Below are positions 1 to 64,000 of a stretch of 64,000 nucleotides of DNA, piece after piece. The notes below the pieces were generated by a model. It did not search any database. It had not been told where the DNA came from and saw only the letters and a program-made list of their open reading frames with translations. How positions within the stretch are numbered: position 1 is the stretch's first letter; every line of letters begins with the position of its first letter. This DNA comes from Pontiella agarivorans (GTDB taxonomy: Bacteria > Verrucomicrobiota > Kiritimatiellia > Kiritimatiellales > Pontiellaceae): contig NZ_JARVCO010000010.1 in the NCBI RefSeq assembly GCF_034531395.1, forward strand, positions 868,001 to 932,000, read 5' to 3'. The position numbers and the translations under genes were made by a program.

Positions 1-963
1 TTTGAGCGTCTTCAGGTTTTTCTCGGCGGCTTCTTTGATGAACTGCGCTTCGAGTTCTTCGGTCGGCAGGCGCCAGGTGACGTTCATGGTGGACCGGAAC
101 TCCTTCACAGCAGTGCCTTTGTAGAAGTCGGAGCTGTCAAACAGATCGTACAGTTTGGCGGCTTTGGCTTCATTGATCTTCTGCATACCTTCAAGTCCGC
201 CGTTGGCTTTCAGCCAGCGGGTAACGAGGCAGAGGATATAGACCGGGAAGGTCGGCACGGTGTTATAAAGCGAATTGTTTTCGATGTGCGTTTTGTAGCG
301 CATGATGGTCGGAACGGTTTCCGGACATTTTTCAGCGAGTTCGTCTTTGATAATCACGAGAGTGATACCGGCCGGTGCCAGATTTTTCTGCGAGCCGGCA
401 TAGATCAGGCCGAATTTGGAAACGTCAAGCGGTCGGCTGAGGATGTCGGAGGACATATCGGCGATCAGGCAATCGTGTTCGGGGAACTCTTTCCACTGGG
501 CGCCGGAGATGGTTTCGTTGGAGGTGATGTGCAGATAGGCCGCGCCGTCGGTCAGCTTCAGTTCATCGGCGGTCGGAACACGGGTGGGAATCTCTTTTCC
601 GCAGTCCGCCGCGATGTTGACCTTGCCGAGCATCTTGGCTTCTTTGATCGCCTTGGCGGCCCAGGCACCGGAGTTGGTGTAGTCGGCGGTTTCACCTTCG
701 CCGAGCAGATTCATCGGGATCAGCGGGAACTGGGTGGAGGCGCCGCCGGTCATGAAGAGTACGCTGTAGCCTTCGGGAATGTTGAGCAGTTCCTTGATGT
801 TGGCGATGCATTCATCGTGGATGGCGGAGTATTCTTTGCCGCGGTGGCTCATTTCCATGATGGACATGCCGGTGCCCTGGTAATCAACCAGTTCGGCGGC
901 GGCTTCTTTGAGTACTTCTTCCGGCAGAATGGCCGGTCCGGCAGAAAAGTTATATGCTCTCAT
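1..963 (-). CDS. serC: Phosphoserine aminotransferase, 3' end cut by window edge
   Basis: PLP enzyme that makes 3-phosphoserine from 3-phosphohydroxypyruvate and glutamate in serine biosynthesis. Reading the minus strand from the ATG at 963 gives a protein starting MRAYNFSAGPAILPEEVLKE, the standard SerC N-terminus. It continues with FMTGGASTQF (phosphate-binding region) and AGSQKNLAPAG, where the lysine is the PLP Schiff-base residue. About 321 codons lie in the window. The family is about 360 residues, so roughly 40 C-terminal residues lie outside. It is divergent from nothing upstream and precedes no same-strand gene here. The call is firm on motif grounds. Confidence 0.95.
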   Translation of the reverse strand, partial: MRAYNFSAGPAILPEEVLKEAAAELVDYQGTGMSIMEMSHRGKEYSAIHDECIANIKELLNIPEGYSVLFMTGGASTQFPLIPMNLLGEGETADYTNSGAWAAKAIKEAKMLGKVNIAADCGKEIPTRVPTADELKLTDGAAYLHITSNETISGAQWKEFPEHDCLIADMSSDILSRPLDVSKFGLIYAGSQKNLAPAGITLVIIKDELAEKCPETVPTIMRYKTHIENNSLYNTVPTFPVYILCLVTRWLKANGGLEGMQKINEAKAAKLYDLFDSSDFYKGTAVKEFRSTMNVTWRLPTEELEAQFIKEAAEKNLKTLK

Positions 964-1082
964 TTTGTTAAGATTCCTCGGGGTTGAAATTTGCGAAAGC
1001 AGGAAACTAGCAATTCACGAATCTGAGCTCCAACTCAAAAACCGGTATAAATCCATCGAAATAACCGTCATTCGAGGTGCGT

Positions 1083-2285
1083 TCAGGTGAGGTATTGTTC
1101 GGCGAGCTCATCATAGCGCTGAATGGCACGCATGACATATTGCCGTTTTTCCGCAAAAGGGCGGGGGAAAAAGGAGCGTTTGAAGCCGGCGAGAACGAGG
1201 TCGCGGAACTGGCTGTCGGTCAGATCGATCTGGGTGGTGCAGAGCAGCAGTTCGTTGGTGACGGAGGTATGGGAAACCAGGCGGTTGTCGGTATTGATGG
1301 TGACGGACAGGCCGTTGTCGACCATCTGCTGAAGCGGGTGGTTTTCCATGGATTTGATCTCGGGAATGGTCTGAAGATTGGAGGTGGGGCACACTTCGAT
1401 CATGATGCGCTGATTGGCGATGTATTCGGCGAGCTGCTCGATATACGTTTTTTTATCCTTAATGGATTTCAGTTTTATGGCTTCCTCGCTGAACAGGAAG
1501 GTGCCGTGGCCGATGCGGTTGGCGTGGCATTCGGTGATGGCCTGGAAAATGGATTCCGGGCCGTAGGCCTCGCCGGCGTGAACGGTTTTACGCAGGAAAT
1601 GTTTGTGGGCATAATCGAAGGCTTCGAGATGGTGGGCGGCCGGATAGCCGGCTTCTTCGCCGGCGAGGTCGAACCCGACAATCGGGAGGCCTTTGTCCCG
1701 CAGCCTTACGGCTTCTTTAACCAGACCGAGAGAGGCGCGGGCGAAGATGTAGCGCGGTCCGGAATTTCCGGCGCGGGCAAAGAGCCGGGCATAGTAGGGT
1801 GACATGTGGCGGTTGAAGCGGCGCATGGCGCAGAGAATAATGCCGTATTCAAAGGGCAGGTCGTTTTCGGCCATGGAGGCATTAAGGTGTTTTTTCGCCT
1901 TTTCCAATCCCTGGAAAACAGCGAGAACGACGGGCTCAATTTCGTGGGAGCGGGAAATGTGCAGCTGCGGGGCGAAGCGGATTTCGATGTAACGCACCCC
2001 TTCTTCGAAGGCATCTTCGGCCAGTTCGAACGCGGCGCGTTCGAGATGTTCCGGAGTTTGAAGCACGGCGACCGTGAAGGCAAAGCCGGTGAGGTATTCG
2101 CCGAGATTTTCATAGCGTGGTTTGAAAACGAGTTTATTCAGGCCGGCTTCGGTGCTGGAGGGCAGTTTAACTTTATCGGCTTTGGCCATTTCGATGAGTG
2201 TGGGCAGCCGCAGTGAGCCGTCGAGGTGCAGATGAAGGTCGGTCTTCGGAATTTTGCGGATGAATTGTTCGGAGATCTTTGTCAT
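1083..2285 (-). CDS. add: Adenosine deaminase family protein
   Basis: Zinc amidohydrolase of about 400 residues. It shows the N-terminal metal motif HLHLDGS, then VHAGE (catalytic glutamate and metal histidine), RIGHGT, and a C-terminal TINTDN in place of the usual SLNTDDP. The likely reaction is adenosine or deoxyadenosine to inosine or deoxyinosine. The NTDN variation leaves room for a related purine or adenine deaminase. It starts at the ATG at 2285, about 95 bp from the divergent lipoate ligase gene, and ends about 120 bp before the serC start. It contains a copy of the dispersed TTTCCA-N5-TGGAAA palindrome at 1901-1917. Confidence 0.88.
   Translation of the reverse strand: MTKISEQFIRKIPKTDLHLHLDGSLRLPTLIEMAKADKVKLPSSTEAGLNKLVFKPRYENLGEYLTGFAFTVAVLQTPEHLERAAFELAEDAFEEGVRYIEIRFAPQLHISRSHEIEPVVLAVFQGLEKAKKHLNASMAENDLPFEYGIILCAMRRFNRHMSPYYARLFARAGNSGPRYIFARASLGLVKEAVRLRDKGLPIVGFDLAGEEAGYPAAHHLEAFDYAHKHFLRKTVHAGEAYGPESIFQAITECHANRIGHGTFLFSEEAIKLKSIKDKKTYIEQLAEYIANQRIMIEVCPTSNLQTIPEIKSMENHPLQQMVDNGLSVTINTDNRLVSHTSVTNELLLCTTQIDLTDSQFRDLVLAGFKRSFFPRPFAEKRQYVMRAIQRYDELAEQYLT
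1901..1917 (+). repeat. Dispersed palindrome copy inside add
   Basis: TTTCCAATCCCTGGAAA, two 6-base arms around a 5-base spacer. It encodes part of F-Q-G-L-E on the minus strand. See the finding on the dispersed motif. Confidence 0.7.
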
Positions 2286-2313
2286 GTTGTGCTCAGCTTT
2301 TGAAGGAGATTAA

Positions 2314-2342
2314 CCCCGAAATACATGAAGTACACGAAAAAA
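2314..2342 (+). repeat. Single-arm copy of a TACAC-type dispersed repeat
   Basis: Intergenic sequence between divergent add and lplA with three ATACA/TACAC-GAA units at about 9-base period. It resembles one arm of the large inverted repeat at 48737-48806. This copy has no second arm nearby. Confidence 0.45.
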
Positions 2343-2381
2343 GGGTGCCCGGGTTGGCTGGAGTGGGCGGGGGAGAAAATT

Positions 2382-3203
2382 ATGTTGATTTTTGAATCAC
2401 AGAGTCTGGATGTTCATCGCAATCTGGCGATGGAGGAGTATCTGATGGACCGGGTGCAGAATTGTGGTCCGATTCTTTATCTGTGGCGCAGTGCATGCGC
2501 TGTGGTGATGGGTAAAAATCAGAATCCATGGCAGGAGTGTCGGCTGGATCTGATGGCAAAAGAGAGTGTGCCGCTGGCGCGCCGGATTTCGGGGGGCGGC
2601 ACGGTGTATCATGATGCCGGAAATCTTAACTATTGTATAATCACGGGCCGTGAGGAGTATGTTGAAAACGCGGCCTATCAATTGGTTTTCCAGACCTTGG
2701 AAAAATTCGGCATCCGGGCGGAGAAAACGGGTAAAAGCAATCTGAGTGTGGATGGCGTTAAATTTTCGGGGAATGCTTTTGCGTTCCGCAAAGGCCGGGT
2801 GATGCATCACGGCACCTTGCTTCTGAAAACGGATCTGGAGCGGCTGAACCGCTATCTGGGGTCGATGTTGAAGGGCATTGAGACGCATGCGATTGCCTCG
2901 GAACCGGCGAAGGTCATGAATCTCGGGATTGAGCGGCAGCTGCTGGCTGAGGCATTGAAAAAGGAATTTCGGAAAAATTATGCCGACGGCCGGGAGTTCC
3001 AATGGCTGGAAGCCGATTTTGATGCCGCGGTCCTCCAGGAGATCGAGGCACGGCAGTTTTCCGATGACTGGAAATTCGGGGCCACGCCGGCTTTCACGCT
3101 TGAACGGAACGGGCTGCTATATCGCATCCGGAAGGGCGAGGTTCAAAACGGTGAATTTGCAGGGAAAATGTTTGCAAGTGTGGCGAATTCGTTTGTTTGC
3201 TGA
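2382..3203 (+). CDS. Lipoate-protein ligase A family protein
   Basis: A 273-residue member of the LplA/LipM/BirA catalytic-fold family, which attaches lipoate or octanoate to lysines of 2-oxoacid dehydrogenase or GcvH domains. Visible motifs are NLAMEEYLMD near the N-terminus, RRISGGGTVYHDAGNLNY (lipoyl-AMP binding loop) and KSNLSVDGVKFSGNA. The ATG at 2382 follows a GGGGGA ribosome site, while the longer frame from 2325 adds a non-homologous leader that crosses a repeat, so 2382 is preferred. Ligase and octanoyltransferase activities cannot be separated from sequence alone. It contains two copies of the TTCCA-N5-TGGAA palindrome (2688-2702 and 2997-3011). Confidence 0.85.
   Translation: MLIFESQSLDVHRNLAMEEYLMDRVQNCGPILYLWRSACAVVMGKNQNPWQECRLDLMAKESVPLARRISGGGTVYHDAGNLNYCIITGREEYVENAAYQLVFQTLEKFGIRAEKTGKSNLSVDGVKFSGNAFAFRKGRVMHHGTLLLKTDLERLNRYLGSMLKGIETHAIASEPAKVMNLGIERQLLAEALKKEFRKNYADGREFQWLEADFDAAVLQEIEARQFSDDWKFGATPAFTLERNGLLYRIRKGEVQNGEFAGKMFASVANSFVC
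2686..2704 (+). repeat. Dispersed palindrome copy inside lplA-like gene
   Basis: TTTTCCA-GACCT-TGGAAAA, with 7-base arms. A second exact TTCCA-N5-TGGAA copy lies 300 bp downstream at 2997-3011 in the same gene. Confidence 0.65.
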
Positions 3204-3263
3204 ATTGACTATGGGAATTTTTAAATCTAGATTTTAAGCATAAACCTACCATTGGAGGATGTA

Positions 3264-3689
3264 ATGAAGTTGTTGGCGAAAGTTTTCTGTTCTGTGGCGT
3301 TGGTCTCTCTGTTTGCCGGCTGTGCAAGCAATGACAGTGTGTATATCCCGAAAGTGCCGACGGGGGTCAAGCAGGCATTGATGGACTACGAAAAACTTCC
3401 GGATAATAAAGTGTTCATTCTTGCGGTCGATCCGGGGGGCGATTTTGCTTATGCGTTTGAAGGCGGGCAGGCAACACTGAAAGATGCAGCAAAGGTGGCG
3501 GTTGAAAAAGTGGAGGCTGCCTGCGAGGCGAATAATGTTCTTTCGCGGCCGTATGTATATGCCCTGAACGACAAAGTGGTCTGGGCGGACACGATTGCCG
3601 CGGCAGGCAAGGCTCCGGCTGAAAAAACAGAAAAAGCTGCTTCCGGGCAGGATGCCTCGGATGACAATGCAGAAGCTGAAAACATGTAA
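3264..3689 (+). CDS. Small predicted lipoprotein of unknown function
   Basis: A 141-residue protein with a lipoprotein signal peptide: Met-Lys start, hydrophobic stretch, lipobox LFAGC at about residues 16-20. The mature part has a short mixed alpha/beta region and a low-complexity, Ala/Lys/Glu-rich tail ending DDNAEAENM. I do not recognise the family. The ATG at 3264 has a well-placed GGAGG at 3254-3258, better than the in-frame alternative at 3252. The stop is 2 bp before the HPr-like gene, so the two are probably co-transcribed. Confidence 0.75.
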   Translation: MKLLAKVFCSVALVSLFAGCASNDSVYIPKVPTGVKQALMDYEKLPDNKVFILAVDPGGDFAYAFEGGQATLKDAAKVAVEKVEAACEANNVLSRPYVYALNDKVVWADTIAAAGKAPAEKTEKAASGQDASDDNAEAENM

Positions 3690-3691
3690 TA

Positions 3692-3964
3692 ATGTTTGAA
3701 GCGAAAGCAACTATTAAAAATGAGGCCGGCATCCACTGCCGGCCTTCTGCTATCCTGATTAAGGAAGGATCGGCCTATCCCGGAGAGATTCTGGTGACTG
3801 CGCCGACCGGGAGTTGCGATCTCACTTCGGCGCTTGAGTGTATTATGCTTGGCCTGGAGCAGGGGACGGAAATTACGATTCAGGTTACGGGCCCTGATGA
3901 AGAGGCGTATGCCCATAAGCTGGTTGAGCTTTTTGAAACCCATTTTGATTTCCCCCCGCAATGA
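3692..3964 (+). CDS. HPr-like phosphocarrier protein
   Basis: A 90-residue HPr-family protein. The N-terminal GIHCRPSA holds the His phosphorylated by EI in HPr proteins, and the SALECIMLGLEQGTEI stretch matches the regulatory-serine helix region followed by the GxxxG-type turn. No other PTS component lies in the window, so it may act in regulation (HPr/NPr-like) rather than sugar uptake. It follows the lipoprotein gene by 2 bp and precedes the fba gene, separated by a 240-bp gap with its own promoter. Confidence 0.85.
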   Translation: MFEAKATIKNEAGIHCRPSAILIKEGSAYPGEILVTAPTGSCDLTSALECIMLGLEQGTEITIQVTGPDEEAYAHKLVELFETHFDFPPQ

Positions 3965-4108
3965 ATCTTTTCGTATGAAAAGCGTACATTGAAAAGGGAA
4001 GAAATAAGCGAGGAGGCGGGCGGCCGATCGCCCTGCTCTCCGGATCGTTTCGGGGTTCTCTGCCGATTTTTCCAGCCGAGTGAGCAGATAAATCCTCTTC
4101 TGCCGGGG

Positions 4109-4136
4109 TTGACCCCGAATCTGTTACTGGTATAGT
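4109..4136 (+). promoter_or_regulatory. Sigma70-type promoter for fba
   Basis: TTGACC (4109-4114), a 16-base spacer and TATAGT (4131-4136), about 70 bp before the fba start. The rest of the 3965-4206 gap shows no gene. Confidence 0.55.
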
Positions 4137-4206
4137 TCCCGCGAATTTTTGCCAAATCATTGGCTTCTAAAGAATAATCATATCTAAAAACCAGGAAGGA
4201 AATATC

Positions 4207-5289
4207 ATGTCAGCTAAGGTTCTTGATGCTGTAAAACCGGGTGTTCTCTTTGGAGACGACGTCGCTAAAGTTTTCGAAATTGCAAAGGCCAATAAATTCG
4301 CTCTTCCGGCCGTAAACGTTGTGGGTTCAGATTCCATCAACGGAGTTTTGGAAGCGGCCGCAGCCGTCAACTCTCCGGTCATTATTCAGTTTTCCAACGG
4401 CGGTGCAGCATTCACGGCCGGTAAAGGACTGAAACTCGAAGGTCAGGATGCACAGATTCTCGGTGCGATTGCCGGGGCAAATCATGTACACGCCATGGCA
4501 GAAGCTTATGGGGTTCCGGTTATTCTTCACACCGACCACGCCGCTAAGAAACTGCTACCGTGGATCGACGGTCTGCTCGACGCCGGTGAGAAGAAATTTG
4601 CTGAAGAAGGGCGTCCGCTCTTCTCCTCCCACATGCTCGACCTCTCCGAAGAAACCCTCGAAGAAAACATCGAGATCTCCGCGAAGTATCTCGAGCGCAT
4701 GTCTAAAATCGGCATGACCCTCGAAATCGAACTCGGTTGCACCGGCGGTGAAGAAGACGGCGTCGATAACTCCGATATGGATGAGTCCAAGCTCTACACT
4801 CAGCCGGAAGACGTTGCCTACGCATATGAAAAACTGAACGCCATCAGCCCGAACTTCACGGTTGCGGCTTCTTTCGGTAACGTGCACGGCGTTTACAAAC
4901 CGGGTAATGTAAAACTGACCCCGACCATCCTGCGTGATTCCCAGGCTTATGTTGCTGAAAAATTCGGCACGGATTCCGCTCAGCCGCTGAACTTTGTGTT
5001 CCACGGCGGATCCGGATCCTCCCCGGCGGAAATCGAAGAGTCTATCGGTTACGGTGTAATCAAAATGAACATCGACACCGACACACAGTGGGCCACCTGG
5101 GAAGGTGTATTGAATTTCTATAAGGAAAATGAAGGCTACCTGCAGGGTCAGCTCGGCAATCCGGAAGGCGCCGACAAGCCGAACAAGAAATTCTACGATC
5201 CGCGCGTCTGGCTGCGTAAAGGCCAGGAAGGCATGATCAACCGCGTGAAACAGGCCTTTGCCGACCTCAACGCCGTTGGCGTAAACTAA
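4207..5289 (+). CDS. fba: Class II fructose-bisphosphate aldolase
   Basis: A 360-residue zinc aldolase that interconverts fructose 1,6-bisphosphate with DHAP and glyceraldehyde 3-phosphate. It matches the FbaA (type A class II) pattern throughout: VILHTDHAAKKLLPWIDGLL (zinc histidines and catalytic Asp), PLFSSHMLDLSEE, GNVHGVYKPGNVKL, NFVFHGGSGS and NMDTDTQWA-like NIDTDTQWA. The start has a strong AGGAAGGA ribosome site 7-8 bases upstream. Codon use is more restricted than in neighbours, as expected for a highly expressed gene. It is followed by a palindrome copy and a strong terminator, so it is a single-gene transcript. Confidence 0.97.
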   Translation: MSAKVLDAVKPGVLFGDDVAKVFEIAKANKFALPAVNVVGSDSINGVLEAAAAVNSPVIIQFSNGGAAFTAGKGLKLEGQDAQILGAIAGANHVHAMAEAYGVPVILHTDHAAKKLLPWIDGLLDAGEKKFAEEGRPLFSSHMLDLSEETLEENIEISAKYLERMSKIGMTLEIELGCTGGEEDGVDNSDMDESKLYTQPEDVAYAYEKLNAISPNFTVAASFGNVHGVYKPGNVKLTPTILRDSQAYVAEKFGTDSAQPLNFVFHGGSGSSPAEIEESIGYGVIKMNIDTDTQWATWEGVLNFYKENEGYLQGQLGNPEGADKPNKKFYDPRVWLRKGQEGMINRVKQAFADLNAVGVN

Positions 5290-5290
5290 G

Positions 5291-5307
5291 TTTCCAACCA
5301 TTGGAAA
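5291..5307 (+). repeat. Dispersed palindrome copy, intergenic, 3' of fba
   Basis: TTTCCAACCATTGGAAA begins 2 bp after the fba stop codon and just before the terminator hairpin. This is one of two strong copies outside coding sequence, so protein coding cannot explain it. Confidence 0.75.
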
Positions 5308-5312
5308 CGGCG

Positions 5313-5340
5313 AAGCCACCCGAATCGGGTGGCTTTTTTT
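5313..5340 (+). terminator. Rho-independent terminator of fba
   Basis: Stem AAGCCACC/GGTGGCTT around a CGAATCG-type loop, followed by a T run to 5340. Confidence 0.9.
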
Positions 5341-5436
5341 ATGTGGTAAATGAACGGTTGGGTGGTTACTCTGTCATACAGTACGTATGCAGTATAAAAC
5401 TGTGATCTGTAATCTAAACATCCCCCGGAGGGCAGT

Positions 5437-5880
5437 ATGAAGAAGTGGTTGATATTGGTGGCGGCGGTCGCCTTGAGTGCAGGAGCGTTTGCAGCGGAAG
5501 GCTGGTTGACGGATTTCGAAAAGGCTAAAGCACAGGCTAAGCAAGAGAATAAACATATCCTGATTGATTTCAGCGGTTCTGACTGGTGCGGCTGGTGCAT
5601 CAAGCTGGATAAGGAAGTCTTTCAGAAAGAGGAATTCAAAGCCTATGCTGAAGACAATCTGGTGCTGATGCTGGCGGATTTCCCGAGCGACAAATCAAAA
5701 GTCAGTGCGGAAACCATGAAGCAGAATGAAAAGCTGGCGAAAGAGTTCGGCGTACGCGGTTTCCCGACGGTATTCGTTCTGGCCCCCGACGGCAGCACGG
5801 TTGGAAAAACCGGTTACCAGGCTGGCGGTCCGGAAGAATATGTGAAACATCTGAAGAGCATCATCGCCGAGAAAAAATAA
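5437..5880 (+). CDS. Exported thioredoxin-fold protein
   Basis: A 147-residue protein with a Sec signal peptide (MKKWLILVAAVALSAGAFA, cleavage before AEGW) and a thioredoxin-like domain (Thioredoxin_7/DUF255 type). The active site is DWCGWC, with a conserved cis-proline loop GFPTVFVLAPDG. It probably acts as a periplasmic thiol reductase or oxidase, though its partner is unknown. The start follows CCCCCGGAGGGCAG. It stands alone, and a perfect palindromic terminator separates it from the convergent iclR gene. Confidence 0.85.
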   Translation: MKKWLILVAAVALSAGAFAAEGWLTDFEKAKAQAKQENKHILIDFSGSDWCGWCIKLDKEVFQKEEFKAYAEDNLVLMLADFPSDKSKVSAETMKQNEKLAKEFGVRGFPTVFVLAPDGSTVGKTGYQAGGPEEYVKHLKSIIAEKK

Positions 5881-5907
5881 TTTGCACCAATCCAGTGCTG
5901 AGTATAC

Positions 5908-5938
5908 GAGCCGTTCCGGATATCCGGAACGGCTCTTC
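5908..5938. terminator. Bidirectional terminator between trx-like gene and iclR
   Basis: Perfect 28-base palindrome, arms GAGCCGTTCCGGAT and its complement (5908-5935), between two convergent genes. Confidence 0.85.
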
Positions 5939-5940
5939 TG

Positions 5941-6696
5941 TTATCCGAATCCCATATTTGCCGATATTTCGGAGGCTGCCGCTTTGATTTTTTGCGACAT
6001 GCCTCTGATTTTTGCTTTGGTGAAGGTGCTGACCGAGGCGGTGATGCCTGCGGCGGCGATGGTTTTTCCGAAGGCATTGATGACCGGTGCCGCGATGCAG
6101 CGGACGCCGGGGACATATTCTTCTTCATCCATGGCGTATCCGAGCTTGCGGGTTTGTTCAATATCGGCGAGCACCATGGCTTCGGTTGAATTGGTCTGTG
6201 CGGTATAGGCGGTAAGGTTCAGCGTCCGGATGAATCGGGATGGTTCCGGAATCTGAAAGGCGAGAAAAATTTTACCGGTGGATGAACTGTGGAGGTCAAC
6301 CAGCGTTCCGGGGCGTGCGGCGATACGGACGGGGTGCGGGCTGTCAGCGACTTCCACCAGCATGGATTTATCGCCATTCAATACTGCGAGGTGGCAGGAT
6401 TCGCCGGTCTCTTCGGCCAGTTTGCGCAGTACCGGCCGGGCGAATCCGCGGATGTCCAGATTGTCGAGCGCTTTGACGCCGACCTGTACCAGTGTCGGAC
6501 CCAGTGTGAGCGTTCCGTTATCGGTTTCTGCCAGAAAACCGTCCTCTAAAAGAGTCTGGGTAATTCGCAGGGCGGTGGTGCGCGGAATCTCCAAAGACTG
6601 GGAAATTTCTTTCAACGCAATACCGCCGGGGTGATCGGCAATTTGTTTCATAACCTCGCAGGCTTTCCCGAGGTTGGGGATATGATATTTATTCAT
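5941..6696 (-). CDS. IclR-family transcriptional regulator
   Basis: A 251-residue regulator. The N-terminal winged helix (residues about 5-70, GGIALKEISQSLEIPRTTA) is followed by the IclR effector-binding domain (residues about 80-250, with ESCHLAVLNG, HSSSTGKIFLAF and GVRCIAAPV). IclR proteins such as KdgR commonly sense uronate-pathway intermediates. Here kduI/kduD, which make 2-keto-3-deoxygluconate, are in the same window. A palindrome related to sites in front of both glycan-degradation transcripts lies 9-24 bp upstream of this start, consistent with autoregulation. The assigned role is inferred from context. Confidence 0.9.
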   Translation of the reverse strand: MNKYHIPNLGKACEVMKQIADHPGGIALKEISQSLEIPRTTALRITQTLLEDGFLAETDNGTLTLGPTLVQVGVKALDNLDIRGFARPVLRKLAEETGESCHLAVLNGDKSMLVEVADSPHPVRIAARPGTLVDLHSSSTGKIFLAFQIPEPSRFIRTLNLTAYTAQTNSTEAMVLADIEQTRKLGYAMDEEEYVPGVRCIAAPVINAFGKTIAAAGITASVSTFTKAKIRGMSQKIKAAASEISANMGFG

Positions 6697-6704
6697 GAAC
6701 TCAT

Positions 6705-6720
6705 TTGTTCATATATGAAA
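6705..6720. promoter_or_regulatory. Candidate IclR operator upstream of iclR
   Basis: TTGTTCATATATGAAA, matching 13 of 16 positions of the site found at 7306-7321 and 34711-34726. It lies directly upstream of the iclR start codon. Confidence 0.5.
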
Positions 6721-6779
6721 ATAATGATCAATTCTAAATCCCTTTTTACCCGGTGCGGCCTACTTGTGAATGTGCGGCG

Positions 6780-6950
6780 TTAAAAATAGAGCGGGTTATC
6801 GACGCCGCAGCGCAGAGCGATTTCTTTTACGGAAAGGTTGGAACGGGGCAGGAGCACCAGAGCCAGCTGCATACACATCAGGGTTCCTGCATATACCGGG
6901 GCATAGCCGACGGAGCGGCTGAACCGATTATCTTTGAAATTAACAAAACG
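6780..6950 (-). pseudogene. Remnant of an AraC-family regulator
   Basis: A minus-strand open stretch of 56 codons, bounded by stops at 6951-6953 and 6780-6782. It encodes LSVKEIALRCGVDNPLYF preceded by QLALVLLPRSN, which is the second half of an AraC DNA-binding domain, stopped right after the recognition-helix region where SRxFKK would follow. No start codon with an N-terminal domain is visible. It is best read as a decayed fragment of an older regulator of this locus. Confidence 0.5.
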
Positions 6951-6959
6951 TTAGCGCGA

Positions 6960-7330
6960 ACAACGCATCAATCGGAAGCGTGCGCATAGGACATGCCCGC
7001 GAACATAACCTGCGCAAAAAAACGAAGCTAACGGTAAACGAACAGGAAGTCGAATTTCCGGATGATTGGATCGAATATGATCAGGCCAACAGACAGAACG
7101 GTTTCTTCGGTTTCATCACAGTTCCGCTGTCCACCGGAATTATGCGGGAGAACAACGAAGTCAAGCGGTCGGGTTTCCCGCTAAAGCGATCCAATGGATT
7201 CAATTTGAAATCATCCATATCAAAAGCGCAGCAGATATATTGGCTTTTCTGAGAGGGCAGTTTTTGAGGTTCAATCGGAGGAATAAACCGTATTTCAGAA
7301 ACGTGGTGTTCATATTTGAACGGTTTGATA
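6960..7330 (+). pseudogene. Decayed fragment, possibly C-terminal domain of a secreted carbohydrate-active protein
   Basis: Frame 1 from about 6980 reads KTKLTVNEQEVEFPDDWIEY then QNGFFGFITVPLSTGIMRENNEV, beta-sandwich-like text. At about 7163-7166 the sense appears to move to another frame, which reads GFPAKAIQWIQFEIIHI. That pattern suggests a frameshifted remnant of a secreted beta-sandwich domain. No start, signal peptide or catalytic part remains. The family is not recognised, and a chance open frame is the alternative. The 7163-7395 part also carries the candidate IclR operator and the leader of the next gene. Confidence 0.35.
7306..7321. promoter_or_regulatory. Candidate IclR operator upstream of the first glycan-degradation gene
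   Basis: GTGTTCATATTTGAAC, an inverted repeat identical over 16 bases to the one at 34711-34726. It lies 75 bp before the start at 7396. Confidence 0.65.
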
Positions 7331-7395
7331 TTTTCTGAATCTCTGAAATCGCTCTGGACTGGAAGGAGAGTAATTATGACGGACTGGAGGTATTG

Positions 7396-8724
7396 ATGAC
7401 CAAACGAGTTGCATTCCTATTGGCCGGAACGGCCTTTGTATCGACGGTTTTTTCCGGTTTAACGGAAATGGTGGAGCCGATTGACTGGAGCCGGTTTCCG
7501 GCGGTAAACCATTCGGATTCTGAATTTGAACGGGGTTCAAAGCTGCTTTCAAATGCTGCCCGCCATTCGCTGCAGTGGGCAGAGGCGTTTTATGAGACGG
7601 GAGAATCGGGAGACCGCTACCTCATAAAAAACAAAAACGTGGAGTGGACTATTCGTCCGGCAACCAGTGCGGCGCTGGGCCTGGCGATTGCTCTGAAAAC
7701 CGGTGTGGCTCCCGAATCTATAGGGTTTTCCAAAGAGGAGATCACCGCACGAACGCTGAAGTTGATCAAAGGAGCCGCCTCCATTCATAAGGCGAACGGC
7801 GGAAAGTGGGGCGATCACTGGCAGTCATCGCTTTGGGCTGCGCAAGTGGGGCGTGCGGCCTGGATGCTGTGGGATGAGCTGGACGATGAAACGCGAGAAA
7901 TGGTCGCGGAATTAGTCGTTTATGAAGCGAACCGTAACTATAAGGTTCGCTACTGGAATGGAAAAGGCGGCGATTCGAAAGCCGAAGAAAATTCGTGGGA
8001 TTCGATGATTCTTCAGGTGGCTGTTGCGATGATGCCGAACCATCCGGATGCGGGGGAGTGGAAAAGAAAATGCAGTGCACTGCTGGTTGGTTCCTACTGT
8101 CGTCCGTCCGATATGGAGCGGACGGATTTTACGGTCGATGGAAAAACGCCGGCAGAATGGCTGGATGGATATAATATCCGTGAAGACGGCATTGTGATCA
8201 ACCATCACCTGATTCACAACGACTACATGGCCTCTATTGCCCATCTTCAAATGCAGGGGTTTATGGTTTTCCCGCTGGTCGGACTGCCGGTTCCGGAATC
8301 AGTCGATTTTAATTTTGACGTTGTCTACCGCACACTGGCGACAAAAGAATTTGTGTCGCCGCCGTTCAAAGAGCCCGGCGGATCGATGTTTATTCCGGGA
8401 AGTCCGGAGCAGTATTATCCGAAGGGTACGGACTGGTCGAAATACCGCTATGCCTGTTTTTACGGTATGGATACGCTGTACGATGTGCTCGGTTACGAAG
8501 CGGGCCTTGGGGAAAAGGCTTCGGAGTGGCGGAGACTGCGGGCGGAGCGCATGCTGAAAATGCAGGCACGCCATGAAGACGGGCGTCTGTATGCGCCGGG
8601 GGAATATGACACCTACAAAGGGGTTGAACAGATGGTGTTCTGGATGATGGCGGATGCGCATCTGCTCCAGTGGCTTGCCGATTGCGGTGTATCCTTTGAA
8701 CAGAAAAACTGGCTGGAGGAATAG
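7396..8724 (+). CDS. Secreted protein, predicted alpha/alpha-barrel polysaccharide-active enzyme
   Basis: A 442-residue protein with a signal peptide (MTKRVAFLLAGTAFVSTVFS). The body is helix-rich with repeated Trp-containing helices (GDHWQSSLWAAQVGRAAWML, ENSWDSMILQVAVAMM) and a central GYNIREDGIVINHHLIHNDY, where the paired His, Asn and Tyr look like a lyase- or hydrolase-type active centre. Toroidal alpha/alpha folds are common among polysaccharide lyases, and PL38-like is one candidate. I cannot assign a family with confidence. The ATG at 7396 follows GGAGG with good spacing. It is the first gene of the locus downstream of the candidate IclR operator and lies 1 bp from the PL8 gene, so the two are probably one transcript. 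Confidence 0.6.
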   Translation: MTKRVAFLLAGTAFVSTVFSGLTEMVEPIDWSRFPAVNHSDSEFERGSKLLSNAARHSLQWAEAFYETGESGDRYLIKNKNVEWTIRPATSAALGLAIALKTGVAPESIGFSKEEITARTLKLIKGAASIHKANGGKWGDHWQSSLWAAQVGRAAWMLWDELDDETREMVAELVVYEANRNYKVRYWNGKGGDSKAEENSWDSMILQVAVAMMPNHPDAGEWKRKCSALLVGSYCRPSDMERTDFTVDGKTPAEWLDGYNIREDGIVINHHLIHNDYMASIAHLQMQGFMVFPLVGLPVPESVDFNFDVVYRTLATKEFVSPPFKEPGGSMFIPGSPEQYYPKGTDWSKYRYACFYGMDTLYDVLGYEAGLGEKASEWRRLRAERMLKMQARHEDGRLYAPGEYDTYKGVEQMVFWMMADAHLLQWLADCGVSFEQKNWLEE

Positions 8725-8725
8725 G

Positions 8726-10660
8726 ATGAATCGCATGGTGTTGGGATGGGTGGTTACCATAGCTGCAGCGGTTGCGATGGCCGATGATGCACAGATCCGC
8801 CGACAGTTTTCGGAGTATTATGTGCAGACCTCGGCGAGTGAATCCGCCGTGAAAAAATATATGCAGAGTATGCGCACAGACGGAACCTGGGCGGATATTG
8901 ATTATGAGAGCAAACGGCGCGGCAGCTGGCCGACGCGCGGTCATCTGACCCGGTTGGAGGGCATGGCGGTCGTATATGCCGATCCCGAGGCAAAACTTTT
9001 CCAATCATTGGAACTGCGCGATGCGATTGTTACCGGGCTGAATCATTGGCTGGAGATGGATTACCGCAATCCTAACTGGTGGCAGGGCCGAATCGGGGTA
9101 CCGAAGTCCATGGCGGCGACCCTGATTCTGTTAGGGGACGGCTTACCGGATGATGTGCTGAAAAGGGCCCGGCCGATTCTGCTGCGGAGTAAAATGGGGA
9201 TGACCGGTCAGAACAAAGTCTGGTGTGCCGGAAACAATGTGATGATCGGTTTACTGTATGACGAACCGGAACGAATTGAAAAGGCGGTGGCGGAAATCTG
9301 GTCGGAACTGCGCGTTTCGACGGAGGAGGGTATTCAGCCCGATTGGAGTTTTCATCAGCACGGTCCGCAGCAGCAGTTCGGCAACTACGGGGCCTCGTTT
9401 GCCGGCGATATGATCAAGTGGGCCTCCATTCTGCGGGGGACGGATTATGCGTTGAGCGGGGATAAACTGGAGATTCTGCGGAATTATATGCTCAATGGCG
9501 TTTCATGGATTATCTGGAACGGGCGGATGGACCTCAGCGGCTGCGGGCGGCAGATTGATCGGGGAGCGCAGGCGGCAAAAGGGCGGGGCACCCTTCGGCA
9601 GCTGAAGGCCATGCCTTCAATCGATCCGGAATGTTCCGGTGAATATAAAGCGGTTCTGAACCGGGCCGGATTTAATCCGTTCTGGCGCTCCGAAATGGCG
9701 GTGCAGCGCCGGCCGGACTGGTATGCCTCGGTCAGGATGAGTTCAACGCGGGTGATCGGAGCGGAAACCTGCAACTCGGAAAACATGCAGGGGTTGCATC
9801 TGGGCGACGGTATGCTGCTGGTTTATCGCGATGGATCGGAATATGAGGATATTGTCCCGCTTTGGGATTGGAAGCGTCTTCCCGGCACAACCTGCGATCA
9901 GGGACAGACCAATCTGGTTCCTAAAAGCTGGAATAAAGGATATGGCGGTTCTGATTTTTCGGGGGTTCTTGGAACCGGTGAAACCGGTATGGCGGCAATG
10001 ATGTATAAACGAAAAAATCTTGTTGCCCGGAAGTCATATTTTTTCTTCAGAGATCAGATTGTTTGTTTAGGCGCGGGGATTTCAGGAGAGACGGACGGAG
10101 ATGTTTATACCTCGATTGAGCAGTCGTGGATGAAAGGGGACGTCCAAAAGGATGAGGGATTCATTCACCATAATGGCATCGCCTATCAGGTTCTGGATGG
10201 AGACCCTGTGCTTCGATCCGGAAACGTTGTCGGCAATTGGACCGGCAGTTTTCCAGATCGTGCTGACCGGCCGGAATCGGGTGACGTATTCAGCGCCTGG
10301 ATCAATCATGGCAAATCGCCAAAAGACGCCACGTATGCCTATCGCATTTTTTCTCCTGCTGGAAACGAGCGTTCCGGGCAGATGTCTGAGGTGTTGAGTA
10401 ATACGAAGGCCCTTCAGGCGGTGACCTGTGAGCAAACGGTTTATGCCGTATTTTATGTAGCAGGAAGGCTGGAGATCGGGGCGGGCCGGGCGGTTGAGGC
10501 CTCCGGCCCATGCCTCCTCTTGATGGGGGATAAGGGCTTGAAGGTTGCGGACCCAACGCATTCCCTTCAAACATTGAAAATCAGGGTGAATGAAAAATCG
10601 TATCAAATAAATTTGCCGCAGGGCGCGGATCGCGGGAAGCAAGTTGCCATTCGCCTCTAA
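8726..10660 (+). CDS. Polysaccharide lyase family 8-like protein
   Basis: A 644-residue secreted protein with signal peptide MNRMVLGWVVTIAAAVAMA. It fits PL8 (chondroitin AC, hyaluronate, xanthan lyases): an alpha/alpha toroid with NWWQGRIGVPKSMA, then WSFHQHGPQQQFGNYG (catalytic Asn/His/Tyr region), followed by beta-sandwich motifs WKRLPGTTCDQG and WINHG. These enzymes cut uronate-containing chains by beta-elimination and leave unsaturated uronyl ends. The family usual length is 650-800 residues. The exact substrate is not determined. The start at 8726 is 1 bp after the previous stop. A palindrome copy is at 8999-9013. It is about 40 percent alike by eye to the central part of the larger protein at 14643. 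Confidence 0.88.
   Translation: MNRMVLGWVVTIAAAVAMADDAQIRRQFSEYYVQTSASESAVKKYMQSMRTDGTWADIDYESKRRGSWPTRGHLTRLEGMAVVYADPEAKLFQSLELRDAIVTGLNHWLEMDYRNPNWWQGRIGVPKSMAATLILLGDGLPDDVLKRARPILLRSKMGMTGQNKVWCAGNNVMIGLLYDEPERIEKAVAEIWSELRVSTEEGIQPDWSFHQHGPQQQFGNYGASFAGDMIKWASILRGTDYALSGDKLEILRNYMLNGVSWIIWNGRMDLSGCGRQIDRGAQAAKGRGTLRQLKAMPSIDPECSGEYKAVLNRAGFNPFWRSEMAVQRRPDWYASVRMSSTRVIGAETCNSENMQGLHLGDGMLLVYRDGSEYEDIVPLWDWKRLPGTTCDQGQTNLVPKSWNKGYGGSDFSGVLGTGETGMAAMMYKRKNLVARKSYFFFRDQIVCLGAGISGETDGDVYTSIEQSWMKGDVQKDEGFIHHNGIAYQVLDGDPVLRSGNVVGNWTGSFPDRADRPESGDVFSAWINHGKSPKDATYAYRIFSPAGNERSGQMSEVLSNTKALQAVTCEQTVYAVFYVAGRLEIGAGRAVEASGPCLLLMGDKGLKVADPTHSLQTLKIRVNEKSYQINLPQGADRGKQVAIRL
8999..9013 (+). repeat. 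Dispersed palindrome copy inside PL8 gene
   Basis: TTCCAATCATTGGAA. The same spacer, ATCAT, recurs in the sirtuin gene at 49213-49227 in another codon phase. Confidence 0.65.
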
Positions 10661-10672
10661 ATAGAATGTGGA

Positions 10673-13651
10673 ATGATGTTCCGTTTTAAAACTTCAGACG
10701 TTCTGATGGCTGCCATGTGCTTTGCCGCTGCAGGGTGTGTCGGTGAGCCTGCGCAGGATGTTTCCGTTTTTCAGCTCCCTCGTGCCCGGGAAAAAATGCG
10801 GCAGGAGGCGGATCGGTTAAAAGAACAGCTGGCCGGGCTGCCGAAACTTCAGGAGCCGCTGCAGCTGGATGCGTATGGGTATCATGGCGGTTATCTGCCG
10901 GCACTGGACACGCTGCCTGACGAGCCGCGCTGGACGGTGGATCTGCAGTTTTCCACGTATGCTAAATTTGAACAGATCATTCTGGTTCCGGCCATTGACC
11001 GCAGTGCGTCTCCGCTGGGAAGTTATGGTTTTCCAAAACGGTTCCGGGTGCTGCAGGTTTTTCCTGACGGCAGAAGGACGTTGATTAAGGAATGGATGGC
11101 TGAGGATTGCCCAGATCCAGGGCGTGTACCTCTGATTCTGGAAGTGGAGGCTCCGGGAACATCCAGGCTGGTGCTGGAGGTTTACCGGGGCAGTCCCGAG
11201 GGGGAAAAAGAGCTTTTTGCACTCGATGAAATTTTTGGCATCGTTAAGAACTGGGCCTGGAGTGCACGCTCTGTTGAGGTCAGTTCAGAGCTGGGATCGC
11301 CGCCGTACTGGGGAAAAGAGTATCTGATTGATCGAAAGACCAGCCTGGGGCTGCCGGTCGGCCTTCCTGTCGAAGATTGTGCGGCAGGCGGCGGATTTTC
11401 TGTTGTTTTTGATGCGCAGCCCGAGGAACGCAGCACGATTGAAATCGATTTGGGTAAAAGCGTTTGGGTGGGGGACATCACTCTGTTTCCCGCGATTCCA
11501 GAAGAGGGGGTGCTGATTCCGGGCTTTGGCTTTCCCGGAAAAATTCAGGTCATCCGGCAGATCGCATCCCCTAGTGGGGAACGAAAGCGGCGTTATCCGG
11601 TTTCGGCAGGATGGGACGGCGGCAATCCGGGGAACAACATGATCCGCATACCCGTTAACAGCCATGGGCGCTGGTTTCGGTTGATGTTCAGTCAGCTGCC
11701 TGTGTATGACGGAAGACCGGTTTTGGCACTGGGCGAGATCCAGGTGCATCAATCGGACATTCACTATCCGGTTGAAGCCATACGACTGAACGAGTTTCCG
11801 GAAGGCAGTGAGCTGAAAACGCACCTGCTGACGGATGGAAAAGCGAACGGTCGGCCGGTGATGGGGATGCTTGAGTGGTTGATACAGATTGCCCGGCGCG
11901 ATCAGCTGGCGAAGACCCTGAACGGGTTGGCCGGGTCAGAAGAGCTGCTGGCCGAACGCTGGCAAAACTTCTGGTGGTGGAGTGCGATTGCGGGTGGTTT
12001 TATATTGGTTGTGAGTGCGCTGTGGGTGGCTGTTGCCGCGTTGATCCAGCGTAAACGCAGTTTGATGGAGATGAACCGCAGGGCGGAAATCGAGCAGATG
12101 AAGATCCGCTTTTTTACCCATATCTCCCATGAACTGCGTACGCCTTTAACCGTCATTCTCGGGCCGTTGGAAAAAATGCGGGAAATGATTACGGAGCCGG
12201 CCATGAGCGAGTATGCCTCGCTGATGCACCGCAATGTGAAAAAGCTCCAGCAACTGGTCGATCAACTGCTTGATTTTCGCAAGCTGCAGGAGAAGCGGGA
12301 CTCACTGGATTGGAAGGGTGTGGACCTAGCCCTGTTTGTGCATAACGTATTTGACTGCTACCGATCGCTAGCCCTCGATAAGAAGATTAGGTATCACCTG
12401 ATTGGTGCCGAGCATCCGTTGAGCTTTGTCATAGATCCCGGGAAATTTCAGAAAATTTTAGACAACCTGATCTCCAACGCGCTGAAATATACCCCGGAAG
12501 GTGGTGACGTGACGGTGAAGCTTGCTGTTGAATTCGGAGCCGTTTCGACGATTCGTCTGGAGGTCGAGGATTCCGGTGTGGGTATCGCGGCAGAGGATTT
12601 TCCGCACGTGTTCGAGCAGTTTTATCGCGCCGAAGGTCTTCAGCCGATTCAGGCAGGCGGGTCGGGAATCGGGCTGGCGCTGGTTAAGGAACTGGTCGAT
12701 TTCTGGGGCGGTGACATTTCGGTGGAGAGTCCCTTGGCCCATGGGCGCGGCACACGATTTAGCGTGGCGCTTCCGGCCCCGGACCCAGAGGCGTGGCGCG
12801 AGGAGGCTGAAGACGAAGTTGCTGAGCTTCAGCCGGTTGATCTGCCGGCCCCTTTGCCTGTGGCTCAAGCCGCCCGGCCACAATCGACAGAAACCGTGCT
12901 GATTGCGGATGATAACGAGGATGTCCGGTCGTTTGTGCGCATGGAGCTTGCGGATCATTACCAGGTGATTGAAGCCGGTGATGGCGAAGACGGTCTGCAA
13001 AAAGCGCGCGAAACGATTCCGGATCTGGTCATCAGCGATGTGATGATGCCTAAAATGAATGGGGTGGAGATGTGCCGCCGACTGAAGGGCGATGAGCTGA
13101 CAAGTCATATACCGATTGTCATGCTGACGGCGCGGGGCTCGGAAGAGCATCAGCTCGAAGGGCTGGGAACCGGTGCGGATGATTATGTGACCAAACCGTT
13201 TTCGATGCCGCTGCTCAAGGCGCGCATTCAGAATCTGTTGGAATCGCGCCGGGTGATGCGGGAGCGTTTTGCTCGGGAGCTGACGGTTGAGCCGAGTGCG
13301 ATTACGGTAACGTCTGTGGATGAGAAGCTGTTGCAGAGCGCGATCGGGGTCGTGGAAGAGCACATGGATGATGCGGGCTTCACGGTGGAGCGTTTTGCGG
13401 CAGAAATGCATATGGCCCGCAATACTCTGCTGTTAAAGCTTCGGGCGCTGGTGGACCAGTCCCCTCAGGAGTTTATCCGTACACTTCGGCTTAAACGTGC
13501 CCGCCAGCTGCTGGAACAGAATGCCGGAACCATTGCGGAAATCGCTTTTCAGGTCGGTTTCGAGGAGCCGACCCATTTCAGCCGTAGCTTTAAAAAACAG
13601 TTCGGACAGACCCCTTCCGGGTATCTGAAAAATCGTAAATTTTACGATTAG
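10673..13651 (+). CDS. Hybrid two-component sensor with AraC output domain
   Basis: A 992-residue single-chain two-component system. Order: signal or lipoprotein leader (AAAGCVGEP), two periplasmic beta-sandwich regions resembling discoidin-type sugar-binding domains (about residues 60-390), a membrane segment (about 429-452), HisKA with SHELRTPLT (phospho-His about 486), HATPase (NLISNALKYTPEGG, GGSGIGLALV), a receiver domain with ISDVMMPKMNG (Asp about 789) and KPF, and a C-terminal AraC helix-turn-helix pair. It probably senses a polysaccharide fragment and activates nearby lyase genes. This design is best known in Bacteroidetes, usually with a periplasmic propeller instead of the discoidin-like part seen here. 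It starts 12 bp after the PL8 stop. Confidence 0.92.
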   Translation: MMFRFKTSDVLMAAMCFAAAGCVGEPAQDVSVFQLPRAREKMRQEADRLKEQLAGLPKLQEPLQLDAYGYHGGYLPALDTLPDEPRWTVDLQFSTYAKFEQIILVPAIDRSASPLGSYGFPKRFRVLQVFPDGRRTLIKEWMAEDCPDPGRVPLILEVEAPGTSRLVLEVYRGSPEGEKELFALDEIFGIVKNWAWSARSVEVSSELGSPPYWGKEYLIDRKTSLGLPVGLPVEDCAAGGGFSVVFDAQPEERSTIEIDLGKSVWVGDITLFPAIPEEGVLIPGFGFPGKIQVIRQIASPSGERKRRYPVSAGWDGGNPGNNMIRIPVNSHGRWFRLMFSQLPVYDGRPVLALGEIQVHQSDIHYPVEAIRLNEFPEGSELKTHLLTDGKANGRPVMGMLEWLIQIARRDQLAKTLNGLAGSEELLAERWQNFWWWSAIAGGFILVVSALWVAVAALIQRKRSLMEMNRRAEIEQMKIRFFTHISHELRTPLTVILGPLEKMREMITEPAMSEYASLMHRNVKKLQQLVDQLLDFRKLQEKRDSLDWKGVDLALFVHNVFDCYRSLALDKKIRYHLIGAEHPLSFVIDPGKFQKILDNLISNALKYTPEGGDVTVKLAVEFGAVSTIRLEVEDSGVGIAAEDFPHVFEQFYRAEGLQPIQAGGSGIGLALVKELVDFWGGDISVESPLAHGRGTRFSVALPAPDPEAWREEAEDEVAELQPVDLPAPLPVAQAARPQSTETVLIADDNEDVRSFVRMELADHYQVIEAGDGEDGLQKARETIPDLVISDVMMPKMNGVEMCRRLKGDELTSHIPIVMLTARGSEEHQLEGLGTGADDYVTKPFSMPLLKARIQNLLESRRVMRERFARELTVEPSAITVTSVDEKLLQSAIGVVEEHMDDAGFTVERFAAEMHMARNTLLLKLRALVDQSPQEFIRTLRLKRARQLLEQNAGTIAEIAFQVGFEEPTHFSRSFKKQFGQTPSGYLKNRKFYD

Positions 13652-13691
13652 TTGATGTTGATATCTTTGTAACCCTCTTCTGTTCAGTAGG

Positions 13692-13802
13692 ATGAGCGTG
13701 GTGGTCATTTCTTTGATCGCAGTGGTTATCTTCTTTTTACTCTTTCCGGTTATCTTTGTTTGGATCATAGGCGGAAGCCTTAGGGTCGAACGTAAAAGAT
13801 AA
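13692..13802 (+). CDS. Possible 36-residue membrane peptide
   Basis: An ATG at 13692 opens a frame ending at 13802 whose product is one hydrophobic helix (VVISLIAVVIFFLLFPVIFV) followed by a basic tail, SLRVERKR. The stop is 11 bp before the PEP-CTERM gene. The ribosome site (AGTAGG) is weak. A T-rich second codon position makes such a product possible by chance, so this is tentative. It fills most of the 160-bp gap after the sensor gene. Confidence 0.3.
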   Translation: MSVVVISLIAVVIFFLLFPVIFVWIIGGSLRVERKR

Positions 13803-13813
13803 GGAGTGTAAGG

Positions 13814-14545
13814 ATGCAAATAAGAAATGTGAGTAAGGGTTCCTGGGTTGGCCTTGTTTTAGCCGCAGCGGTTAACGGGGTCTTGGGGGATGTTGTATTG
13901 CTGGGTGGTTTTGACGGTAATGAGTCAACGGTTAATTCATCAAGCGATACAGTTGATGCATCCTATTTTAAGCAGGATGCATCAGCGGCAGGGGTTGTCA
14001 GCATGACAGGAATTGCGAATACATCCAAGTATCTCACCGATTCAGGTACATCCAGTACAATGTGGGGTTTTTATTCGTTAGTGCCTGAGCCGGTATCTGA
14101 AAATCGTGTCGCAAATGACAAGGATGTCGGTGTTACTTTGACGATTTCTGTAGATGCAGCGTATAGCGGGGCCTCAGATGTAATGCTGAGTGATTTTGTA
14201 ATGGCTTTGTATAAAGGGGCCGCGGGTTTAGCGACTCTGACATACACCGGGGGGGATTTGGTTGGTGTGACATCTGATACCGTCGTGGCAACGATTGATC
14301 TTTCAGGCCAGGGTTTAAACACGTGGCGTGATTACGATATTTCTCTTGCCGCTTTGACGGATGTTGGCCTGAGTTCCGGCCAAGCGGCTACATTTAAGCT
14401 GGCTACCTCTTCATTTGACGGAGGTGTTTATACGCGATTGGATAATGTCGGGATTGTTGGAACTGTTCCGGAGCCGGCGACACTCGGTCTGATTGTGATG
14501 TTTGGCGGAGGCATACTATTTGTCCGCCGCACATTTCTGATGTGA
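13814..14545 (+). CDS. PEP-CTERM sorting-signal protein
   Basis: A 243-residue exported protein. It has an N-terminal signal peptide (about residues 1-26), a Ser/Thr/Asp-rich beta-strand body without recognisable catalytic motifs, and a C-terminal VPEPATLGLIVMFGGG hydrophobic segment ending RRTFLM, the exosortase-recognised PEP-CTERM tripartite signal. Such proteins are cut and placed at the cell surface or in extracellular matrix by an exosortase, which is not encoded in this window. The start has a GTAAGG ribosome site. It is followed by a terminator. The role in glycan use is only suggested by position. Confidence 0.85.
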   Translation: MQIRNVSKGSWVGLVLAAAVNGVLGDVVLLGGFDGNESTVNSSSDTVDASYFKQDASAAGVVSMTGIANTSKYLTDSGTSSTMWGFYSLVPEPVSENRVANDKDVGVTLTISVDAAYSGASDVMLSDFVMALYKGAAGLATLTYTGGDLVGVTSDTVVATIDLSGQGLNTWRDYDISLAALTDVGLSSGQAATFKLATSSFDGGVYTRLDNVGIVGTVPEPATLGLIVMFGGGILFVRRTFLM

Positions 14546-14567
14546 CGATTTATACAAGTCAGTTTTC

Positions 14568-14590
14568 CGGGGCGTTTAAAGCCCCGTTAT
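14568..14590 (+). terminator. Terminator after PEP-CTERM gene
   Basis: CGGGGC stem with GCCCCG around a GTTTAAA loop, followed by a short T-rich stretch. Confidence 0.55.
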
Positions 14591-14642
14591 TTCATGTTCA
14601 GATGGTGGTTCTGTCTGGTTGAGGATCTTGAGGGGTATAGAG

Positions 14643-17600
14643 ATGAACAAAATTTGGTTATGGTCTGGTTTTATCGCTGTATTGACGACCCTGGTACAGG
14701 GCGAAGTTGTTTATGTGGATTTCGGCCCCAGCGGGGATACGTATTCGGATGCCGCAGAAGCGTATAACAATTTCAGTTGGCCCGATTCTGACGGCTTGGT
14801 CAATATTTCGGGGGCGTCATCAGGAATAACACTGCATTATCAGAATTATGGAGGCAGTTACAGCTATGCTTCCGGGGGAGACCGCGATGCCGTTTCCGGG
14901 ATCAGTACCAATGTAACCAAGGACCGAATGTATGCGGGTACAGGGAATTTCGTGAATGTCGGTGAATTCGGGTATACATTAACTTTTTCCGGGCTGGATC
15001 CTGCTGGTACATGCTATGTCGGTGTATTGCCCAGTCCAACAGGTATTTCCTCCACCTGGAAAGTTACGACAGGAACAGGGGACACTACGGAGTATATTCA
15101 GGATGACGTCACCAGAGACAATCTCTTTGAATGGGAACATATCACTCCGGATACCAATGGCACGATTGTTCTCACGGGACGGGCGGTATCCAATGCAAAA
15201 TGGAAATCGGTCGGCTTGTCCGGAATCATTCTTGAAGTATTTCCTGCTCGGGTAACTGTTGGTTTCTCCATAGAGAACGGGACGAATGGAGTGGTGAATG
15301 CTTCCGGGCTGCAGCGTAGCTTCGCCTATACTTTGGAAAGCTGTACCAACCTCGCCGAAGGCAACTGGAGTGATTCCGGCCGCTGGGTCAGCTCGGTGGA
15401 GACGAACGCGTGGACGGTAGATCCGAACGATTCGGTGCAGTTTTTTCGTCTGTCTGAGCGCACGGAAGAAGAGGAGCGGGAGATTATCCGTTCACAGATC
15501 GTTGATTTTTTTACGGGAAGCATGTCGGAGCCGGATTCAGCGGTTCAGGGGCTGATTGATACGATGCAGGCGGATGCGACGTGGGCCGATATTGATTATG
15601 CGAGTACCCGCCGCGCCTCATGGCCTCCCGGCCGGCATCTGGACCGGCTGCTGGAAATGTCCGTTGCTTATGCCGATCCGAATTCCGTGTTTTATCAGGA
15701 CGCGGACCTGTTAGCGAAAATTTTGGCGGGCCACCAGCATTGGCTGGATAATCTATACTACAGCCTCAACTGGTATAACAACCGTATCAGTGTGCCGCTG
15801 GCGATGCTTCGCAGTTTTATGATGCTGGGAGATGATTTGCCGGCTTCTATGTATTCCGAAGCGCGCTGGTCGGTGTTGAAAGATTCTGCGATGGACATGA
15901 CCGGGACCAACCAGATGAATCTGGCGCGAAAAACCTTTCTCCGTTCCTTTCTGGATAATGATCCGGAAATGATGGCCACAGCGATTGAGGAGTTCTGGAA
16001 CGTACTGGCCGTCACAACAGAAGAGGGTATACAGCCGGATGGGTCATACCATCAGCACGGTCCGCAGCAGCAGTTCGGAACCTATGGACTGATATTTTCC
16101 GGCGCGATGGTGGAGTGGAACGAAATGCTGCGAGGTACGTCCTATGTGGCGCCGGAGGGGAAGAATGAGATCTTACGAAACTTTTTGTTGAATGGAGAAG
16201 CCTGGATTGTCTGGAACGGAGTTATGGATATCAGTGCACTGGGTCGTGAGATCAAGTCGGGGTCCCAGGTGTACACGTGGTCGAAACTGTCTGATCAGCT
16301 GGAGCGCATGAAGGCGCTGGATCCAAATTATATCCGTGCGTATGAAACGGCCCTGATGCCGACCAACGGCATTGTGGGGCACTCGGTTTTCTGGCGTTCC
16401 GATTTTGCGGTGCATCGTCGTCCGGATTGGTATTCCTCCGTGAAAATGTGCTCAACGCGGGTGGTTGGCACCGAAACGGCTAACGATGAAAATGTCTCCG
16501 GGATCCATTTGCCGGACGGTGCGCTCTATGTCTATCAATCGGGTGAAGAATATCAGGATATAGGCGGATTGTGGGATTGGCGTCGCTTGCCCGGAACGAC
16601 CTGCGATCAGGGAATGGATAATCTCGAACCGGTCGGATATGACAAAAATTATGGATCCACCGATTTTGTCGGCGGACTGACCGATGGCACGAACGGGGTT
16701 TCGGTGATGATCTATAAGCGAAGAGAGCTATCGGCCCGCAAGGCCTGGTTTTTTGGCGAGGATTCGGTGACCTGTCTGGGAAGCGGAATCGACGGGGCGA
16801 CCGACGGTTCCGTTTTAACCTCGGTGCAGCAATCGAACCTGAACGGTCCTGTACGTTGCTCTTCAGGGAGCCTCGGAGCAGGAACAAACCTGTTGGCGGC
16901 CGGCGAGTGGGTGCATCATGACGGCATCGGCTATCATCTGCTGCAGCCTTTCACGGTGCATCACGGTGAGGTGATCGGTGACTGGAAGCAGGTGAACTCG
17001 ACGTTTGATGTCGGGGCGGTGACGGGAGATGTATTCAGTGTCTGGATGAACCATGGCCGATCGCCGGTTAATGAGGAATATGCTTATACAATTTATCCTC
17101 GGGCAGTTGCCGAGGAGATGGATGATCGCATTGCGAACCATGGAACGGTTGTGCTGACCAACTCAACGGCGCTGCAGGCCATAGAAAGCGGTGCAGGCGT
17201 TTTTGCCGTATTTTATGAAGCAGGTCAGCTGACCACAGTGGACGGTTTCGTGATTGAGACAGATACTCCGTGTCTGGTGAACTGGAACGCCGGGGTTGTG
17301 AGGGTTGCGGAGCCGACTCAAACCCACTCTGCCCTGACGCTGACCGTGAAGGGTCGGCCGTATGACCTCATCCTGCCGGACGGGGGCTTGGCCGGAAGTC
17401 CGATTGAATTTGAACAGGTGTCCACTCCCTATATTCGCACGGGGAGTGTTTCCGGCATAGATATGGATCGGGCCACGTTGCAGGCCGATTTGGCATTTTC
17501 CGGAGATGGGGACTGTTCGGCCCGTATCTATTGGGGGACCGTGGATGGCGGCACTGGAGCATGGGAATATGCCGCCGAGCTGGGTTCGGTTTCGACAGGA

Positions 17601-18575
17601 CTACTGTCCTCGGTAATTACCGGTTTGGAGCCGGGGACGGAATATTGGTTCCGGGCCTGGGCCTCGAATGAAAGCGGCGACTCCTGGGCGAATAGTTCCT
17701 CTTCATTTATTACACCGGATCAGCCGGAACTTGCCTCGGTCGGAGTCACGAATGTCTATGCCGGCTCAGCTGTTTTAAGTGGATCGCTGTCTGGGGGAGT
17801 CGCGGACATCACGCTGGTTTGGGACACGGTGGATCAGGGGTCGACTCTGTCCGCATGGGGAGCCCGTGCGGTGCTTTCGGATCAGCCGATCGGTGAATTC
17901 AGCGGATTGGCTGGCGGGTTGGTCCGGGGGAATACCTATTTTGCCCGTTGTTTTGCGTCCAACACGGCGGGGCAGGTATGGAGCGATGTCATTTCTTTTG
18001 AGGTGGCCGCGGATGCTCCCTCGCAGGTATATGTCGATTTTGGTTCCGCCGGGGACACGTATTCCGATGTCTCAGAACAGTATAATAACGTCAGTGGTTC
18101 GGGATCTCTGGCCGTCGTGGATACGGTTGGCAATGATGCCGGAATTACACTGCAGTATGCGCTTTACGGGGGCACCTATAACTATGCCTCCGGAGGGGAT
18201 CGCGCCGCGGTCGAGGGGATCAGTTCCGATGTGACGACCGATCGTCTCTATGCCGGAACCGGGAACTTTGAAAACGTAGGCGATTTCGGGTGTACCCTGA
18301 CGATTTCGGGACTCAACCCGGCCAACGTCTGCAGCCTCACTGTGCTGCCGAGTCCCACCGGGGTGAGTTCCACCTGGACCCTTGCGACCGGAACCGGTGC
18401 GCCCGATGAATATATCCAGGACTCGTCAACGAGTACCAACGTATTTGAATGGGTGGATATCCTTCCCGACAGCAGTGGAAAAGTTGTGATTACCGGGCGG
18501 GCCTTCAGTAACAGTAAGTGGAAGTCAGTCGGGATCTCCGGCCTGATTATTCAGGCGGTTCCTGCTTCAGAATGA
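14643..18575 (+). CDS. Large multidomain PL8-like lyase with duplicated flanking modules
   Basis: A 1310-residue secreted protein. Signal peptide (about 1-22). An N-terminal module of about 185 residues (VYVDFGPSGDTYSDAAEAYN ... GRAVSNAKWKSVGLSGIILE). A short beta region (about 205-270). A PL8 catalytic part (about 280-900) with NWYNNRISVPLAML, GSYHQHGPQQQFGTYG, WRRLPGTTCDQG and WMNHG. Two fibronectin type III-like stretches (about 925-1110). A C-terminal module (about 1115-1305) that repeats the N-terminal one (VYVDFGSAGDTYSDVSEQYN ... GRAFSNSKWKSVGISGLII). The duplicated module may bind carbohydrate or anchor the enzyme. The ATG at 14643 is chosen because the signal peptide begins there. 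It follows a terminator, so it probably has its own promoter. Confidence 0.85.
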   Translation: MNKIWLWSGFIAVLTTLVQGEVVYVDFGPSGDTYSDAAEAYNNFSWPDSDGLVNISGASSGITLHYQNYGGSYSYASGGDRDAVSGISTNVTKDRMYAGTGNFVNVGEFGYTLTFSGLDPAGTCYVGVLPSPTGISSTWKVTTGTGDTTEYIQDDVTRDNLFEWEHITPDTNGTIVLTGRAVSNAKWKSVGLSGIILEVFPARVTVGFSIENGTNGVVNASGLQRSFAYTLESCTNLAEGNWSDSGRWVSSVETNAWTVDPNDSVQFFRLSERTEEEEREIIRSQIVDFFTGSMSEPDSAVQGLIDTMQADATWADIDYASTRRASWPPGRHLDRLLEMSVAYADPNSVFYQDADLLAKILAGHQHWLDNLYYSLNWYNNRISVPLAMLRSFMMLGDDLPASMYSEARWSVLKDSAMDMTGTNQMNLARKTFLRSFLDNDPEMMATAIEEFWNVLAVTTEEGIQPDGSYHQHGPQQQFGTYGLIFSGAMVEWNEMLRGTSYVAPEGKNEILRNFLLNGEAWIVWNGVMDISALGREIKSGSQVYTWSKLSDQLERMKALDPNYIRAYETALMPTNGIVGHSVFWRSDFAVHRRPDWYSSVKMCSTRVVGTETANDENVSGIHLPDGALYVYQSGEEYQDIGGLWDWRRLPGTTCDQGMDNLEPVGYDKNYGSTDFVGGLTDGTNGVSVMIYKRRELSARKAWFFGEDSVTCLGSGIDGATDGSVLTSVQQSNLNGPVRCSSGSLGAGTNLLAAGEWVHHDGIGYHLLQPFTVHHGEVIGDWKQVNSTFDVGAVTGDVFSVWMNHGRSPVNEEYAYTIYPRAVAEEMDDRIANHGTVVLTNSTALQAIESGAGVFAVFYEAGQLTTVDGFVIETDTPCLVNWNAGVVRVAEPTQTHSALTLTVKGRPYDLILPDGGLAGSPIEFEQVSTPYIRTGSVSGIDMDRATLQADLAFSGDGDCSARIYWGTVDGGTGAWEYAAELGSVSTGLLSSVITGLEPGTEYWFRAWASNESGDSWANSSSSFITPDQPELASVGVTNVYAGSAVLSGSLSGGVADITLVWDTVDQGSTLSAWGARAVLSDQPIGEFSGLAGGLVRGNTYFARCFASNTAGQVWSDVISFEVAADAPSQVYVDFGSAGDTYSDVSEQYNNVSGSGSLAVVDTVGNDAGITLQYALYGGTYNYASGGDRAAVEGISSDVTTDRLYAGTGNFENVGDFGCTLTISGLNPANVCSLTVLPSPTGVSSTWTLATGTGAPDEYIQDSSTSTNVFEWVDILPDSSGKVVITGRAFSNSKWKSVGISGLIIQAVPASE

Positions 18576-18630
18576 CCTTTAGCAACTCCCCGGAACACAC
18601 AGAAAAATGATAAAAATAAGAATAGGAACG

Positions 18631-19779
18631 ATGAAGTTAAAACAATCCATAACTCCGATTGTTGTGTTGGGTTTCGTGCTGAATGCAACTGCGGCCGGAG
18701 CCTCCTCTACGCGCGCATCCGTCGAAATAAAAGCCCTTACACAGCGGGTGGCCGACTGGCAGCTTTCAACCTATGCCGATATGGGGAAATACCGGGCGCT
18801 GCCATCAGGCAAACGTTATCGCTGGCATAATCGCGAACCGCATGATGATAACGACTGGACCTGTGCCGCATTGCATATGGGGCTGTTCCATTTCGGAGAA
18901 ACCGTCGGCGCCCCGAAATACCAGGACTGGCTGAAGGCGCTTTGTGCAAAGAATGAGTGGAAACTACGGGTGCATCCCAAAGGCATTGAACATGCGGACG
19001 ATCATGCTATGGGGCAGGTTTATCTCGACTTTTACAGGCAGTCACATGACCCGGTTATGATTGCGGACCTGCAGTCCAGGTTCGATGCCATCCTGCAGGG
19101 CCCGAACCGCTCTAAAAAGGCGTGGTATTGGTGCGATGCTCTCTTTATGGGGCCGGCAACGTGGGCGCGTCTGGCGAAGCTGACGGGCAACACGGCTTAT
19201 CTCGACTATATGGATCAGCAGTATCACCTGAGTTATGACATGTTGTGGAACCAACAGGACCAGCTGTTTTATCGGGACAATAAACGTAAGGCAAACCGGG
19301 AAGCGAACGGCGCGAATGAATATTGGTCGCGCGGCAACGGTTGGGTGTTCGGTGGGTTGGCCTATATGATTCCCGACCTCCCCGAAACCTGGGACGGCCG
19401 AGCGTTTTACATCGACCTGTTCAAACAGATGGCCGCGGCGCTGAAACGTACGCAGCGCACGGACGGCACGTGGTCGATGAGTATGATGGCCGATGAGTCC
19501 GCATTCCCCGTGAAGGAGATCAGCGGGACGTCATTTTTTGTATTCGGTCTCGCCTGGGGCGTAAACGAAGGGATTCTGGATCGCACAGTGTATGAACCGG
19601 TGATCCTGAAGGGGTGGAATGCCATGGCCGGATGCGTGAATGAGGACGGCATGCCGGGTTATGTTCAGGGAATCGGTGCGGCTCCCGGCGACAGCTATCC
19701 CGATTATACCGAGGTGTATGGTGTCGGCGGTTTCCTGGCTGCCGGGGCAGAAGTCTACCGCATGGCCGGCGGAGAATAA
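18631..19779 (+). CDS. GH105 unsaturated uronyl hydrolase
   Basis: A 382-residue secreted alpha/alpha-barrel enzyme (YteR/YesR family), which removes the unsaturated uronic acid left at the non-reducing end by lyases. Signs of the family are RVADWQLSTY, HADDHAMGQVYLDFY, WYWCDALFMGPATWARLAKL (acidic catalytic region), YWSRGNGWVFGGLAYMIPDL and EISGTSFFVFGLAWGVNEGI. The start at 18631 gives a clean signal peptide (MKLKQSITPIVVLGFVLNAT) with AGGAACG just upstream. The longer frame from 18607 is possible. It has two paralogous copies fused to propeller domains downstream (35656 and 41540) and one unfused at 22872. Confidence 0.9.
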   Translation: MKLKQSITPIVVLGFVLNATAAGASSTRASVEIKALTQRVADWQLSTYADMGKYRALPSGKRYRWHNREPHDDNDWTCAALHMGLFHFGETVGAPKYQDWLKALCAKNEWKLRVHPKGIEHADDHAMGQVYLDFYRQSHDPVMIADLQSRFDAILQGPNRSKKAWYWCDALFMGPATWARLAKLTGNTAYLDYMDQQYHLSYDMLWNQQDQLFYRDNKRKANREANGANEYWSRGNGWVFGGLAYMIPDLPETWDGRAFYIDLFKQMAAALKRTQRTDGTWSMSMMADESAFPVKEISGTSFFVFGLAWGVNEGILDRTVYEPVILKGWNAMAGCVNEDGMPGYVQGIGAAPGDSYPDYTEVYGVGGFLAAGAEVYRMAGGE

Positions 19780-19868
19780 TACGGTACTTTCAGTCAGGGC
19801 GACTTCCGGGAATTAAAAGCTTTTATTAAGCGATTGTTGTATGTGTTCAAATCGTTATGGTTGCGACC

Positions 19869-20924
19869 ATGAAACATGTATTCCTGATTATATTCATATC
19901 GGTTCTCAGTAAGGTATCAGTAGCAGAATATAACGATAAATACGTCGTCGGTTGCAAGCTGCCGGCCGATGCGGTGATTACCTGTCCGGATTCCAATCCG
20001 CTGCGTGATGCATTGCTTCCGGTTCCGGAAACGGCTGTTTTTGAAATGGAGGGTTGGGCGTTGTGGGATCCCTCGCTGATTAAGGTCGGCGATACCTATC
20101 ATCTGTTCTGTTCCCGCTGGTCCAAAGAGGAGGATCATAAGGCGCCACGCGATGCGTGGAAGAAAAGCCATATCATTCGGGCGACGTCGAAGAATTTGTT
20201 TGGGCCCTATGAATTTCAGGAAGTGGTTGCTGAGGCGAAGGACCATCCCTGGGCAAAGCAGGGATTGCATAACCCGAAAATTACGAAAGTCGGAGACCGT
20301 TTTTTGCTGTATCATCTGGGTATTCCCCGGTGGCAGACTGGATTCATGTTTTCTGATTCGGTGGAGGGTCCCTGGACGCCGGTTTCGCAACCGATCGTGA
20401 ATGCAAATAATCCGGCGCTCCTGATTCGTGACGACGGCAGTGCTTATATGCTTTCGAAGTTTAAGAGGGTGAATAAGAAGACCGGACAACGTCAGAATTT
20501 CATGCGCGCACACGAGGCGGCGGATGTTAATGGGCCATACACGACGCTGGGTGATGGCGGTAACCGCCTGCCGTATGATCTTGAACTGGAAGATCCTACC
20601 ATCTGGTGGGCGAATGATCAGTACAATGTGATTTGTACGGACTGGATGGGTAAGGTGACGGGTATTCAGAAATCGGTGGTCTATTATACCTCGAAGGACG
20701 GCATTCACTATGAACTTTATTCAACCCTTCCGGTCTGGTCTCAGAATGATCCGATTCCCATGGAAGGTGGCGATTCACGCACGGTTTATAAAGTGGAGCG
20801 CCCGCAGGTCTATGTGAATGACAACGGGGAACTTGAGGCCTTGCTGGTTTCTGTGGCAAAGGAGCCGGGAAAACATGATTATATTGTGATCCGTCCGGTG
20901 GATCATTTTGTGCCAGCCAATTAA
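19869..20924 (+). CDS. GH43-like five-bladed propeller glycosidase
   Basis: A 351-residue secreted protein with signal peptide MKHVFLIIFISVLSKVSVA. Blade-type motifs are WDPSLIKVGDTYHLFCSRW, HNPKITKVGDRFLLYHLG, NNPALLIRDDGSAYMLSKF and LEDPTIWWANDQYNVICTD, the Asp and Glu spacing expected for GH43/GH117-type propellers. The likely action is removal of a terminal sugar (arabinose, xylose or galactose type), but the substrate is not known. An in-frame ATG at 19857 is an alternative start. Neither has a clear ribosome site. It lies 90 bp after the GH105 stop and 18 bp before the VOC gene. Confidence 0.78.
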   Translation: MKHVFLIIFISVLSKVSVAEYNDKYVVGCKLPADAVITCPDSNPLRDALLPVPETAVFEMEGWALWDPSLIKVGDTYHLFCSRWSKEEDHKAPRDAWKKSHIIRATSKNLFGPYEFQEVVAEAKDHPWAKQGLHNPKITKVGDRFLLYHLGIPRWQTGFMFSDSVEGPWTPVSQPIVNANNPALLIRDDGSAYMLSKFKRVNKKTGQRQNFMRAHEAADVNGPYTTLGDGGNRLPYDLELEDPTIWWANDQYNVICTDWMGKVTGIQKSVVYYTSKDGIHYELYSTLPVWSQNDPIPMEGGDSRTVYKVERPQVYVNDNGELEALLVSVAKEPGKHDYIVIRPVDHFVPAN

Positions 20925-20942
20925 ACTCAAAAGGAACGTCGA

Positions 20943-21335
20943 ATGAAAATTGAGCATTTTGCTTATCAGGTTAAAGATGCGGCGGCGGTATCGGATTGGT
21001 ACTGCGAGCATTTGGGGTTTCAGGTAAAACGCGGGGCGGAAAAACCGTTCCCGGTGTATTTCCTGGCCGATTCCGCCGGCGATGTGATGATTGAAATCTA
21101 CAGCAATCCGTCGGTCCGGACTCCGGATTATGCCTCAATGGATCCGTTGATTCTGCATCTGGCCTTTGTCTGTGATGAAATCCCCGAAACCATCCAACGA
21201 CTGGAAGCCGCCGGAGCAACACGGATTTCGGGTCCCGATCAAACTCCGTCGGGAGACGTACTGGCCATGCTGCGCGATCCCTGGGGGCTGGCGATTCAGT
21301 TGTGCCATCGGGCTGCGTCCATGATTCAGGTATAG
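20943..21335 (+). CDS. VOC (glyoxalase-like) family protein
   Basis: A 130-residue protein of the vicinal-oxygen-chelate fold: MKIEHFAYQVKDAAAVSDWY, a central DPLILHLAFVCD strand and MLRDPWGLAIQLCHR at the end. Metal-ligand positions (His near residue 5, a central His, Glu/Gln near the C-terminus) look kept. The reaction is not predictable. Its place inside a uronate-polymer locus suggests handling of a sugar-derived keto acid or aldehyde. AAAGGAACG is the ribosome site. It probably shares a transcript with the GH43-like gene. Confidence 0.8.
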   Translation: MKIEHFAYQVKDAAAVSDWYCEHLGFQVKRGAEKPFPVYFLADSAGDVMIEIYSNPSVRTPDYASMDPLILHLAFVCDEIPETIQRLEAAGATRISGPDQTPSGDVLAMLRDPWGLAIQLCHRAASMIQV

Positions 21336-21354
21336 AGCGAATCAAAAAATAGCG

Positions 21355-22713
21355 ATGTTTGAAACTCTGCAGGCGTTACTGGAGAATCTGCTGGCCCCCA
21401 TGGTGTCGGTACAGATTTTTTCGGCTATACTGATTTATTTCACGATTGTCCGGAAACGTATTGCGGCGGATTACAAATTGTATGTCTGTTTTTTACTGAC
21501 CTTTATCTTTTTTCTGATCGGCCGGATTCTTCAGGGGGTTTTCGGGTATTCTTCGTTTTATCTCATTCTGTTTGTCCGGATGGGCCTGTTGTTCGGGGTC
21601 GGAATTCCTTCGCTGCTGGTTGCTGCGGCGGTTCAGTCGGGGATAAATCGGTCGAAGGCGTTATATGTCTGGCCTTATACTGTCGGCATCGTAATTTCTC
21701 TGGCTTATATCGTTTTTGCCGATGCGGGGATGCAGGGGATGCTGGTTTCAAAAGAAACGCTGACGTGGCTTCCGTTTCCGGTAACGGTTCGCGTGGCGCA
21801 TAAAATCCAAATAGCCGGTGCGGTGATTATGCTGGTGCTTCCATGTGGCGGTTTGATGATCAGAGAGCTGAAAGAGCGTCGGAACCGGAATCTGTTGGCT
21901 TTTTTGGTCGGCGCATTTTTGTTCGGGGTCTTTTTTGTGGTGGGGACGGTGCTTCCGAAAAGTTACTGGATTTATTATGTCGGTTCGATTTTCAGCGGGC
22001 TGTGTTGGGGCTGGGCCGTTTTTCAGGATATTCGCGATATGAAGGGCCGAATGACGCTTCTGAAGGAAGAGCTGCAGTTTCAGATTCAGTCCGGGCGGGG
22101 AGAGCGGAATTCGGAAATCGAGCGTCTGCTGGATGATCTTGAACAATATTCGCGAGGGAATCTGGGGGTCTATAAAATGCGCATTCGCGAAATCCTCAGT
22201 ATGCTGATCGACACCACAATTGAAGCAGGCGGGGATACCGAGATTTTGCTTCAGCGGAATACCGAGCGCAACAGCGCCATCGAAACGAGTATGGATCCGG
22301 ATGTCATCCGTGAAATGGCCCGCGCAGAGGCGGTAGAGCTTTCGAAAATGATTGCAGAGATTCCTGAACAAAAAAGCAATAAGCTCATTGAGCAGGCTGT
22401 CGCCTATCTGGAAACGCACTTCCGTGAAGATCTGAGTGTGGATGAACTGGCCGAGTCGCTGGGCATCAGCCGTTCGCATCTGATGCGTGAGTTTAAAAAG
22501 GGCACCGGAAAAACGGTAAATCAGTATATGACTGCATTACGGATTGAGCAGGCCAAAAAAGTGCTGGAAACCACTTCAGTAACCGATACCGCTTTTGAAG
22601 TAGGCTACAATAATTCCAACTATTTCAGCACCGTTTTCAAGAAGCAGACCGGGCTCAGTCCGCTTGAATTCCAGAAAACGCTCAAAAAAAGATCTGCCGG
22701 ATCTGAGCTTTAA
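21355..22713 (+). CDS. Membrane-anchored AraC-family regulator
   Basis: A 452-residue regulator. The first 230 residues hold about six or seven hydrophobic helices (for example LYVCFLLTFIFFLIGRILQG and LLAFLVGAFLFGVFFVVG). A charged, probably coiled-coil linker follows (about 235-345). The last 100 residues form an AraC helix-turn-helix pair: LSVDELAESLGISRSHLMRE and DTAFEVGYNNSNYFSTVFKK. It probably senses a signal in or outside the membrane and acts on nearby promoters. It starts 19 bp after the VOC gene. The target gene is not evident from sequence. Confidence 0.85.
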   Translation: MFETLQALLENLLAPMVSVQIFSAILIYFTIVRKRIAADYKLYVCFLLTFIFFLIGRILQGVFGYSSFYLILFVRMGLLFGVGIPSLLVAAAVQSGINRSKALYVWPYTVGIVISLAYIVFADAGMQGMLVSKETLTWLPFPVTVRVAHKIQIAGAVIMLVLPCGGLMIRELKERRNRNLLAFLVGAFLFGVFFVVGTVLPKSYWIYYVGSIFSGLCWGWAVFQDIRDMKGRMTLLKEELQFQIQSGRGERNSEIERLLDDLEQYSRGNLGVYKMRIREILSMLIDTTIEAGGDTEILLQRNTERNSAIETSMDPDVIREMARAEAVELSKMIAEIPEQKSNKLIEQAVAYLETHFREDLSVDELAESLGISRSHLMREFKKGTGKTVNQYMTALRIEQAKKVLETTSVTDTAFEVGYNNSNYFSTVFKKQTGLSPLEFQKTLKKRSAGSEL

Positions 22714-22871
22714 AAGCCGAAAACATTGAGTTTTTTGAGCAGAGCACTTTTTTAGAGGTCCGTTCGGCACAAAATTGAAGGCGTAAAATCGGTACTCGGG
22801 TTATTCCTTCTGCTTTCCGCCCGCAATCTGGTTGCGGGGAATCGTGAACGGGGTAGAAAAGGAATGGATCG

Positions 22872-23999
22872 ATGCAGAAAAGTGCATGTTTAATGGCGGG
22901 CCTGTTGGTCACAGGCCATGCTGTTTTCGCAGAGGTGAAAGAGGCCGACTCTTTCAGAAAACCGGTCATTAAAACCTGTATGGAAAAGGTGGCTGACTGG
23001 CAATACACCCATGAATTTGACGGAAGAAATCTGGCGAAAAAAGGCGATCAGCGTTTCCTCTATTGGATTTATGGGCCGTATGTGAATGGTCTGGTGGCGG
23101 CGGGGCAGGTGACGGGCGATGAAGCGTTCACGCAGCGCGCTGAAACGATGGGGGAACGCGCCCGTTGGGGAGCCCTTCAAGGGGGCTGGGTGGCCAATCA
23201 TCATGCCACGCTTCAGTCCTGGATTGAGCTCTATGAACAGGATCCGGACCCGGTGAAAATTGCCGAAACGGTGAAGTCGCTGGACTTTTATATCGAAAAA
23301 AATGCCGGTGCAGACGACGACATGCGGTTCATCAAAAAGAATGGATATAAATGGTCGTGGTGTGATGCGCTTTATATGTCGCCGCCGGCTTTTGCGCGGT
23401 TGGCGAAGGTGACCGGTGACGAAAAATATCTTGAATTTCTGCACCAATGGTGGTGGACCGCATCGGACTTTTATTTCAGCCCGGAGCATCAGCTCTATTT
23501 CCGCGACCAGACCTTTTTCACCAAAAAAGCACCAAACGGACAACCGGTATTCTGGTGCCGCGGCAATGGCTGGGTGGTCGGCGGACTCGTCCGCGTTCTC
23601 CAGTATCTGGAACCGAACGATCCCATGCGGCCGAAGTATGAAGCGCAGCTGAAGGCCATGCTGGGTACGTTGAAAGAAATCCAGTGCAACGACGGTTTGT
23701 GGCACGGAAGTTTACTGGATCCGATGTCGCCGGATCAGCCTGATACCAGCGGCAGCGGTTTTATTCTGTATGGCTTTGCCTATGCGGTGAATGAAGGGTT
23801 GATTTCAAAGGCCGAGTATATGCCAGTGATTGAAAAAGCCTGGCCGGCACTGTTTTCTCACGTCAGTCCGGAAGGTGAATTTCTCGGGGTTCAGCCGGTG
23901 GGGGACAGCCCGAGAGGTTTTGATCCCGACTATTCAATTCCGTATGGCACCGGCGCATTCCTGCTGGCAGCCAGTGAAGTGTATAAAATGGAGCGATAA
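22872..23999 (+). CDS. GH105 unsaturated uronyl hydrolase (unfused)
   Basis: A 375-residue secreted GH105-like enzyme with signal peptide MQKSACLMAGLLVTGHAVFA. Motifs: KVADWQYTHEFDGRN, WVANHHATLQSWIELY, KWSWCDALYMSPPAFARLAK, VFWCRGNGWVVGGLVRVL and SGSGFILYGFAYAVNEGL. It precedes a BNR_4-type propeller gene by 3 bp, the same pair that occurs as single-chain fusions at 35656 and 41540. It is separated from the AraC gene by about 160 bp and may start its own transcript with the propeller and sulfatase genes. Confidence 0.9.
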   Translation: MQKSACLMAGLLVTGHAVFAEVKEADSFRKPVIKTCMEKVADWQYTHEFDGRNLAKKGDQRFLYWIYGPYVNGLVAAGQVTGDEAFTQRAETMGERARWGALQGGWVANHHATLQSWIELYEQDPDPVKIAETVKSLDFYIEKNAGADDDMRFIKKNGYKWSWCDALYMSPPAFARLAKVTGDEKYLEFLHQWWWTASDFYFSPEHQLYFRDQTFFTKKAPNGQPVFWCRGNGWVVGGLVRVLQYLEPNDPMRPKYEAQLKAMLGTLKEIQCNDGLWHGSLLDPMSPDQPDTSGSGFILYGFAYAVNEGLISKAEYMPVIEKAWPALFSHVSPEGEFLGVQPVGDSPRGFDPDYSIPYGTGAFLLAASEVYKMER

Positions 24000-24002
24000 A
24001 CC

Positions 24003-25367
24003 ATGAAACAAACCCAAACGATATGCTGTTTCCTGATGATGACTGCATTGGCTGTAACCAGTGCTCAGGCAAAAAAAAAGGCGGATCCTGTTGCAGAGTA
24101 TGACCGTACAGCAGACCGGCATGGCTTTACCGTTTTCTTGGAAAACGGAGGATGGTGCTGGTTTCAGGATCCGCGTGCTGTTTTACAGGGCGATTATCTG
24201 GTGATCGGCGGGGTGTCGGGGAACGGTTCCGGTGCGGCTTTAATCGGATCGTACGATCTCAAACAGAACAAACCGCTGGGCCGGTTTGTTGCTAAAAATC
24301 AGTTCAATCGCGATGATCATAATGCGCCGGCGTTTTATGCCCGCCCGGACGGATCATTGCTGGCGGTGTATGCCCGGCATGGTTGGGAAAAGTTTCATTA
24401 TTTCCGGATTTCAACATCGCCCGATTTCACGCAGTGGGGGCCGGAGCAACGGATTCAGCATGCAGCTTTCCTGACGGATAAAAAAGATAAAGTTACCTAC
24501 ATGAACCTTTACAATATGAGTGCCGAAGGGAAGCTGTATAACTTTTACCGGGGGGTGCAGTACAATCCGACCTTCTGCACTTCAACTGATCAGGGCCGGA
24601 CCTGGGGTGAAGATACGCACTTTATTCAGAGCGAAGTTCAGGGGCGTAACCGTCCGTATGCCCGCTATGCCGGCAACGGAAAGGATACGATATACGTCAG
24701 TTTTACCGATGGGCATCCCCACGTTTTCGGAAACAATCTTTATTATGCCGAATTTCGTGGCGGGTCATTTTATCGCGCAGATGGCACGTTGATTAAATCA
24801 TTGAAAACCGCCGGCCCGTTACGTCCGAGTGAGGCTGAGCTGATTTATCACGGGAGTAATGTGAAGGTTCATCAGTCTACGAATGCGGCCTGGACCAGTT
24901 CGATGGTTTTCGATGAAAAAGGTTATCCGCATATCGGATATACGGTGCATCTTTCGGCAAGGGATCTGCGTTATCGGATTGCTTCGTGGGACGGCATAAA
25001 ATGGCATGACCGCGAAGTGGCCTTTGGCGGGAAATGTCTCTACAGGAGCCAGACCAGCTATACCGGGTTGATTACACTCGATCCGAAAGATACTTCGTAT
25101 GTAGTGATCTCAACCGATGTGGATCCGAACAACGGAATGGATAACGGCGGTAAGCACGAGATTTATCGTGCCCGGGTGGGACAGGCGGATAACACGCAAT
25201 CCATCCGATGGGAACCGGTCACGGAAAATTCACCGGTCCGGAATATCCGTCCGGTTATTCTGAACGACGGAATCCGTCGGGTGGTGCTGTGGAACCGGGG
25301 CGACTATCAGAGCTATACCGACTATGACCTCGATACGGTTGGGTATGAAGAAGTGATAGGAGAATGA
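24003..25367 (+). CDS. BNR_4-type seven-bladed propeller, candidate uronate-polymer lyase
   Basis: A 454-residue exported protein (signal peptide to about residue 24). It matches the BNR repeat family PF15892 pattern: GGWCWFQDPRAVLQGDYLVI, NQFNRDDHNAPAFYARPDGS, VTYMNLYNMSAEGKLYNFYR, CTSTDQGRTWGED, RPYARYAGNGKDTIYVSFTD and GHPHVFGNNLYYAEFRGG. Families PL24 and PL25 (ulvan lyases) are propellers of this kind, and a DDHN-type histidine is plausible as catalytic. Its tight link to GH105 fits a lyase followed by removal of the unsaturated end. Activity is inferred. A binding or neutral hydrolase role is possible. Confidence 0.78.
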   Translation: MKQTQTICCFLMMTALAVTSAQAKKKADPVAEYDRTADRHGFTVFLENGGWCWFQDPRAVLQGDYLVIGGVSGNGSGAALIGSYDLKQNKPLGRFVAKNQFNRDDHNAPAFYARPDGSLLAVYARHGWEKFHYFRISTSPDFTQWGPEQRIQHAAFLTDKKDKVTYMNLYNMSAEGKLYNFYRGVQYNPTFCTSTDQGRTWGEDTHFIQSEVQGRNRPYARYAGNGKDTIYVSFTDGHPHVFGNNLYYAEFRGGSFYRADGTLIKSLKTAGPLRPSEAELIYHGSNVKVHQSTNAAWTSSMVFDEKGYPHIGYTVHLSARDLRYRIASWDGIKWHDREVAFGGKCLYRSQTSYTGLITLDPKDTSYVVISTDVDPNNGMDNGGKHEIYRARVGQADNTQSIRWEPVTENSPVRNIRPVILNDGIRRVVLWNRGDYQSYTDYDLDTVGYEEVIGE

Positions 25368-25370
25368 CTC

Positions 25371-26780
25371 ATGAAGCATTGTATACTGGTTGCCGCAGTC
25401 GCGTTATCCGGCATTGTTTCCGCCGCGAAACCGCCAAATGTAGTCGTTATATTAACCGATGATCAGGGCTGGGCGGATATCGGATACAACAACCCTGAAC
25501 ATGTCTATACCCCGAATCTGGATCGACTGGCCGAAACCGGTGCGCGATTTGAAAATCATTATGTCATGCCGCAGTGCACGCCGACGCGCGTGGCCTGTTT
25601 TACCGGACGCTATCCGGGGCGGTTCGGTCGCGCGCCGCTGAAAGCGACGAACGATCAGTGTTTCCCGGTCGGGACACCCACGCTGGCTACGATGATGAAG
25701 TCAGCCGGGTATAAAACCTATTTGATGGGAAAGTGGCATATGGGTGCAAAACCGGGCGATGGTCCGAATCAGCACGGATTTGACTACAGCTATGGTTCCA
25801 TTCCCGGCGCAATCGGAATGTATGATCACCACTATCGAAAAGGAGCGTTTTATCAAGCATGGCATCGGAACGAAACCTTCATTGAAGGGGCTGAAAACGG
25901 AACGCATGCCACCGATCTGATTGCCGCCGATGCGGTTCGCATTATCCATCAGAAGCATGAACAGCCTTTTTTCATGATGCTCACCTTCCACGCGCCGCAC
26001 ACCCCATTGGATGAACGCGGGCCGTTTGTGGATCGTCCGACGCAGCTCGATCCGGAGAATCCAAAGCGATGGCTTAATGAAGATGAAATTAAATGGTTCA
26101 ATGATCCGGCCGGAAAAATTCAATCGGAACCCGATCCGGAAAAACGATTGCTGCTGGCGGCGGTTTATCATGTGGATGATGCCATCGGCCGGGTGGTGAA
26201 TGCGCTTAATGAAAGCGGTCTGCGCGAAAACACGCTGATTCTGTTCTCGTCCGACAACGGGCCGCAGGGCAGTTGGGGCGGCCATGCGTATCCGGATGAT
26301 CTGAAGCTGACCCGTTATAATCAGCCGGTTCCGATGCGCGGGAAAAAATGCGATGTCTACGAAGGCGGTATTCATGTGCCGGGGCTGGCCAACTGGCCGG
26401 GAAAAATCAAGGCGAAGACCGTGGTTGATCAGGTGCACATCATTGACTGGTTTCCAACCCTTGGAAAAGTGGTCGGAGCTGATGTTCCGCGGAATCTGGA
26501 CGGTACAGACCTTTCATCGATTTGGTTCGGCAACGGTTCGCTGGAGAAACGGGAGCTGTACTGGATCTGGAATCCGGCTACCAATAAATGGGCGTTGCGT
26601 TATGGGGATTTTAAAATCGTACGCTACAGTAAAGAGGAGCCGACACAGCCAACGGATTGGCAGTTGTTTAATCTGAAGAACGACCCGAAGGAAAAGACCG
26701 ATATTGCCGCGTCATATCCCGAAGTCGTAGAGCGGCTGCACGGATTGTTTTTGAAGCAACGGGCAAAAGATATCAAATAA
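25371..26780 (+). CDS. Secreted S1-family sulfatase
   Basis: A 469-residue sulfatase with signal peptide MKHCILVAAVALSGIVSA. The metal-site motif ILTDDQGWADIGYN and the active-site CTPTR (Cys69, needing conversion to formylglycine) are intact. FSSDNGPQGSWGGH and a GGIHVPGLANWPGKI stretch follow. It should remove sulfate esters from a carbohydrate. No sulfatase-maturating enzyme is in the window. It starts 3 bp after the BNR_4 stop, so GH105, BNR_4 and sulfatase form one transcript. A palindrome copy lies at 26451-26467. It converges on hsdR. Confidence 0.95.
   Translation: MKHCILVAAVALSGIVSAAKPPNVVVILTDDQGWADIGYNNPEHVYTPNLDRLAETGARFENHYVMPQCTPTRVACFTGRYPGRFGRAPLKATNDQCFPVGTPTLATMMKSAGYKTYLMGKWHMGAKPGDGPNQHGFDYSYGSIPGAIGMYDHHYRKGAFYQAWHRNETFIEGAENGTHATDLIAADAVRIIHQKHEQPFFMMLTFHAPHTPLDERGPFVDRPTQLDPENPKRWLNEDEIKWFNDPAGKIQSEPDPEKRLLLAAVYHVDDAIGRVVNALNESGLRENTLILFSSDNGPQGSWGGHAYPDDLKLTRYNQPVPMRGKKCDVYEGGIHVPGLANWPGKIKAKTVVDQVHIIDWFPTLGKVVGADVPRNLDGTDLSSIWFGNGSLEKRELYWIWNPATNKWALRYGDFKIVRYSKEEPTQPTDWQLFNLKNDPKEKTDIAASYPEVVERLHGLFLKQRAKDIK
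26451..26467 (+). repeat. Dispersed palindrome copy inside sulfatase gene
   Basis: TTTCCAACCCTTGGAAA, encoding F-P-T-L-G-K, a different codon phase from the F-Q-x-L-E copies. Confidence 0.7.
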
Positions 26781-26805
26781 AGAGAAGGTACTGCCGCTGG
26801 TTTAA

Positions 26806-29800
26806 TCAGGCCGCCCAGCGTTTTCCGTGGGCGGCGAAGTCGACGACGAGTTCGTAGATTTTGTCGCAGCGTTCTTTGAAATCGCGGCGGTCGTAGCTCT
26901 CCGGCAAATTTTCGTCGAGTACGGTTTCAATGGCTTCCTTGACGCGCCGCTGGGTCTGGCCGTCTTTCCACCAATCCTGCACCAGCACTTTCGGGTGGGC
27001 CTGCAGCAGGCGGATGATCAGGCGTTTGGCTGCAAGCTTCACCTCCTGCTCCTCGGCCTGGGTCAGTTTTTCTTTTCTTAATAGATCGTAGAGTTCCAGC
27101 TCGTCTTCGCTCAGTCCTTCGCGGATATAGCGCTCATCCTCCTCCTTCAGGCTTTCGGAAAATTTCATCAGCTCCTCGAAATAGTTTTCCGTGGAGCTGC
27201 CTCCCGCATTGTAGCGGTCGATAATCTCCTGAAGCTTCTGTACAAACTCGGTACGGGTCTGATTCTGTTCCATCATTTTCCGGAGCTTGTCTTCGATGAA
27301 GGCCTTTACTTCCGCGATTTCAATATTCTTATATTCCGCCTCTTTGAACTCCTCGCGCAGCTTTTCAAAATTGATGCTGCTCAGATCGAGCGCCTTGCCT
27401 TTCCGGACAATCTGATAGTGCGCCTGATGCTCCTTTGCGGAAAATTTTTCGGCATCATCCACCACCAGACTTTCATCCAGCAGCTCGCCGACCTTCCGGA
27501 TCACTTCATCAATGTTCGCTTCGTCGAGGTGCGAATCCACCACGCCGCGCAGATACTGCGCAATGCCGATGAGCGGATCCAGGTTACGGTTGAATACCTC
27601 CGGCTTGCAGGCCTCGTAAAGAGAAGAGAGCGTGTTTTCGTAGACGTTGAATGTTTTCCGGTGGTCATCGTTGCCCAGCAGGATGTCGGCATACTGCTCG
27701 AACAAGGCAATATTTTTAAAGGTATCGCCGCTCTCCAGTACCGCCCGCAGATGAACGCCCTTTTCGGAGCACCACGTCTCGGTTTCCTGAACGGCTTCAT
27801 CGAGCAACCGGAACAGCTCCTTCTTTTCCCGTACGGGCGGCTTCGTGTCGGCTTCGCCCTCCGCATAATCCTTCAGCGCCTTTTTCATGTTGCGGAACAC
27901 GTTGTAGTAATCGACCAGTTCGCCGTTGTTCTTTTCAATCAGCTCGCCGTTGTGTCCCCGGATGCGGTATGCCGCAACGCGGTTGGCGCGGGCGATCGTC
28001 TGCATCAGCGTATGGTCTTTCATCGGTTTGTCGAGATAGAGCGTTGATACCGTCGGTGCGTCAAATCCGGTCAGCCACATACTGCAGACAAAGACCAGCT
28101 GCAGCGGGTGCTCCGGATCCTTGAAATTGAATTCAATGTCATGTCCATTGGCATCCAGCTGTTCCAGCCGCCTGATGTGCGGCGCAAGATCGAGACCGGC
28201 CTTTTCGAACTTTTCCTTGTCGGCCGAAGGATCGCTGATGACCACCGCCATCTCCACCTGTTTCATAAACGCGACAATCTTTTTGAACCGCGCCTTTTCA
28301 ATATCGTTGTGCGTGGTTTGGATCAGGCCGCGCAGGCGTTTGATTTCTTCTTTCCAGTGGTGCTGCACCTTGTTGTACATTTTTACGGCGGTAAACTTAT
28401 CCACCGTCACCACCATGCCCTTGCCCAGATAGCCGCGCCGCGGGAAGTGGTAGACGATATCCTTCGCAATCGTGTCGAGCCGGTCGTCGCGCACAATCAC
28501 CTGCATTTCCTGGGCAAATCGTTTTTCGAGCTTTTCCTGCTGGGCTTCATCGAGGTTTTCATCTTCGAGCAGTTCATAAAATTCCTCGCTCAAATCCTCA
28601 TTCCGGATCAGCATTTCCGGCACGCGCTTTTCGTAAAAGAGCGGAACCGTTGCGCCGTCATCCGCCGCCTGCTGGAAGTTGTATTCCGAAACATAGTCGC
28701 CGAACCACGCATTCGTTTTGCGCTGCCGACCCAGCAGCGGCGTACCCGTGAAGGCGATAAAATGCGCGCCCTTCAGCCCCGCGCGCATATTTTCCGCCAG
28801 GCTCCTGTATTGTGTGCGGTGCGCCTCGTCCACCATCACGACCACTTCGCGCTGTTCCTTGTCGGGATCGAACAGCGGAGGATATTTCTTCCCTTTGTCA
28901 TAGCGGAACTTCTGGATCAGCGTGAAAACCACCTTTTTATTCTGGCCGAGAAACTTCCGCATCTCCACCGCGTTCGACGGCTGTGCCGCATCATTTTCCG
29001 CCACCGTGCCCGTATGCAGGAAATTGCGGTAAATCTGCCCGTCCAGATCCGTGCGGTCGGTTACCACCACAAAGCTGAAATTACCCGTCACTTTGCGGAA
29101 AATCTTGCGCACGTAGAAAATCATCGAAAAGCTTTTGCCCGATCCCTGCGTATGCCAGAACACACCCAGTTTGCCCTCCAGCTCGTCCCGGTTCAGGAAA
29201 CGTCCAAACGCCTGGTTCACGCCGATAAACTGATGGTTCTGTGCAATGATCTTCGTCTCGCCCTTGTGGAACAGAATAAAGTTTTCCACATAGTCCAGCA
29301 AATGGGCAGGGGCGCACAGCCCCGCCGCCGCACGTTCAATGCTCGTGCCTTTCTCGCGGATCGTTGCGCGGTCGACCGCTTCCTTTTCATCCGCCACCCG
29401 CAGCCAGCTGAAAAAATGCTCCCAGCCCGCCGTAAAACTGCCCACCTTCGTTTCAACCGCGTTGGAAAGCAGGCAAAACGCATTGCAGTGGAACAGCTGC
29501 GGAATATCGTGTTTATAGTTCTTCAGATTGTCGTCGAATGCCGAGCGCAGTTTGATGTTGGAATTCTTCAACTCAATAAACACCAGCGGCAGACCGTTCA
29601 CATACAGGATCACATCCGGACGGCGATACGCCGCATACGGTGCCTGCACCGTCGTTTTGATCCAGAGCTGGGAAACCGCCAGATAATGGTTTTTCGCTGG
29701 ATCATCAAAATCAATCAGCCGAACCCGTTCATGCTGCTTCACGCCATCGGCATCGTCGAATTCCACCGCAACGCCGTCACGGATCAGGCCGTCCAATTCG

Positions 29801-30093
29801 CGGTTGGCCGCGATCGGACTCATCGCGGCGCGCCGATCCATGATTTTCGGGATAACCTGTGTTTCGATGACCTCCGCCGGAATAGCCGGATTCAGGGCAA
29901 TGCACGCTTCGCGCAGGCGGTCGGCCAGCACCACATCGCGTTTATCCGTGCGCCCCGAATCATCCTTTAAATCGTCAGGCGAGGCGGTGAAACAATTCAG
30001 GGTATCAAAGCCATGCACATGCTGCAGACGCTGCAGCAGCGCCTGCTCGATCTCGTCTTCGCTAATGATATTAGGTGGCATGTTGAAATCCAT
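26806..30093 (-). CDS. hsdR: Type I restriction enzyme, R (motor/nuclease) subunit
   Basis: A 1095-residue HsdR. It has an N-terminal endonuclease domain (YRRPDVILYVNGLPLVFIEL, PD-ExK-like), then the helicase motor: HTQGSGKSFSMIF (Walker A), VMVDEAHRTQY (DEAH), FIAFTGTPLLG, SMWLTGFDAPTVSTLYLDKP and TIARANR. A long C-terminal helical part binds the methylase core. The start is uncertain: TTG at 30120, ATG at 30093 and ATG at 30081 are in frame, none with a clear ribosome site, and 30093 is chosen as the first ATG. It is separated from hsdS by an inserted transposase gene on the other strand, so it may need its own promoter. Confidence 0.93.
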   Translation of the reverse strand: MDFNMPPNIISEDEIEQALLQRLQHVHGFDTLNCFTASPDDLKDDSGRTDKRDVVLADRLREACIALNPAIPAEVIETQVIPKIMDRRAAMSPIAANRELDGLIRDGVAVEFDDADGVKQHERVRLIDFDDPAKNHYLAVSQLWIKTTVQAPYAAYRRPDVILYVNGLPLVFIELKNSNIKLRSAFDDNLKNYKHDIPQLFHCNAFCLLSNAVETKVGSFTAGWEHFFSWLRVADEKEAVDRATIREKGTSIERAAAGLCAPAHLLDYVENFILFHKGETKIIAQNHQFIGVNQAFGRFLNRDELEGKLGVFWHTQGSGKSFSMIFYVRKIFRKVTGNFSFVVVTDRTDLDGQIYRNFLHTGTVAENDAAQPSNAVEMRKFLGQNKKVVFTLIQKFRYDKGKKYPPLFDPDKEQREVVVMVDEAHRTQYRSLAENMRAGLKGAHFIAFTGTPLLGRQRKTNAWFGDYVSEYNFQQAADDGATVPLFYEKRVPEMLIRNEDLSEEFYELLEDENLDEAQQEKLEKRFAQEMQVIVRDDRLDTIAKDIVYHFPRRGYLGKGMVVTVDKFTAVKMYNKVQHHWKEEIKRLRGLIQTTHNDIEKARFKKIVAFMKQVEMAVVISDPSADKEKFEKAGLDLAPHIRRLEQLDANGHDIEFNFKDPEHPLQLVFVCSMWLTGFDAPTVSTLYLDKPMKDHTLMQTIARANRVAAYRIRGHNGELIEKNNGELVDYYNVFRNMKKALKDYAEGEADTKPPVREKKELFRLLDEAVQETETWCSEKGVHLRAVLESGDTFKNIALFEQYADILLGNDDHRKTFNVYENTLSSLYEACKPEVFNRNLDPLIGIAQYLRGVVDSHLDEANIDEVIRKVGELLDESLVVDDAEKFSAKEHQAHYQIVRKGKALDLSSINFEKLREEFKEAEYKNIEIAEVKAFIEDKLRKMMEQNQTRTEFVQKLQEIIDRYNAGGSSTENYFEELMKFSESLKEEDERYIREGLSEDELELYDLLRKEKLTQAEEQEVKLAAKRLIIRLLQAHPKVLVQDWWKDGQTQRRVKEAIETVLDENLPESYDRRDFKERCDKIYELVVDFAAHGKRWAA

Positions 30094-30127
30094 TAAACAG
30101 GAAAGGGCCGGGCGGCGCAAAAAGAAA

Positions 30128-30142
30128 TTCCAACCCTTGGAA
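30128..30142 (+). repeat. Dispersed palindrome copy, intergenic, upstream of the transposase-like gene
   Basis: TTCCAACCCTTGGAA, 30 bp before the start of the HUH/Y1 transposase-like gene. Its spacer is the same as in the copy at 26452-26466. Confidence 0.7.
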
Positions 30143-30148
30143 AGGCAT

Positions 30149-30180
30149 CTTTTTCATGCTACCCCTTTTTTATGAAAAAG
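30149..30180 (+). promoter_or_regulatory. Hairpin that encloses the start codon of the transposase-like gene
   Basis: CTTTTTCAT (30149-30157) pairs perfectly with ATGAAAAAG (30172-30180), and the latter is the start codon plus two Lys codons. The loop is 14 bases. It may be a translation control or a REP-like end. Confidence 0.5.
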
Positions 30181-31140
30181 GGCGCATACGATTCGGAAAA
30201 GCATCACAGAAGATCGATTCGGCTGAAGGGGCATAATTATGCGGGCGGCGGCCTTTATTTCATCACGATCTGTGCGCATCGGGAGGCCATCGCGGCCATG
30301 CAGGGCAAACCCTTTATGCACATGAAAGGGCTCATTGAGGAGCGCATGGCCATTACCGCCGAGAAAAATCCGCAGATGCAATGGGGTGAATGGGTGATTA
30401 TGCCCGATCATTTTCATGCGCTCATTCGCATCCGCAAAGGGGGCTCCCTCGATTTGGGGAATATCATTGGCGGCTTCAAGGCCGCCGTTTCCCGGGAATG
30501 GCGCAGGGGCAAGGCAGGCCTTGAGGGCAAGGCAGGCCTTGAGGGCAAGGCAGGCCTTAGGGGCAAGGCAGGCCTTGCCCGTACGGGCGGGATCTATCCC
30601 GCCCCCAATTCCGCCCTTTCCCGAAAAATGCGCATCTGGCACCGCAATTATTATGAAATGATTGTGCGCTCGGAAAAGGCGGAGGCGAAAATTGCGGAAT
30701 ATATCCGGATGAATCCCTGGCGCTGCGTGCAGGATTTCGGCAATGGCCTGCGGGGCATGGGCAACCCGGTGCTGTGGAATGCCGAGAAGCTCGGCGTGCT
30801 TTGCAGCCGCAATGCGCCGCGGCCGGATCGCATTCCGAAGGCGGCGGCCTATTTCAGCGGCTTCCATTCGCCGATGGAAAAGGAAATCCTTGAAAAGCTG
30901 CTGGAGCACAAGCACCCGATCATCTGGTGTCCGGCGTGGGGGTTGGGGAGCAGGCTCGGTGCGCCCCTGCTGGAAGCCCTGGAAGAAAATCGGATGCTGA
31001 TTCTGGAAATGCGCGATACGGCGGGCAATCTGGCCGCGGCGGAAGCACGCAACCGCTTTGTGCTGAAACATGCGGACCAGCGCTGGATTCCGCATGTGAC
31101 ACCCGGCGGGATGCTGGATCGGCTGTTGCACGAAGGGTAG
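30172..31140 (+). CDS. REP-associated tyrosine transposase-like (Y1/HUH) protein with C-terminal extension
   Basis: A 322-residue protein. The N-terminal part (about 20-185) resembles Y1 transposases of the RAYT type: GGLYFITICAH, MPDHFHALIRI (HUH histidines 80 and 82), HRNYYEMIVRS (candidate catalytic Tyr 160/161) and YIRMNPWRC. Between HUH and Tyr, residues 113-136 are four K-A-G-L-x-G units from an 18-bp tandem repeat. The C-terminal part (about 205-320) has YFSGFHSPMEKEILEKLLEH and HPIIWCPAWGLGS, resembling a DprA/SLOG-type nucleotide-binding fold, but this is tentative. It lies between hsdS and hsdR on the opposite strand. It probably mobilised or processes short palindromes. Activity is uncertain given the insertion. 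Confidence 0.8.
   Translation: MKKGAYDSEKHHRRSIRLKGHNYAGGGLYFITICAHREAIAAMQGKPFMHMKGLIEERMAITAEKNPQMQWGEWVIMPDHFHALIRIRKGGSLDLGNIIGGFKAAVSREWRRGKAGLEGKAGLEGKAGLRGKAGLARTGGIYPAPNSALSRKMRIWHRNYYEMIVRSEKAEAKIAEYIRMNPWRCVQDFGNGLRGMGNPVLWNAEKLGVLCSRNAPRPDRIPKAAAYFSGFHSPMEKEILEKLLEHKHPIIWCPAWGLGSRLGAPLLEALEENRMLILEMRDTAGNLAAAEARNRFVLKHADQRWIPHVTPGGMLDRLLHEG
30508..30579 (+). repeat. Four 18-bp tandem repeats, each hairpin-forming
   Basis: Units start at 30508, 30526, 30544 and 30562. The last, GGCAAGGCAGGCCTTGCC, is an almost perfect palindrome with an AG centre. All units keep the reading frame (Lys-Ala-Gly-Leu-x-Gly). A further inverted repeat, GGGCGGGAT-CT-ATCCCGCCC, follows at 30585-30604. Confidence 0.85.
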
Positions 31141-31161
31141 GGCGCTCTCGCCGAGAACGCC
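31141..31161 (+). repeat. REP-like imperfect palindrome after the transposase-like gene
   Basis: Begins right after the stop codon: outer arms GGCG/CGCC, one C-A mismatch, inner arms TCTCG/CGAGA. The rest of 31162-31258 shows only a short TTTCC-TTC-GGAAA hairpin (31212-31224). Confidence 0.45.
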
Positions 31162-31258
31162 GCACGGGTGTTGGAGCTTTGCGGCGGGCGGACGGGTGAA
31201 CCACTTCGTTATTTCCTTCGGAAATTATCTGCGCTGCGCTTCGGCGAGCCGTCCCTAC

Positions 31259-32527
31259 CTATTCCATGCCCGGCGGGAAGGCGATTTCCAGCTCCTCCAC
31301 CGACAGCGCCCCCGAAATCAATCGAGGTAATAATGCGTTCTTTGTGCGCGTGAGGGTGGCGTTTTGAAGCAGAAGATTTTCAATTTCATCAAAAATCGGC
31401 ATCGAGAGCTTTTTGAATTGATGAATGATATCCTGGGGTGGCGTGAGGATTTCGATGCGCTTGAATGTACCTTTGCTGATTTCCGGGAAGGTGGCACCAC
31501 CGCAAAGGGAAATAAAATAATCCCGGCTTTGCTTGAGCCAGAAAAACAAATAGGGCAATGGATATTGTTCATTTGGAATGCAGGTGATGAAACCTTGGTT
31601 TGTGCAGGCTTCTGTTCTGTTGATTCCCAATTCCCCAATCGTTGCCCTGCTGGTCATCATGATGGAATTTGCGGGGAATATTTTGGCTGAAGAATTTCCT
31701 AGGCCTTCTTCATTGGGCTTGTCTTTTGATTCGGAAAGAAAGATGCCGCTTGAGCCTGTGATGTCGGATGGAGTGTACCAATTGATTTTTCCATCCTTCC
31801 AATAAGCATCTTTATTTTTGGAGGGTGTTCCGCCACCCAGAAACTTGAAGGCTTTTTCAATTTTCACCAGCTCCCACTCCTGAGGGATGCCTTTTTTGAA
31901 GGGGGTGGTTTGGTGGTTGGGGAAGCGGAAGCGGACAAACCATTCGCGGTAGAGCTCTTCCGCCATCTTTTCCAACAACCCAATCCGCCGACGATTATTC
32001 TCTATCAATTCGTCATACGCCGAGAGGATCGCTGCGATTTTTTTCTGATTGGGTAAGGGAGGGAACGGAATGATGAGCTTCTCTGCATCGGGAACGCGAA
32101 CGTGTTCAACGGTTGATCCAGAGCCCAAAGTTTTGAGCTGAGCCTGCAAAGTTGGGCCTTGGAGAGTGTAGTAAAGGAAATGCTGGTCCAGGATGCTTGG
32201 ATCAGCTCGATAAAGCATTGTTCTTTGCCCAAGGAAAACTCTTTCGCTTGTCCGAATGAGACCCACGTCTCCAAGTGGAGCTTCTCTTGTCAGAACAATG
32301 TCTTTTTTTTGCGGTGTTAACCTACGGTTCCATTTGATGAATGTGGCCTCATTAACACAACGCGCATCATCTAAATTGATTCGTCCATTTTTTACATTGG
32401 TTGTGCGAATCATTTTGTATGGAGTTTCAAAATCTACAACGGGCGCAGTTTTATTGATGCAGTCAACAATGTGCGTGCACACCTTGTTTGCTTCTTTCAA
32501 TTTCCAAGTTCGAGGGAATTGGCTCAT
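31259..32527 (-). CDS. hsdS: Type I restriction enzyme, S (specificity) subunit
   Basis: A 422-residue HsdS with two target-recognition domains (about 1-165 and 215-385). Each is followed by a conserved coiled-coil segment: PPLPNQKKIAAILSAYDELI with NNRRRIGLLEKMAEELYREW after the first, and QNATLTRTKNALLPRLISGA after the second. The two domains set the two halves of the DNA recognition site. Which bases they read cannot be told from sequence. Its start overlaps the hsdM stop by one base (TGATG), so translation is coupled. The N-terminal half is richer in A/T than the flanking hsd genes, as is usual for exchanged recognition domains. Confidence 0.93.
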   Translation of the reverse strand: MSQFPRTWKLKEANKVCTHIVDCINKTAPVVDFETPYKMIRTTNVKNGRINLDDARCVNEATFIKWNRRLTPQKKDIVLTREAPLGDVGLIRTSERVFLGQRTMLYRADPSILDQHFLYYTLQGPTLQAQLKTLGSGSTVEHVRVPDAEKLIIPFPPLPNQKKIAAILSAYDELIENNRRRIGLLEKMAEELYREWFVRFRFPNHQTTPFKKGIPQEWELVKIEKAFKFLGGGTPSKNKDAYWKDGKINWYTPSDITGSSGIFLSESKDKPNEEGLGNSSAKIFPANSIMMTSRATIGELGINRTEACTNQGFITCIPNEQYPLPYLFFWLKQSRDYFISLCGGATFPEISKGTFKRIEILTPPQDIIHQFKKLSMPIFDEIENLLLQNATLTRTKNALLPRLISGALSVEELEIAFPPGME

Positions 32528-34605
32528 CAGGAACCTACGATGCTTTCTATGTTCTTGTTGATGATGGTAGTCAGTTTGACGGATTCAGAATTCAGCGCCG
32601 AAAGCTCTTCATTCATTTCCAACAACTCCGCGATAAACTCTTCTTCGGTTTTGCCGTCTTCTTCGATGACGACGCCGACATAGCGGCCGGGGTTGAGGGA
32701 ATAGTCCTGCTCGGCGACTTCTTCGGGCGTGGCGAGTTTGCAGAGGCCGGTGACGTCTTCGTATTCCGCCTTGGGAAAGCGTTCCTGCAGCCAGTGGATG
32801 TGTTTGAAGAAGAGCTCGGCGTTCTTCACTTCGGTATGCAGGGCTTCAAGGGCTTCTTTGAGTTTCTTCAGCGCCCTGTCCGGGCGCTTTCGTTGGGGTG
32901 GCATGGATGCCATCCCTACGGCGCGGACGGTTTGGTCGAGCTGTTTGAGCCCGGCGTGGAGCGATTCAAAGAAGGGGTCGAAGGCTTTTCGCAGTTTGTG
33001 CTGGGCGGTGTTGATGGCGTCGGCGTTTTTCTTTGCGCGGAATTTTCCTTTGGTTTCGGCGGCATAGTCCGCGTGTTGTTTTTGCAGTTGGCCGAGTGCC
33101 TTCCACTGCTTTACCAGCTCGCCGACAGCGCGTTTTCCGGGGTCGTCGTCGAGCACATCAAGGAGCTGTTCGGCAATGGGTTTGACCTGCTTTTCGTTTT
33201 CGGCGAGGGCTTCCAATCCCTGGACAAAATAGCGGTCGATCTGGCGGACAAAGGCGCGGCGGTTGCCGCGGTGCAGTTTGGAGATGAGCGCAATGTTCTG
33301 CACCTGTTCGGCGGAAAATTCGCGGTGGGCGCGGTCGATGGGCGTGAAAATGTTGCGCGCGTCGATGAACAGGATGTTGTCGTCGGTTTTGCCTTTGTCG
33401 AAAAACCAGAGCGTCGCCGGAAGGGTGACGGTGTAGAACATATTGGAGGGCAGGGTGAGCATGCCGTAAATCAGGTTGTTTTCAATCAGCGTGCGGCGAA
33501 TGTCGGCCTCGGAGTGGCGGGCGTCGGAGGCGGAGTTGGCCATGACGAGCGCGGCGCGGCCGTTTTCTTTGAGCGAGGTGGCAAAGAGATTGATCCAGAG
33601 ATAGTTGGCGTTGGGTACGGTTTCCTTGCCCTGTTCGCTCTTTTTGGCTTTGGTCTTTTTGCGCGGAATGCCGTAGGTGTTGAAACGCGGATCGTTTTCG
33701 ACGGTGGCGATCGGCACGTCGTCGACGTTGAAGGGCGGGTTGGCCATCACAAAATCAAATTCGCCGAAGCCATTATATGGATCTTCGGAATAGGAGTTGG
33801 CCTGCCGCACTTCGCCGCGCAATCCGTTCACCGCCAGGTTCATTTTGGCGAGTTTGACGGTGTCGAGCGTTTTTTCCTGGCCGTAGACCGAGATGGAGTC
33901 GCCGTCGTCGGTTTCGCCGAGGGCGGCGAGTTCCCTGCGGTGGTCGTCGATAAAGTGCTGCGACTGGACAAACATGCCGCCGGATCCGCAGGCGGGATCG
34001 TAGACCTTGCCTTTGTAGGGCTCGATCATTTCCACCATCAGCCGCACGACGGAGGTGGGGGTGAAGAATTCGCCGCCGCCCTGGCCTTCCGCCAGCGCAA
34101 AGTTGCTGAGGAAATATTCATAGATTTTGCCGAGCATATCGCCGGAGGCATCGCGCGGAATGTTGGAAAAGGTTTTCAGCAGCCGGGCGGGCAGGGTTTG
34201 GTCGGTGCGGGTGAGCGGGATGTATTCATCTTTCGGCAGCACACCGTCGAGCTCGGGTTTGTATTTTTCGATGTCGAGCATGGCCTCTTTGATGCGTTTG
34301 GCGGTGTCTTCGGACTCGGGCAGGTTGAGTAGATAGTCGTAGCGCGCGTGGTCGGGCAGGTAGAAGCCGCATTGGGCCAGGGCGATTTCCGAAACGGGCT
34401 TTTCGCGCCGCGTGCCTTTGAGTCTGGCATATTCCTCGTGGATTGCCTTTTCGGCCAGCGCATATTTGTTGTCGGCAAATTTGAGGAAGATCAGCCCGAG
34501 CACGGGCGTGGCATATTCGGAGGATTTCAGGTCGGAGTTGGCGCGCAGATTGTCGGCCGCCGCCCAGAGGTCGTTTTCAAGTTGTTTCAGTTGTTCCGAG
34601 GTCAT
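32527..34605 (-). CDS. hsdM: Type I restriction-modification methyltransferase, M subunit
   Basis: A 692-residue adenine-specific methylase. The N-terminal helical domain LENDLWAAADNLRANSDLKS is typical of HsdM. SAM-binding motif VYDPACGSGGMFV and catalytic motif FDFVMANPPFNVDD follow. About 180 extra residues after the core form a helix-rich tail (with LLDVLDDDPGKRAVGELVKQ and RFPKAEYEDVTGLCKLATPE), making it longer than the usual 500-530. It has its own upstream gap shared with the divergent plus-strand operon. It contains a one-mismatch copy of the dispersed palindrome at 33211-33225. Confidence 0.94.
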   Translation of the reverse strand: MTSEQLKQLENDLWAAADNLRANSDLKSSEYATPVLGLIFLKFADNKYALAEKAIHEEYARLKGTRREKPVSEIALAQCGFYLPDHARYDYLLNLPESEDTAKRIKEAMLDIEKYKPELDGVLPKDEYIPLTRTDQTLPARLLKTFSNIPRDASGDMLGKIYEYFLSNFALAEGQGGGEFFTPTSVVRLMVEMIEPYKGKVYDPACGSGGMFVQSQHFIDDHRRELAALGETDDGDSISVYGQEKTLDTVKLAKMNLAVNGLRGEVRQANSYSEDPYNGFGEFDFVMANPPFNVDDVPIATVENDPRFNTYGIPRKKTKAKKSEQGKETVPNANYLWINLFATSLKENGRAALVMANSASDARHSEADIRRTLIENNLIYGMLTLPSNMFYTVTLPATLWFFDKGKTDDNILFIDARNIFTPIDRAHREFSAEQVQNIALISKLHRGNRRAFVRQIDRYFVQGLEALAENEKQVKPIAEQLLDVLDDDPGKRAVGELVKQWKALGQLQKQHADYAAETKGKFRAKKNADAINTAQHKLRKAFDPFFESLHAGLKQLDQTVRAVGMASMPPQRKRPDRALKKLKEALEALHTEVKNAELFFKHIHWLQERFPKAEYEDVTGLCKLATPEEVAEQDYSLNPGRYVGVVIEEDGKTEEEFIAELLEMNEELSALNSESVKLTTIINKNIESIVGS

Positions 34606-34710
34606 GGGTCATCCTGAGTGTGTTGAATTGCATTAAAGCCGGGCATGGTAGGAGGGAGACCTCCGGAAGGAAAGAACTGTTTTGCGTGTGGCTGCGGGTT
34701 GAATGGGTTG

Positions 34711-34726
34711 GTGTTCATATTTGAAC
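34711..34726. promoter_or_regulatory. Candidate IclR operator upstream of the long uronate operon
   Basis: GTGTTCATATTTGAAC, identical to 7306-7321, placed 64 bp before the first gene of the operon. Extended by one base it forms TGTTCA-TATT-TGAACA. Confidence 0.65.
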
Positions 34727-34789
34727 ATTTTTTACAAAAGTTGAAACGGCCCGTTGAGCGTTCGGAAATTGAGCGTAGATTACGGGACT

Positions 34790-35659
34790 ATGAAAAAAAT
34801 TCTGATTATTTCATTGGCGGCACTGTCGGGAGCTTTGTTACCGGCTTGTGCTGAATCGCAGGAACCGGAGACCTTCTGTCGGTATGTCCCGGAGCGTTCA
34901 GATGATTTCGCGTGGGAGAACGATAAGATTGCGTTCCGCATGTATGGTCCGACGTTCCGCAAGGGCAGGGAGGACAGCGGGATCGACTGCTGGCTGAAGC
35001 GGGTGGATTATCCGGTGATTGATAAATGGTACGGTCAGATGAAGGAGAAGACCTACCATCGGGACTGGGGCGAGGGGTATGATCCGTATCATGTGGGTTC
35101 TTCGCGCGGCTGCGGCGGTCTGGGGCTGTGGATCGACGGCCGTTTAATCACATCCAATGTGTACCGGGAATGGCGGGTTATTAAGTGCGAACCTGCGGAG
35201 TCGGTTTTTGTGCTTTCCTATGCGTGGGAGCATGACGGCGATGTTTATACCGAAGAGAAACAGATTTCGATTAAGCTGGGCGATCGCCTGTTTAAATCGA
35301 CCTCGACCTTCCGGAAAAACGGGGAAATTGCGGCTGGTCTTCCGATTGCCGTCGGTCTGACCACGCATGATGGAAAAGCGGCGGTATCGGAAAATACGGA
35401 AGAGGGCTGGATGGCCTGCTGGGAAACGATTGATGGCGATGGTCTGGGGACCGGTGTGGTGATGGATCCGTCACGGATTGATGAATTTAAACCGGTGAAT
35501 TCGGACCGGAAAGATGAAAGCCATGCGCTGCTGATTACGAAAACCGACCGGAACGGACAGGTGGAATACTGGGCCGGTTATGGCTGGGAACGCGCCGGCG
35601 AAATTAAAACTTCCAATGACTGGAATGCGTATCTGAAAGGATTTAACCGGGGAAAATGA
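34790..35659 (+). CDS. DUF4861-like lipoprotein of glycan-use loci
   Basis: A 289-residue exported protein. The signal region MKKILIISLAALSGALLPAC has a lipobox-like LPAC, so it may be a lipoprotein. The body is beta-rich with FAWENDKIAFRMYGPTFRKG, DWGEGYDPYHVGSSRGCGGL and AGLPIAVGLTTHDG, which fits the DUF4861 family found beside pectin and ulvan genes. No catalytic role is certain. The ATG at 34790 starts the signal peptide, whereas the frame from 34754 adds a leader without such features. Its stop overlaps the next start (ATGATG with TGA inside), so it is the first gene of the operon. Confidence 0.72.
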   Translation: MKKILIISLAALSGALLPACAESQEPETFCRYVPERSDDFAWENDKIAFRMYGPTFRKGREDSGIDCWLKRVDYPVIDKWYGQMKEKTYHRDWGEGYDPYHVGSSRGCGGLGLWIDGRLITSNVYREWRVIKCEPAESVFVLSYAWEHDGDVYTEEKQISIKLGDRLFKSTSTFRKNGEIAAGLPIAVGLTTHDGKAAVSENTEEGWMACWETIDGDGLGTGVVMDPSRIDEFKPVNSDRKDESHALLITKTDRNGQVEYWAGYGWERAGEIKTSNDWNAYLKGFNRGK

Positions 35660-38046
35660 TGACGAAGAATATACTGTATGGGCTTGCCGCTTTTCTGACC
35701 GTATCCGCCGTTGCGGAGCCGTATTCCAAACTGGATGAATATGCTTTCCGGCAGGAGACGATCCATTCGACCATCCGTTCGGCGGCGGAATATCAGCTGC
35801 ATCTTTATGGGAAAAATATCCCGACCAGAAACTGGCTGGTCGGCACCTTCTTTTCTTCATTTGTTGCGGCTTACGAGCAGACCGGCGATGAATGGTATCT
35901 GGAACAGACGATGAAATGGGGCGAAGCCTCGGAGTGGGATATCAATAATTATTTTCATGCGGATGATGTCTGTCCGGGACAGACCTATCTGGATATTTAT
36001 TTTCTGAAGGGCGGCGATGAAAAATTTGCAAAGCTGAAAGAGAAACTTGATCCATTGCTGGAGCGCGAAGTGCTGAAACCGGGTGAGCTGCATCAATGGG
36101 CAAAGAAGGATGTGCCGTTTATCGGGCGCAACCTGTGGAGCTGGTGCGATGCGCTTTATATGGCGCCGCCGGTGTATGCCCGTATGGGGAAGGCCACCGG
36201 GGATAAACGCTACTTTGATCAGCTGCACAAACTCTACTGGGATTCCGTGGATTTTCTTTATGATCCTGATGAACACCTTTTTTACCGCAACAGCAAGGCG
36301 CAGACCGAAAAACTGAAGACACCGAATGGAAAGCAGGTGTTCTGGGGACGCGGCAACGGCTGGGTCATCGGCGGACTGGCGCGGTTGATTCCGTATCTGA
36401 ATGAAAACGATCCGATGCGGCAGCAGTATATTGAGCTCTTCAGAGAGCTGAGTTTCAGTCTGGCGAAATATCAGGGCGAGGACGGCTTGTGGCGGGCCTG
36501 CGTGAACGATCCGGAATGGCTGCCGACCAAAGAAACAACCGGTTCATCGTTTTTTGTTTTTGCGTTGGCCAAGGGCGTGAATGAAGGCTGGTTGCCGCGT
36601 GCATATTTTGAGCCGGTGGTGATGCGCGGCTGGCGAGGGCTGATGGACTGCGTTTCGCCGGAAGGCCGTCTGGGTTATTGCCAGCTGGTGGCGGGGTCGC
36701 CGCACGAAACGCGGGCGGAGGATACGAAGGATTACGGCGTCGGTGCTTTCATTCTGGCCGGTGTGGAAATGCTGAAGTTCCAACCGTTGGAAAAAATGGA
36801 AGAGCAGATTGCAAATCCGTTTAAACCGCGGTCGGTGGCCGATGACGGCGCGTGGACGTGGTATAACGATGAGCGCGTGATTCTGCATAATGATGTGTTC
36901 TATGCCAGCTATGTGAGAAGCGACGGAAAAACCGCGATGACCGCTTTCGGGCTGGAAAAAATGCCGAGTGCACATGCCCGGAAGGAAATGGTGCTCAGCA
37001 CGTGGGAGCAGAAGGACGATCATAACAATGGGGCCTTTCTGCCGCTGAAGGATGGACGTCTACTGGTGACGTATGCGACGCACGGAACGCATAAAAACTT
37101 TTATCAGCGCAAGCTGACGCTGTGGCAATGGAAAGAGGCTGTGGTGGGCGAAGAACGGAGTTTCAGAATGAGCCATGGCAAACGTGGCGTGACGTATCAG
37201 AACCTGCACCGGGTGGAAGATGAAAACGGCCGGATCTACAACTTTTTCCGGGGCAATAATTTCAACCCGCATTTCACCACGTCCGATGACGAAGCGGAAA
37301 CGTGGGCTGAACCGATTCAGCTGATCAATATCGGTGTCGGTAATGACCGGCCCTATATCAAATATGTTTCCAATGGCCGGAACCGCATTGACCTGCTTTA
37401 TACCGATGGACATCCGCGCAACTGCAAACAGAATAATGTGTACCACATGTACTATGAAGCCGGAGCCTTTCATCAATCGGACGGAACCGTGATCCGGACG
37501 GTGGAGGAACTGAAAAGAAATCCGATGAAGCCGGACGATGGGACGCTGGTTTTCGACGGCAGTACGGCGAATGGGCGCGGCTGGGTCTGGGATATGGAAT
37601 ACGATCAGGACGGGCAGCCGTTCGGTGCGTTTATTTCATCGCCCAGCGGACAGATGGGTACTGATATGCGCTACTGGACGGCGCGGTATGTGGATGGAAA
37701 GTGGGCATGTGAGGAGATTGCATTTGCGGGAAGCAATCTCTATCCGAAGGAGCAGCATTATGCCGGCGGCATTGCGCTGAACCCTGCGGATGATCAGGAA
37801 GTGGTCATTTCTTCCGATGTTTTTCCTGATACAGGAAAACCGCTGCCGAAGCGGATCTATCAGCTGTTTAAAGGAACAAAAACTGCCGGGGGCTGGACGT
37901 GGAAACAGCTGACGCACGATCCGGTGAATAATCAGCTGCGTCCGGTGATTGTGCGGGGCAGAGAAAATGCGCTGTTCTGGTTTGCCGGAGCGTACCGGCG
38001 TTATCAGGACTACGACTGCGAAATCCTGATGAGTATGGAATTTTAA
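35656..38046 (+). CDS. GH105-BNR_4 fusion protein
   Basis: A 796-residue secreted protein with two enzyme-like halves. Residues about 20-375 are GH105: HADDVCPGQTYLDIYFLKGG, LWSWCDALYMAPPVYARMGK, VFWGRGNGWVIGGLARLIPY and TGSSFFVFALAKGVNEGW. Residues about 385-796 are a BNR_4-like propeller: GAWTWYNDERVILHNDVFYA, KDDHNNGAFLPLKDGRLLVT, RGVTYQNLHRVEDENGRIYN and DRPYIKYVSNGRNRIDLLYT. The fusion would join polymer cleavage with removal of the unsaturated uronyl end. A palindrome copy sits at the domain linker (36778-36792). The first Met overlaps the previous stop. The fused arrangement is open in one frame with no sign of a missing stop. Confidence 0.85.
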   Translation: MMTKNILYGLAAFLTVSAVAEPYSKLDEYAFRQETIHSTIRSAAEYQLHLYGKNIPTRNWLVGTFFSSFVAAYEQTGDEWYLEQTMKWGEASEWDINNYFHADDVCPGQTYLDIYFLKGGDEKFAKLKEKLDPLLEREVLKPGELHQWAKKDVPFIGRNLWSWCDALYMAPPVYARMGKATGDKRYFDQLHKLYWDSVDFLYDPDEHLFYRNSKAQTEKLKTPNGKQVFWGRGNGWVIGGLARLIPYLNENDPMRQQYIELFRELSFSLAKYQGEDGLWRACVNDPEWLPTKETTGSSFFVFALAKGVNEGWLPRAYFEPVVMRGWRGLMDCVSPEGRLGYCQLVAGSPHETRAEDTKDYGVGAFILAGVEMLKFQPLEKMEEQIANPFKPRSVADDGAWTWYNDERVILHNDVFYASYVRSDGKTAMTAFGLEKMPSAHARKEMVLSTWEQKDDHNNGAFLPLKDGRLLVTYATHGTHKNFYQRKLTLWQWKEAVVGEERSFRMSHGKRGVTYQNLHRVEDENGRIYNFFRGNNFNPHFTTSDDEAETWAEPIQLINIGVGNDRPYIKYVSNGRNRIDLLYTDGHPRNCKQNNVYHMYYEAGAFHQSDGTVIRTVEELKRNPMKPDDGTLVFDGSTANGRGWVWDMEYDQDGQPFGAFISSPSGQMGTDMRYWTARYVDGKWACEEIAFAGSNLYPKEQHYAGGIALNPADDQEVVISSDVFPDTGKPLPKRIYQLFKGTKTAGGWTWKQLTHDPVNNQLRPVIVRGRENALFWFAGAYRRYQDYDCEILMSMEF
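36778..36792 (+). repeat. Dispersed palindrome copy at the GH105-BNR_4 linker
   Basis: TTCCAACCGTTGGAA, encoding F-Q-P-L-E at the joint between the two halves of the fusion. Confidence 0.65.
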
Positions 38047-38062
38047 AATAAGGAAAAAGACA

Positions 38063-38890
38063 ATGAACGTTAGATACACCGTAGGGAAAAATGAATATAA
38101 ACGGATGACCACGGATGAACTGCGCGAAGCGTTTCTGGTGGAGCTGTTTGAAGAGGGGGCTCTGAACCTGCTTTACAGTGAAGTGGAGCGTTCCATTATC
38201 GGTGCGGCTGTTCCAACGGGTGGACGTCTGAAGCTGGAAGCGGGAGCTGAACTGGCGGCGGATTATTTCTGCCAGCGCCGCGAGGTCGGCGTGCTGAATA
38301 TCGGCGGCAACGGAACGGTGACCGTGGACGGAACCGAATACCGGATGGAAAATCTCGACGGACTGTATATCGGCCGTGGGTCCAAAGAGATCACATTTGA
38401 TTCTGTCAACGGCGCGGAACCGGCGCGCTTTTATCTGGTGAGTTACCCGGCGCATGCGACGTATCCGACGACTCAGGCGAAAAAGGCGGATGCCAATGCG
38501 CTGGAGCTGGGGTCGCTGGAGGATTCCAACAAGCGCACGATTTATCAGTACATTCACGAAAACGGGATCAAGAGCTGTCAGTTGGTGATGGGCTTTACTG
38601 CGCTTGAACCGGGCAGTGTCTGGAATACGATGCCGTGCCATACGCATGAACGCCGGACCGAAGTCTATATGTATTTCAATCTGGATGAAACGTCGCGTGT
38701 TTTCCATATGATGGGGCCGGGCGATGAAACGCGGCATATCGTGGTTTCCAATGAACAGGCGGTGATTTCCCCGATGTGGTCGATCCACTCGGGCTGCGGC
38801 ACAAAGGCCTATACCTTCTGCTGGGCCATGGGCGGTGAGAACCAGCGTTTTGATGATATGGATCATATTGCGATCGGGAATTTGAAGTAA
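38063..38890 (+). CDS. kduI: 5-keto-4-deoxyuronate isomerase
   Basis: A 275-residue cupin isomerase that turns 4-deoxy-L-threo-5-hexosulose uronate, the product of unsaturated uronate opening, into 3-deoxy-D-glycero-2,5-hexodiulosonate. The zinc ligands are seen in MPCHTHERRTEVYMYF (His193, His195, Glu200, close to the E. coli spacing). SNEQAVISPMWSIHSGCGTK adds the last His. Full family length. Its stop overlaps the kduD start by one base. Its presence ties the operon to unsaturated uronate use. Confidence 0.97.
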   Translation: MNVRYTVGKNEYKRMTTDELREAFLVELFEEGALNLLYSEVERSIIGAAVPTGGRLKLEAGAELAADYFCQRREVGVLNIGGNGTVTVDGTEYRMENLDGLYIGRGSKEITFDSVNGAEPARFYLVSYPAHATYPTTQAKKADANALELGSLEDSNKRTIYQYIHENGIKSCQLVMGFTALEPGSVWNTMPCHTHERRTEVYMYFNLDETSRVFHMMGPGDETRHIVVSNEQAVISPMWSIHSGCGTKAYTFCWAMGGENQRFDDMDHIAIGNLK

Positions 38891-39657
38891 TGATTTTGGA
38901 TCAATTTAATCTGGCGGGGAAAACTGCACTCGTTACGGGTTGCAAGCGGGGAATCGGAAAAGGAATGGCCATCGCATTGGCGGAAGCCGGCGCGGATATC
39001 ATTGGCGTGAGTGCCACATTGGAAGCCGAAGGCAGCGCGGTTGGAAAGGAAGTAGCCGCACGTGGTCGATCGTTCAAGGGCTATGCCTGCGACTTCAGCG
39101 ATCGCACGGCGCTGTATGCCTTCATCAAACAGGTTAAGGCCGACTTCCCGCAGATCGATATTCTGGTAAATAATGCCGGAACGATTTTGCGCGCTCCGGC
39201 GGCAGAGCATTCCGATGAATTGTGGGACAAAGTCATCGAAGTGAACCTGAATGCGCAGTTTGTGCTTTCCCGCGAACTCGGAAAAGAGATGGCGGCTCGC
39301 GGAACCGGTAAGATTATTTTCACGGCTTCGTTGCTGACGTTCCAGGGCGGTATTACCGTTCCCGGCTATGCGGCCAGCAAGGGGGGCATTGGCCAGTTGA
39401 CGATGGCGCTTTCGAATGAGTGGGCGGGCAAAGGTGTTCAGGTGAATGCCATTGCTCCGGGTTATATTGCCACGGATAACACGCAGGCCTTGCAGGATGA
39501 TCCCGAACGCAGCAAGGCCATTCTTGATCGCATTCCGGCAGGCCGTTGGGGCAATCCGGAAGATTTTGCCGGTCCGATTGTATTTCTGGCTTCGAGTGCG
39601 TCGGATTATATGTCCGGACATACCATGGTGGTTGACGGCGGATGGATGGGGCGATAG
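38890..39657 (+). CDS. kduD: 2-deoxy-D-gluconate 3-dehydrogenase
   Basis: A 255-residue short-chain dehydrogenase. It reduces 2,5-diketo-3-deoxygluconate to 2-keto-3-deoxygluconate with NAD(P)H. Visible parts are ALVTGCKRGIGKGMAIALAE (nucleotide-binding loop), ILVNNAGTI, the catalytic Tyr160-x3-Lys164 in YAASKGG, and a C-terminal MSGHTMVVDGGW. It pairs with KduI as in other uronate operons. No 2-keto-3-deoxygluconate kinase or aldolase is in the window, so the last steps must be elsewhere. Confidence 0.95.
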   Translation: MILDQFNLAGKTALVTGCKRGIGKGMAIALAEAGADIIGVSATLEAEGSAVGKEVAARGRSFKGYACDFSDRTALYAFIKQVKADFPQIDILVNNAGTILRAPAAEHSDELWDKVIEVNLNAQFVLSRELGKEMAARGTGKIIFTASLLTFQGGITVPGYAASKGGIGQLTMALSNEWAGKGVQVNAIAPGYIATDNTQALQDDPERSKAILDRIPAGRWGNPEDFAGPIVFLASSASDYMSGHTMVVDGGWMGR

Positions 39658-39669
39658 GCGGAACTGCTG

Positions 39670-41538
39670 ATGATGAAAAAAAATGACATCGTATTGTTCA
39701 TCTTTGCGGTTGGTTGCATGGTGTACTTTAATGCAAAAGCCGCACCGGATGCTGTGCTGCCGGTGCTGGATAATCCGATGTCGGTGGAGTATCTGCAGGA
39801 CCATCTTTCGGAGGACCATCCGCGGCTGGTCTATACGCCTGCGATTGTTGCCGGGTTGAAGGCAAAACTTGAAACCGATGAAGTTCTTCAGCATGTGTAT
39901 CAGGCTGTAAAGCGGAATGCGGGTCAGGTGCTGGAAACTCCATTGCTGACGCGGAAGATGGAGGGGCGGCGTCTGCTGGGTACTTCCCGGGAAATGCTTT
40001 ACCGCGTGAACATGCTGGGTGCGGTCTGGCTGATGGAGAAACCGCCGGAAATGCTTGCCCGGCTGAATGATGAACTGATTGCTGTCTGCAGTTTTTCCAA
40101 CTGGAATCCAAAGCATTACCTCGATGTCGCTGAGATGTCGCTGGCTGTGGCGCTTGCATTGGATTGGTGCGGCGGGGATCTTCCGGAATCAACCGTTGCA
40201 CTGGCGAAAAAGGCGTTAATGGAAAAGGGGCTGGATGCGGATGGAAAGGGCAGAGCCCGTATTGTGAGCTCTTCCAATAACTGGAACCAGGTCTGTAACG
40301 GGGGGATGATTGCTGCGGCTATTTTGCTGGCAGATGATGAGCCGGAGTTTGCTGCAGACACGATTCGGCGGGCATTGGAAAAAATGCCGAATGCATTGGT
40401 TGAATATGCGCCGGACGGACTTTATCCGGAGGGGTCGACGTATTGGGCATACGGGACCGGTTATTCGGTCATCACCATTGCAATGCTGGAAAGTGCATTC
40501 GGTTCTGATTTCGGAATTTCCGCTGTTCCCGGTTTTCTGGAAAGTGCAGTTTTCCGAGCGTTGTGCAATGCGCCTTCCGGAATGTATTACAATTTTGCCG
40601 ATTGCGGTGAGCGCCGGAGTCCGAATGGCGACCTCATTCTGGCCTGGTTTGCCGCAAAGACCGCAAATCCGGATTTTTTCGAAAGGGATCGTTTTCTGCG
40701 TCCGGCGGATCAGATGGGTAAACTGGATCGCCATGCGGGAGCGGCTCTTGCCTGGCTTTCGCAGGGTCAGAAAACAACGGTAGGCTCTCTGCCGACCGCC
40801 TGGAAAGGGGACGGCCAAAACCCGATTGCTGTTTTTTCCGGGGGTGCATCCGATTCCCGCAGCTACTATTTCGGCGGGAAAGGCGGTCGGGCCTCAATCA
40901 GCCATGGCAATATGGATGCCGGATCGTTTGTTTTTGAATTGGATGGGGTTCGCTGGGTACTCGATTCTGGGAACCAGCGGTATTACGATTTGGAAAAGAC
41001 CGGTTTTAATCTCTGGGGAAAAGAGCAGGACAGTGAGCGCTGGACGCTGCTGACAAAAAATAATTTCGGGCACAGCACTCTGACGGTCAACGATGAGCTG
41101 TTCAAGGTGGATGGTTATGCTCCGCTGATCGATTTCAAGGACGGCGAAACTCCGTCTGCCGCTTTCGATTTAACTGCGGTGTATGGAAAAAACGTTAAAC
41201 GTGCAACGCGTCGTTTTATTCAAGACGGTCCGGCATCGCTCGTTATTGAAGACCGGATTGCTGCATCGGAAAAGACCCGGCGGCTTACCTGGCAGTTGAT
41301 AACGGCGGCCGAGGTGGAACGAATGAACGGAGGGGCTGTACTTCGTCAGACGGGGAAGATGTTGCATTTGGAAATGCTGTCCCATCCGGCGGCGGAACTG
41401 AACGTGGTTTCGCTCGATCCTCCTCCGCTCAAACTGGATCGTCGAATTAAAGGGTTAAAACGAGTGGAAATCGATGTTCCTGTGACGGCAGGAACGAATG
41501 AGATCATCGAGTTTAGAGTCAGATTATCAGGAGAATAG
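39670..41538 (+). CDS. Heparinase II/III-like polysaccharide lyase
   Basis: A 622-residue exported protein. The alpha/alpha toroid N-terminal part has SSNNWNQVCNGGMIAAAILL and PDGLYPEGSTYWAYGTGYSV, and the C-terminal beta-sandwich has SISHGNMDAGSFVFELDGVR-type text (ASISHGNMDAGSFVFELDG). This is the heparinase II/III plan (PL12, PL15, PL17 and PL21 relatives), whose members cut uronate chains by beta-elimination. Substrate is not set by sequence. The frame opens with ATGATG at 39670, and 39673 is equally possible. It lies inside the operon between kduD and a second fusion enzyme. Palindrome copy at 40272-40286. Confidence 0.85.
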   Translation: MMKKNDIVLFIFAVGCMVYFNAKAAPDAVLPVLDNPMSVEYLQDHLSEDHPRLVYTPAIVAGLKAKLETDEVLQHVYQAVKRNAGQVLETPLLTRKMEGRRLLGTSREMLYRVNMLGAVWLMEKPPEMLARLNDELIAVCSFSNWNPKHYLDVAEMSLAVALALDWCGGDLPESTVALAKKALMEKGLDADGKGRARIVSSSNNWNQVCNGGMIAAAILLADDEPEFAADTIRRALEKMPNALVEYAPDGLYPEGSTYWAYGTGYSVITIAMLESAFGSDFGISAVPGFLESAVFRALCNAPSGMYYNFADCGERRSPNGDLILAWFAAKTANPDFFERDRFLRPADQMGKLDRHAGAALAWLSQGQKTTVGSLPTAWKGDGQNPIAVFSGGASDSRSYYFGGKGGRASISHGNMDAGSFVFELDGVRWVLDSGNQRYYDLEKTGFNLWGKEQDSERWTLLTKNNFGHSTLTVNDELFKVDGYAPLIDFKDGETPSAAFDLTAVYGKNVKRATRRFIQDGPASLVIEDRIAASEKTRRLTWQLITAAEVERMNGGAVLRQTGKMLHLEMLSHPAAELNVVSLDPPPLKLDRRIKGLKRVEIDVPVTAGTNEIIEFRVRLSGE

Positions 41539-41539
41539 A

Positions 41540-44002
41540 ATGATGAGAAGTATACATCTTAAAGTCATACTGGGTATGGCGATTATAAGCGGTTTGGGAA
41601 TGAGCGCTCATGCCGGGCAGCCTACAGCGGAATCGGTCAAGGCGCTGACGAAAAAGGTGGCGGATTGGCAGATTGAAACGTTTGAAGATTCGGGCAGATA
41701 CCGGGCTCTTTCTTCCCGCAAAAAAATGCCGGAAGGGAAATTTCCTCCAAAATGGCATGATCTGACGTGGCATATGGGAGCCTTGTATGCCGGGATGAAT
41801 GAGTGGCGCAAGGTCTCCGGGGATCCTGATGTCGAGGCATTTCTCATGATGATCGGTGAGCGCAACGGATGGAAATTACATCACCGACCCTATCATGCCG
41901 ACGATCATACGGTCGGTCAGTTTTATCTCTCGCTGTACGAGAAGAAAAAAGATCCGGCGATGCTTCGGCCGACGCAGGAGCGGTTTGACTGGATTCTGGC
42001 GCATCCGAAAACCGGTTCGCTTGAATGGAGTGGATATGGAAAGGGTAGAAATAAGACCGACTGCCACCACCGCTGGGGCTGGTGCGATGCGCTGTTTATG
42101 GCGCCGCCGGTCTGGGCACGGCTGGCCAAGGTGACCGGTGAGCGGAAATACCTCGATTTTATGGATCAGGAATATCATGCCACCTATGATCTGCTCTGGG
42201 ATAAAGAGGATCATCTGTTCTGGCGCGATTCCTCTTTCTTTAAGAAACGGGAAGCGAATGGACGGAAGATTTATTGGGCGCGCGGCAATGGCTGGGTGTT
42301 CGGCGGGCTGGCGCTGATGATTTCGGATCTACCGGCGGATTGGGAAGGACGTCCGTTTTATATTGAGCTCTTTAAACAGATGGCGGAAAGCCTGAAGAAC
42401 TGCCAGCGCGAAGATGGTACGTGGAGTATGGGCCTGCTGGGTGGCGTTGACGCCTATCCGGTGAAGGAAACCAGCGGTACCTCATTCTTTACGTTCGGTC
42501 TGGCCTGGGGGATTCATAACGGCCTGCTGGATCGGGCCACTTATGAGCCGGTACTTTTCCGGGCCTGGCAGGCGTTGACGGAATGTGTGACTGAAGAGGG
42601 TATGCTGGGCTTTGTACAGCCGGTCGGGGCGGCTCCCGGAGATTCATTTGCGGATAAAACAGAAGTTTACGGGATCGGTGCTTTTCTGGCGGCCGGATCC
42701 GAAGTGTATAAGCTGTTGGGCGGAAACGTTCCGGCCATTGAAAAAAAGACTACCGCATTCACAACATTCTCAAAAGAGACCGGCTGGTGCTGGTATGAGG
42801 ATCCGCGCGCAATTATTCATAACGGCAAACTGATCATCGGCGGCATCAATGGAAAAAACGGCGATGCCAAGGTGGGCGTGTATGATCTGAAGGCGGATAA
42901 ACCGCTGGGTGATGCGGTACTTTATCCGGCATTTCAGCGCGATGATCATAATTCGCCGGTTTTCTATGTCCGTCCGGACGGCAGTCTGCTGACAGTCTAC
43001 GCCAAGCACGGCCGGGAAAAGATTCACCATTATCATATTTCCGATCCTGCAGATTATCTGAAGTGGGGACCGCGGAAGGCGTTTCATCATGTTTATGAAG
43101 ATAAACGCGGCGTCACGTATATGAATCTGTACACCATGAAAGATGAAGATAAGCTCTATTGCTTTTTCCGTGACGGACAGCACTTCAACCCGGCGTTTAT
43201 TACATCGACCGACGATGGCGAAACATGGGGCGAGTACACGCATTTCATTACGCACGATATCGGAAGCCGCCAGCGCCCTTATGCGCGGTATCAGCAGATC
43301 GATGAAAATACCGTCGGCATTTCGTTCACGGATGCGCATCCGCGCCAGTATGGAAACAGCCTGTATTATGCCGAGTTCAGAAACGGTGCATTCTACCGTG
43401 TAGACGGCACAAAAATTAAGGAGCTTTCGGAGGGTCCGCTGGTGACCGTGCAGGCGGAGAAAATCTATAAGGGCAGTGAAATCAAGGAGTGGAAAGGGAA
43501 TACGCACAGTGTTTCCAATTCGGCCTGGACCGTAGCCATCGCCAGTGATGCCGCCGGGCATCCGCATATCGGTTATTCCGTTTATCATACGCACACGGAT
43601 CATCACTACCGCATTGCGTCCTGGGACGGGGAAAAATGGAACGATCGTCAGATCGCGTTCGGCGGCACCTGCCTGTATGAACGTGAAAGCAGCTATACCG
43701 GCCTGTTCGCCTTTGATCCGGAAAATCCGCAACAGGTGTATATTTCCACCGATGTGAATCCGTCAACCGGAAAGCCGACGGGCGGTGTTCATGAAATTTA
43801 TACGGCGGAAATCGGTCCGGACGATGATGTTTCTTCCATTGACTGGAAACAACTGACGTTTGATTCGGAATATAAAAACATCCGTCCGATGGTGGTCGCC
43901 GGCGAGGGCTATAAGGTGCTGATGTGGCTGGGTGGTGCGCCGTGGCGTCATTTTCAGGATTATGAAACCGATGCCCTCGGTCTGATTCTGGAGCGGCCGT
44001 AA
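41540..44002 (+). CDS. Second GH105-BNR_4 fusion protein
   Basis: An 820-residue secreted protein. Residues about 30-400 are GH105, close to the enzyme at 18631: KVADWQIETFEDSGRYRALS, HADDHTVGQFYLSLY, WGWCDALFMAPPVWARLAKV, YWARGNGWVFGGLALMISDL and ETSGTSFFTFGLAWGIHNGL. Residues about 410-820 are the BNR_4 propeller, close to the protein at 24003: GWCWYEDPRAIIHNGKLIIG, FQRDDHNSPVFYVRPDGSLL, RGVTYMNLYTMKDEDKLYCF and RPYARYQQIDENTVGISFTD. The ATG at 41540 follows CAGGAG and overlaps no coding sequence. The longer frame from 41498 would overlap the previous gene. Palindrome copy at 43834-43848. Confidence 0.87.
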   Translation: MMRSIHLKVILGMAIISGLGMSAHAGQPTAESVKALTKKVADWQIETFEDSGRYRALSSRKKMPEGKFPPKWHDLTWHMGALYAGMNEWRKVSGDPDVEAFLMMIGERNGWKLHHRPYHADDHTVGQFYLSLYEKKKDPAMLRPTQERFDWILAHPKTGSLEWSGYGKGRNKTDCHHRWGWCDALFMAPPVWARLAKVTGERKYLDFMDQEYHATYDLLWDKEDHLFWRDSSFFKKREANGRKIYWARGNGWVFGGLALMISDLPADWEGRPFYIELFKQMAESLKNCQREDGTWSMGLLGGVDAYPVKETSGTSFFTFGLAWGIHNGLLDRATYEPVLFRAWQALTECVTEEGMLGFVQPVGAAPGDSFADKTEVYGIGAFLAAGSEVYKLLGGNVPAIEKKTTAFTTFSKETGWCWYEDPRAIIHNGKLIIGGINGKNGDAKVGVYDLKADKPLGDAVLYPAFQRDDHNSPVFYVRPDGSLLTVYAKHGREKIHHYHISDPADYLKWGPRKAFHHVYEDKRGVTYMNLYTMKDEDKLYCFFRDGQHFNPAFITSTDDGETWGEYTHFITHDIGSRQRPYARYQQIDENTVGISFTDAHPRQYGNSLYYAEFRNGAFYRVDGTKIKELSEGPLVTVQAEKIYKGSEIKEWKGNTHSVSNSAWTVAIASDAAGHPHIGYSVYHTHTDHHYRIASWDGEKWNDRQIAFGGTCLYERESSYTGLFAFDPENPQQVYISTDVNPSTGKPTGGVHEIYTAEIGPDDDVSSIDWKQLTFDSEYKNIRPMVVAGEGYKVLMWLGGAPWRHFQDYETDALGLILERP

Positions 44003-44015
44003 ATTCGGAACAGGT

Positions 44016-45050
44016 ATGCCGGTTGAGCAGACAGCATTCGGAAAACTGAGTGACGGCCGTACTGTGCCCGCCTTCATTATAACGAACGCGGGCGGGTACC
44101 GGGTTAAACTTTCCGCCTATGGCGCGGCGGTGGTTTCGGTTGAGGTGCCCGATGCTGAAGGCGCTGTGGCGGATGTGGTGCTCGGTTTTGATGACGTGTC
44201 CGGCTATGAAAACGACCCGCACTACATCGGCAGGACCATCGGCCGGGTGGCCAACCGGATCGGCGGAAGCTGTTTTGAGCTGGACGGGAAGCGGTATCCG
44301 CTGCCGGCGAATGAAGGGAAGACTCATCTTCACGGCGGTCCCGGCGGTTTCCACCGGAAAATATGGAATGCGGAAGTGGTGGATGAGCAATCTGTGCGGA
44401 TGTTCCTGGAGAGTCCGGATGGCGATCAGGGGTATCCGGGAACGTTGTCGGTGGAATTGCTCTTCACATGGACGAACGGAAATGAGCTGAAGCTGGAGTA
44501 CCGGGCGACGGCGGATCGACCGACGGTATGCGATCTGACCCACCACACCTATTTCAATCTGGCGGGTTCCGGCAGTACGCTGGATCACCGGTTAAGCATC
44601 AATGCCAGTAAGCGGCTGCTCATTGATGAGCGGTTTGTTCCGACGGGAGAAACGGAGCCGGTGAGTGGTTCGGTGTATGATTTCCGCATAGCCCGGCCGA
44701 TCCGGGAATACACCGAAGGCCAGCAGGGCGGACACGGGGAATATTACGTGCTGGATGCACCGGGTACACTCGCGCCGGCCGCCGAAGTGACGGATCCCGG
44801 AAGCCGGCGTTCTGTGCAGTGTTTTACGGATCAGCGCAGTCTGGTTTTTTATGAGGGCTTTTTTGTGGGCGGAGACGGAAAAGGCGGTCAGCTTTATCGG
44901 CGGCACAGTGGGTTCTGTCTGGAAACTCAAAATCATGTCAATGCCGTGAATATCGGAACATTTCCGTCTGCACGGTTGGAACCCGGCGGAGAATATCGCC
45001 AGATCTGTGTCTACCGCTTTGGAGTTGATGCCAGAGAAATCTGTTGTTGA
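44016..45050 (+). CDS. Aldose 1-epimerase family protein
   Basis: A 344-residue GalM-like mutarotase. It interconverts alpha and beta anomers of free sugars. Typical text is YIGRTIGRVANRIGGSCFEL, NEGKTHLHGGPGGFHRKIW, DLTHHTYFNLAG (catalytic His), and SGFCLETQNHVNAVNIGTF with the catalytic Glu. It follows the fusion enzyme by 13 bp and precedes the TRAP genes by about 70 bp. It probably prepares released sugars for catabolism. No signal peptide is visible, so it acts in the cytoplasm. Confidence 0.93.
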   Translation: MPVEQTAFGKLSDGRTVPAFIITNAGGYRVKLSAYGAAVVSVEVPDAEGAVADVVLGFDDVSGYENDPHYIGRTIGRVANRIGGSCFELDGKRYPLPANEGKTHLHGGPGGFHRKIWNAEVVDEQSVRMFLESPDGDQGYPGTLSVELLFTWTNGNELKLEYRATADRPTVCDLTHHTYFNLAGSGSTLDHRLSINASKRLLIDERFVPTGETEPVSGSVYDFRIARPIREYTEGQQGGHGEYYVLDAPGTLAPAAEVTDPGSRRSVQCFTDQRSLVFYEGFFVGGDGKGGQLYRRHSGFCLETQNHVNAVNIGTFPSARLEPGGEYRQICVYRFGVDAREICC

Positions 45051-45072
45051 GTTGATGAGGAAAAGATTGATC

Positions 45073-45084
45073 TCAAACGTTTGA
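45073..45084. promoter_or_regulatory. LacI-type operator-like palindrome before dctP
   Basis: TCAAACGTTTGA, a perfect 12-base palindrome with central CG, 34 bp before the dctP start. No LacI-family gene is in the window. Confidence 0.45.
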
Positions 45085-45118
45085 AATGATAGCCATATCG
45101 TTTTTTAAGGGGGTAGTG

Positions 45119-46135
45119 ATGAACAAAGGACTTTCCTATTTTATCGGTGGAATTCTGGTAGGCAGCCTGTTGGCTACGGTTGGTTTTTCTATCTTTTTAC
45201 GCGGGCAGCAGAACGCCGGCGGGGGTACTTCCCGGTTGGTGCTGAAGCTGGGGCACGGGCTGGATACCGGGCATCCGGTCCATAAAGCCATGGTGTATAT
45301 GAAAGACCGGCTGGAGGAGTTGTCGTCCGGCTCGGTCTCTATTGACATCTATCCGAGTTCCGTCCTCGGTTCCGAGGTGCAGTGCATTGAGCAGTTGCAG
45401 AACGGATCGCTGGCGATGACCAAAACCTCGGCCGCCGCGATGGAAAATTTTATTCCGGCGATGTCGGTCTTTGCGCTGCCGTATGTTTTCCGGGATTCGG
45501 ATCACTACTGGAAGGTGCTCAACGGAGAGATCGGTAAAGCCATGCTGAAAAAGGGGGAATCAAAATTCCTGCGCGGTCTCTGCTACTACGATGCCGGCAG
45601 CCGTAATTTTTACACCAAGGATACGCCGATTCGCACCCCTGACGATCTCAAGGGGTTGAAGATTCGGGTCATGCCGTCGAAGACGGCGATGGATATGGTT
45701 AAAGCACTCGGCGGGGCGCCGACGCCGATTGCCTGGGGCGAGCTTTATTCCGCTCTGGCTCAGGGTACGGTTGACGGCGCGGAGAATAATCCGCCGAGCT
45801 TTACTTCGAATAAACACTATGAAGTCTGCAAACACTTTTCGCTGGATGGCCATACGCGGATTCCGGACATGCTGATGATCAGTTCCAAAGTCTGGAATAA
45901 GCTCGATCCGCAGGTGCAGACCTGGGTGCAGCAGGCGGCCGATGAATCGGTTGTCTTCCAGCGGAAACTCTGGGAGGAGAAAACGATTGAATCGCTCAAA
46001 CAGGCTAAAGCCGAAGGGGTCACGGTGTATGAAGTGGATACCGCCGCATTTGCCGCCCGGGTTGCACCGCTGTTGGCCGGGATCGAAAATCCTGAAGTTC
46101 GCGATTTGCTGAAAAATATTGCCGAGGTGAAGTGA
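45119..46135 (+). CDS. dctP: TRAP transporter substrate-binding protein
   Basis: A 338-residue DctP-family periplasmic binding protein. The N-terminal uncleaved or late-cleaved hydrophobic segment SYFIGGILVGSLLATVGFSI is followed by KLGHGLDTGHPVHKAMVYMK, LKGLKIRVMPSKTAMDMVKA (the conserved Arg that binds the ligand carboxylate) and WGELYSALAQGTVDGAENNP. It should bind a carboxylated sugar such as a uronate. The ATG at 45119 is preferred over 45086, since the upstream stretch overlaps the operator-like palindrome. Palindrome copy at 45883-45897. Stop overlaps the dctQ start. Confidence 0.95.
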   Translation: MNKGLSYFIGGILVGSLLATVGFSIFLRGQQNAGGGTSRLVLKLGHGLDTGHPVHKAMVYMKDRLEELSSGSVSIDIYPSSVLGSEVQCIEQLQNGSLAMTKTSAAAMENFIPAMSVFALPYVFRDSDHYWKVLNGEIGKAMLKKGESKFLRGLCYYDAGSRNFYTKDTPIRTPDDLKGLKIRVMPSKTAMDMVKALGGAPTPIAWGELYSALAQGTVDGAENNPPSFTSNKHYEVCKHFSLDGHTRIPDMLMISSKVWNKLDPQVQTWVQQAADESVVFQRKLWEEKTIESLKQAKAEGVTVYEVDTAAFAARVAPLLAGIENPEVRDLLKNIAEVK

Positions 46136-46632
46136 TGCCGACCGCTCTGCTTAAGGTGAAAGATGGAATGACCAAGGTCCTTAACGGGGCCCTGATTATT
46201 GCCGTACTGCTGCTGGTGCTCGATGTGGTGTGGGGGGTGTTTACCCGCCATATTCTTAATGAACAGGCTAAGTGGACGGAGGAACTTGCGCGATTTCTGC
46301 TGGTTTGGGTATCCATGCTCGGCGGAGCGGTGGCATTCGGTACAAAGGGTCATCTTGGTGTCGATTATTTTGTCGGAAAATTTGATCCGGAAGTCCGGAA
46401 ACTGATGGCGGTGGTGTCCAACCTGGTGGTGCTCTTTTTTGCCGTTTCCATTTTTATCATCGGCGGCTGGCAGGTCGTTCGCGATGCACTGGTCGTTGAG
46501 CAGACCACCCCGGCGTTGGGGTGGAAAATGGGTCATGTATATCTCGCCGTTCCTATTGCCGGAGTGTTCATGGTCATTTATACGCTGGAAAATCTCATCG
46601 AGGTGATTCTCGCAAAGCCGGAGGCTGAATAA
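46135..46632 (+). CDS. dctQ: TRAP transporter small permease
   Basis: A 165-residue membrane protein with four hydrophobic helices (about 16-38, 50-68, 90-110, 130-152) and the signature WTEELARFLLVWVSMLGGAV. It forms the membrane complex with DctM and uses a sodium gradient to import the substrate held by DctP. ATG at 46135 overlaps the dctP stop (TGATG). An in-frame GTG at 46132 is less likely. Its stop overlaps the dctM start (TAATG). Confidence 0.93.
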   Translation: MPTALLKVKDGMTKVLNGALIIAVLLLVLDVVWGVFTRHILNEQAKWTEELARFLLVWVSMLGGAVAFGTKGHLGVDYFVGKFDPEVRKLMAVVSNLVVLFFAVSIFIIGGWQVVRDALVVEQTTPALGWKMGHVYLAVPIAGVFMVIYTLENLIEVILAKPEAE

Positions 46633-48053
46633 TGGGAATGGTTGCTCTGATTCTGGTCGCTGTTTTTGTACTGATGCTGGTTATGAATGTGCCGATTGCG
46701 GTGTCGATTGCGCTGGCCACGTTTTTCGCGATTCTGGCCGAAGGCTCGGATCCTACCATTATGGTGGCCGCCAAAATGGCCAACGGGGTGAACAGTTTTG
46801 CGTTGCTGGCCATTCCGTTTTTTATTCTCTCCGGTCACCTCATGGGGCGTGGCGGCATGGCCCGGCGGCTGATTGATTTTGCGGGAACGATCGTCGGGTT
46901 TCTTCCCGGGGGACTGGCCTATGTAAATACACTCACCTGCATGCTGTTCGGTTCCATTTCGGGGTCGGCCGCCGCCGCGGTGTCCTCCGTGGGCGGATTT
47001 ATGATTCCCGAGATGAATCGTAAAGGGTACGGCCGGGAGTTTAATGTATCGGTCACCACGACGGCTGCCACGACGGGGCTGTTGATTCCGCCGAGCAATA
47101 TCATGATTGTCTACTCGGTGGCCGCAGGTTCGGTATCCATAGCCGCCATGTTCATGGCGGGCGTGTTGCCCGGTATCGTAACCGGACTGTTCATTATGCT
47201 GGTCTGCGGCTACTTCGCCTTCCGACATAAGTACCGCCGCGAAGAACGGTCGAGTTTGGCTGAAATCGTGAAAAGTTTCGGGGCCGCCGTGCTCACGCTT
47301 TTGCTTATTTTTATCGTTATCGGCGGCATTCTGCTTGGCTGGTTCACCGCCACGGAAGCAGCGGCGATTGCCGTGGTGTACTCTTTTTTCCTGTCGGTTG
47401 TGGTTTATCGCGAAATTCCGCTCAAAGATCTCCCGCAGATTCTGCTCGATACCGGAATTACTACAGCGGTGGTGATGCTGCTGATCGGGGCGAGCTCCGG
47501 CATGAGCTGGATCATGACCATGGCCAATATTCCGCAGACGGTCAGTGCCGCACTGCTTGGACTTTCGGAAAATCCGATGGTGATTCTGCTGACCATCAAT
47601 CTGCTGCTGATCTTTGTCGGTACATTTATGGATATGACACCGGCTGTCCTGATTTTCACGCCGATCTTTCTTCCGGTGGTTTCTGAACTCGGAATGCATC
47701 CGGTGCATTTCGGGATTATGCTGATTGCGAACCTCTGTATCGGGCTCTGCACACCGCCGGTGGGCACCTGTCTGTTTATCGGCTGCGGCGTGGGCAAATC
47801 CACCATTGCCAAAGTGACACCGACGCTGCTGCCGTTTTTCGGGGCCATGATTGCGGCGCTGCTGGTCATCACCTATGTGCCGGCCACCTCGCTCTGGCTG
47901 CCGGTTGCCACAAAACAGCTCAAAGCCGAAGATGTCGAGCAGTGCGAGTTTATGAAACTCAATGGAGGCAAAACGTCCAGCGCCGTTAAGCAGGAAGAGA
48001 TTGATCGAATGGCGGCAAAGAAGCAGGTCGCGCCGGCTACGTTACCGCAATAA
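46632..48053 (+). CDS. dctM: TRAP transporter large permease
   Basis: A 473-residue membrane protein of the ion-transporter superfamily, with about 12 hydrophobic helices and motifs NSFALLAIPFFILSGHLMGR, FGSISGSAAAAVSSVGGFMI and GLCTPPVGTCLFIGCGVG. Unlike short DctM proteins it ends in a hydrophilic tail of about 45 residues (from KQLKAEDVEQCEF to the stop). It is the last gene of the long operon and overlaps the convergent trmO gene by 17 bp. Confidence 0.95.
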   Translation: MGMVALILVAVFVLMLVMNVPIAVSIALATFFAILAEGSDPTIMVAAKMANGVNSFALLAIPFFILSGHLMGRGGMARRLIDFAGTIVGFLPGGLAYVNTLTCMLFGSISGSAAAAVSSVGGFMIPEMNRKGYGREFNVSVTTTAATTGLLIPPSNIMIVYSVAAGSVSIAAMFMAGVLPGIVTGLFIMLVCGYFAFRHKYRREERSSLAEIVKSFGAAVLTLLLIFIVIGGILLGWFTATEAAAIAVVYSFFLSVVVYREIPLKDLPQILLDTGITTAVVMLLIGASSGMSWIMTMANIPQTVSAALLGLSENPMVILLTINLLLIFVGTFMDMTPAVLIFTPIFLPVVSELGMHPVHFGIMLIANLCIGLCTPPVGTCLFIGCGVGKSTIAKVTPTLLPFFGAMIAALLVITYVPATSLWLPVATKQLKAEDVEQCEFMKLNGGKTSSAVKQEEIDRMAAKKQVAPATLPQ

Positions 48054-48723
48054 CGGTCACTTGGTTATCCTGTTGCTTCCACTTCACCTCGAGATCAAAA
48101 ACAGAGGTGCCGTACACGCGCTCCGGGTCATCCCCCTGATACGCGGGGCGCGGATTGAACGCGAGCATGTCGGTGATCAGCTGTTTAAGGCGGGGACGCT
48201 CGGGGGTTTCCAGTGTCTGGAACTGTTTGAGAACCTCCGGCAGAAAAATCACCGAATTTTCAGGAGTTGGAACTGTGTTCGCAAACCCGCCCCGGGCTTC
48301 CGGCAAAGAATCGGAGTAGGGGATGTAGGGTTTGATATCGAGCACGGGTGTGCCGTCGAGAAAATCGCCGCCGCCGAGTTGGAGAACCGTCCCGTTCACC
48401 GCCAGTAGTTCAACGACCGAGAGTCCGATTGGGTTGGGTCGGAAATTGGAGCGTGAGGCAAAAACACCGACGCGTCGGTTCCCGCCGAGCCGGGGCGGGC
48501 GCACGGTGGGTTTCCAATCCCTGGAAGCGGTGGCGTGGAACATGAAGCAGATCCAGAGGTGGGAAAAATCGTCCAGCCCCCGGAAGGCTTCAGGCTGATT
48601 AAACGGGGAAAGCAACTCCAGTGTTGCTGTCGCACTTTTCACCAGCCCCGGTTGGCGCGGTATGCCGAATTTATCCGTGTAGCACGAGCGGATGATTCCA
48701 ATTGGTTTAAACTCAACATTCAT
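48037..48723 (-). CDS. trmO: tRNA (adenine(37)-N6)-methyltransferase, TsaA/TrmO family
   Basis: A 228-residue SAM-dependent tRNA methylase that adds the methyl group to m6t6A37 of tRNA-Thr. It has the beta-barrel TsaA signature: FKPIGIIRSCYTDKFGIPRQ, GLDDFSHLWICFMFH, RVGVFASRSNFRPNPIGLSV and LDIKPYIPYSDSLPEA. A C-terminal YQGDDPERVYGTSVFDLEVK part is also typical. Two palindrome copies lie inside it (48208-48222 and 48511-48526). It overlaps dctM tail to tail by 17 bp. Confidence 0.93.
   Translation of the reverse strand: MNVEFKPIGIIRSCYTDKFGIPRQPGLVKSATATLELLSPFNQPEAFRGLDDFSHLWICFMFHATASRDWKPTVRPPRLGGNRRVGVFASRSNFRPNPIGLSVVELLAVNGTVLQLGGGDFLDGTPVLDIKPYIPYSDSLPEARGGFANTVPTPENSVIFLPEVLKQFQTLETPERPRLKQLITDMLAFNPRPAYQGDDPERVYGTSVFDLEVKWKQQDNQVTVIAVT
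48511..48526 (+). repeat. Dispersed palindrome copy inside trmO
   Basis: TTTCCAATCCCTGGAA, same spacer as 1901-1917 but read as S-R-D-W-K instead of F-Q-G-L-E, so in another codon phase. A weaker copy is at 48208-48222. Confidence 0.7.
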
Positions 48724-48736
48724 AAAATCAGTAAAG

Positions 48737-48806
48737 CCACAGAATACACAGAATACACGGAAAATCTAAAACGTTGTTCTTTCCGTGTATTCTGTGTATT
48801 CCGTGG
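48737..48806. repeat. Large inverted repeat before the sirtuin gene
   Basis: Two 27-base arms (48737-48763 and 48780-48806) match at 26 of 27 positions around a 16-base loop. Each arm is built of 9-base GAATACAC-type units. It fills the gap between divergent trmO and the sirtuin gene and ends 3 bp before the latter's ATG, so its hairpin may affect translation. Confidence 0.85.
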
Positions 48807-48809
48807 TTG

Positions 48810-49520
48810 ATGCATAACGTTGAACAGTTGGGTGAGTGGATTAAAGAGGCCGGGTCGATTGCGGTGCTTACGGGTGCGGGGATTTCGACGGCTTCGGGGA
48901 TTCCGGATTTCCGGTCGGCGAGCGGGATTTATTCCGATGAACAGAATGTCAACGTTTTCGATCTCGAGGCCTTTAACCGCGATCCTTCGGTTTTTTATCA
49001 TTTCGCCCGCACCTTTTATCCGAAGGTCAGCGCCGCTGAGCCGAATAGTGCACATCGGGTGATTGCCTCCTGGGACCATGCCACGGTGATTACGCAGAAT
49101 GTGGATGATTATCATCAGCGGGCCGGGTCTGATCCGGTGTATACGGTCCATGGAAATTATATCCACAGCACCTGCCAGTCCTGCGGGGCGGATGTGGAAA
49201 CGGAGAAACTTTTTCCAATCATTGGAAACGGAGATATTCCGCACTGTGCCTGCGGCGGCGTTTTTAAGCCCGATATTACCTTCTTCGGGGAAATGCTGCC
49301 GGAGTACGATTGGCAGCAGTCGGTCAGGGCGATGAGCGATGCGGATCTGGTGCTGGTGCTCGGGACGTCGCTGCAGGTGTATCCGGCGGCTGGACTGCCC
49401 GGTTACCGGCCGTGGAATGCGCGGCTGGTGATTATCAACCGCGACCCGACGCCGATGGATTCAGAAGCCCAGCTGGTAATTCATGGCGATCTTTGTGAGG
49501 TCATGTCGCAACTGGTGTGA
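48810..49520 (+). CDS. Sir2-family NAD-dependent protein deacylase
   Basis: A 236-residue sirtuin. NAD-binding text VLTGAGISTASGIPDFRSAS, the TQNVDDYHQRAG loop, catalytic His in YTVHGNYIHSTC, a zinc site CQSCGADV ... HCACGG, and VLGTSLQVYPAAGLP are all present. It removes acyl groups from lysines using NAD. The ATG at 48810 is used, since the frame from 48774 starts inside the inverted repeat. A palindrome copy at 49212-49228 lies between the two zinc cysteine pairs. Confidence 0.92.
   Translation: MHNVEQLGEWIKEAGSIAVLTGAGISTASGIPDFRSASGIYSDEQNVNVFDLEAFNRDPSVFYHFARTFYPKVSAAEPNSAHRVIASWDHATVITQNVDDYHQRAGSDPVYTVHGNYIHSTCQSCGADVETEKLFPIIGNGDIPHCACGGVFKPDITFFGEMLPEYDWQQSVRAMSDADLVLVLGTSLQVYPAAGLPGYRPWNARLVIINRDPTPMDSEAQLVIHGDLCEVMSQLV
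49212..49228 (+). repeat. Dispersed palindrome copy inside the sirtuin gene
   Basis: TTTCCAATCATTGGAAA, encoding F-P-I-I-G-N in the variable loop of the zinc module. Confidence 0.7.
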
Positions 49521-49523
49521 TGA

Positions 49524-49590
49524 ATACCAAAGAGCACAGAGGTGCAATATTAAGAAGAGCTCCGTGCTCTCGGTATCTTCTGTGGTGGAT
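49524..49590. repeat. Second inverted repeat, after the sirtuin gene
   Basis: Imperfect arms around ATACC-AAAGAGCACAGAG (from 49524) and its complement ending near 49590, with an AT-rich centre. The style is like 48737-48806. A fragment of similar CACAG-type sequence is at 50207-50246. Confidence 0.5.
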
Positions 49591-49595
49591 ATAAA

Positions 49596-49871
49596 TTACG
49601 ACTTGGGCTTTTTACTGAGTTTGCGGCCGAAAGTGACACAGACGGCCCCTTCGATGAAAATGAGGATTCCGAACAGGCCGTAAGGCGGTTTGGCGGCAAT
49701 CAGCGCGGCAATGGCAATGACGATGAGCCCGGCCCCGTTGATCATGAATCGGTTGATATAGGGTTTCGGATTTTCCGCCTCCCAGCCTTTTTTCAGCAGA
49801 GTTTTCTGGGAAACGTAGTGAATGGCCAGGGCCACACAGAGCACAATCAGGAGCAGGGTTGTTTTGGACAT
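49596..49871 (-). CDS. Small membrane protein of unknown function
   Basis: A 91-residue protein with three hydrophobic stretches (residues about 4-20, 45-61, 65-82) and a basic C-terminus, SKKPKS. No family recognised. It starts 6 bp after the stop of the SelW-like gene on the same strand, so the two are probably one transcript. Membrane topology is the only prediction I can support. Confidence 0.65.
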   Translation of the reverse strand: MSKTTLLLIVLCVALAIHYVSQKTLLKKGWEAENPKPYINRFMINGAGLIVIAIAALIAAKPPYGLFGILIFIEGAVCVTFGRKLSKKPKS

Positions 49872-49877
49872 GGGGAA

Positions 49878-50177
49878 TTACGCCTCCGGTTTCGGTTCAA
49901 CAGTTTCGGCATGGCCCAGATTTTTTTCCGGGGCGATCACGTCGCGAACGCGGCGTTTCAGCTCTTTGAGTTCCGGCAGACCGCGTTCGGTTTTGCGGTC
50001 CCAGACCTGCCGGTCGTTGGCATAGATGCGCCAGATTCCGGCTGTTTCGCTGGGTTTTAGAATGGCTTCATCAATATCGCCTTCAAAGGTTTGCAGCAGT
50101 TCCTGAGCAATCCAGGCGGAACGCATCATAAAACGGCATTTTGTACAGTATTCAATGGTGACGCTGCGTTTTTCCAT
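49878..50177 (-). CDS. SelT/SelW/SelH (Rdx) family redox protein
   Basis: A 99-residue thioredoxin-like protein. It keeps the CxxC site in EYCTKCRFMMRSAWIAQELL and the family's C-terminal ELKRRVRDVIAPEKNLGHA. Both redox positions are cysteine here, with no in-frame UGA for selenocysteine. Its electron partners are unknown. ATG at 50177 is preceded by AGGAGTAAAG on the minus strand, a good ribosome site. Confidence 0.85.
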   Translation of the reverse strand: MEKRSVTIEYCTKCRFMMRSAWIAQELLQTFEGDIDEAILKPSETAGIWRIYANDRQVWDRKTERGLPELKELKRRVRDVIAPEKNLGHAETVEPKPEA

Positions 50178-50290
50178 AAACTTTACTCCTGTGAAAACAG
50201 ATTTTTAACACAGCCGGCGAAGCGAGCACAGAGGGGAACGCGGAATAATAACAGTGGACCGGAGGACGCTGTACAGCCGGAGAAGGGAAT

Positions 50291-50914
50291 CTATTGACTG
50301 AGATAGGCATCAATGGCTCCGCCGATACCGTGCAACAGCATCTGCATACCGATCACGGCGAGAATCAGCCCCATGAGGCGGGTGACAATTTTGAGGCCGC
50401 GCTGCCCTAGCATTTCAACGGTATTTTCACTGTATTTGAAAAACAGAAAGGTGATCAGGCAAAGGAGGGCAAACATGGAAAGGGTGACGGCAATTTCGCG
50501 GTTGCCGGCCTGTGCCGAAAAATTCATGGTGGTGGCAATGGTGCCGGGACCGGCGAGAATCGGCATGGCGAGCGGGGAGATGGCCAGGTCGACATCACTT
50601 TCGTCGGAACTGTTCTGAATTTTTGAGGTTTTTCCCTGAAGCATGTGGTAGCCCACCTGAAAAACCAGCAGGCCGCCGGTAATCCGCAACGCGGGGAGTC
50701 CGATGCCGAACAGATGGAAAATCGCTTTGCCGAGCAACGCAAAGGCCGCAATGATGAAAAAAGCGATGAAAAGCGCTCGGCGTGCGGTGGCCATGCGCTC
50801 TTTTTCGTCCATTTCCGCCGTCAGGCCGATAAACGCACCCGTGTTGGCGATGGGGTTCATGATGGCAAAGTAGCCCAGAAAAACCGTAATCATATGTTCA
50901 ATCAGCTGATGCAT
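50291..50914 (-). CDS. MarC-family membrane protein
   Basis: A 207-residue integral membrane protein with six hydrophobic helices. Family text: FAIMNPIANTGAFIGLTAEM, RITGGLLVFQVGYHMLQGKT and ISPLAMPILAGPGTIATTM. MarC/UPF0056 (NAAT) proteins are poorly understood, and some move amino acids. The 50178-50290 gap before its stop holds a CACAG-type repeat fragment. The upstream gap 50915-51189 shows no gene. Confidence 0.88.
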   Translation of the reverse strand: MHQLIEHMITVFLGYFAIMNPIANTGAFIGLTAEMDEKERMATARRALFIAFFIIAAFALLGKAIFHLFGIGLPALRITGGLLVFQVGYHMLQGKTSKIQNSSDESDVDLAISPLAMPILAGPGTIATTMNFSAQAGNREIAVTLSMFALLCLITFLFFKYSENTVEMLGQRGLKIVTRLMGLILAVIGMQMLLHGIGGAIDAYLSQ

Positions 50915-51189
50915 AGTTCAGATTCTGTACCCTGAACGGGGGATATTTGCCATAAAGAATACAAAAATAAACGGAATTCTGGTTCATCCTTCAGGGGCCT
51001 TTTCCCATTCTGTGAATATGCGTTCCTTGCTCCGGGAAAGCAGGTTATGAATGCCGTGCTTATTGGTGTGCTATTGAGACAGGAAAAACTTTGAATAACG
51101 TTTTCAATAAGCTACTCTTCCCTTGCAACGCGAGCGTGACGCCCAATGCCGGATCTCGCTCGAGATTGAATAACCTAACAGGAAAGGAA

Positions 51190-51588
51190 ATGATGGTAAT
51201 GAACACATCAAGACTGACTAATCCCACCTCTTCTGACGTTGAATCCGGAATTCCGGTAAAAGTTCAGTTTCGCCACATGGCAGAGTCGAAACGGGTAATC
51301 TGGCTGGTCAATCAAATGATGCATAAGTTCACCAAGTTTCCCATACCCGGTGCCTCGGCCCACATAACCGTTGATGAAACAAATCACAAAGAAAAGACGG
51401 GCATTTTCCAGGTGAAAATGAAGCTGACGGTGCCCGGCGAAAAGCTGTACACCGCGCAGAGCTCGGAAAAAACAGGTATGCACGACGGGGTTTATACCGC
51501 AATTGCTGATGTGTTCGACAGTGTTGAGCGCCAGCTGATCCGTCAGCATCAAAAACGTGCACGCCGCTATAAAACAAAAGCGGCCTGA
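51190..51588 (+). CDS. Ribosome hibernation factor-like (HPF/RaiA) protein
   Basis: A 132-residue S30AE-domain protein. It has VKVQFRHMAESKRVIWLVNQ, a central ITVDETNHKEKTGIFQVKMK strand pair and a basic C-terminal helix, RQHQKRARRYKTKAA. The family binds the 30S subunit and silences ribosomes in stress or stationary phase. The ATG at 51190 follows GGAAAGGAAA, while the frame from 51091 begins with TTG and has a non-homologous leader. It precedes dnaK, which fits a stress-related group, although a terminator and 440 bp lie between. Confidence 0.75.
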   Translation: MMVMNTSRLTNPTSSDVESGIPVKVQFRHMAESKRVIWLVNQMMHKFTKFPIPGASAHITVDETNHKEKTGIFQVKMKLTVPGEKLYTAQSSEKTGMHDGVYTAIADVFDSVERQLIRQHQKRARRYKTKAA

Positions 51589-51612
51589 TTCATCACTCCT
51601 TGTAAATCCGAG

Positions 51613-51646
51613 AAGCCCTTTCCACTGAGCCGGAGAGGGCTTTTTT
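51613..51646 (+). terminator. Terminator after the HPF-like gene
   Basis: AAGCCCT (51613-51619) pairs with AGGGCTT (51636-51642), followed by T6. Confidence 0.75.
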
Positions 51647-52028
51647 GTGTGCATCCGGCAGGGCATATCGATTTGGGTTGAAAGTCCCTTGCTGGCCCGG
51701 CGAACAGGAAGACGTCTTTCGCGGAGCGCACAGATCAGCAGGATCATTCGGAATCGCCGTAATATGTGATCCGTACATCCGGAGAGGGAGGAGATGATTT
51801 TGGTGAGACACTGTGACACAAGGTGTGACACGCCGGGTGGACGAAGTGGGACATGTGGCGCAGGTGGCACGGTCGCACCATGGTTTTAAATTTCAGGGGG
51901 TTAAGTGTTAACCCCTTCAATACTAAGTCCTAATGACTAATTCTATTTGTCTTCTCTTCGCTGGCACGGTTTGTGTTGTAGGAGCGACGTCACAACGAAT
52001 GACCGAATTTATCTGAAGGAGACAAAAA
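51647..52028 (+). other. Long non-coding leader of dnaK
   Basis: No gene seen. Contents in order: three spaced TG(A/T)GACAC units (about 51803-51831), a perfect inverted repeat GGGGTTAA-GTG-TTAACCCC (51897-51915), TGGCACG at 51962-51968, and a GAAGGAGA ribosome site before the dnaK ATG. No CIRCE element (TTAGCACTC-N9-GAGTGCTAA) was found, so heat control probably works another way. Confidence 0.5.
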
Positions 52029-53978
52029 ATGAGCACAGCAGGATCTAAAGTATTGGGTATCGATTTAGGTACCACCAACTCGTGTATGGCCGTCATGGAA
52101 GGCGGCGAACCGACCGTAATTCCGAATGCGGAAGGCGGACGCACTACTCCGTCAATTGTGGCCTTTGCCAAAGACGGCGAACGCCTTGTGGGTACTGCGG
52201 CAAAACGCCAGGCGGTAACCAACCCGAAACATACGATCTTTTCGATCAAGCGTTTTATGGGCCGTAAGTTCAGCGAAGTGGAACACGAAATCCACCTTGT
52301 ACCTTATAACGTGGTTAAGGCGAAGAACGGCGACGCCCACGTTCAGATTGATGACAAAATTTACAGCCCGCCGGAAATCTCGGCGATGATTCTGCAGAAG
52401 CTGAAAGCGGATGCGGAAGCATACCTCGGCGAAGCCGTCACGCAGGCGGTTATTACAGTTCCGGCCTACTTCAATGACTCGCAGCGTCAGGCAACCAAAG
52501 ACGCCGGTAAAATTGCCGGCCTCGAAGTGCTGCGTATTATTAACGAGCCGACCGCGGCGTCGCTGGCGTACGGCCTCGATAAGAAGTCGGAAGAAAAAAT
52601 TGCGATCTATGACCTCGGCGGCGGTACATTTGACGTATCGATTCTTGATATCGGCGACGGGGTATTTGAAGTGACGGCCACCAGCGGTGACGGCCACCTT
52701 GGCGGTGACGATTTCGACCAGAAGATCATTGATTGGCTTGTGGCTGATTTTAAAGCGGAGCATGGCATCGACCTTTCTGCAGACCCGATGGTGCTGCAGC
52801 GCCTGAAAGAAGCGGGTGAAAAAGCGAAGTGCGAACTTTCCAGCTCGCAGTCCACCGAAATCAACCTGCCGTTCATCACGGCGGATGCATCGGGCCCGAA
52901 ACACCTTAATGTTACACTGAGCCGCGCCAAACTCGAAGAGCTCTGCGACGACCTGATCACCAAAGCAATTGCGCCGGTGCGCAGCTGCCTGAAGGATTCC
53001 GGTCTGAGTGCTTCGGAAGTGAATGAAGTGATTCTGGTCGGCGGTTCCACCCGTATGCCGAAGGTTCAGAATTCCGTGAAGGAAATTTTCGGCCAGGATC
53101 CGCATAAGGGAGTTAACCCGGACGAAGTGGTTTCCATTGGTGCATCCATTCAGGGCGGTGTTCTGAAAGGTGAAGTGAAAGATGTTCTGCTGCTGGATGT
53201 TACTCCGCTGACGCTGGGTATCGAAACCATGGGCGGTATTTCCACTCCGTTGATTGAGCGCAACACCACGATCCCGGCGAAGAAGAGCGAAATTTTCTCC
53301 ACGGCTGCGGACAACCAGCCGGCGGTGGAAATTCACGTGCTGCAGGGTGAACGAAAAATGGCCAATGCCAACAAAACCATCGGCCGCTTTAACCTCGACG
53401 GCATTCCGCCGGCACCGCGCGGAACCCCGCAGATTGAAGTGACGTTTGATATCGATGCCAACGGGATTCTGAAGGTCAGTGCGAAGGATCTGGGCACCGG
53501 TAAAGAACAGCACATCACCATCACCGCTTCGTCCGGCCTGACCGATGAAGAGATCGATGCCATGATGAAGGATGCTGAAGCTCACGCTGCGGAAGATGAG
53601 AAGATGAAGGAGAAAATCGATCTGAAAAATCAGGCGGACTCCACTGTCTTCCAGACCGAAAAATTCCTGAAGGAAAACGAAGACAAGGTTTCCCCGGAAC
53701 AGAAGGCTGAAGTTGAAGCGGCGATTGAGCCGGTGAAGAAGGCGATCGAAGCGGAAGATTATGAGGGAATGAAAACCGCCCTCGATGCATTGAATGAAAA
53801 GATGCAGGCCGCTGCGACGGAAATGTATTCTCAGGCTCAGGGCGCTCCTGGTGCAGGCCCGGATATGGGCGGTGCCGCCGGGGCGGATGCCGGGGCTTCG
53901 GCCGGGGGTGAAAAGTCTGCATCTGACGTTGAGGAAGCTGACTTCGAAATGGTCGACGACGACGAGAATAAGAAATAA
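52029..53978 (+). CDS. dnaK: Chaperone DnaK (Hsp70)
   Basis: A 649-residue Hsp70. ATPase domain motifs: [56 protein letters not shown] and [13 protein letters not shown]. The substrate-binding domain (from about 385, [17 protein letters not shown]) and the helical lid follow. The Gly/Ala-rich tail ends [15 protein letters not shown], close to the usual EEVD-like acidic end. No dnaJ or grpE is next to it. groES-groEL follow in the same direction after a 147-bp gap with imperfect GATGGCC repeats. Confidence 0.99.
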
Positions 53979-54125
53979 CGCATTTTAGATTGAAGATGGC
54001 CGATGGCCGATGGGCGGAACGCCGTCGCCGACGGGCTTGTTAAAAAGTCAGCGGGGACCCGCACATCGGAAATCGGGGATCGAAAATCAGTAACTATAAA
54101 AAACCTAACAAGGAGAGATACATCC

Positions 54126-54413
54126 ATGAACATTAAGCCATTGGGCGAACGCGTACTGGTTGAACCGGTGAAGGAAGAGGAAGCGGTTAAAGGCGGAATC
54201 ATTATTCCTGATTCTGCAAAAGAAAAACCGCAGGAAGGCAAAGTGATTGCTGTGGGAACCGGGAAAATCGATGAAAACGGTAAGGCTGTTCCGTTCAACG
54301 TTAAAAAAGGTGATATCGTTCTGATGCCTAAGTATGGCGGAACCGAAGTTAAGGTTGACGGTAAAGAATATCAGATCATGCGTGAAGACGACATTCTCGC
54401 GATCATCGGCTAA
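54126..54413 (+). CDS. groES: Co-chaperonin GroES
   Basis: A 95-residue Gro[22 protein letters not shown], the mobile loop [20 protein letters not shown] and a C-terminal [15 protein letters not shown] are standard. It caps the GroEL ring during folding. The ATG at 54126 gives the family length, and the longer frame from 54003 is a chance extension. AAGGAGAG lies just upstream. Confidence 0.98.
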
Positions 54414-54475
54414 ATAAATTTCGAAATCCGGAGCCCGGACTCAGTATATTTGCAGGTTAAGGTGTAAATTTATGA

Positions 54476-56161
<1,686 letters not shown>

Positions 56162-56252
56162 TCCATCCGTCATGGAGTTGCGGGGTAGTGGAGCGGGAGT
56201 TTTTCTGTTTCATTGCTCCCGTTCTCCGGCCTTCCGCCCCTTTGGGGGCGGG

Positions 56253-56282
56253 AAATCCACGTTTTCCGAGACGTGGATTTTG
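56253..56282 (+). terminator. Terminator after groEL
   Basis: AAATCCACGT pairs perfectly with ACGTGGATTT (56271-56280) around an 8-base loop. A second GC-rich hairpin, CCGCCCC/GGGGCGG, sits just before it at 56234-56251. Confidence 0.8.
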
Positions 56283-56400
56283 TCGTAAATGGCGTTGACG
56301 GAACGGGCTCCGGTGCTATACTACGCGCCAATTTTTTTGTAAGAAAACCAAGGATTCTGTTTTTCAGAATAATGCAAGTTGCTTGCGCGGAGATATTAAT

Positions 56401-56655
56401 ATGAACTTTGAATACCTGAGTGTAGCGGAAGAAAAAATCACCAACACCCCGATGCTGGTGAACCTGATTTCCTACCGTACCCGTCAGCTCAACAGTGGCG
56501 CGCGTCCAATGGTGAAGAAGGATCATCCGGAAATGGATAATCACGATCTCGTTCTTAAAGAGATTGCCGAGGGGCTGTTGACGGCCGAAATGATTTTCTC
56601 TCAGGAAGAAGAGGAAGTGCCCGGTCTGGATTTCGACGCTTCGATTCTTCTGTAA
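56401..56655 (+). CDS. rpoZ: RNA polymerase omega subunit-like protein
   Basis: An 84-residue protein with the omega core: NTPMLVNLISYRTRQLNSGA, RPMV, then DLVLKEIAEGLL. Omega binds and stabilises the beta' subunit. The acidic tail EEEEVPGLDFDASILL is lineage-specific. The ATG at 56401 is preferred to the in-frame ATG at 56383. It is followed by a terminator and then smpB. Confidence 0.82.
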   Translation: MNFEYLSVAEEKITNTPMLVNLISYRTRQLNSGARPMVKKDHPEMDNHDLVLKEIAEGLLTAEMIFSQEEEEVPGLDFDASILL

Positions 56656-56707
56656 AAAAGGACGTGCGAAATCCGATTTTCGAAGTTCAGAATTATTTCG
56701 AATTTTC

Positions 56708-56742
56708 AAAAGCTCAAAGCTCTCGGGTTTTGAGCTTTTTCC
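56708..56742 (+). terminator. Terminator after rpoZ
   Basis: AAAGCTCAAA (56708-56717) pairs with TTTGAGCTTT (56729-56738) and is followed by a T-rich end. Confidence 0.75.
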
Positions 56743-56823
56743 TTTCCGGACCTTGGAAGATTGATTGCTCCTCGGATCAATTCTGTTTAGTATATTGGGC
56801 TTCGATTGTAGGAATAATTGGCC

Positions 56824-57318
56824 ATGGCGGGTAAAAACAAAAAGAAAAAAAATGATCCCGGAGCGGGGGTGCTGGCCACCAACCGCAAGGCGCTGCGCGA
56901 TTTCCATATATTGGAAAAAATCGAGGCGGGGATTGTGCTGAGCGGTACTGAGGTTAAATCCTGCAAGCAGGGGCAGATCAGTGTTCAGGAAGGTTATGTG
57001 CATGTGGATGACCGGATGGAAGTCTGGCTCGTCGGTTGTACGATTCAGCCCTATGAGCACGGCAATATCTACAACCACCCGTCGACCCGCGAGCGCAAGC
57101 TGCTGCTGCATAAAAAGGAAATTGAGCGTCTCCATGGTAAAACCCGAGAAAAAGGGCTGACCATTGTTCCGCTGAAGGTCTACCTCTCGCGGGGAAAAGT
57201 CAAAATCCGGATCGGCCTGGCCAAAGGTAAAAACGTGGTGGATAAGCGTGATACGATCAAAAAGCGCGAATCCGACCGCGACTCCCAGCGCGCCATGCGC
57301 AACTTTAACGGCCGCTAG
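56824..57318 (+). CDS. smpB: SsrA-binding protein
   Basis: A 164-residue SmpB, partner of tmRNA in ribosome rescue. VLATNRKALRDFHILEKIEA, GIVLSGTEVKSCKQGQ, ERKLLLHKKEI and a basic C-terminal KKRESDRDSQRAMRNFNGR are typical. The ATG at 56824 lies in GGCCATGGCG, and an in-frame TTG at 56818 is unlikely. No tmRNA gene was recognised near it. It contains an exact palindrome copy at 56901-56917. Confidence 0.97.
   Translation: MAGKNKKKKNDPGAGVLATNRKALRDFHILEKIEAGIVLSGTEVKSCKQGQISVQEGYVHVDDRMEVWLVGCTIQPYEHGNIYNHPSTRERKLLLHKKEIERLHGKTREKGLTIVPLKVYLSRGKVKIRIGLAKGKNVVDKRDTIKKRESDRDSQRAMRNFNGR
56901..56917 (+). repeat. Dispersed palindrome copy inside smpB
   Basis: TTTCCATATATTGGAAA, encoding F-H-I-L-E in a conserved part of the gene. 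Confidence 0.65.
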
Positions 57319-57357
57319 CTTTTTACGGCCGAAGGCCTCCGGAAGCGGCGAGGCTCT

Positions 57358-57990
57358 TTATTTTCCGTCGGATGCTGAAGCGGTTTGCTGCACCTGAAGC
57401 ACGGCTTCGTAGACTGATTCCGAGTTCATATCATTGTGCTCAGCAATTTCTTTGAAGGTCCAATCGGGCGATGCCTCGATCCCGATTTTTTCCAGGCCGA
57501 CGATAATCCGGTTGATGTCCATGTCGTACTTTCCGGAGAGCCGGCGCATAGAGCGTCCGCTGTAGAACATCGGCGGTTTTTCGGGGAGAGCCGGTTTGTC
57601 TTCATTTACCTGTATTTCGGGATCATTTTCGACCACGCTCTGCTGAATCTGTTCTTCTGTCGGGCCGGCATGTTCCGAAGACTGGAAAAATGAAAACGGC
57701 GGCCAGTGCAGCAGGGCACCGAGAATCACCCAGCCGGTGAGCAGCAGGGCGGTATAGGAATTAACGGTCAGCCACTCGCGCTTTTTCCCGGTAATCCGGT
57801 TGTTGGCATTGTCCTTTCTGATTTCCAGCGTGGTTTGGATGATATAGCAGAGGCCGAACAGTATGCTGAGGCTCACATGCAGAATCAGCAGGGTCTCCCA
57901 CAGGCTGAACAGGGTGGCGATTGCTGCGCTGAGGATCAGCGAAAAAAATGAAAACAGAGCGGTAAGGGTGACGACGTTTTTAAATTTCAT
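57358..57990 (-). CDS. DUF4405-like membrane protein
   Basis: A 210-residue protein. Three hydrophobic helices (about 7-30, 33-53, 75-95), an acidic linker, and a C-terminal helical part RSMRRLSGKYDMDINRIIVG ... TFKEIAEHNDMNSESVYEAV. DUF4405-type proteins often carry this kind of C-terminus, and a redox or membrane-sensing role has been suggested by context in other genomes. The function is unknown. It sits between smpB and the persulfide genes. ATG at 57990 is the only good start. Confidence 0.6.
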   Translation of the reverse strand: MKFKNVVTLTALFSFFSLILSAAIATLFSLWETLLILHVSLSILFGLCYIIQTTLEIRKDNANNRITGKKREWLTVNSYTALLLTGWVILGALLHWPPFSFFQSSEHAGPTEEQIQQSVVENDPEIQVNEDKPALPEKPPMFYSGRSMRRLSGKYDMDINRIIVGLEKIGIEASPDWTFKEIAEHNDMNSESVYEAVLQVQQTASASDGK

Positions 57991-58129
57991 AGTTATCTTC
58001 CGTATTGCGGTTAGCTTTACGGAATAAAACCAGCAGGCGCGAGGCCAATGTGCGGGTTAACTGTTTATTCCGGGAGTCTCGGATTAACACCGTTGCACGG
58101 CTCGGTGTTAATCCGCTGCGGCCCGTGGG

Positions 58130-58804
58130 TCAGATAAACAGGTTCCCGTTTCCGCCGATGTGGTCGATATACATGGCCACGCCGCCTTCTTCGATGCCGT
58201 CGATCAGTTCCTCGCTTTTAATGCCCATGAGGTCCATCGACATGGTGCAGGCCACAATTTTTACGCCGTTTCCGATGGCTTCGTCGATCAGCTCGGGAAG
58301 GGAGAGCACATTTTTCTGTTTCATGATGCCTTTAATCATGGCTGCGCCCATGCCGCCCATCTGCATCTGCGAAAGTTTCAGTTTTTCAGGGCCCTTCGGC
58401 ATCATCCAGCCGAACATTTTTTCGACCAGGGTTTTCTTCGCCGAAACCGGGCCGTTCCTGCGCAGGACATTCAGTCCCCAGAAGGTGAAAAACAGGGTGA
58501 CCTGATAGCCCATCGCCGCTGCGCCGTTGGCAATGATGAATGCCGCCAGCGCTTTATCCAGATCATTACTGAAGACGACATTGGTGAATTTTTTATCCGC
58601 CGGTTCCGCCGTCGCAGGGCAGCTGGCGCCGGACGATTTGATCACCACGGCTTTATAGCTTCCGTTCTCGGGTTCCAGAGACTGGAAGATATTTCCGGTC
58701 GAGTTGCACCAGGCCGGAACGTCGGCGGCAAATCCGGGGTCGGTGGAAAGGATGCTGACCGCCTGCCCGTCGCCGATCCGTTCGATGGCTTTGGACAGCT
58801 GCAT
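58130..58804 (-). CDS. DsrE-family protein with N-terminal TusA-like part lacking a normal start codon
   Basis: A DsrE/DrsH-like sulfur-carrier protein of at least 224 residues. Upstream of the first ATG (58804) the same frame reads HIDATGLQCPGPI, the conserved TusA sulfur-binding CPxP site, so the true coding part starts earlier. No ATG, GTG or TTG exists in this frame up to a stop at 58904-58906. The frame joins that of the upstream CoA-disulfide reductase by a -1 shift at an A10 run. It is probably the C-terminal half of one long protein. The DsrE part has FTNVVFSNDLDKALAAFIIA, FFTFWGLNVLRR and IVACTMSMDLMGIK with the active cysteine. Palindrome copy at 58673-58687. Confidence 0.88.
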   Translation of the reverse strand: MQLSKAIERIGDGQAVSILSTDPGFAADVPAWCNSTGNIFQSLEPENGSYKAVVIKSSGASCPATAEPADKKFTNVVFSNDLDKALAAFIIANGAAAMGYQVTLFFTFWGLNVLRRNGPVSAKKTLVEKMFGWMMPKGPEKLKLSQMQMGGMGAAMIKGIMKQKNVLSLPELIDEAIGNGVKIVACTMSMDLMGIKSEELIDGIEEGGVAMYIDHIGGNGNLFI

Positions 58805-58860
58805 GATCGGGCCGGGACATTGCAGGCCGGTCGCATCAATATGTTCCGCAATTTCAGCGG

Positions 58861-60585
58861 TTATGCTTTTTTTTTTACCGCATCGACCGAGCTCATGCCG
58901 GCATCATCGGCAGTGGTTTCATTTTCCGGAATGATGTCGGGCTGATGGGCGGTTACCATACCGTAGGTCTTGTATCCTCCGGTCAGGTTACGGCATTTGA
59001 ATCCGTTCTGCCCCATAATCCGGCAGGCCAGATAACCGCGGAGACCGACCTGGCAGAAAATCAGATATTCTTTGTCTTTATCCAGGTTTTCGAGGTTTTC
59101 GCGCAGCTTCGGCAGTGGAATATTGGATGCGCCGGGAATGGTTCCGCCGGCGACTTCCTCGGGATTGCGCACATCAATGAGTTTCTGATTTTCGGCGGGA
59201 TGGAGGGCTTCCTCCACATGGAACAGACGGGCATCGCCGCGCAGGACGTTGGCCGCCGTGAAGCCGGCATAGTTGACCGGGTCTTTGGCTGAGCCGAAAG
59301 GAGGAGCATAGGTGAGCTCCATTTCTTCGAGATCATACACGGTCAGACCGGCGCGGATGGCCACGGCGATGACATCGATTCGTTTGTCGATGCCGTCGGC
59401 GCCGACGGCCTGGGCACCGAGCACTTTTCCGGTGTCCGGATCAAACAGGAGCTTCAGCGAAACCGGGTGCGAACCCGGATAGTAGGACGCATGGCTGGCG
59501 GGGTGGACATAGACCTTTTCGTAGCTGATGTTCAGACGCTTTGCCGTTTTTTCGCTGAGGCCGGTCATGCCGATGGCTATATTGAACACTTTGCAGATGG
59601 CGGTTCCCTGCGTGTTTTTATAGGTGCTGTCGCGGCCGAAAATATTGTCGGCGGCAATACGGCCCTGGCGGTTGGCCGGTCCGGCCAGCGGAATAAGTGC
59701 GGGCTGGTTGGTGGCGAAATCTGTAATTTCAACGGCATCGCCGACGGCATAAATCGCCGGATCGGAGGTCTGCATATGGGCGTCGGTTTTTATACCGCCG
59801 GTGGTGCCGATTTCCAGCCCGGCGTTCACGGCGAGTTTGGTTTCGGGTTTGACGCCGATCGCCAGTACGGCGACGTCGACATGCAGGCGGTCCCCGTCAC
59901 TCAGAATGAGATCCACGCCGGAGGCGGATTCCTCGAATGCGGTAACCGACGTTTCAAGTTTCAGATTTACGCCGAACAGTTTCAGTTCCTGGTGCAGCAC
60001 GGTGGCCATTTCGGGATCGGCCGGGCCCATCACCTGCGGGGCGAGCTCGATCAGCGTGGTTTCATAATCGCGATCGCGAAGGGCTTCGGCCATTTCGAGG
60101 CCGATGTAGCCGCCGCCGATGACCGCCGTGGATTTTTTATTTTCCAGAGCCTGGATAATATAATCCATGTCTTCCAGATTGCGCAGCGTTAGAACATGGG
60201 GATTGTCGATGCCCGGAATCGGCGGGCGCACCGGTGCGGCGCCGGGGCTCAGGACCAGGTTATCGTAGGTTTCGGTGTATTGCTCTCCGTTGGCGAGGTT
60301 TTTAACCGTTACGGTTTTGGCATTGCGATCAATGGAGATGACTTCCGATTGGGTGCGCACATCCAGGTTGAATTTGGAAACCATGGCTTCCGGTGTGGTC
60401 ACCAGCAGTTTATCACGGTCGGTGATCTGGCCGCCAATGTGGTAGGGCAGGCCGCAGTTGGCGAATGAAATGTCGGGGCCGCGTTCGAACAGAATAATTT
60501 CAGCGGTTTCATCCAGGCGGCGCGCACGCGCTGCAGCACTGGCGCCACCGGCGACGCCTCCGACAATCAATAATTTTTTGCTCAT
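58861..60585 (-). CDS. CoA-disulfide reductase with rhodanese domain
   Basis: A 574-residue flavoprotein. FAD-binding GGVAGGASAAARARRLDE, redox Cys44 in FANCGLPYHIGG, NAD-binding AVIGGGYIGLEMAEAL and a C-terminal dimerisation domain (VHPASHASYYPGSHPVSLKL) make up the CoADR part. A rhodanese domain (about 465-550, YLIFCQVGLRGYLACRIM) carries a second active cysteine. Such proteins reduce CoA or glutathione persulfides and polysulfides. In other bacteria this enzyme is often one chain with TusA and DsrE parts. Here it stops at an A10 run directly before them. It lies downstream of an ArsR regulator on the same strand. Confidence 0.93.
   Translation of the reverse strand: MSKKLLIVGGVAGGASAAARARRLDETAEIILFERGPDISFANCGLPYHIGGQITDRDKLLVTTPEAMVSKFNLDVRTQSEVISIDRNAKTVTVKNLANGEQYTETYDNLVLSPGAAPVRPPIPGIDNPHVLTLRNLEDMDYIIQALENKKSTAVIGGGYIGLEMAEALRDRDYETTLIELAPQVMGPADPEMATVLHQELKLFGVNLKLETSVTAFEESASGVDLILSDGDRLHVDVAVLAIGVKPETKLAVNAGLEIGTTGGIKTDAHMQTSDPAIYAVGDAVEITDFATNQPALIPLAGPANRQGRIAADNIFGRDSTYKNTQGTAICKVFNIAIGMTGLSEKTAKRLNISYEKVYVHPASHASYYPGSHPVSLKLLFDPDTGKVLGAQAVGADGIDKRIDVIAVAIRAGLTVYDLEEMELTYAPPFGSAKDPVNYAGFTAANVLRGDARLFHVEEALHPAENQKLIDVRNPEEVAGGTIPGASNIPLPKLRENLENLDKDKEYLIFCQVGLRGYLACRIMGQNGFKCRNLTGGYKTYGMVTAHQPDIIPENETTADDAGMSSVDAVKKKA
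58867..58876 (-). other. A10 run (minus strand) at the reductase/TusA-DsrE junction: candidate slippage site
   Basis: Ten A residues in the coding strand immediately before GCA-TAA. Reading one base back (-1), or adding one A, turns the end into AGC-ATA-ACC-GCT-GAA and continues into the TusA-DsrE frame without a stop. Confidence 0.6.
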
Positions 60586-60610
60586 AAGCTGACCCTTCCA
60601 CTCATATTTG

Positions 60611-60623
60611 ATTAACAGTTAAT
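60611..60623. promoter_or_regulatory. Candidate ArsR-type operator upstream of the reductase gene
   Basis: ATTAAC-A-GTTAAT, a perfect palindrome in the AT-rich gap between the regulator and the reductase gene, 26 bp before the latter's start. Confidence 0.5.
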
Positions 60624-60676
60624 AATTTTATAATATACAGTTTGTTTATCTGCCGGTTAATGATTCGGATTTCATT

Positions 60677-60976
60677 TTAATCCCGGAAATTAAGGTATTT
60701 ACGCAGGTGGGTGTGCATGCAGGTGAAAACGCGGAGAAAATCGCGGTTGCACAGGCTGCAGTATTTCTGAATGCCGTCTTTTCGGATGGTGATCAGTTTT
60801 TGCTGACAGAGAATTTTGAGCTGCTGCGACATCATGGACTGGCTGCAGCCCAGCTCTTCATAGAGCTCGGTTACGGTTCGTTCTCCTTCCGCAAGCACCT
60901 CAATCACGCCGAGACGGATGGGGTGAGCCATCGCCTTCAGCACCTCGGCTGCCATATTTCTCTCTTCAGCGGTCAT
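60677..60976 (-). CDS. ArsR-family regulator, probably sulfur- or persulfide-responsive
   Basis: A 99-residue winged-helix repressor: MAHPIRLGVIEVLAEGERTV and CSQSMMSQQLKILCQQKLIT (recognition helix), then KYCSLCNRDFLRVFTCMH. It has six cysteines. The C-terminal pairs could form a disulfide or tetrasulfide, as in SqrR/BigR-type sensors, or bind a metal. It lies 92 bp upstream of the CoA-disulfide reductase with a palindrome between them, so that gene is the likely target. The inducer is inferred, not shown. Confidence 0.87.
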   Translation of the reverse strand: MTAEERNMAAEVLKAMAHPIRLGVIEVLAEGERTVTELYEELGCSQSMMSQQLKILCQQKLITIRKDGIQKYCSLCNRDFLRVFTCMHTHLRKYLNFRD

Positions 60977-61061
60977 ATCTTCTCCGGAAAACTGGATCTG
61001 AATATTATGATTTATTTATGTATGGTCGAGCAGAATGTTGAATATTTTGCCGGGTGGCGTC

Positions 61062-62096
61062 TCATATCCCTTTTTTCAGGAGGGCTTTGGTTGAAAGGAG
61101 GCCGCATGCGGCGTCAATATCGAGGCCGCGGGAGGCGCGGATGGTAGTGAGAATTCCTTTGTTGTTCAGACCGTCTTTGAAGCGCTGCAGCGTTTCTTCA
61201 TCGGTTCCGTGCAGCGGGGTTCCGGGGACGGGGTGAAAACGAATGAGGTTTACGCGGCACTTCAGTCCGCGCAGCATGTTCGCCAGTGCTTTAACATGAT
61301 CCGGCGTGTCGTTGAGTCCGCCGAAAACGATGTATTCGAAGGAAACGCGGCGCTGTCCGCTGAAGTCATATTCTTTCAGTTGTTCAACCACCTGTTCGAT
61401 CGGGTAGGCAATCTGCACCGGCATCAGTTTCTGCCGCTCTTCGTGGAAAGGGGTGTGCAGGCTGATGGCCAGGTGGGCTTCGCACTCTTCCATAAAGCGG
61501 ATCATGGCCGGAATGATGCCGATGGATGAGACGGTGATGCGGCGCGGGCTCATGGCAAAGCCCCAGTCGGAGGTGAGGACTTCGACGCTGTTCAGTACTT
61601 CGTCGAGGTTGTCGAAAGGCTCGCCCATTCCCATGTAGACGATATTGGTGATGTCTTCGCGTTCGGGCAGGTTGCGGATCTGGTTGACGATTTCGCCGGC
61701 GGTGAGCTGGCTCTGAAATCCCTGTTTGGCGGTCATACAGAAGAGACAGCCCATTTTGCAGCCGACCTGTGACGAGACACAGACGGTTTTACGATCCTTG
61801 AACGGAATCATGGCGGTTTCGATGAATTTTCCGTGTGCGGTGGGGAAAAGATATTTTCGGGTGCCGTCGGAGCTTTCTTTGACGTCGACGTATTCGGTCA
61901 GGCCGAAGGTATGGTTCTGATTCAGGAGATCGCGCGCCTTTTTCGAGAGGTTGGTCATCTCATCGATCGATTTGATATCCTTTTTATAGAGCCAGTCGGC
62001 GATCTGCCTGGCGGTGAATTTAGGCAGTCCGTAGCCGGCGGTCAGCTCCTGCAGCTGGCTTAGCGTTTTTCCAAAGAGTGGAATTTTTTCGTTCAT
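61062..62096 (-). CDS. rlmN: Dual-specificity 23S rRNA/tRNA adenine-C2 methyltransferase
   Basis: A 344-residue radical-SAM methylase that makes m2A2503 in 23S rRNA and m2A37 in some tRNAs. It has the cluster motif VGCKMGCLFCMTAKQG (C-x3-C-x2-C), YMGMGEPFDNLDEVLNSVEV and the resolving cysteine in GLDIDAACGLL. Full length. It starts 2 bp after the flavin reductase stop, so translation is probably coupled. That reductase could supply electrons, though this is only a guess. A palindrome copy lies near its start (62069-62083). Confidence 0.97.
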   Translation of the reverse strand: MNEKIPLFGKTLSQLQELTAGYGLPKFTARQIADWLYKKDIKSIDEMTNLSKKARDLLNQNHTFGLTEYVDVKESSDGTRKYLFPTAHGKFIETAMIPFKDRKTVCVSSQVGCKMGCLFCMTAKQGFQSQLTAGEIVNQIRNLPEREDITNIVYMGMGEPFDNLDEVLNSVEVLTSDWGFAMSPRRITVSSIGIIPAMIRFMEECEAHLAISLHTPFHEERQKLMPVQIAYPIEQVVEQLKEYDFSGQRRVSFEYIVFGGLNDTPDHVKALANMLRGLKCRVNLIRFHPVPGTPLHGTDEETLQRFKDGLNNKGILTTIRASRGLDIDAACGLLSTKALLKKGI

Positions 62097-62098
62097 GG

Positions 62099-62761
62099 CT
62101 AGAAATAGATCTCCGTCACGATGTTTTCAAAGGGGATGCCTTTTTCGATTAAAAGGTCGCGGGTTTCAACGGCCATCTGAGCCTGCCCGCAGATATAATA
62201 TTTCCAATCGCCGGAAAGGTCGTGGCGCTTATCCAGAAAGGAGGTTACGCGACCGGGATGAATACCGGACATCATTTCCGCCGAGCAGCAGCAGTGGTAG
62301 TTTTCGCCCAGGCCTTCGGTCAGCTCTTTGCGGAAGTAGAACTGATGGAGTTTGCGTACGCCGTGCACGAGTTTTTTGTTTTTTCCCATGCCCGAGCGCA
62401 GCATGGCGCGGAAGGGGGCGATGCCGGTTCCGGTGGCAATCCACCACGCAGGTTCTTCGGTGCCGAAAAAAGTGCCGTAGGGAGCGGAAGCAAATACCGT
62501 ATCGCCAACCGTCAGTTTTGCGAGGCGCGGAGTAAGAAATCCATCTTCTTTAATATTAAAGAGAACGCAAAGCTCGTCGTCGTCATTTCCGCTGCAGATG
62601 CTGTAGATGCGCGGCGGATGGATTTCGTCGATCCCGAGCTTAATGGCCTGTCCGGGAATAAAATCATTTTCACGGATAAAGCCGATGACAAACACGCCGG
62701 GCGAAATCTGTTCGTGGAGGGTCAGTTGGACCCTCCGCAATTCTGTACGTTGCGCACTCAT
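62099..62761 (-). CDS. Ferredoxin-NADP reductase-like flavoprotein
   Basis: A 220-residue FAD/NAD(P)-binding reductase. RIYSICSGNDDDELCVLFNI (FAD-binding RxYS), GTFFGTEEPAWWIATGTGIA (NADP loop) and YYICGQAQMAVETRDLLIEK are present, with an aromatic-terminated C-end, TEIYF. It should pass electrons between NADPH and ferredoxin or flavodoxin. It is divergent from miaE, whose product needs reducing power, and is paired with rlmN on its own strand. Confidence 0.9.
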   Translation of the reverse strand: MSAQRTELRRVQLTLHEQISPGVFVIGFIRENDFIPGQAIKLGIDEIHPPRIYSICSGNDDDELCVLFNIKEDGFLTPRLAKLTVGDTVFASAPYGTFFGTEEPAWWIATGTGIAPFRAMLRSGMGKNKKLVHGVRKLHQFYFRKELTEGLGENYHCCCSAEMMSGIHPGRVTSFLDKRHDLSGDWKYYICGQAQMAVETRDLLIEKGIPFENIVTEIYF

Positions 62762-62870
62762 AGATTCGGGGGAAGCTATTCAATTTTCGGCCGAGGTCGA
62801 GACTAATTTTGTTCTACGTGGACCTCGCCGGAAGTTGATGATAGAAAATGCGCTTCTGAAGGAGTGTATG

Positions 62871-63497
62871 ATGGAACTGGTCAGTCAGAGCGATTTAGAC
62901 AATTTACTGAAATTTCTGCCGTGCAGAAGTCCGCAGGCCTGGATTGATGAGGCGCTGCGGCAGGAGGAAATCCTGCTGCTGAATCACTGTTATCTGGAAC
63001 AGTGTGCGGCACGCACCGCGCTGGGACTGATGTTCCGGTGTCCGGATAAACCGGATGTGCTGATCAAAATGTCGAAACTGGCCCGTGAAGAATTACGGCA
63101 TTTTGAAAAGGTGCATGAGCTGCTGACGAAGCGGGGGTACACCTATAAAATCCTGAAGCCATCGCGCTATGCCGGGCTGATGCACGAGCCGGCGCGGAGA
63201 AAGGAGCCGGGAAATCTGACCGATACGCTGATTATCGGGGCCTACATCGAGGCGCGTTCGTGCGAGCGGTTTTATTCGCTGGCTCCGCATATGGACGAAG
63301 AAATCAGTGCGTTTTTCCGGTCGCTGCTGAAATCGGAGGCGCGGCATTTCCGGGATTATCTGACGCTTGCTCAGCACTATTCCGATGAGCCGATTGAAGC
63401 ACGCGTAGCCTTTTTCGGTGAAGTTGAACAAAAGGCCATTGAATCCGAGGACGATCTTTTCCGGTTTCACAGTGGCGTGCCTGCAGAGCCGAATTAG
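62871..63497 (+). CDS. miaE: tRNA-(ms2io6A)-hydroxylase, MiaE-like
   Basis: A 208-residue ferritin-like di-iron enzyme that hydroxylates the isopentenyl group of ms2i6A37 in tRNA. Iron ligands are visible in DEALRQEEILLLNHCYLEQC, LAREELRHFEKVHELL, IEARSCERFYSLAP and KSEARHFRDYLTLA. GAAGGAG lies 6-7 bases before the ATG at 62871. The tandem ATG at 62868 is possible, and the much longer frame from 62607 runs antisense over the reductase and is not real. MiaE needs oxygen, so the host is not strictly anaerobic or the gene has another use. Confidence 0.9.
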   Translation: MELVSQSDLDNLLKFLPCRSPQAWIDEALRQEEILLLNHCYLEQCAARTALGLMFRCPDKPDVLIKMSKLAREELRHFEKVHELLTKRGYTYKILKPSRYAGLMHEPARRKEPGNLTDTLIIGAYIEARSCERFYSLAPHMDEEISAFFRSLLKSEARHFRDYLTLAQHYSDEPIEARVAFFGEVEQKAIESEDDLFRFHSGVPAEPN

Positions 63498-63535
63498 TCC
63501 GTCATCAGGCACGCTGTTCCGGCAGGATTTTCAGG

Positions 63536-63841
63536 TTATCTGTTGCCTTTGGTGAACAGCTGGCCGAGTTTACAGTTGGCGAAGTGGTTGCATTTGCTTT
63601 GGCAGTATTGCCTCCGCCACTTCGGGGCGCATCCGTAGTAACCGTTGAGCAGAAAATCCTCTTCAGCTTCTTCCCACTCGACCTTGCGCCCCAGACGTTC
63701 GCCCATGTACCACATGTTCTCGTCGACCGCCATACGGTATTGGTCGACCTGCCAGTCTTTCAGCTGGCTGAAGGAGCGGCAGCTTTTTTCATTCGCCTGC
63801 GGTGCTCTCCGTGATTGGGGATGTTCTATTTTTTTGATCAT
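63536..63841 (-). CDS. Small cysteine-rich hypothetical protein
   Basis: A 101-residue protein. An N-terminal KKIEHPQSRR, a helix around QYRMAVDENMWYMGERLGRK, then NGYYGCAPKWRRQYC and SKCNHFANCKLGQLF with four cysteines and a histidine that could bind a metal. No family recognised. The ATG at 63841 is preferred to 63898 because the first residues of the longer form look non-homologous. It is convergent with miaE. The last 100 bp of the window shows no gene. Confidence 0.55.
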   Translation of the reverse strand: MIKKIEHPQSRRAPQANEKSCRSFSQLKDWQVDQYRMAVDENMWYMGERLGRKVEWEEAEEDFLLNGYYGCAPKWRRQYCQSKCNHFANCKLGQLFTKGNR

Positions 63842-64000
63842 AACCCGATGATCTCCAACAACTGTCTGCAACCTAGAGCTATATGGCGTCCGGAGCAACC
63901 CCTATTTTAGATCTTTAAGCGGGGTTAAACGGTTTGAAAAAACGCATTTTACCAAGACTGGCCACAGCCATGAAATAAAGGTATATTACCGATTTTCCGA

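Follow-up and report, generated by a model that had tools for sequence, protein, structure and literature searches.

A transposase-like gene within a type I restriction-modification operon

The window (the whole 64,000 nt stretch of Pontiella agarivorans DNA that was analysed) contains a type I restriction-modification (R-M) operon in which a further gene sits between hsdR and hsdS, antiparallel to the hsd genes. This gene, termed RAYT-DprA, is predicted to encode a REP-associated tyrosine transposase (RAYT) fused to a DprA-like domain; the 4.4 Mb genome has one full copy of it, and on contig C7 a remnant that corresponds to 35 residues of the C terminus. The features of the locus, some of which are described relative to the related locus L039 in genome G021, are as follows.

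26806-30120, minus strand: hsdR, type I restriction subunit (PADLOC REase_I, 4e-148; HSDR_N and SWI2_SNF2 matches)
30128-30142, no strand assigned: TTCCA-N5-TGGAA palindrome, TTCCAACCCTTGGAA, marking the left boundary of the segment that has the opposite orientation in L039
30172-31140, plus strand: RAYT-DprA gene, 322 aa, ATG to TAG (open reading frame list, NCBIfam)
30409-30417, plus strand: HUH motif, H80-F81-H82 (alignment and match to TnpA_REP 4er8)
30507-30580, plus strand: four 18-bp palindromic units encoding GKAGLE-type repeats, the last of which alone retains the full REP hairpin
30517-30621, plus strand: insert loop, residues 116-150, predicted to be disordered (AF2 pLDDT below 50)
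30561-30584, minus strand: REP-like element, with a GTAC head (30581-30584) and a hairpin with a 9-bp stem (30561-30580)
30581-30604, plus strand: second REP-like element, GTAC followed by GGGCGGGATCTATCCCGCCC, head to head with the first
30700-30702, plus strand: predicted catalytic tyrosine, Y177, in YIRMNP (Y---NP signature), aligned to Y115 of 4er8
30724-31137, plus strand: predicted DprA-like Rossmann domain, residues 185-322, with GN..L......VLCSR and RNR motifs (AF2, structure searches and profile)
31137-31161, plus strand: GTAG-headed REP-like hairpin supplying the stop codon
31242-31258, minus strand: second GTAG-headed REP-like sequence, at the end of hsdS
31259-32527, minus strand: hsdS, type I specificity subunit (BLAST relatives are the hsdS of other hsd operons; seven members of its neighbour set match Methylase_S)
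32527-34605, minus strand: hsdM, type I methyltransferase, sharing about 87% identity with its L039 counterpart

The transposase core

Sequence comparisons assign residues 1-184 to the RAYT core. NCBIfam REP_Tyr_transpos matches residues 20-184 (E 6.3e-18) with a score of 65.1 bits, which is under the curated cut-off of 80, a naming threshold rather than a biological feature. A profile of homologues was needed for the comparison with the PDB, because a single-sequence phmmer search found 4er8 alone, as a weak match; with the profile, this TnpA_REP structure was reached at an E value of 1.6e-7. The AF2 model, calculated on an alignment of natural homologues, has a mean pLDDT of 82, and its core fold matches that of TnpA_REP (Z 14.4 to 4er8; Foldseek 1.7e-6). 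The family, profile and fold matches therefore agree on the RAYT identity that had been proposed from the letters of the sequence, as they do with the recognition of MPDHFHALI as the HUH motif, present at H80-F81-H82. The catalytic tyrosine had been sought at residues 160/161, but the alignment places it elsewhere: Y177 is predicted to take this role, as it aligns with Y115 of 4er8, which we take to be the catalytic residue of that protein, and is invariant, along with N181 and P182, in an alignment of 31 homologues. The Y---NP arrangement is the signature of class 2 (PMC6006769). Plasmids, when searched, gave a single weak match, limited to the RAYT part.

A DprA-like domain at the C terminus

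Residues 185-322 are predicted with confidence in the full-length AF2 model, and when they were modelled alone, AF2 recovered a Rossmann fold with a pLDDT of 89.2 and a pTM of 0.86. The best structural match to this domain was ShosA (8zva; Z 15.4, rmsd 2.4, 137 residues aligned), which was again the best when the full-length model was used (Z 14.8); the DprA structures 4ljr and 3uqz came second to it (Z about 12), and in the domain search the ShosA and DprA structures stood well apart from unrelated folds. Foldseek also matched the domain to ShosA (8e-6). A profile of the domain alone reached pneumococcal DprA 3uqz (E=0.0027), in an alignment that sets GN..L......VLCSR on the DprA motif GN..LL..VAVVGSR and RNRF on RNRI. 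Hence the DprA/SLOG-like C terminus suspected in the sequence-only reading is supported by AF2, two structure searches and a sequence profile, and on this modelling residues 185-322 are a DprA-like Rossmann domain.

The SAM and winged-helix domains of full-length DprA are absent, with the 138-residue domain ending the protein and the HUH core preceding it. Neither Pfam nor NCBIfam has a match to the C-terminal domain, and nor does the phage collection that was searched. The domain is found in 63 of the 289 genomes of the phylum; in the stronger matches inspected it is mostly fused to HUH, and stand-alone DprA-like relatives are also found (e.g. L292 and L303). Both the fusion of a DprA-like domain to a RAYT and its genomic setting appear to be new, a literature search of partial coverage having found no paper linking RAYTs with DprA or type I R-M.

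REP elements inside the gene

The sequence-only reading had picked out four in-frame 18-bp units and a second perfect inverted repeat (30585-30604). Both are real, and the stretch that they occupy folds strongly: as single-stranded DNA, 30500-30612 has folding z scores of -4.5 on the plus strand and -6.5 on the minus strand, values that none of 200 shuffles equalled. One GTAC serves as the head of both the last unit and the second inverted repeat; the remaining three units are truncated. The insert loop, which falls between helix alphaC (95-117) and strand beta4 (161-164) in the AF2 model, is hypervariable among homologues. The nearest relative, L032, is 84% identical and has one unit, against four in the window gene, which implies that the array has changed in 18-bp steps. 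The GGCAAGGC palindrome is confined to the window gene, with no copy elsewhere in the genome at up to two mismatches.

Homologues were found in 27 of the 43 genomes of the order. A survey of their inserts revealed variation in both sequence and number (e.g. GTAGGGGCGACACGCATGTCGCCCC, CGTAGGGGCGACACGCATGTCGCCCC and CGTAGGGGCGAGGCCTGCCTCG), each having a GTAG or GTAC head and a hairpin. The insertion sites cluster at six places, all in loops, around residues ~49, ~73, ~89, ~134, ~216 and ~263. The 30 RAYT-DprA ORFs contain 60 hairpins (2.15 per kb, versus 0.65 per kb in flanking ORFs), 33 of them with a GTAG or GTAC head, versus 12 of 149 in the flanking ORFs. Exact GGGCGAC-N-GTCGCCC palindromes number 73 in the 43 genomes, and 27 of these lie inside RAYT-DprA genes, in the six loops; as these genes make up 0.037% of the sequence, this corresponds to an enrichment of about 1600-fold, a figure that applies to this one REP subtype and not to the GGCAAGGC subtype of the window, and that counts related genes across the order, such that its nominal p-value overstates independence. 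Many low-copy GGGCGAC palindromes outside RAYT genes bear the same GTAG or GTAC ends. RAYTs from other phyla have 2.80 in-gene hairpins per kb, measured over stop-to-stop ORFs that include some upstream sequence.

Judged by their sequence, the in-frame hairpins are REP elements with GTAG or GTAC heads. In-gene REP insertion is already known, since insertion within the tnpA_REP gene has been reported as a special feature of TnpA_Y1 subclass 2.4 (PMC6006769), and intragenic GTAG REPs have been reported in other genes (PMC3733652). A divergent RAYT clade (L065, L066, L067 and L071) was also observed, in which the insert loop holds a tandem repeat of the GGKEQGH type and the C-terminal domain is a related one.

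Elements around the gene

The REP-like palindrome noted directly after the stop in the sequence-only reading proved to be the GTAG hairpin at 31137-31161, which itself provides the stop; it has no other copy in the genome at up to three mismatches, and so is not a dispersed family. Together with the sequence at 31242-31258 it forms an inverted pair, resembling a REPIN or BIME, on the 3' side of the gene, none being seen on the 5' side. The two ends are joined in the single-stranded DNA fold of 31130-31275 (z -1.8), and a GTAG element also ends the hsdS of L039. Separately, 30150-30181 contains a 9-bp inverted repeat (CTTTTTCAT and ATGAAAAAG) that takes in the RAYT start codon, and is not conserved in L032 or L039.

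The palindrome 30 bp upstream of the gene had been taken for a copy of the hairpins. Instead, 30128-30142 belongs to a separate, genome-wide TTCCA-N5-TGGAA family (consensus TTTCCARNSNYTGGAAA), which has 1146 copies in this genome compared with five for the reversed control. Each of the 43 genomes of the order contains it, in 5 to 2297 copies, mostly within ORFs on a crude ORF call. In three genomes in which no RAYT-DprA homologue was detected there are 767 (G032), 1091 (G033) and 754 (G036) copies. This abundance, and a sequence that differs from that of the in-gene REPs, led us to reject the family as a RAYT substrate.

Association with defence loci

Genes of hsd operons neighbour 12 of the 30 RAYT-DprA loci of the order, in varying positions. 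The equivalent figure for RAYTs without the DprA-like domain is 4 of 68 (Fisher 8e-5), although such nominal p-values overstate independence because several of the 12 loci are orthologous sites in related species, leaving about eight distinguishable sites; in random sequence, a single hsd locus was present across 1.2 Mb (G000, 0.8 Mb; G029, 0.4 Mb). PADLOC and Pfam scans of the neighbours gave family counts rather than calls for each locus, and linkage was therefore scored from BLAST searches that used the hsd proteins of the window and related ones as queries. Across the wider phylum the linkage is weaker, at two to three loci. Other neighbours of RAYT-DprA genes include DISARM DrmD with TmtA, LmuB, a CARF-PDDEXK nuclease, a PD-T4-6 kinase and PDC-M26A. 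No ShosTA-type phosphoribosyltransferase toxin gene is adjacent to the window gene, the immediate neighbours of which are hsdR and hsdS. The association with defence may stem from a general build-up of mobile genes in such islands.

Remnants of the RAYT-DprA C terminus were observed at two loci. One, L068 (G000:C7:406017), is in this genome and is flanked by genes for a DrmD-like helicase and a TmtA-like ATPase; the other, L060 (G018:C134), forms the in-frame end of an hsdM-like ORF. In other phyla, four RAYTs without the DprA-like domain (L179, L184, L190 and L206) directly abut type I R-M genes.

Inversion and cassette exchange

At the same hsdS-hsdR junction in G021, the genome of a related species, the RAYT gene of L039 has the opposite orientation to that of the window: in blastn, the matches at 30128-30287 and 30609-31129 run counter to those of the two flanks. 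The dS values between the two loci are 0.51-0.59 for the ends of the RAYT gene, 0.50 for hsdM and 0.83 for hsdR. As the RAYT values resemble those of hsdM and hsdR, the RAYT unit probably predates the split between the two species, and was subsequently inverted in place.

Segment 40-153 is non-orthologous between the two RAYT genes (dS 2.4). Throughout the family, identity in the central region is 0.67 within a module type and 0.42 between types, whilst that of the C-terminal region is independent of module type (0.68 within, 0.67 between). The part predicted to recognise REPs has thus been shuffled as a cassette. Locus L032, in G002, shares the orientation of the window and has an intact RAYT gene beside decayed hsd genes, which indicates that the RAYT is not dependent on the R-M genes; comparison of the window gene with this nearest relative gives a dN/dS of 0.18, a sign of purifying selection.

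Proposed mechanism and alternatives

As a whole, the locus is probably explained by a class-2 RAYT that has acquired a DprA-like domain, contains self-inserted REPs and travels as a mobile or invertible passenger of defence loci. From its family and motifs, the HUH/Tyr core would cut GTAG- or GTAC-headed REP hairpins in single-stranded DNA and rejoin them elsewhere, whilst the modelled DprA/ShosA-like fold might hold the single-stranded substrate or a protein partner. REP copies would have entered the RAYT's own coding sequence and persisted where they were in frame and in loops, as the distribution of inserts suggests, with slippage then adding units to, or removing them from, the 18-bp array. 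Were the RAYT to act mostly on nearby DNA, this would explain why REPs are rare elsewhere yet strongly enriched in RAYT genes. The unit itself would move or invert as a small passenger within type I R-M and other defence loci, and the mosaic structure of the family is consistent with the REP-recognition segment being swapped by recombination between a constant N terminus and a constant DprA-like domain. REP copies outside RAYT genes are very few, and so ongoing mobilisation is not visible.

It is unlikely, though worth weighing, that the gene has instead been domesticated as an accessory to defence operons, those of type I R-M among them, with the in-gene REPs as passengers. Such an accessory might apply its HUH/Tyr core and DprA-like domain to single-stranded DNA arising during phage entry or restriction; alternatively, by analogy with ShosTA, the DprA-like domain might serve as a sensor or antitoxin. 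The excess of hsd neighbours over RAYTs without the domain fits this account, as do the purifying selection on the gene, its usual location on the same strand as the hsd genes, often 0-10 bp from them, and the closest fold being that of ShosA; DprA homologues are antitoxins in the shosTA, syrTA and rqlHI systems (PMC9122126). However, the window gene is antiparallel to its operon, L032 retains an intact RAYT next to decayed hsd genes, the remnants L060 and L068 in other defence loci resemble losses, and the position within hsd operons varies, with a weaker link in distant members.

Somewhat more doubtful still is that the RAYT and its ShosA/DprA-like domain form a working part of the defence operon, acting on invading or restricted single-stranded DNA, with the in-gene REPs being self-targeting or self-regulating. 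We think it quite improbable that the hairpins are immobile coding repeats, retained as a flexible linker or for autoregulation through mRNA hairpins: they are in frame, often tandem, located in loops and strongly folded, but their sequence types vary by homologue and by site, they have GTAG or GTAC heads, and similar elements with the same ends are found outside the gene. There is very little prospect that the RAYT spread the TTCCA-N5-TGGAA palindrome, as first proposed, for although one copy lies 30 bp upstream of the gene, and in L039 too, the palindrome is unlike the REPs inside the gene, lacks a GTAG head, seems to lie mostly inside ORFs and is abundant where no homologue is detectable.

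Comparison with known systems

The passenger RAYT proposed here most invites comparison with TnpA_Y1 class 2 subclass 2.4, equivalent to RAYT group 4 (Quentin et al. 2018, PMC6006769), with which the window gene shares the HUH motif, Y---NP, a highly variable insert with short repeats and in-gene REP insertions. Subclass 2.4 is described without a C-terminal extension, whereas the window gene has the predicted DprA-like domain, and its variable insert lies between beta3 and alphaC (PMC6006769) rather than between alphaC and beta4, as do residues 116-150 here; some relatives of the window gene bear inserts at ~89 as well. Intragenic GTAG/CGTC REPs and Rickettsia palindromic elements (PMC3733652) likewise lie in frame in proteins, and GTAG elements supply stop codons, but they enter many unrelated genes, whilst here the RAYT gene itself is the dominant host.

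ShosA and DprA (8zva, 3uqz and 4ljr) have the Rossmann core and the GN..LL..V..SR and RNR motifs of the window domain; in contrast to them, the window protein retains the core domain alone, fused to a transposase, and has SGFHSPMEKE in place of the DprA GLA.GID segment. The E. coli TnpA_REP (4er8) has the same core fold, catalytic motifs and GTAG-type REP hairpins, but unlike the window gene has many genomic REPs and neither the DprA-like domain nor the insert array.

For this RAYT clade, the domain represents a concrete additional part, one that may handle single-stranded DNA, and the recurrent defence-operon setting offers an entry point to the role of domesticated HUH transposases. The loci also provide a quantified case of a REP element whose main location is the gene of its presumed mobiliser, a pattern relevant to the way in which REPs spread and to why RAYTs persist as single copies.

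Follow-up and report, generated by a model that had tools for sequence, protein, structure and literature searches.

Does a gene whose reading frame breaks inside a homopolymer still yield the long enzyme of its relatives, and is the break real at all? The question is raised by a locus of Pontiella agarivorans NLcol2, described in its genome report as a free-living marine anaerobe (PMC10880615). The genome amounts to 4,436,865 bp in 12 contigs, with a G+C content of 52.4%, and the window analysed here is a stretch of 64,000 nt, to which all positions refer; all window features given below lie on the minus strand. A frame of 574 codons (58861..60585) encodes, as judged from Pfam matches and from the solved chain 3nta, a CoA-disulfide/persulfide reductase joined to a rhodanese. 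As originally predicted, it ends in GTA-AAA-AAA-AAA-GCA-TAA (VKKKA*), so that a run of ten A (58867..58876) is followed by a single codon, GCA, and the stop TAA (58861..58863). Directly after the run, the -1 frame continues through a TusA-DsrE2 part (58130..58866) that is open to its stop at 58130. Upstream, this second frame is bounded by a stop at 58904..58906, and none of ATG, GTG or TTG occurs in it between that stop and TusA, again as predicted; its first ATG (58802..58804) lies inside TusA, past the CPGP motif. A shift at the A10 run would join the two frames into a product of 573+1+244 = 818 residues, slightly longer than the previous estimate of about 815. No other A10/T10 occurs in the window; the presence of the run alone is unremarkable, because dinucleotide shuffles expect 0.9 per window, and it is its placement that matters. 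As an A/T run of about nine or more linking two frames it has the form of a slippage site, and it also holds, in the zero frame, two overlapping copies of the slippery heptamer A-AAA-AAA suited to a -1 ribosomal shift.

The four domains of a reductase-rhodanese-TusA-DsrE2 fusion are all present at the locus and a single continuous frame is absent, the frames differing at the A10. Matches to Pyr_redox_2, Pyr_redox_dim, Rhodanese, TusA and DrsE_2 each exceed their own Pfam cut-offs, and the predicted intact TusA site (DATGLQCPGP) was found within a TusA domain at 58637..58840 (PF01206, 66.5 bits), followed by the DsrE2 domain at 58157..58594 (PF13686, 198 bits). Scores against the NCBIfam models remain below their curated cut-offs for CoA-disulfide reductase (TIGR03385, 515.9 bits, cut-off 578.8), DsrE2 (NF047629, 90.2 bits, cut-off 210) and TusA (NF001423, 43.9 bits, cut-off 78). 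By family membership, the short product is expected to function as an NAD(P)H-dependent persulfide or CoA-disulfide reductase. Since proteins of the TusA and DsrE2 families carry sulfur, the long form would probably hand sulfane sulfur on within one chain. Outside the TusA-DsrE2 part of the split locus, the P. agarivorans genome has no match to either TusA or DsrE2. Upstream, an ArsR/SmtB-type regulator (60677..60976; NF033788, 73.9 bits, cut-off 55) does not reach the cut-off of the BigR model (51.3 bits, cut-off 155) and is retained in six of seven relatives, the one at L045 not being found with the pattern used. On the other side, a 210-aa ORF (57358-57990) with no Pfam match adjoins the fused gene.

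Comparison with orthologues, which the original prediction had proposed as a check, was carried out at two depths, in 58 genomes of near relatives and, for the phylum as a whole, in 387 genomes, of which 111 gave any match. All full-length matches of the near relatives (27/27, own excluded) are fused in frame, and the single-chain reductase-rhodanese-TusA-DsrE2 proteins of relatives (817-831 aa, n=7) have the same four domains, identical in kind and order, in one frame. The single-chain arrangement, invoked earlier as a known design, is indeed one. In the phylum, 98 of the 104 full-length matches lie in one frame (at least 777 codons), five run off their contigs (assigned by coordinates, with contig ends checked for two of the five) and one is broken, the P. 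agarivorans locus itself. A set of 107 loci, in which some genomes are present twice, comprises 62 fused genes, 41 without TusA within 400 nt of the reductase-rhodanese part, three at a contig end and one split (L052); the two-domain and the four-domain enzyme are thus both natural designs, and it is in this species that the frame was altered. On these comparisons, the single frame is the ancestral state, and there is strong support for a one-base change specific to the lineage. No match to the fused gene was found in 26 of the 58 near relatives, some of whose genomes are incomplete, and judged by this distribution the gene is dispensable, not essential, in the group.

As a separate observation, the two halves of the fused gene differ in history when L038, L040, L042 and L017 are set against L039 and L041. 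Compared between the two halves, identity is 0.88 against 0.68 for L038-L039, and 0.90 against 0.92 for L038-L017. In AU tests, for groups chosen after the trees had been inspected, the reductase-like grouping L038+L039+L040 was rejected for TusA-DsrE2 (p 6.8e-11) and the TusA-DsrE2-like grouping was not rejected for the reductase half (p 0.077). These differences point to a swap of domains, with the linker as its boundary, in L038, L040, L042 and L017.

A sequencing or assembly error, with the genome truly carrying the joined frame, would explain why no other homologue of the phylum is broken (98 of 104 in one frame, the five others running off contigs). Homopolymers are moreover the commonest place for sequencing errors, and the break sits in one. 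On the other hand, other A9/A10 runs in the same assembly are in frame, and the genome was sequenced with Illumina HiSeq 4000 150-bp paired reads, assembled with MEGAHIT, at a reported mean coverage of 593x (PMC10880615), because of which a homopolymer error is unlikely; overall, we regard this explanation as very improbable. The frame break at A10 is, by the sequence evidence, real and species-specific.

The whole genome contains 55 runs of nine or more A/T and three runs of ten A: at the reductase locus, outside any long frame (L129) and in dnaX. Inspection of 21 loci from a hand-made list was followed by a systematic pass over all 55 runs, whose 15 'intragenic' runs are in mechanical ORFs rather than proven genes; only at the reductase locus does a run end a long frame with a long start-less open frame downstream. 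The one other mechanical match, L148, was discarded for having its own overlapping ATG. A coarse scan of codon usage on either side of the runs had flagged many frame changes; among the 21 loci inspected, those flagged elsewhere than at the reductase locus lay at gene starts, between genes or at the ATG of L148. When codon shuffles of 34 window ORFs are scaled up to a coding sequence assumed to total 3.9 Mb, 126 runs of nine or more and 41 of ten or more are expected, against the 55 and 3 observed, a genome-wide shortfall that, as drawn from the codon use of one window, agrees with avoidance. The window itself, with two and one runs, is not below its own expectation of 1.6 and 0.5.

Could the two frames simply be two separate proteins? 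Stand-alone TusA and DsrE2 proteins exist, and the zero-frame stop is close to where the -1 frame resumes, so the second part might start through an unusual codon, by re-initiation at the TAA or at the ATG inside TusA. However, no ATG, GTG or TTG lies ahead of TusA, no Shine-Dalgarno-like sequence was seen by eye, a search for promoter-like sites within the gene gave none, and a start at the ATG of position 58804 would omit the TusA cysteine. Separate translation is consequently the least credible of the explanations considered, and we give it hardly any weight.

An indication that a run of this kind may be read in two frames comes from dnaX. The own dnaX gene carries an A10 with an A9 located 77 nt before it (genome C12:1067747-1067833; L171:1501-1587). 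Within the order Kiritimatiellales, 45 genomes were searched and 41 gave a match (loci including L208-L237); an A9 and/or A10 is kept in all 30 loci examined (the best 30 of the 41 genomes with a match, own included), and in all 30 of these best loci stops occur in both other frames at most 35 nt from the run. A previous pass with a narrower run pattern had found the run in 15 of 15 loci. The A9 of a control gene, which from its sequence we take to be glmM-like, is kept in none of 29 relatives (36 genomes searched, 31 with a match, 30 loci fetched). A run of nine or more occurs in six of 25 further dnaX loci of the phylum and is absent from 19; in four of the six (L272, L276, L291 and L292, from other families) an A10 is followed 4-7 nt later by a stop, and the -1 frame remains open for 478-649 nt. 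The geometry of the reductase locus is the same, with an A10, a stop 6 nt after it and a -1 frame open for 744 nt. Both dnaX layouts, the in-frame run and the two-frame arrangement, are present in one phylum. In Thermus thermophilus dnaX, a run of nine A is described as serving transcriptional slippage (PMC1088944), and the dnaX of Kiritimatiellales looks like a Thermus-type slippage site, often a double one. A title search of the open-licence literature for dnaX slippage in this group returned no Kiritimatiellota paper. Taken together, these comparisons indicate that poly-A slippage is probably active in the P. agarivorans lineage, and suggest that it is a standing feature of the Kiritimatiellales, so that other 'broken' genes of the order would merit re-examination.

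The dnaX runs also bear on phase variation at the DNA level, by which the tract length would flip between generations and switch the long form on or off in single cells. Long homopolymers are the usual substrate of phase variation, one is present here, and a near relative, B12219, has an in-frame A9 at the same place. However, the gene is neither a surface nor a defence gene, and the A9/A10 runs of dnaX remain in frame across the 30 loci examined (the best 30 of 41 genomes with a match); such switching is very improbable.

If the break had left the TusA-DsrE2 part unread, some decay might be sought in it. Of the 59 columns that show no variation among the other rows, the part retains every one, just like the relatives, and its dN and dS are within the range of the relatives. 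The own end branch measures 0.073 for the reductase part; for the TusA-DsrE2 part it measures 0.13, which is no longer than the neighbouring branches; because dS is near saturation, relative rates cannot date the break. With the frame open and the conserved residues kept, the part does not look like a pseudogene, and a very recent break would look alike. A recent one-base deletion and nothing more, with a truncated two-domain enzyme, TusA-DsrE2 as a young pseudogene and negligible slippage, would agree with a break seen in one species, with an unconserved run and with the absence of the fused gene from 26 of 58 relatives. Against it are the lack of decay, the fact that the part holds the only TusA and DsrE2 domains of the genome, and the slippage-type runs retained in dnaX of the same lineage; we consider it unlikely, although it deserves to be kept in mind ahead of the other rivals.

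The history of the tract can be followed in the rhodanese-TusA linker. Among 72 distinct fused linkers, only one has an A-run above six. In B12219, where the linker reads SKKKS, the A9 is in frame at the same position, seven residues from the DDAG motif as in P. agarivorans, and a transcript with one base more or less at this A9 would, as read by eye, meet an early stop either way. A likely route is that a change of lysine AAG to AAA lengthened the uninterrupted tract, which was later contracted. Simulation with pooled codons gave an A9 or more in 64 of 20,000 linkers of 46 codons; when codons were shuffled within the 72 linkers, 90 of 400 trials contained at least one linker with A9 or more. 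The occurrence of long A-runs at three loci (the own locus, B12219 and L052) is thus suggestive but weak, the own locus having been selected for its run and being related to B12219. The third case, L052 (Planctomycetota RA.bin122, 4700-4900), has an A9, a zero-frame stop just past it and TusA-DsrE2 in the -1 frame; it was not counted as support, and may be simply two genes, because TTG, GTG and ATG codons precede TusA in the second frame. The linker tract as a selected slippage switch, setting the ratio of a two-domain persulfide reductase to a four-domain one with sulfur-relay domains, with B12219 as a reversed case (A9 in frame, early stops in both other frames) and L052 as an independent one at an A9, appears doubtful.

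In any case, the explanation that we favour, with reasonable though far from full confidence, is a real species-specific contraction by one base, partly rescued by transcriptional slippage, which would give a short and a long enzyme. The ancestral gene encoded a single chain of about 820 residues, with CoA-disulfide/persulfide reductase, rhodanese, TusA and DsrE2. In the rhodanese-TusA linker of P. agarivorans, a long A tract now has ten A, a length that does not fit the joined frame; ordinary decoding therefore halts one codon on and produces the two-domain enzyme of 574 residues. Some transcripts probably vary in run length and would yield the four-domain enzyme of 818 residues, because in dnaX of the lineage A9/A10 runs seem to serve as slippage sites for RNA polymerase; in this manner, slippage would let the cell go on using the sole TusA-DsrE2 unit of its genome. 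Slippage at the reductase gene, as well as its level and any benefit, is what we infer from these likenesses. Alternatively, an identical protein would result if the ribosome shifted by -1 on the A-AAA-AAA heptamers; a 4-bp hairpin located 6 nt past the A10 (58846..58860, -6.3 kcal/mol) is weak, with z -1.9 in a 30-nt stretch and z 0.04 in 80 nt. Of the three options left by the original prediction, a lineage-specific change is upheld by the 98 of 104 matches in one frame, a sequencing error is disfavoured by the 593x coverage, and slippage, with partial rescue by the polymerase, is likely in view of dnaX; that it be 'programmed' is unsupported, given that members of the reductase family do not share the A-run (1 of 72 linkers above six), and selection for two products is possible. 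If slippage were confirmed, a free-living bacterium whose genome is not rich in A+T would draw two forms of a sulfur enzyme, one short and one long, from a single gene, and the forms would part exactly at the boundary at which both designs occur in nature. Without this reading, gene callers would miss the only TusA and DsrE2 domains of the genome.

A last point concerns the known systems to which this locus can be compared. The zero-frame product resembles the solved two-domain reductase-rhodanese enzymes 3nta, 3icr and 8a56, the nearest chain being 3nta (E 2.3e-206, residues 3-544 of 574), whereas in P. agarivorans TusA-DsrE2 comes next, in the other frame. With regard to slippage, published levels are about 20% for the tssM1 A11 of Citrobacter rodentium (PMC4256274), 25-30% for spa13 (PMC5009743), whose run is an A10 (PMC6260861), and 12-50% for endosymbiont runs (PMC5009743), as given in these reports; against slippage, no restored frame was reported when errors of transcription were surveyed in E. 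coli and Buchnera (PMC5574713). In tssM1, as described, the break also follows a poly-A tract, transcriptional slippage rescues it and two length variants result, but the run is an A11 and both variants were shown to be needed (PMC4256274). The poly-A genes of Buchnera and Blochmannia are likewise described with a frame break in a homopolymer, an intact remainder and rescue by slippage, in AT-rich, reduced endosymbiont genomes that contrast with a free-living organism of 52.4% G+C (PMC3017870, PMC5009743). In layout, the locus resembles the two-ORF dnaX, whose long product is reported to depend on slippage at an A10 (Antonov et al. 2013, PMC3711429): an A10, a zero-frame stop just after it and a -1 frame that continues, with the short product by default and the long one by recoding. 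Unlike the dnaX genes with conserved runs, the run of the reductase locus is confined to one species and lies in a sulfur enzyme.
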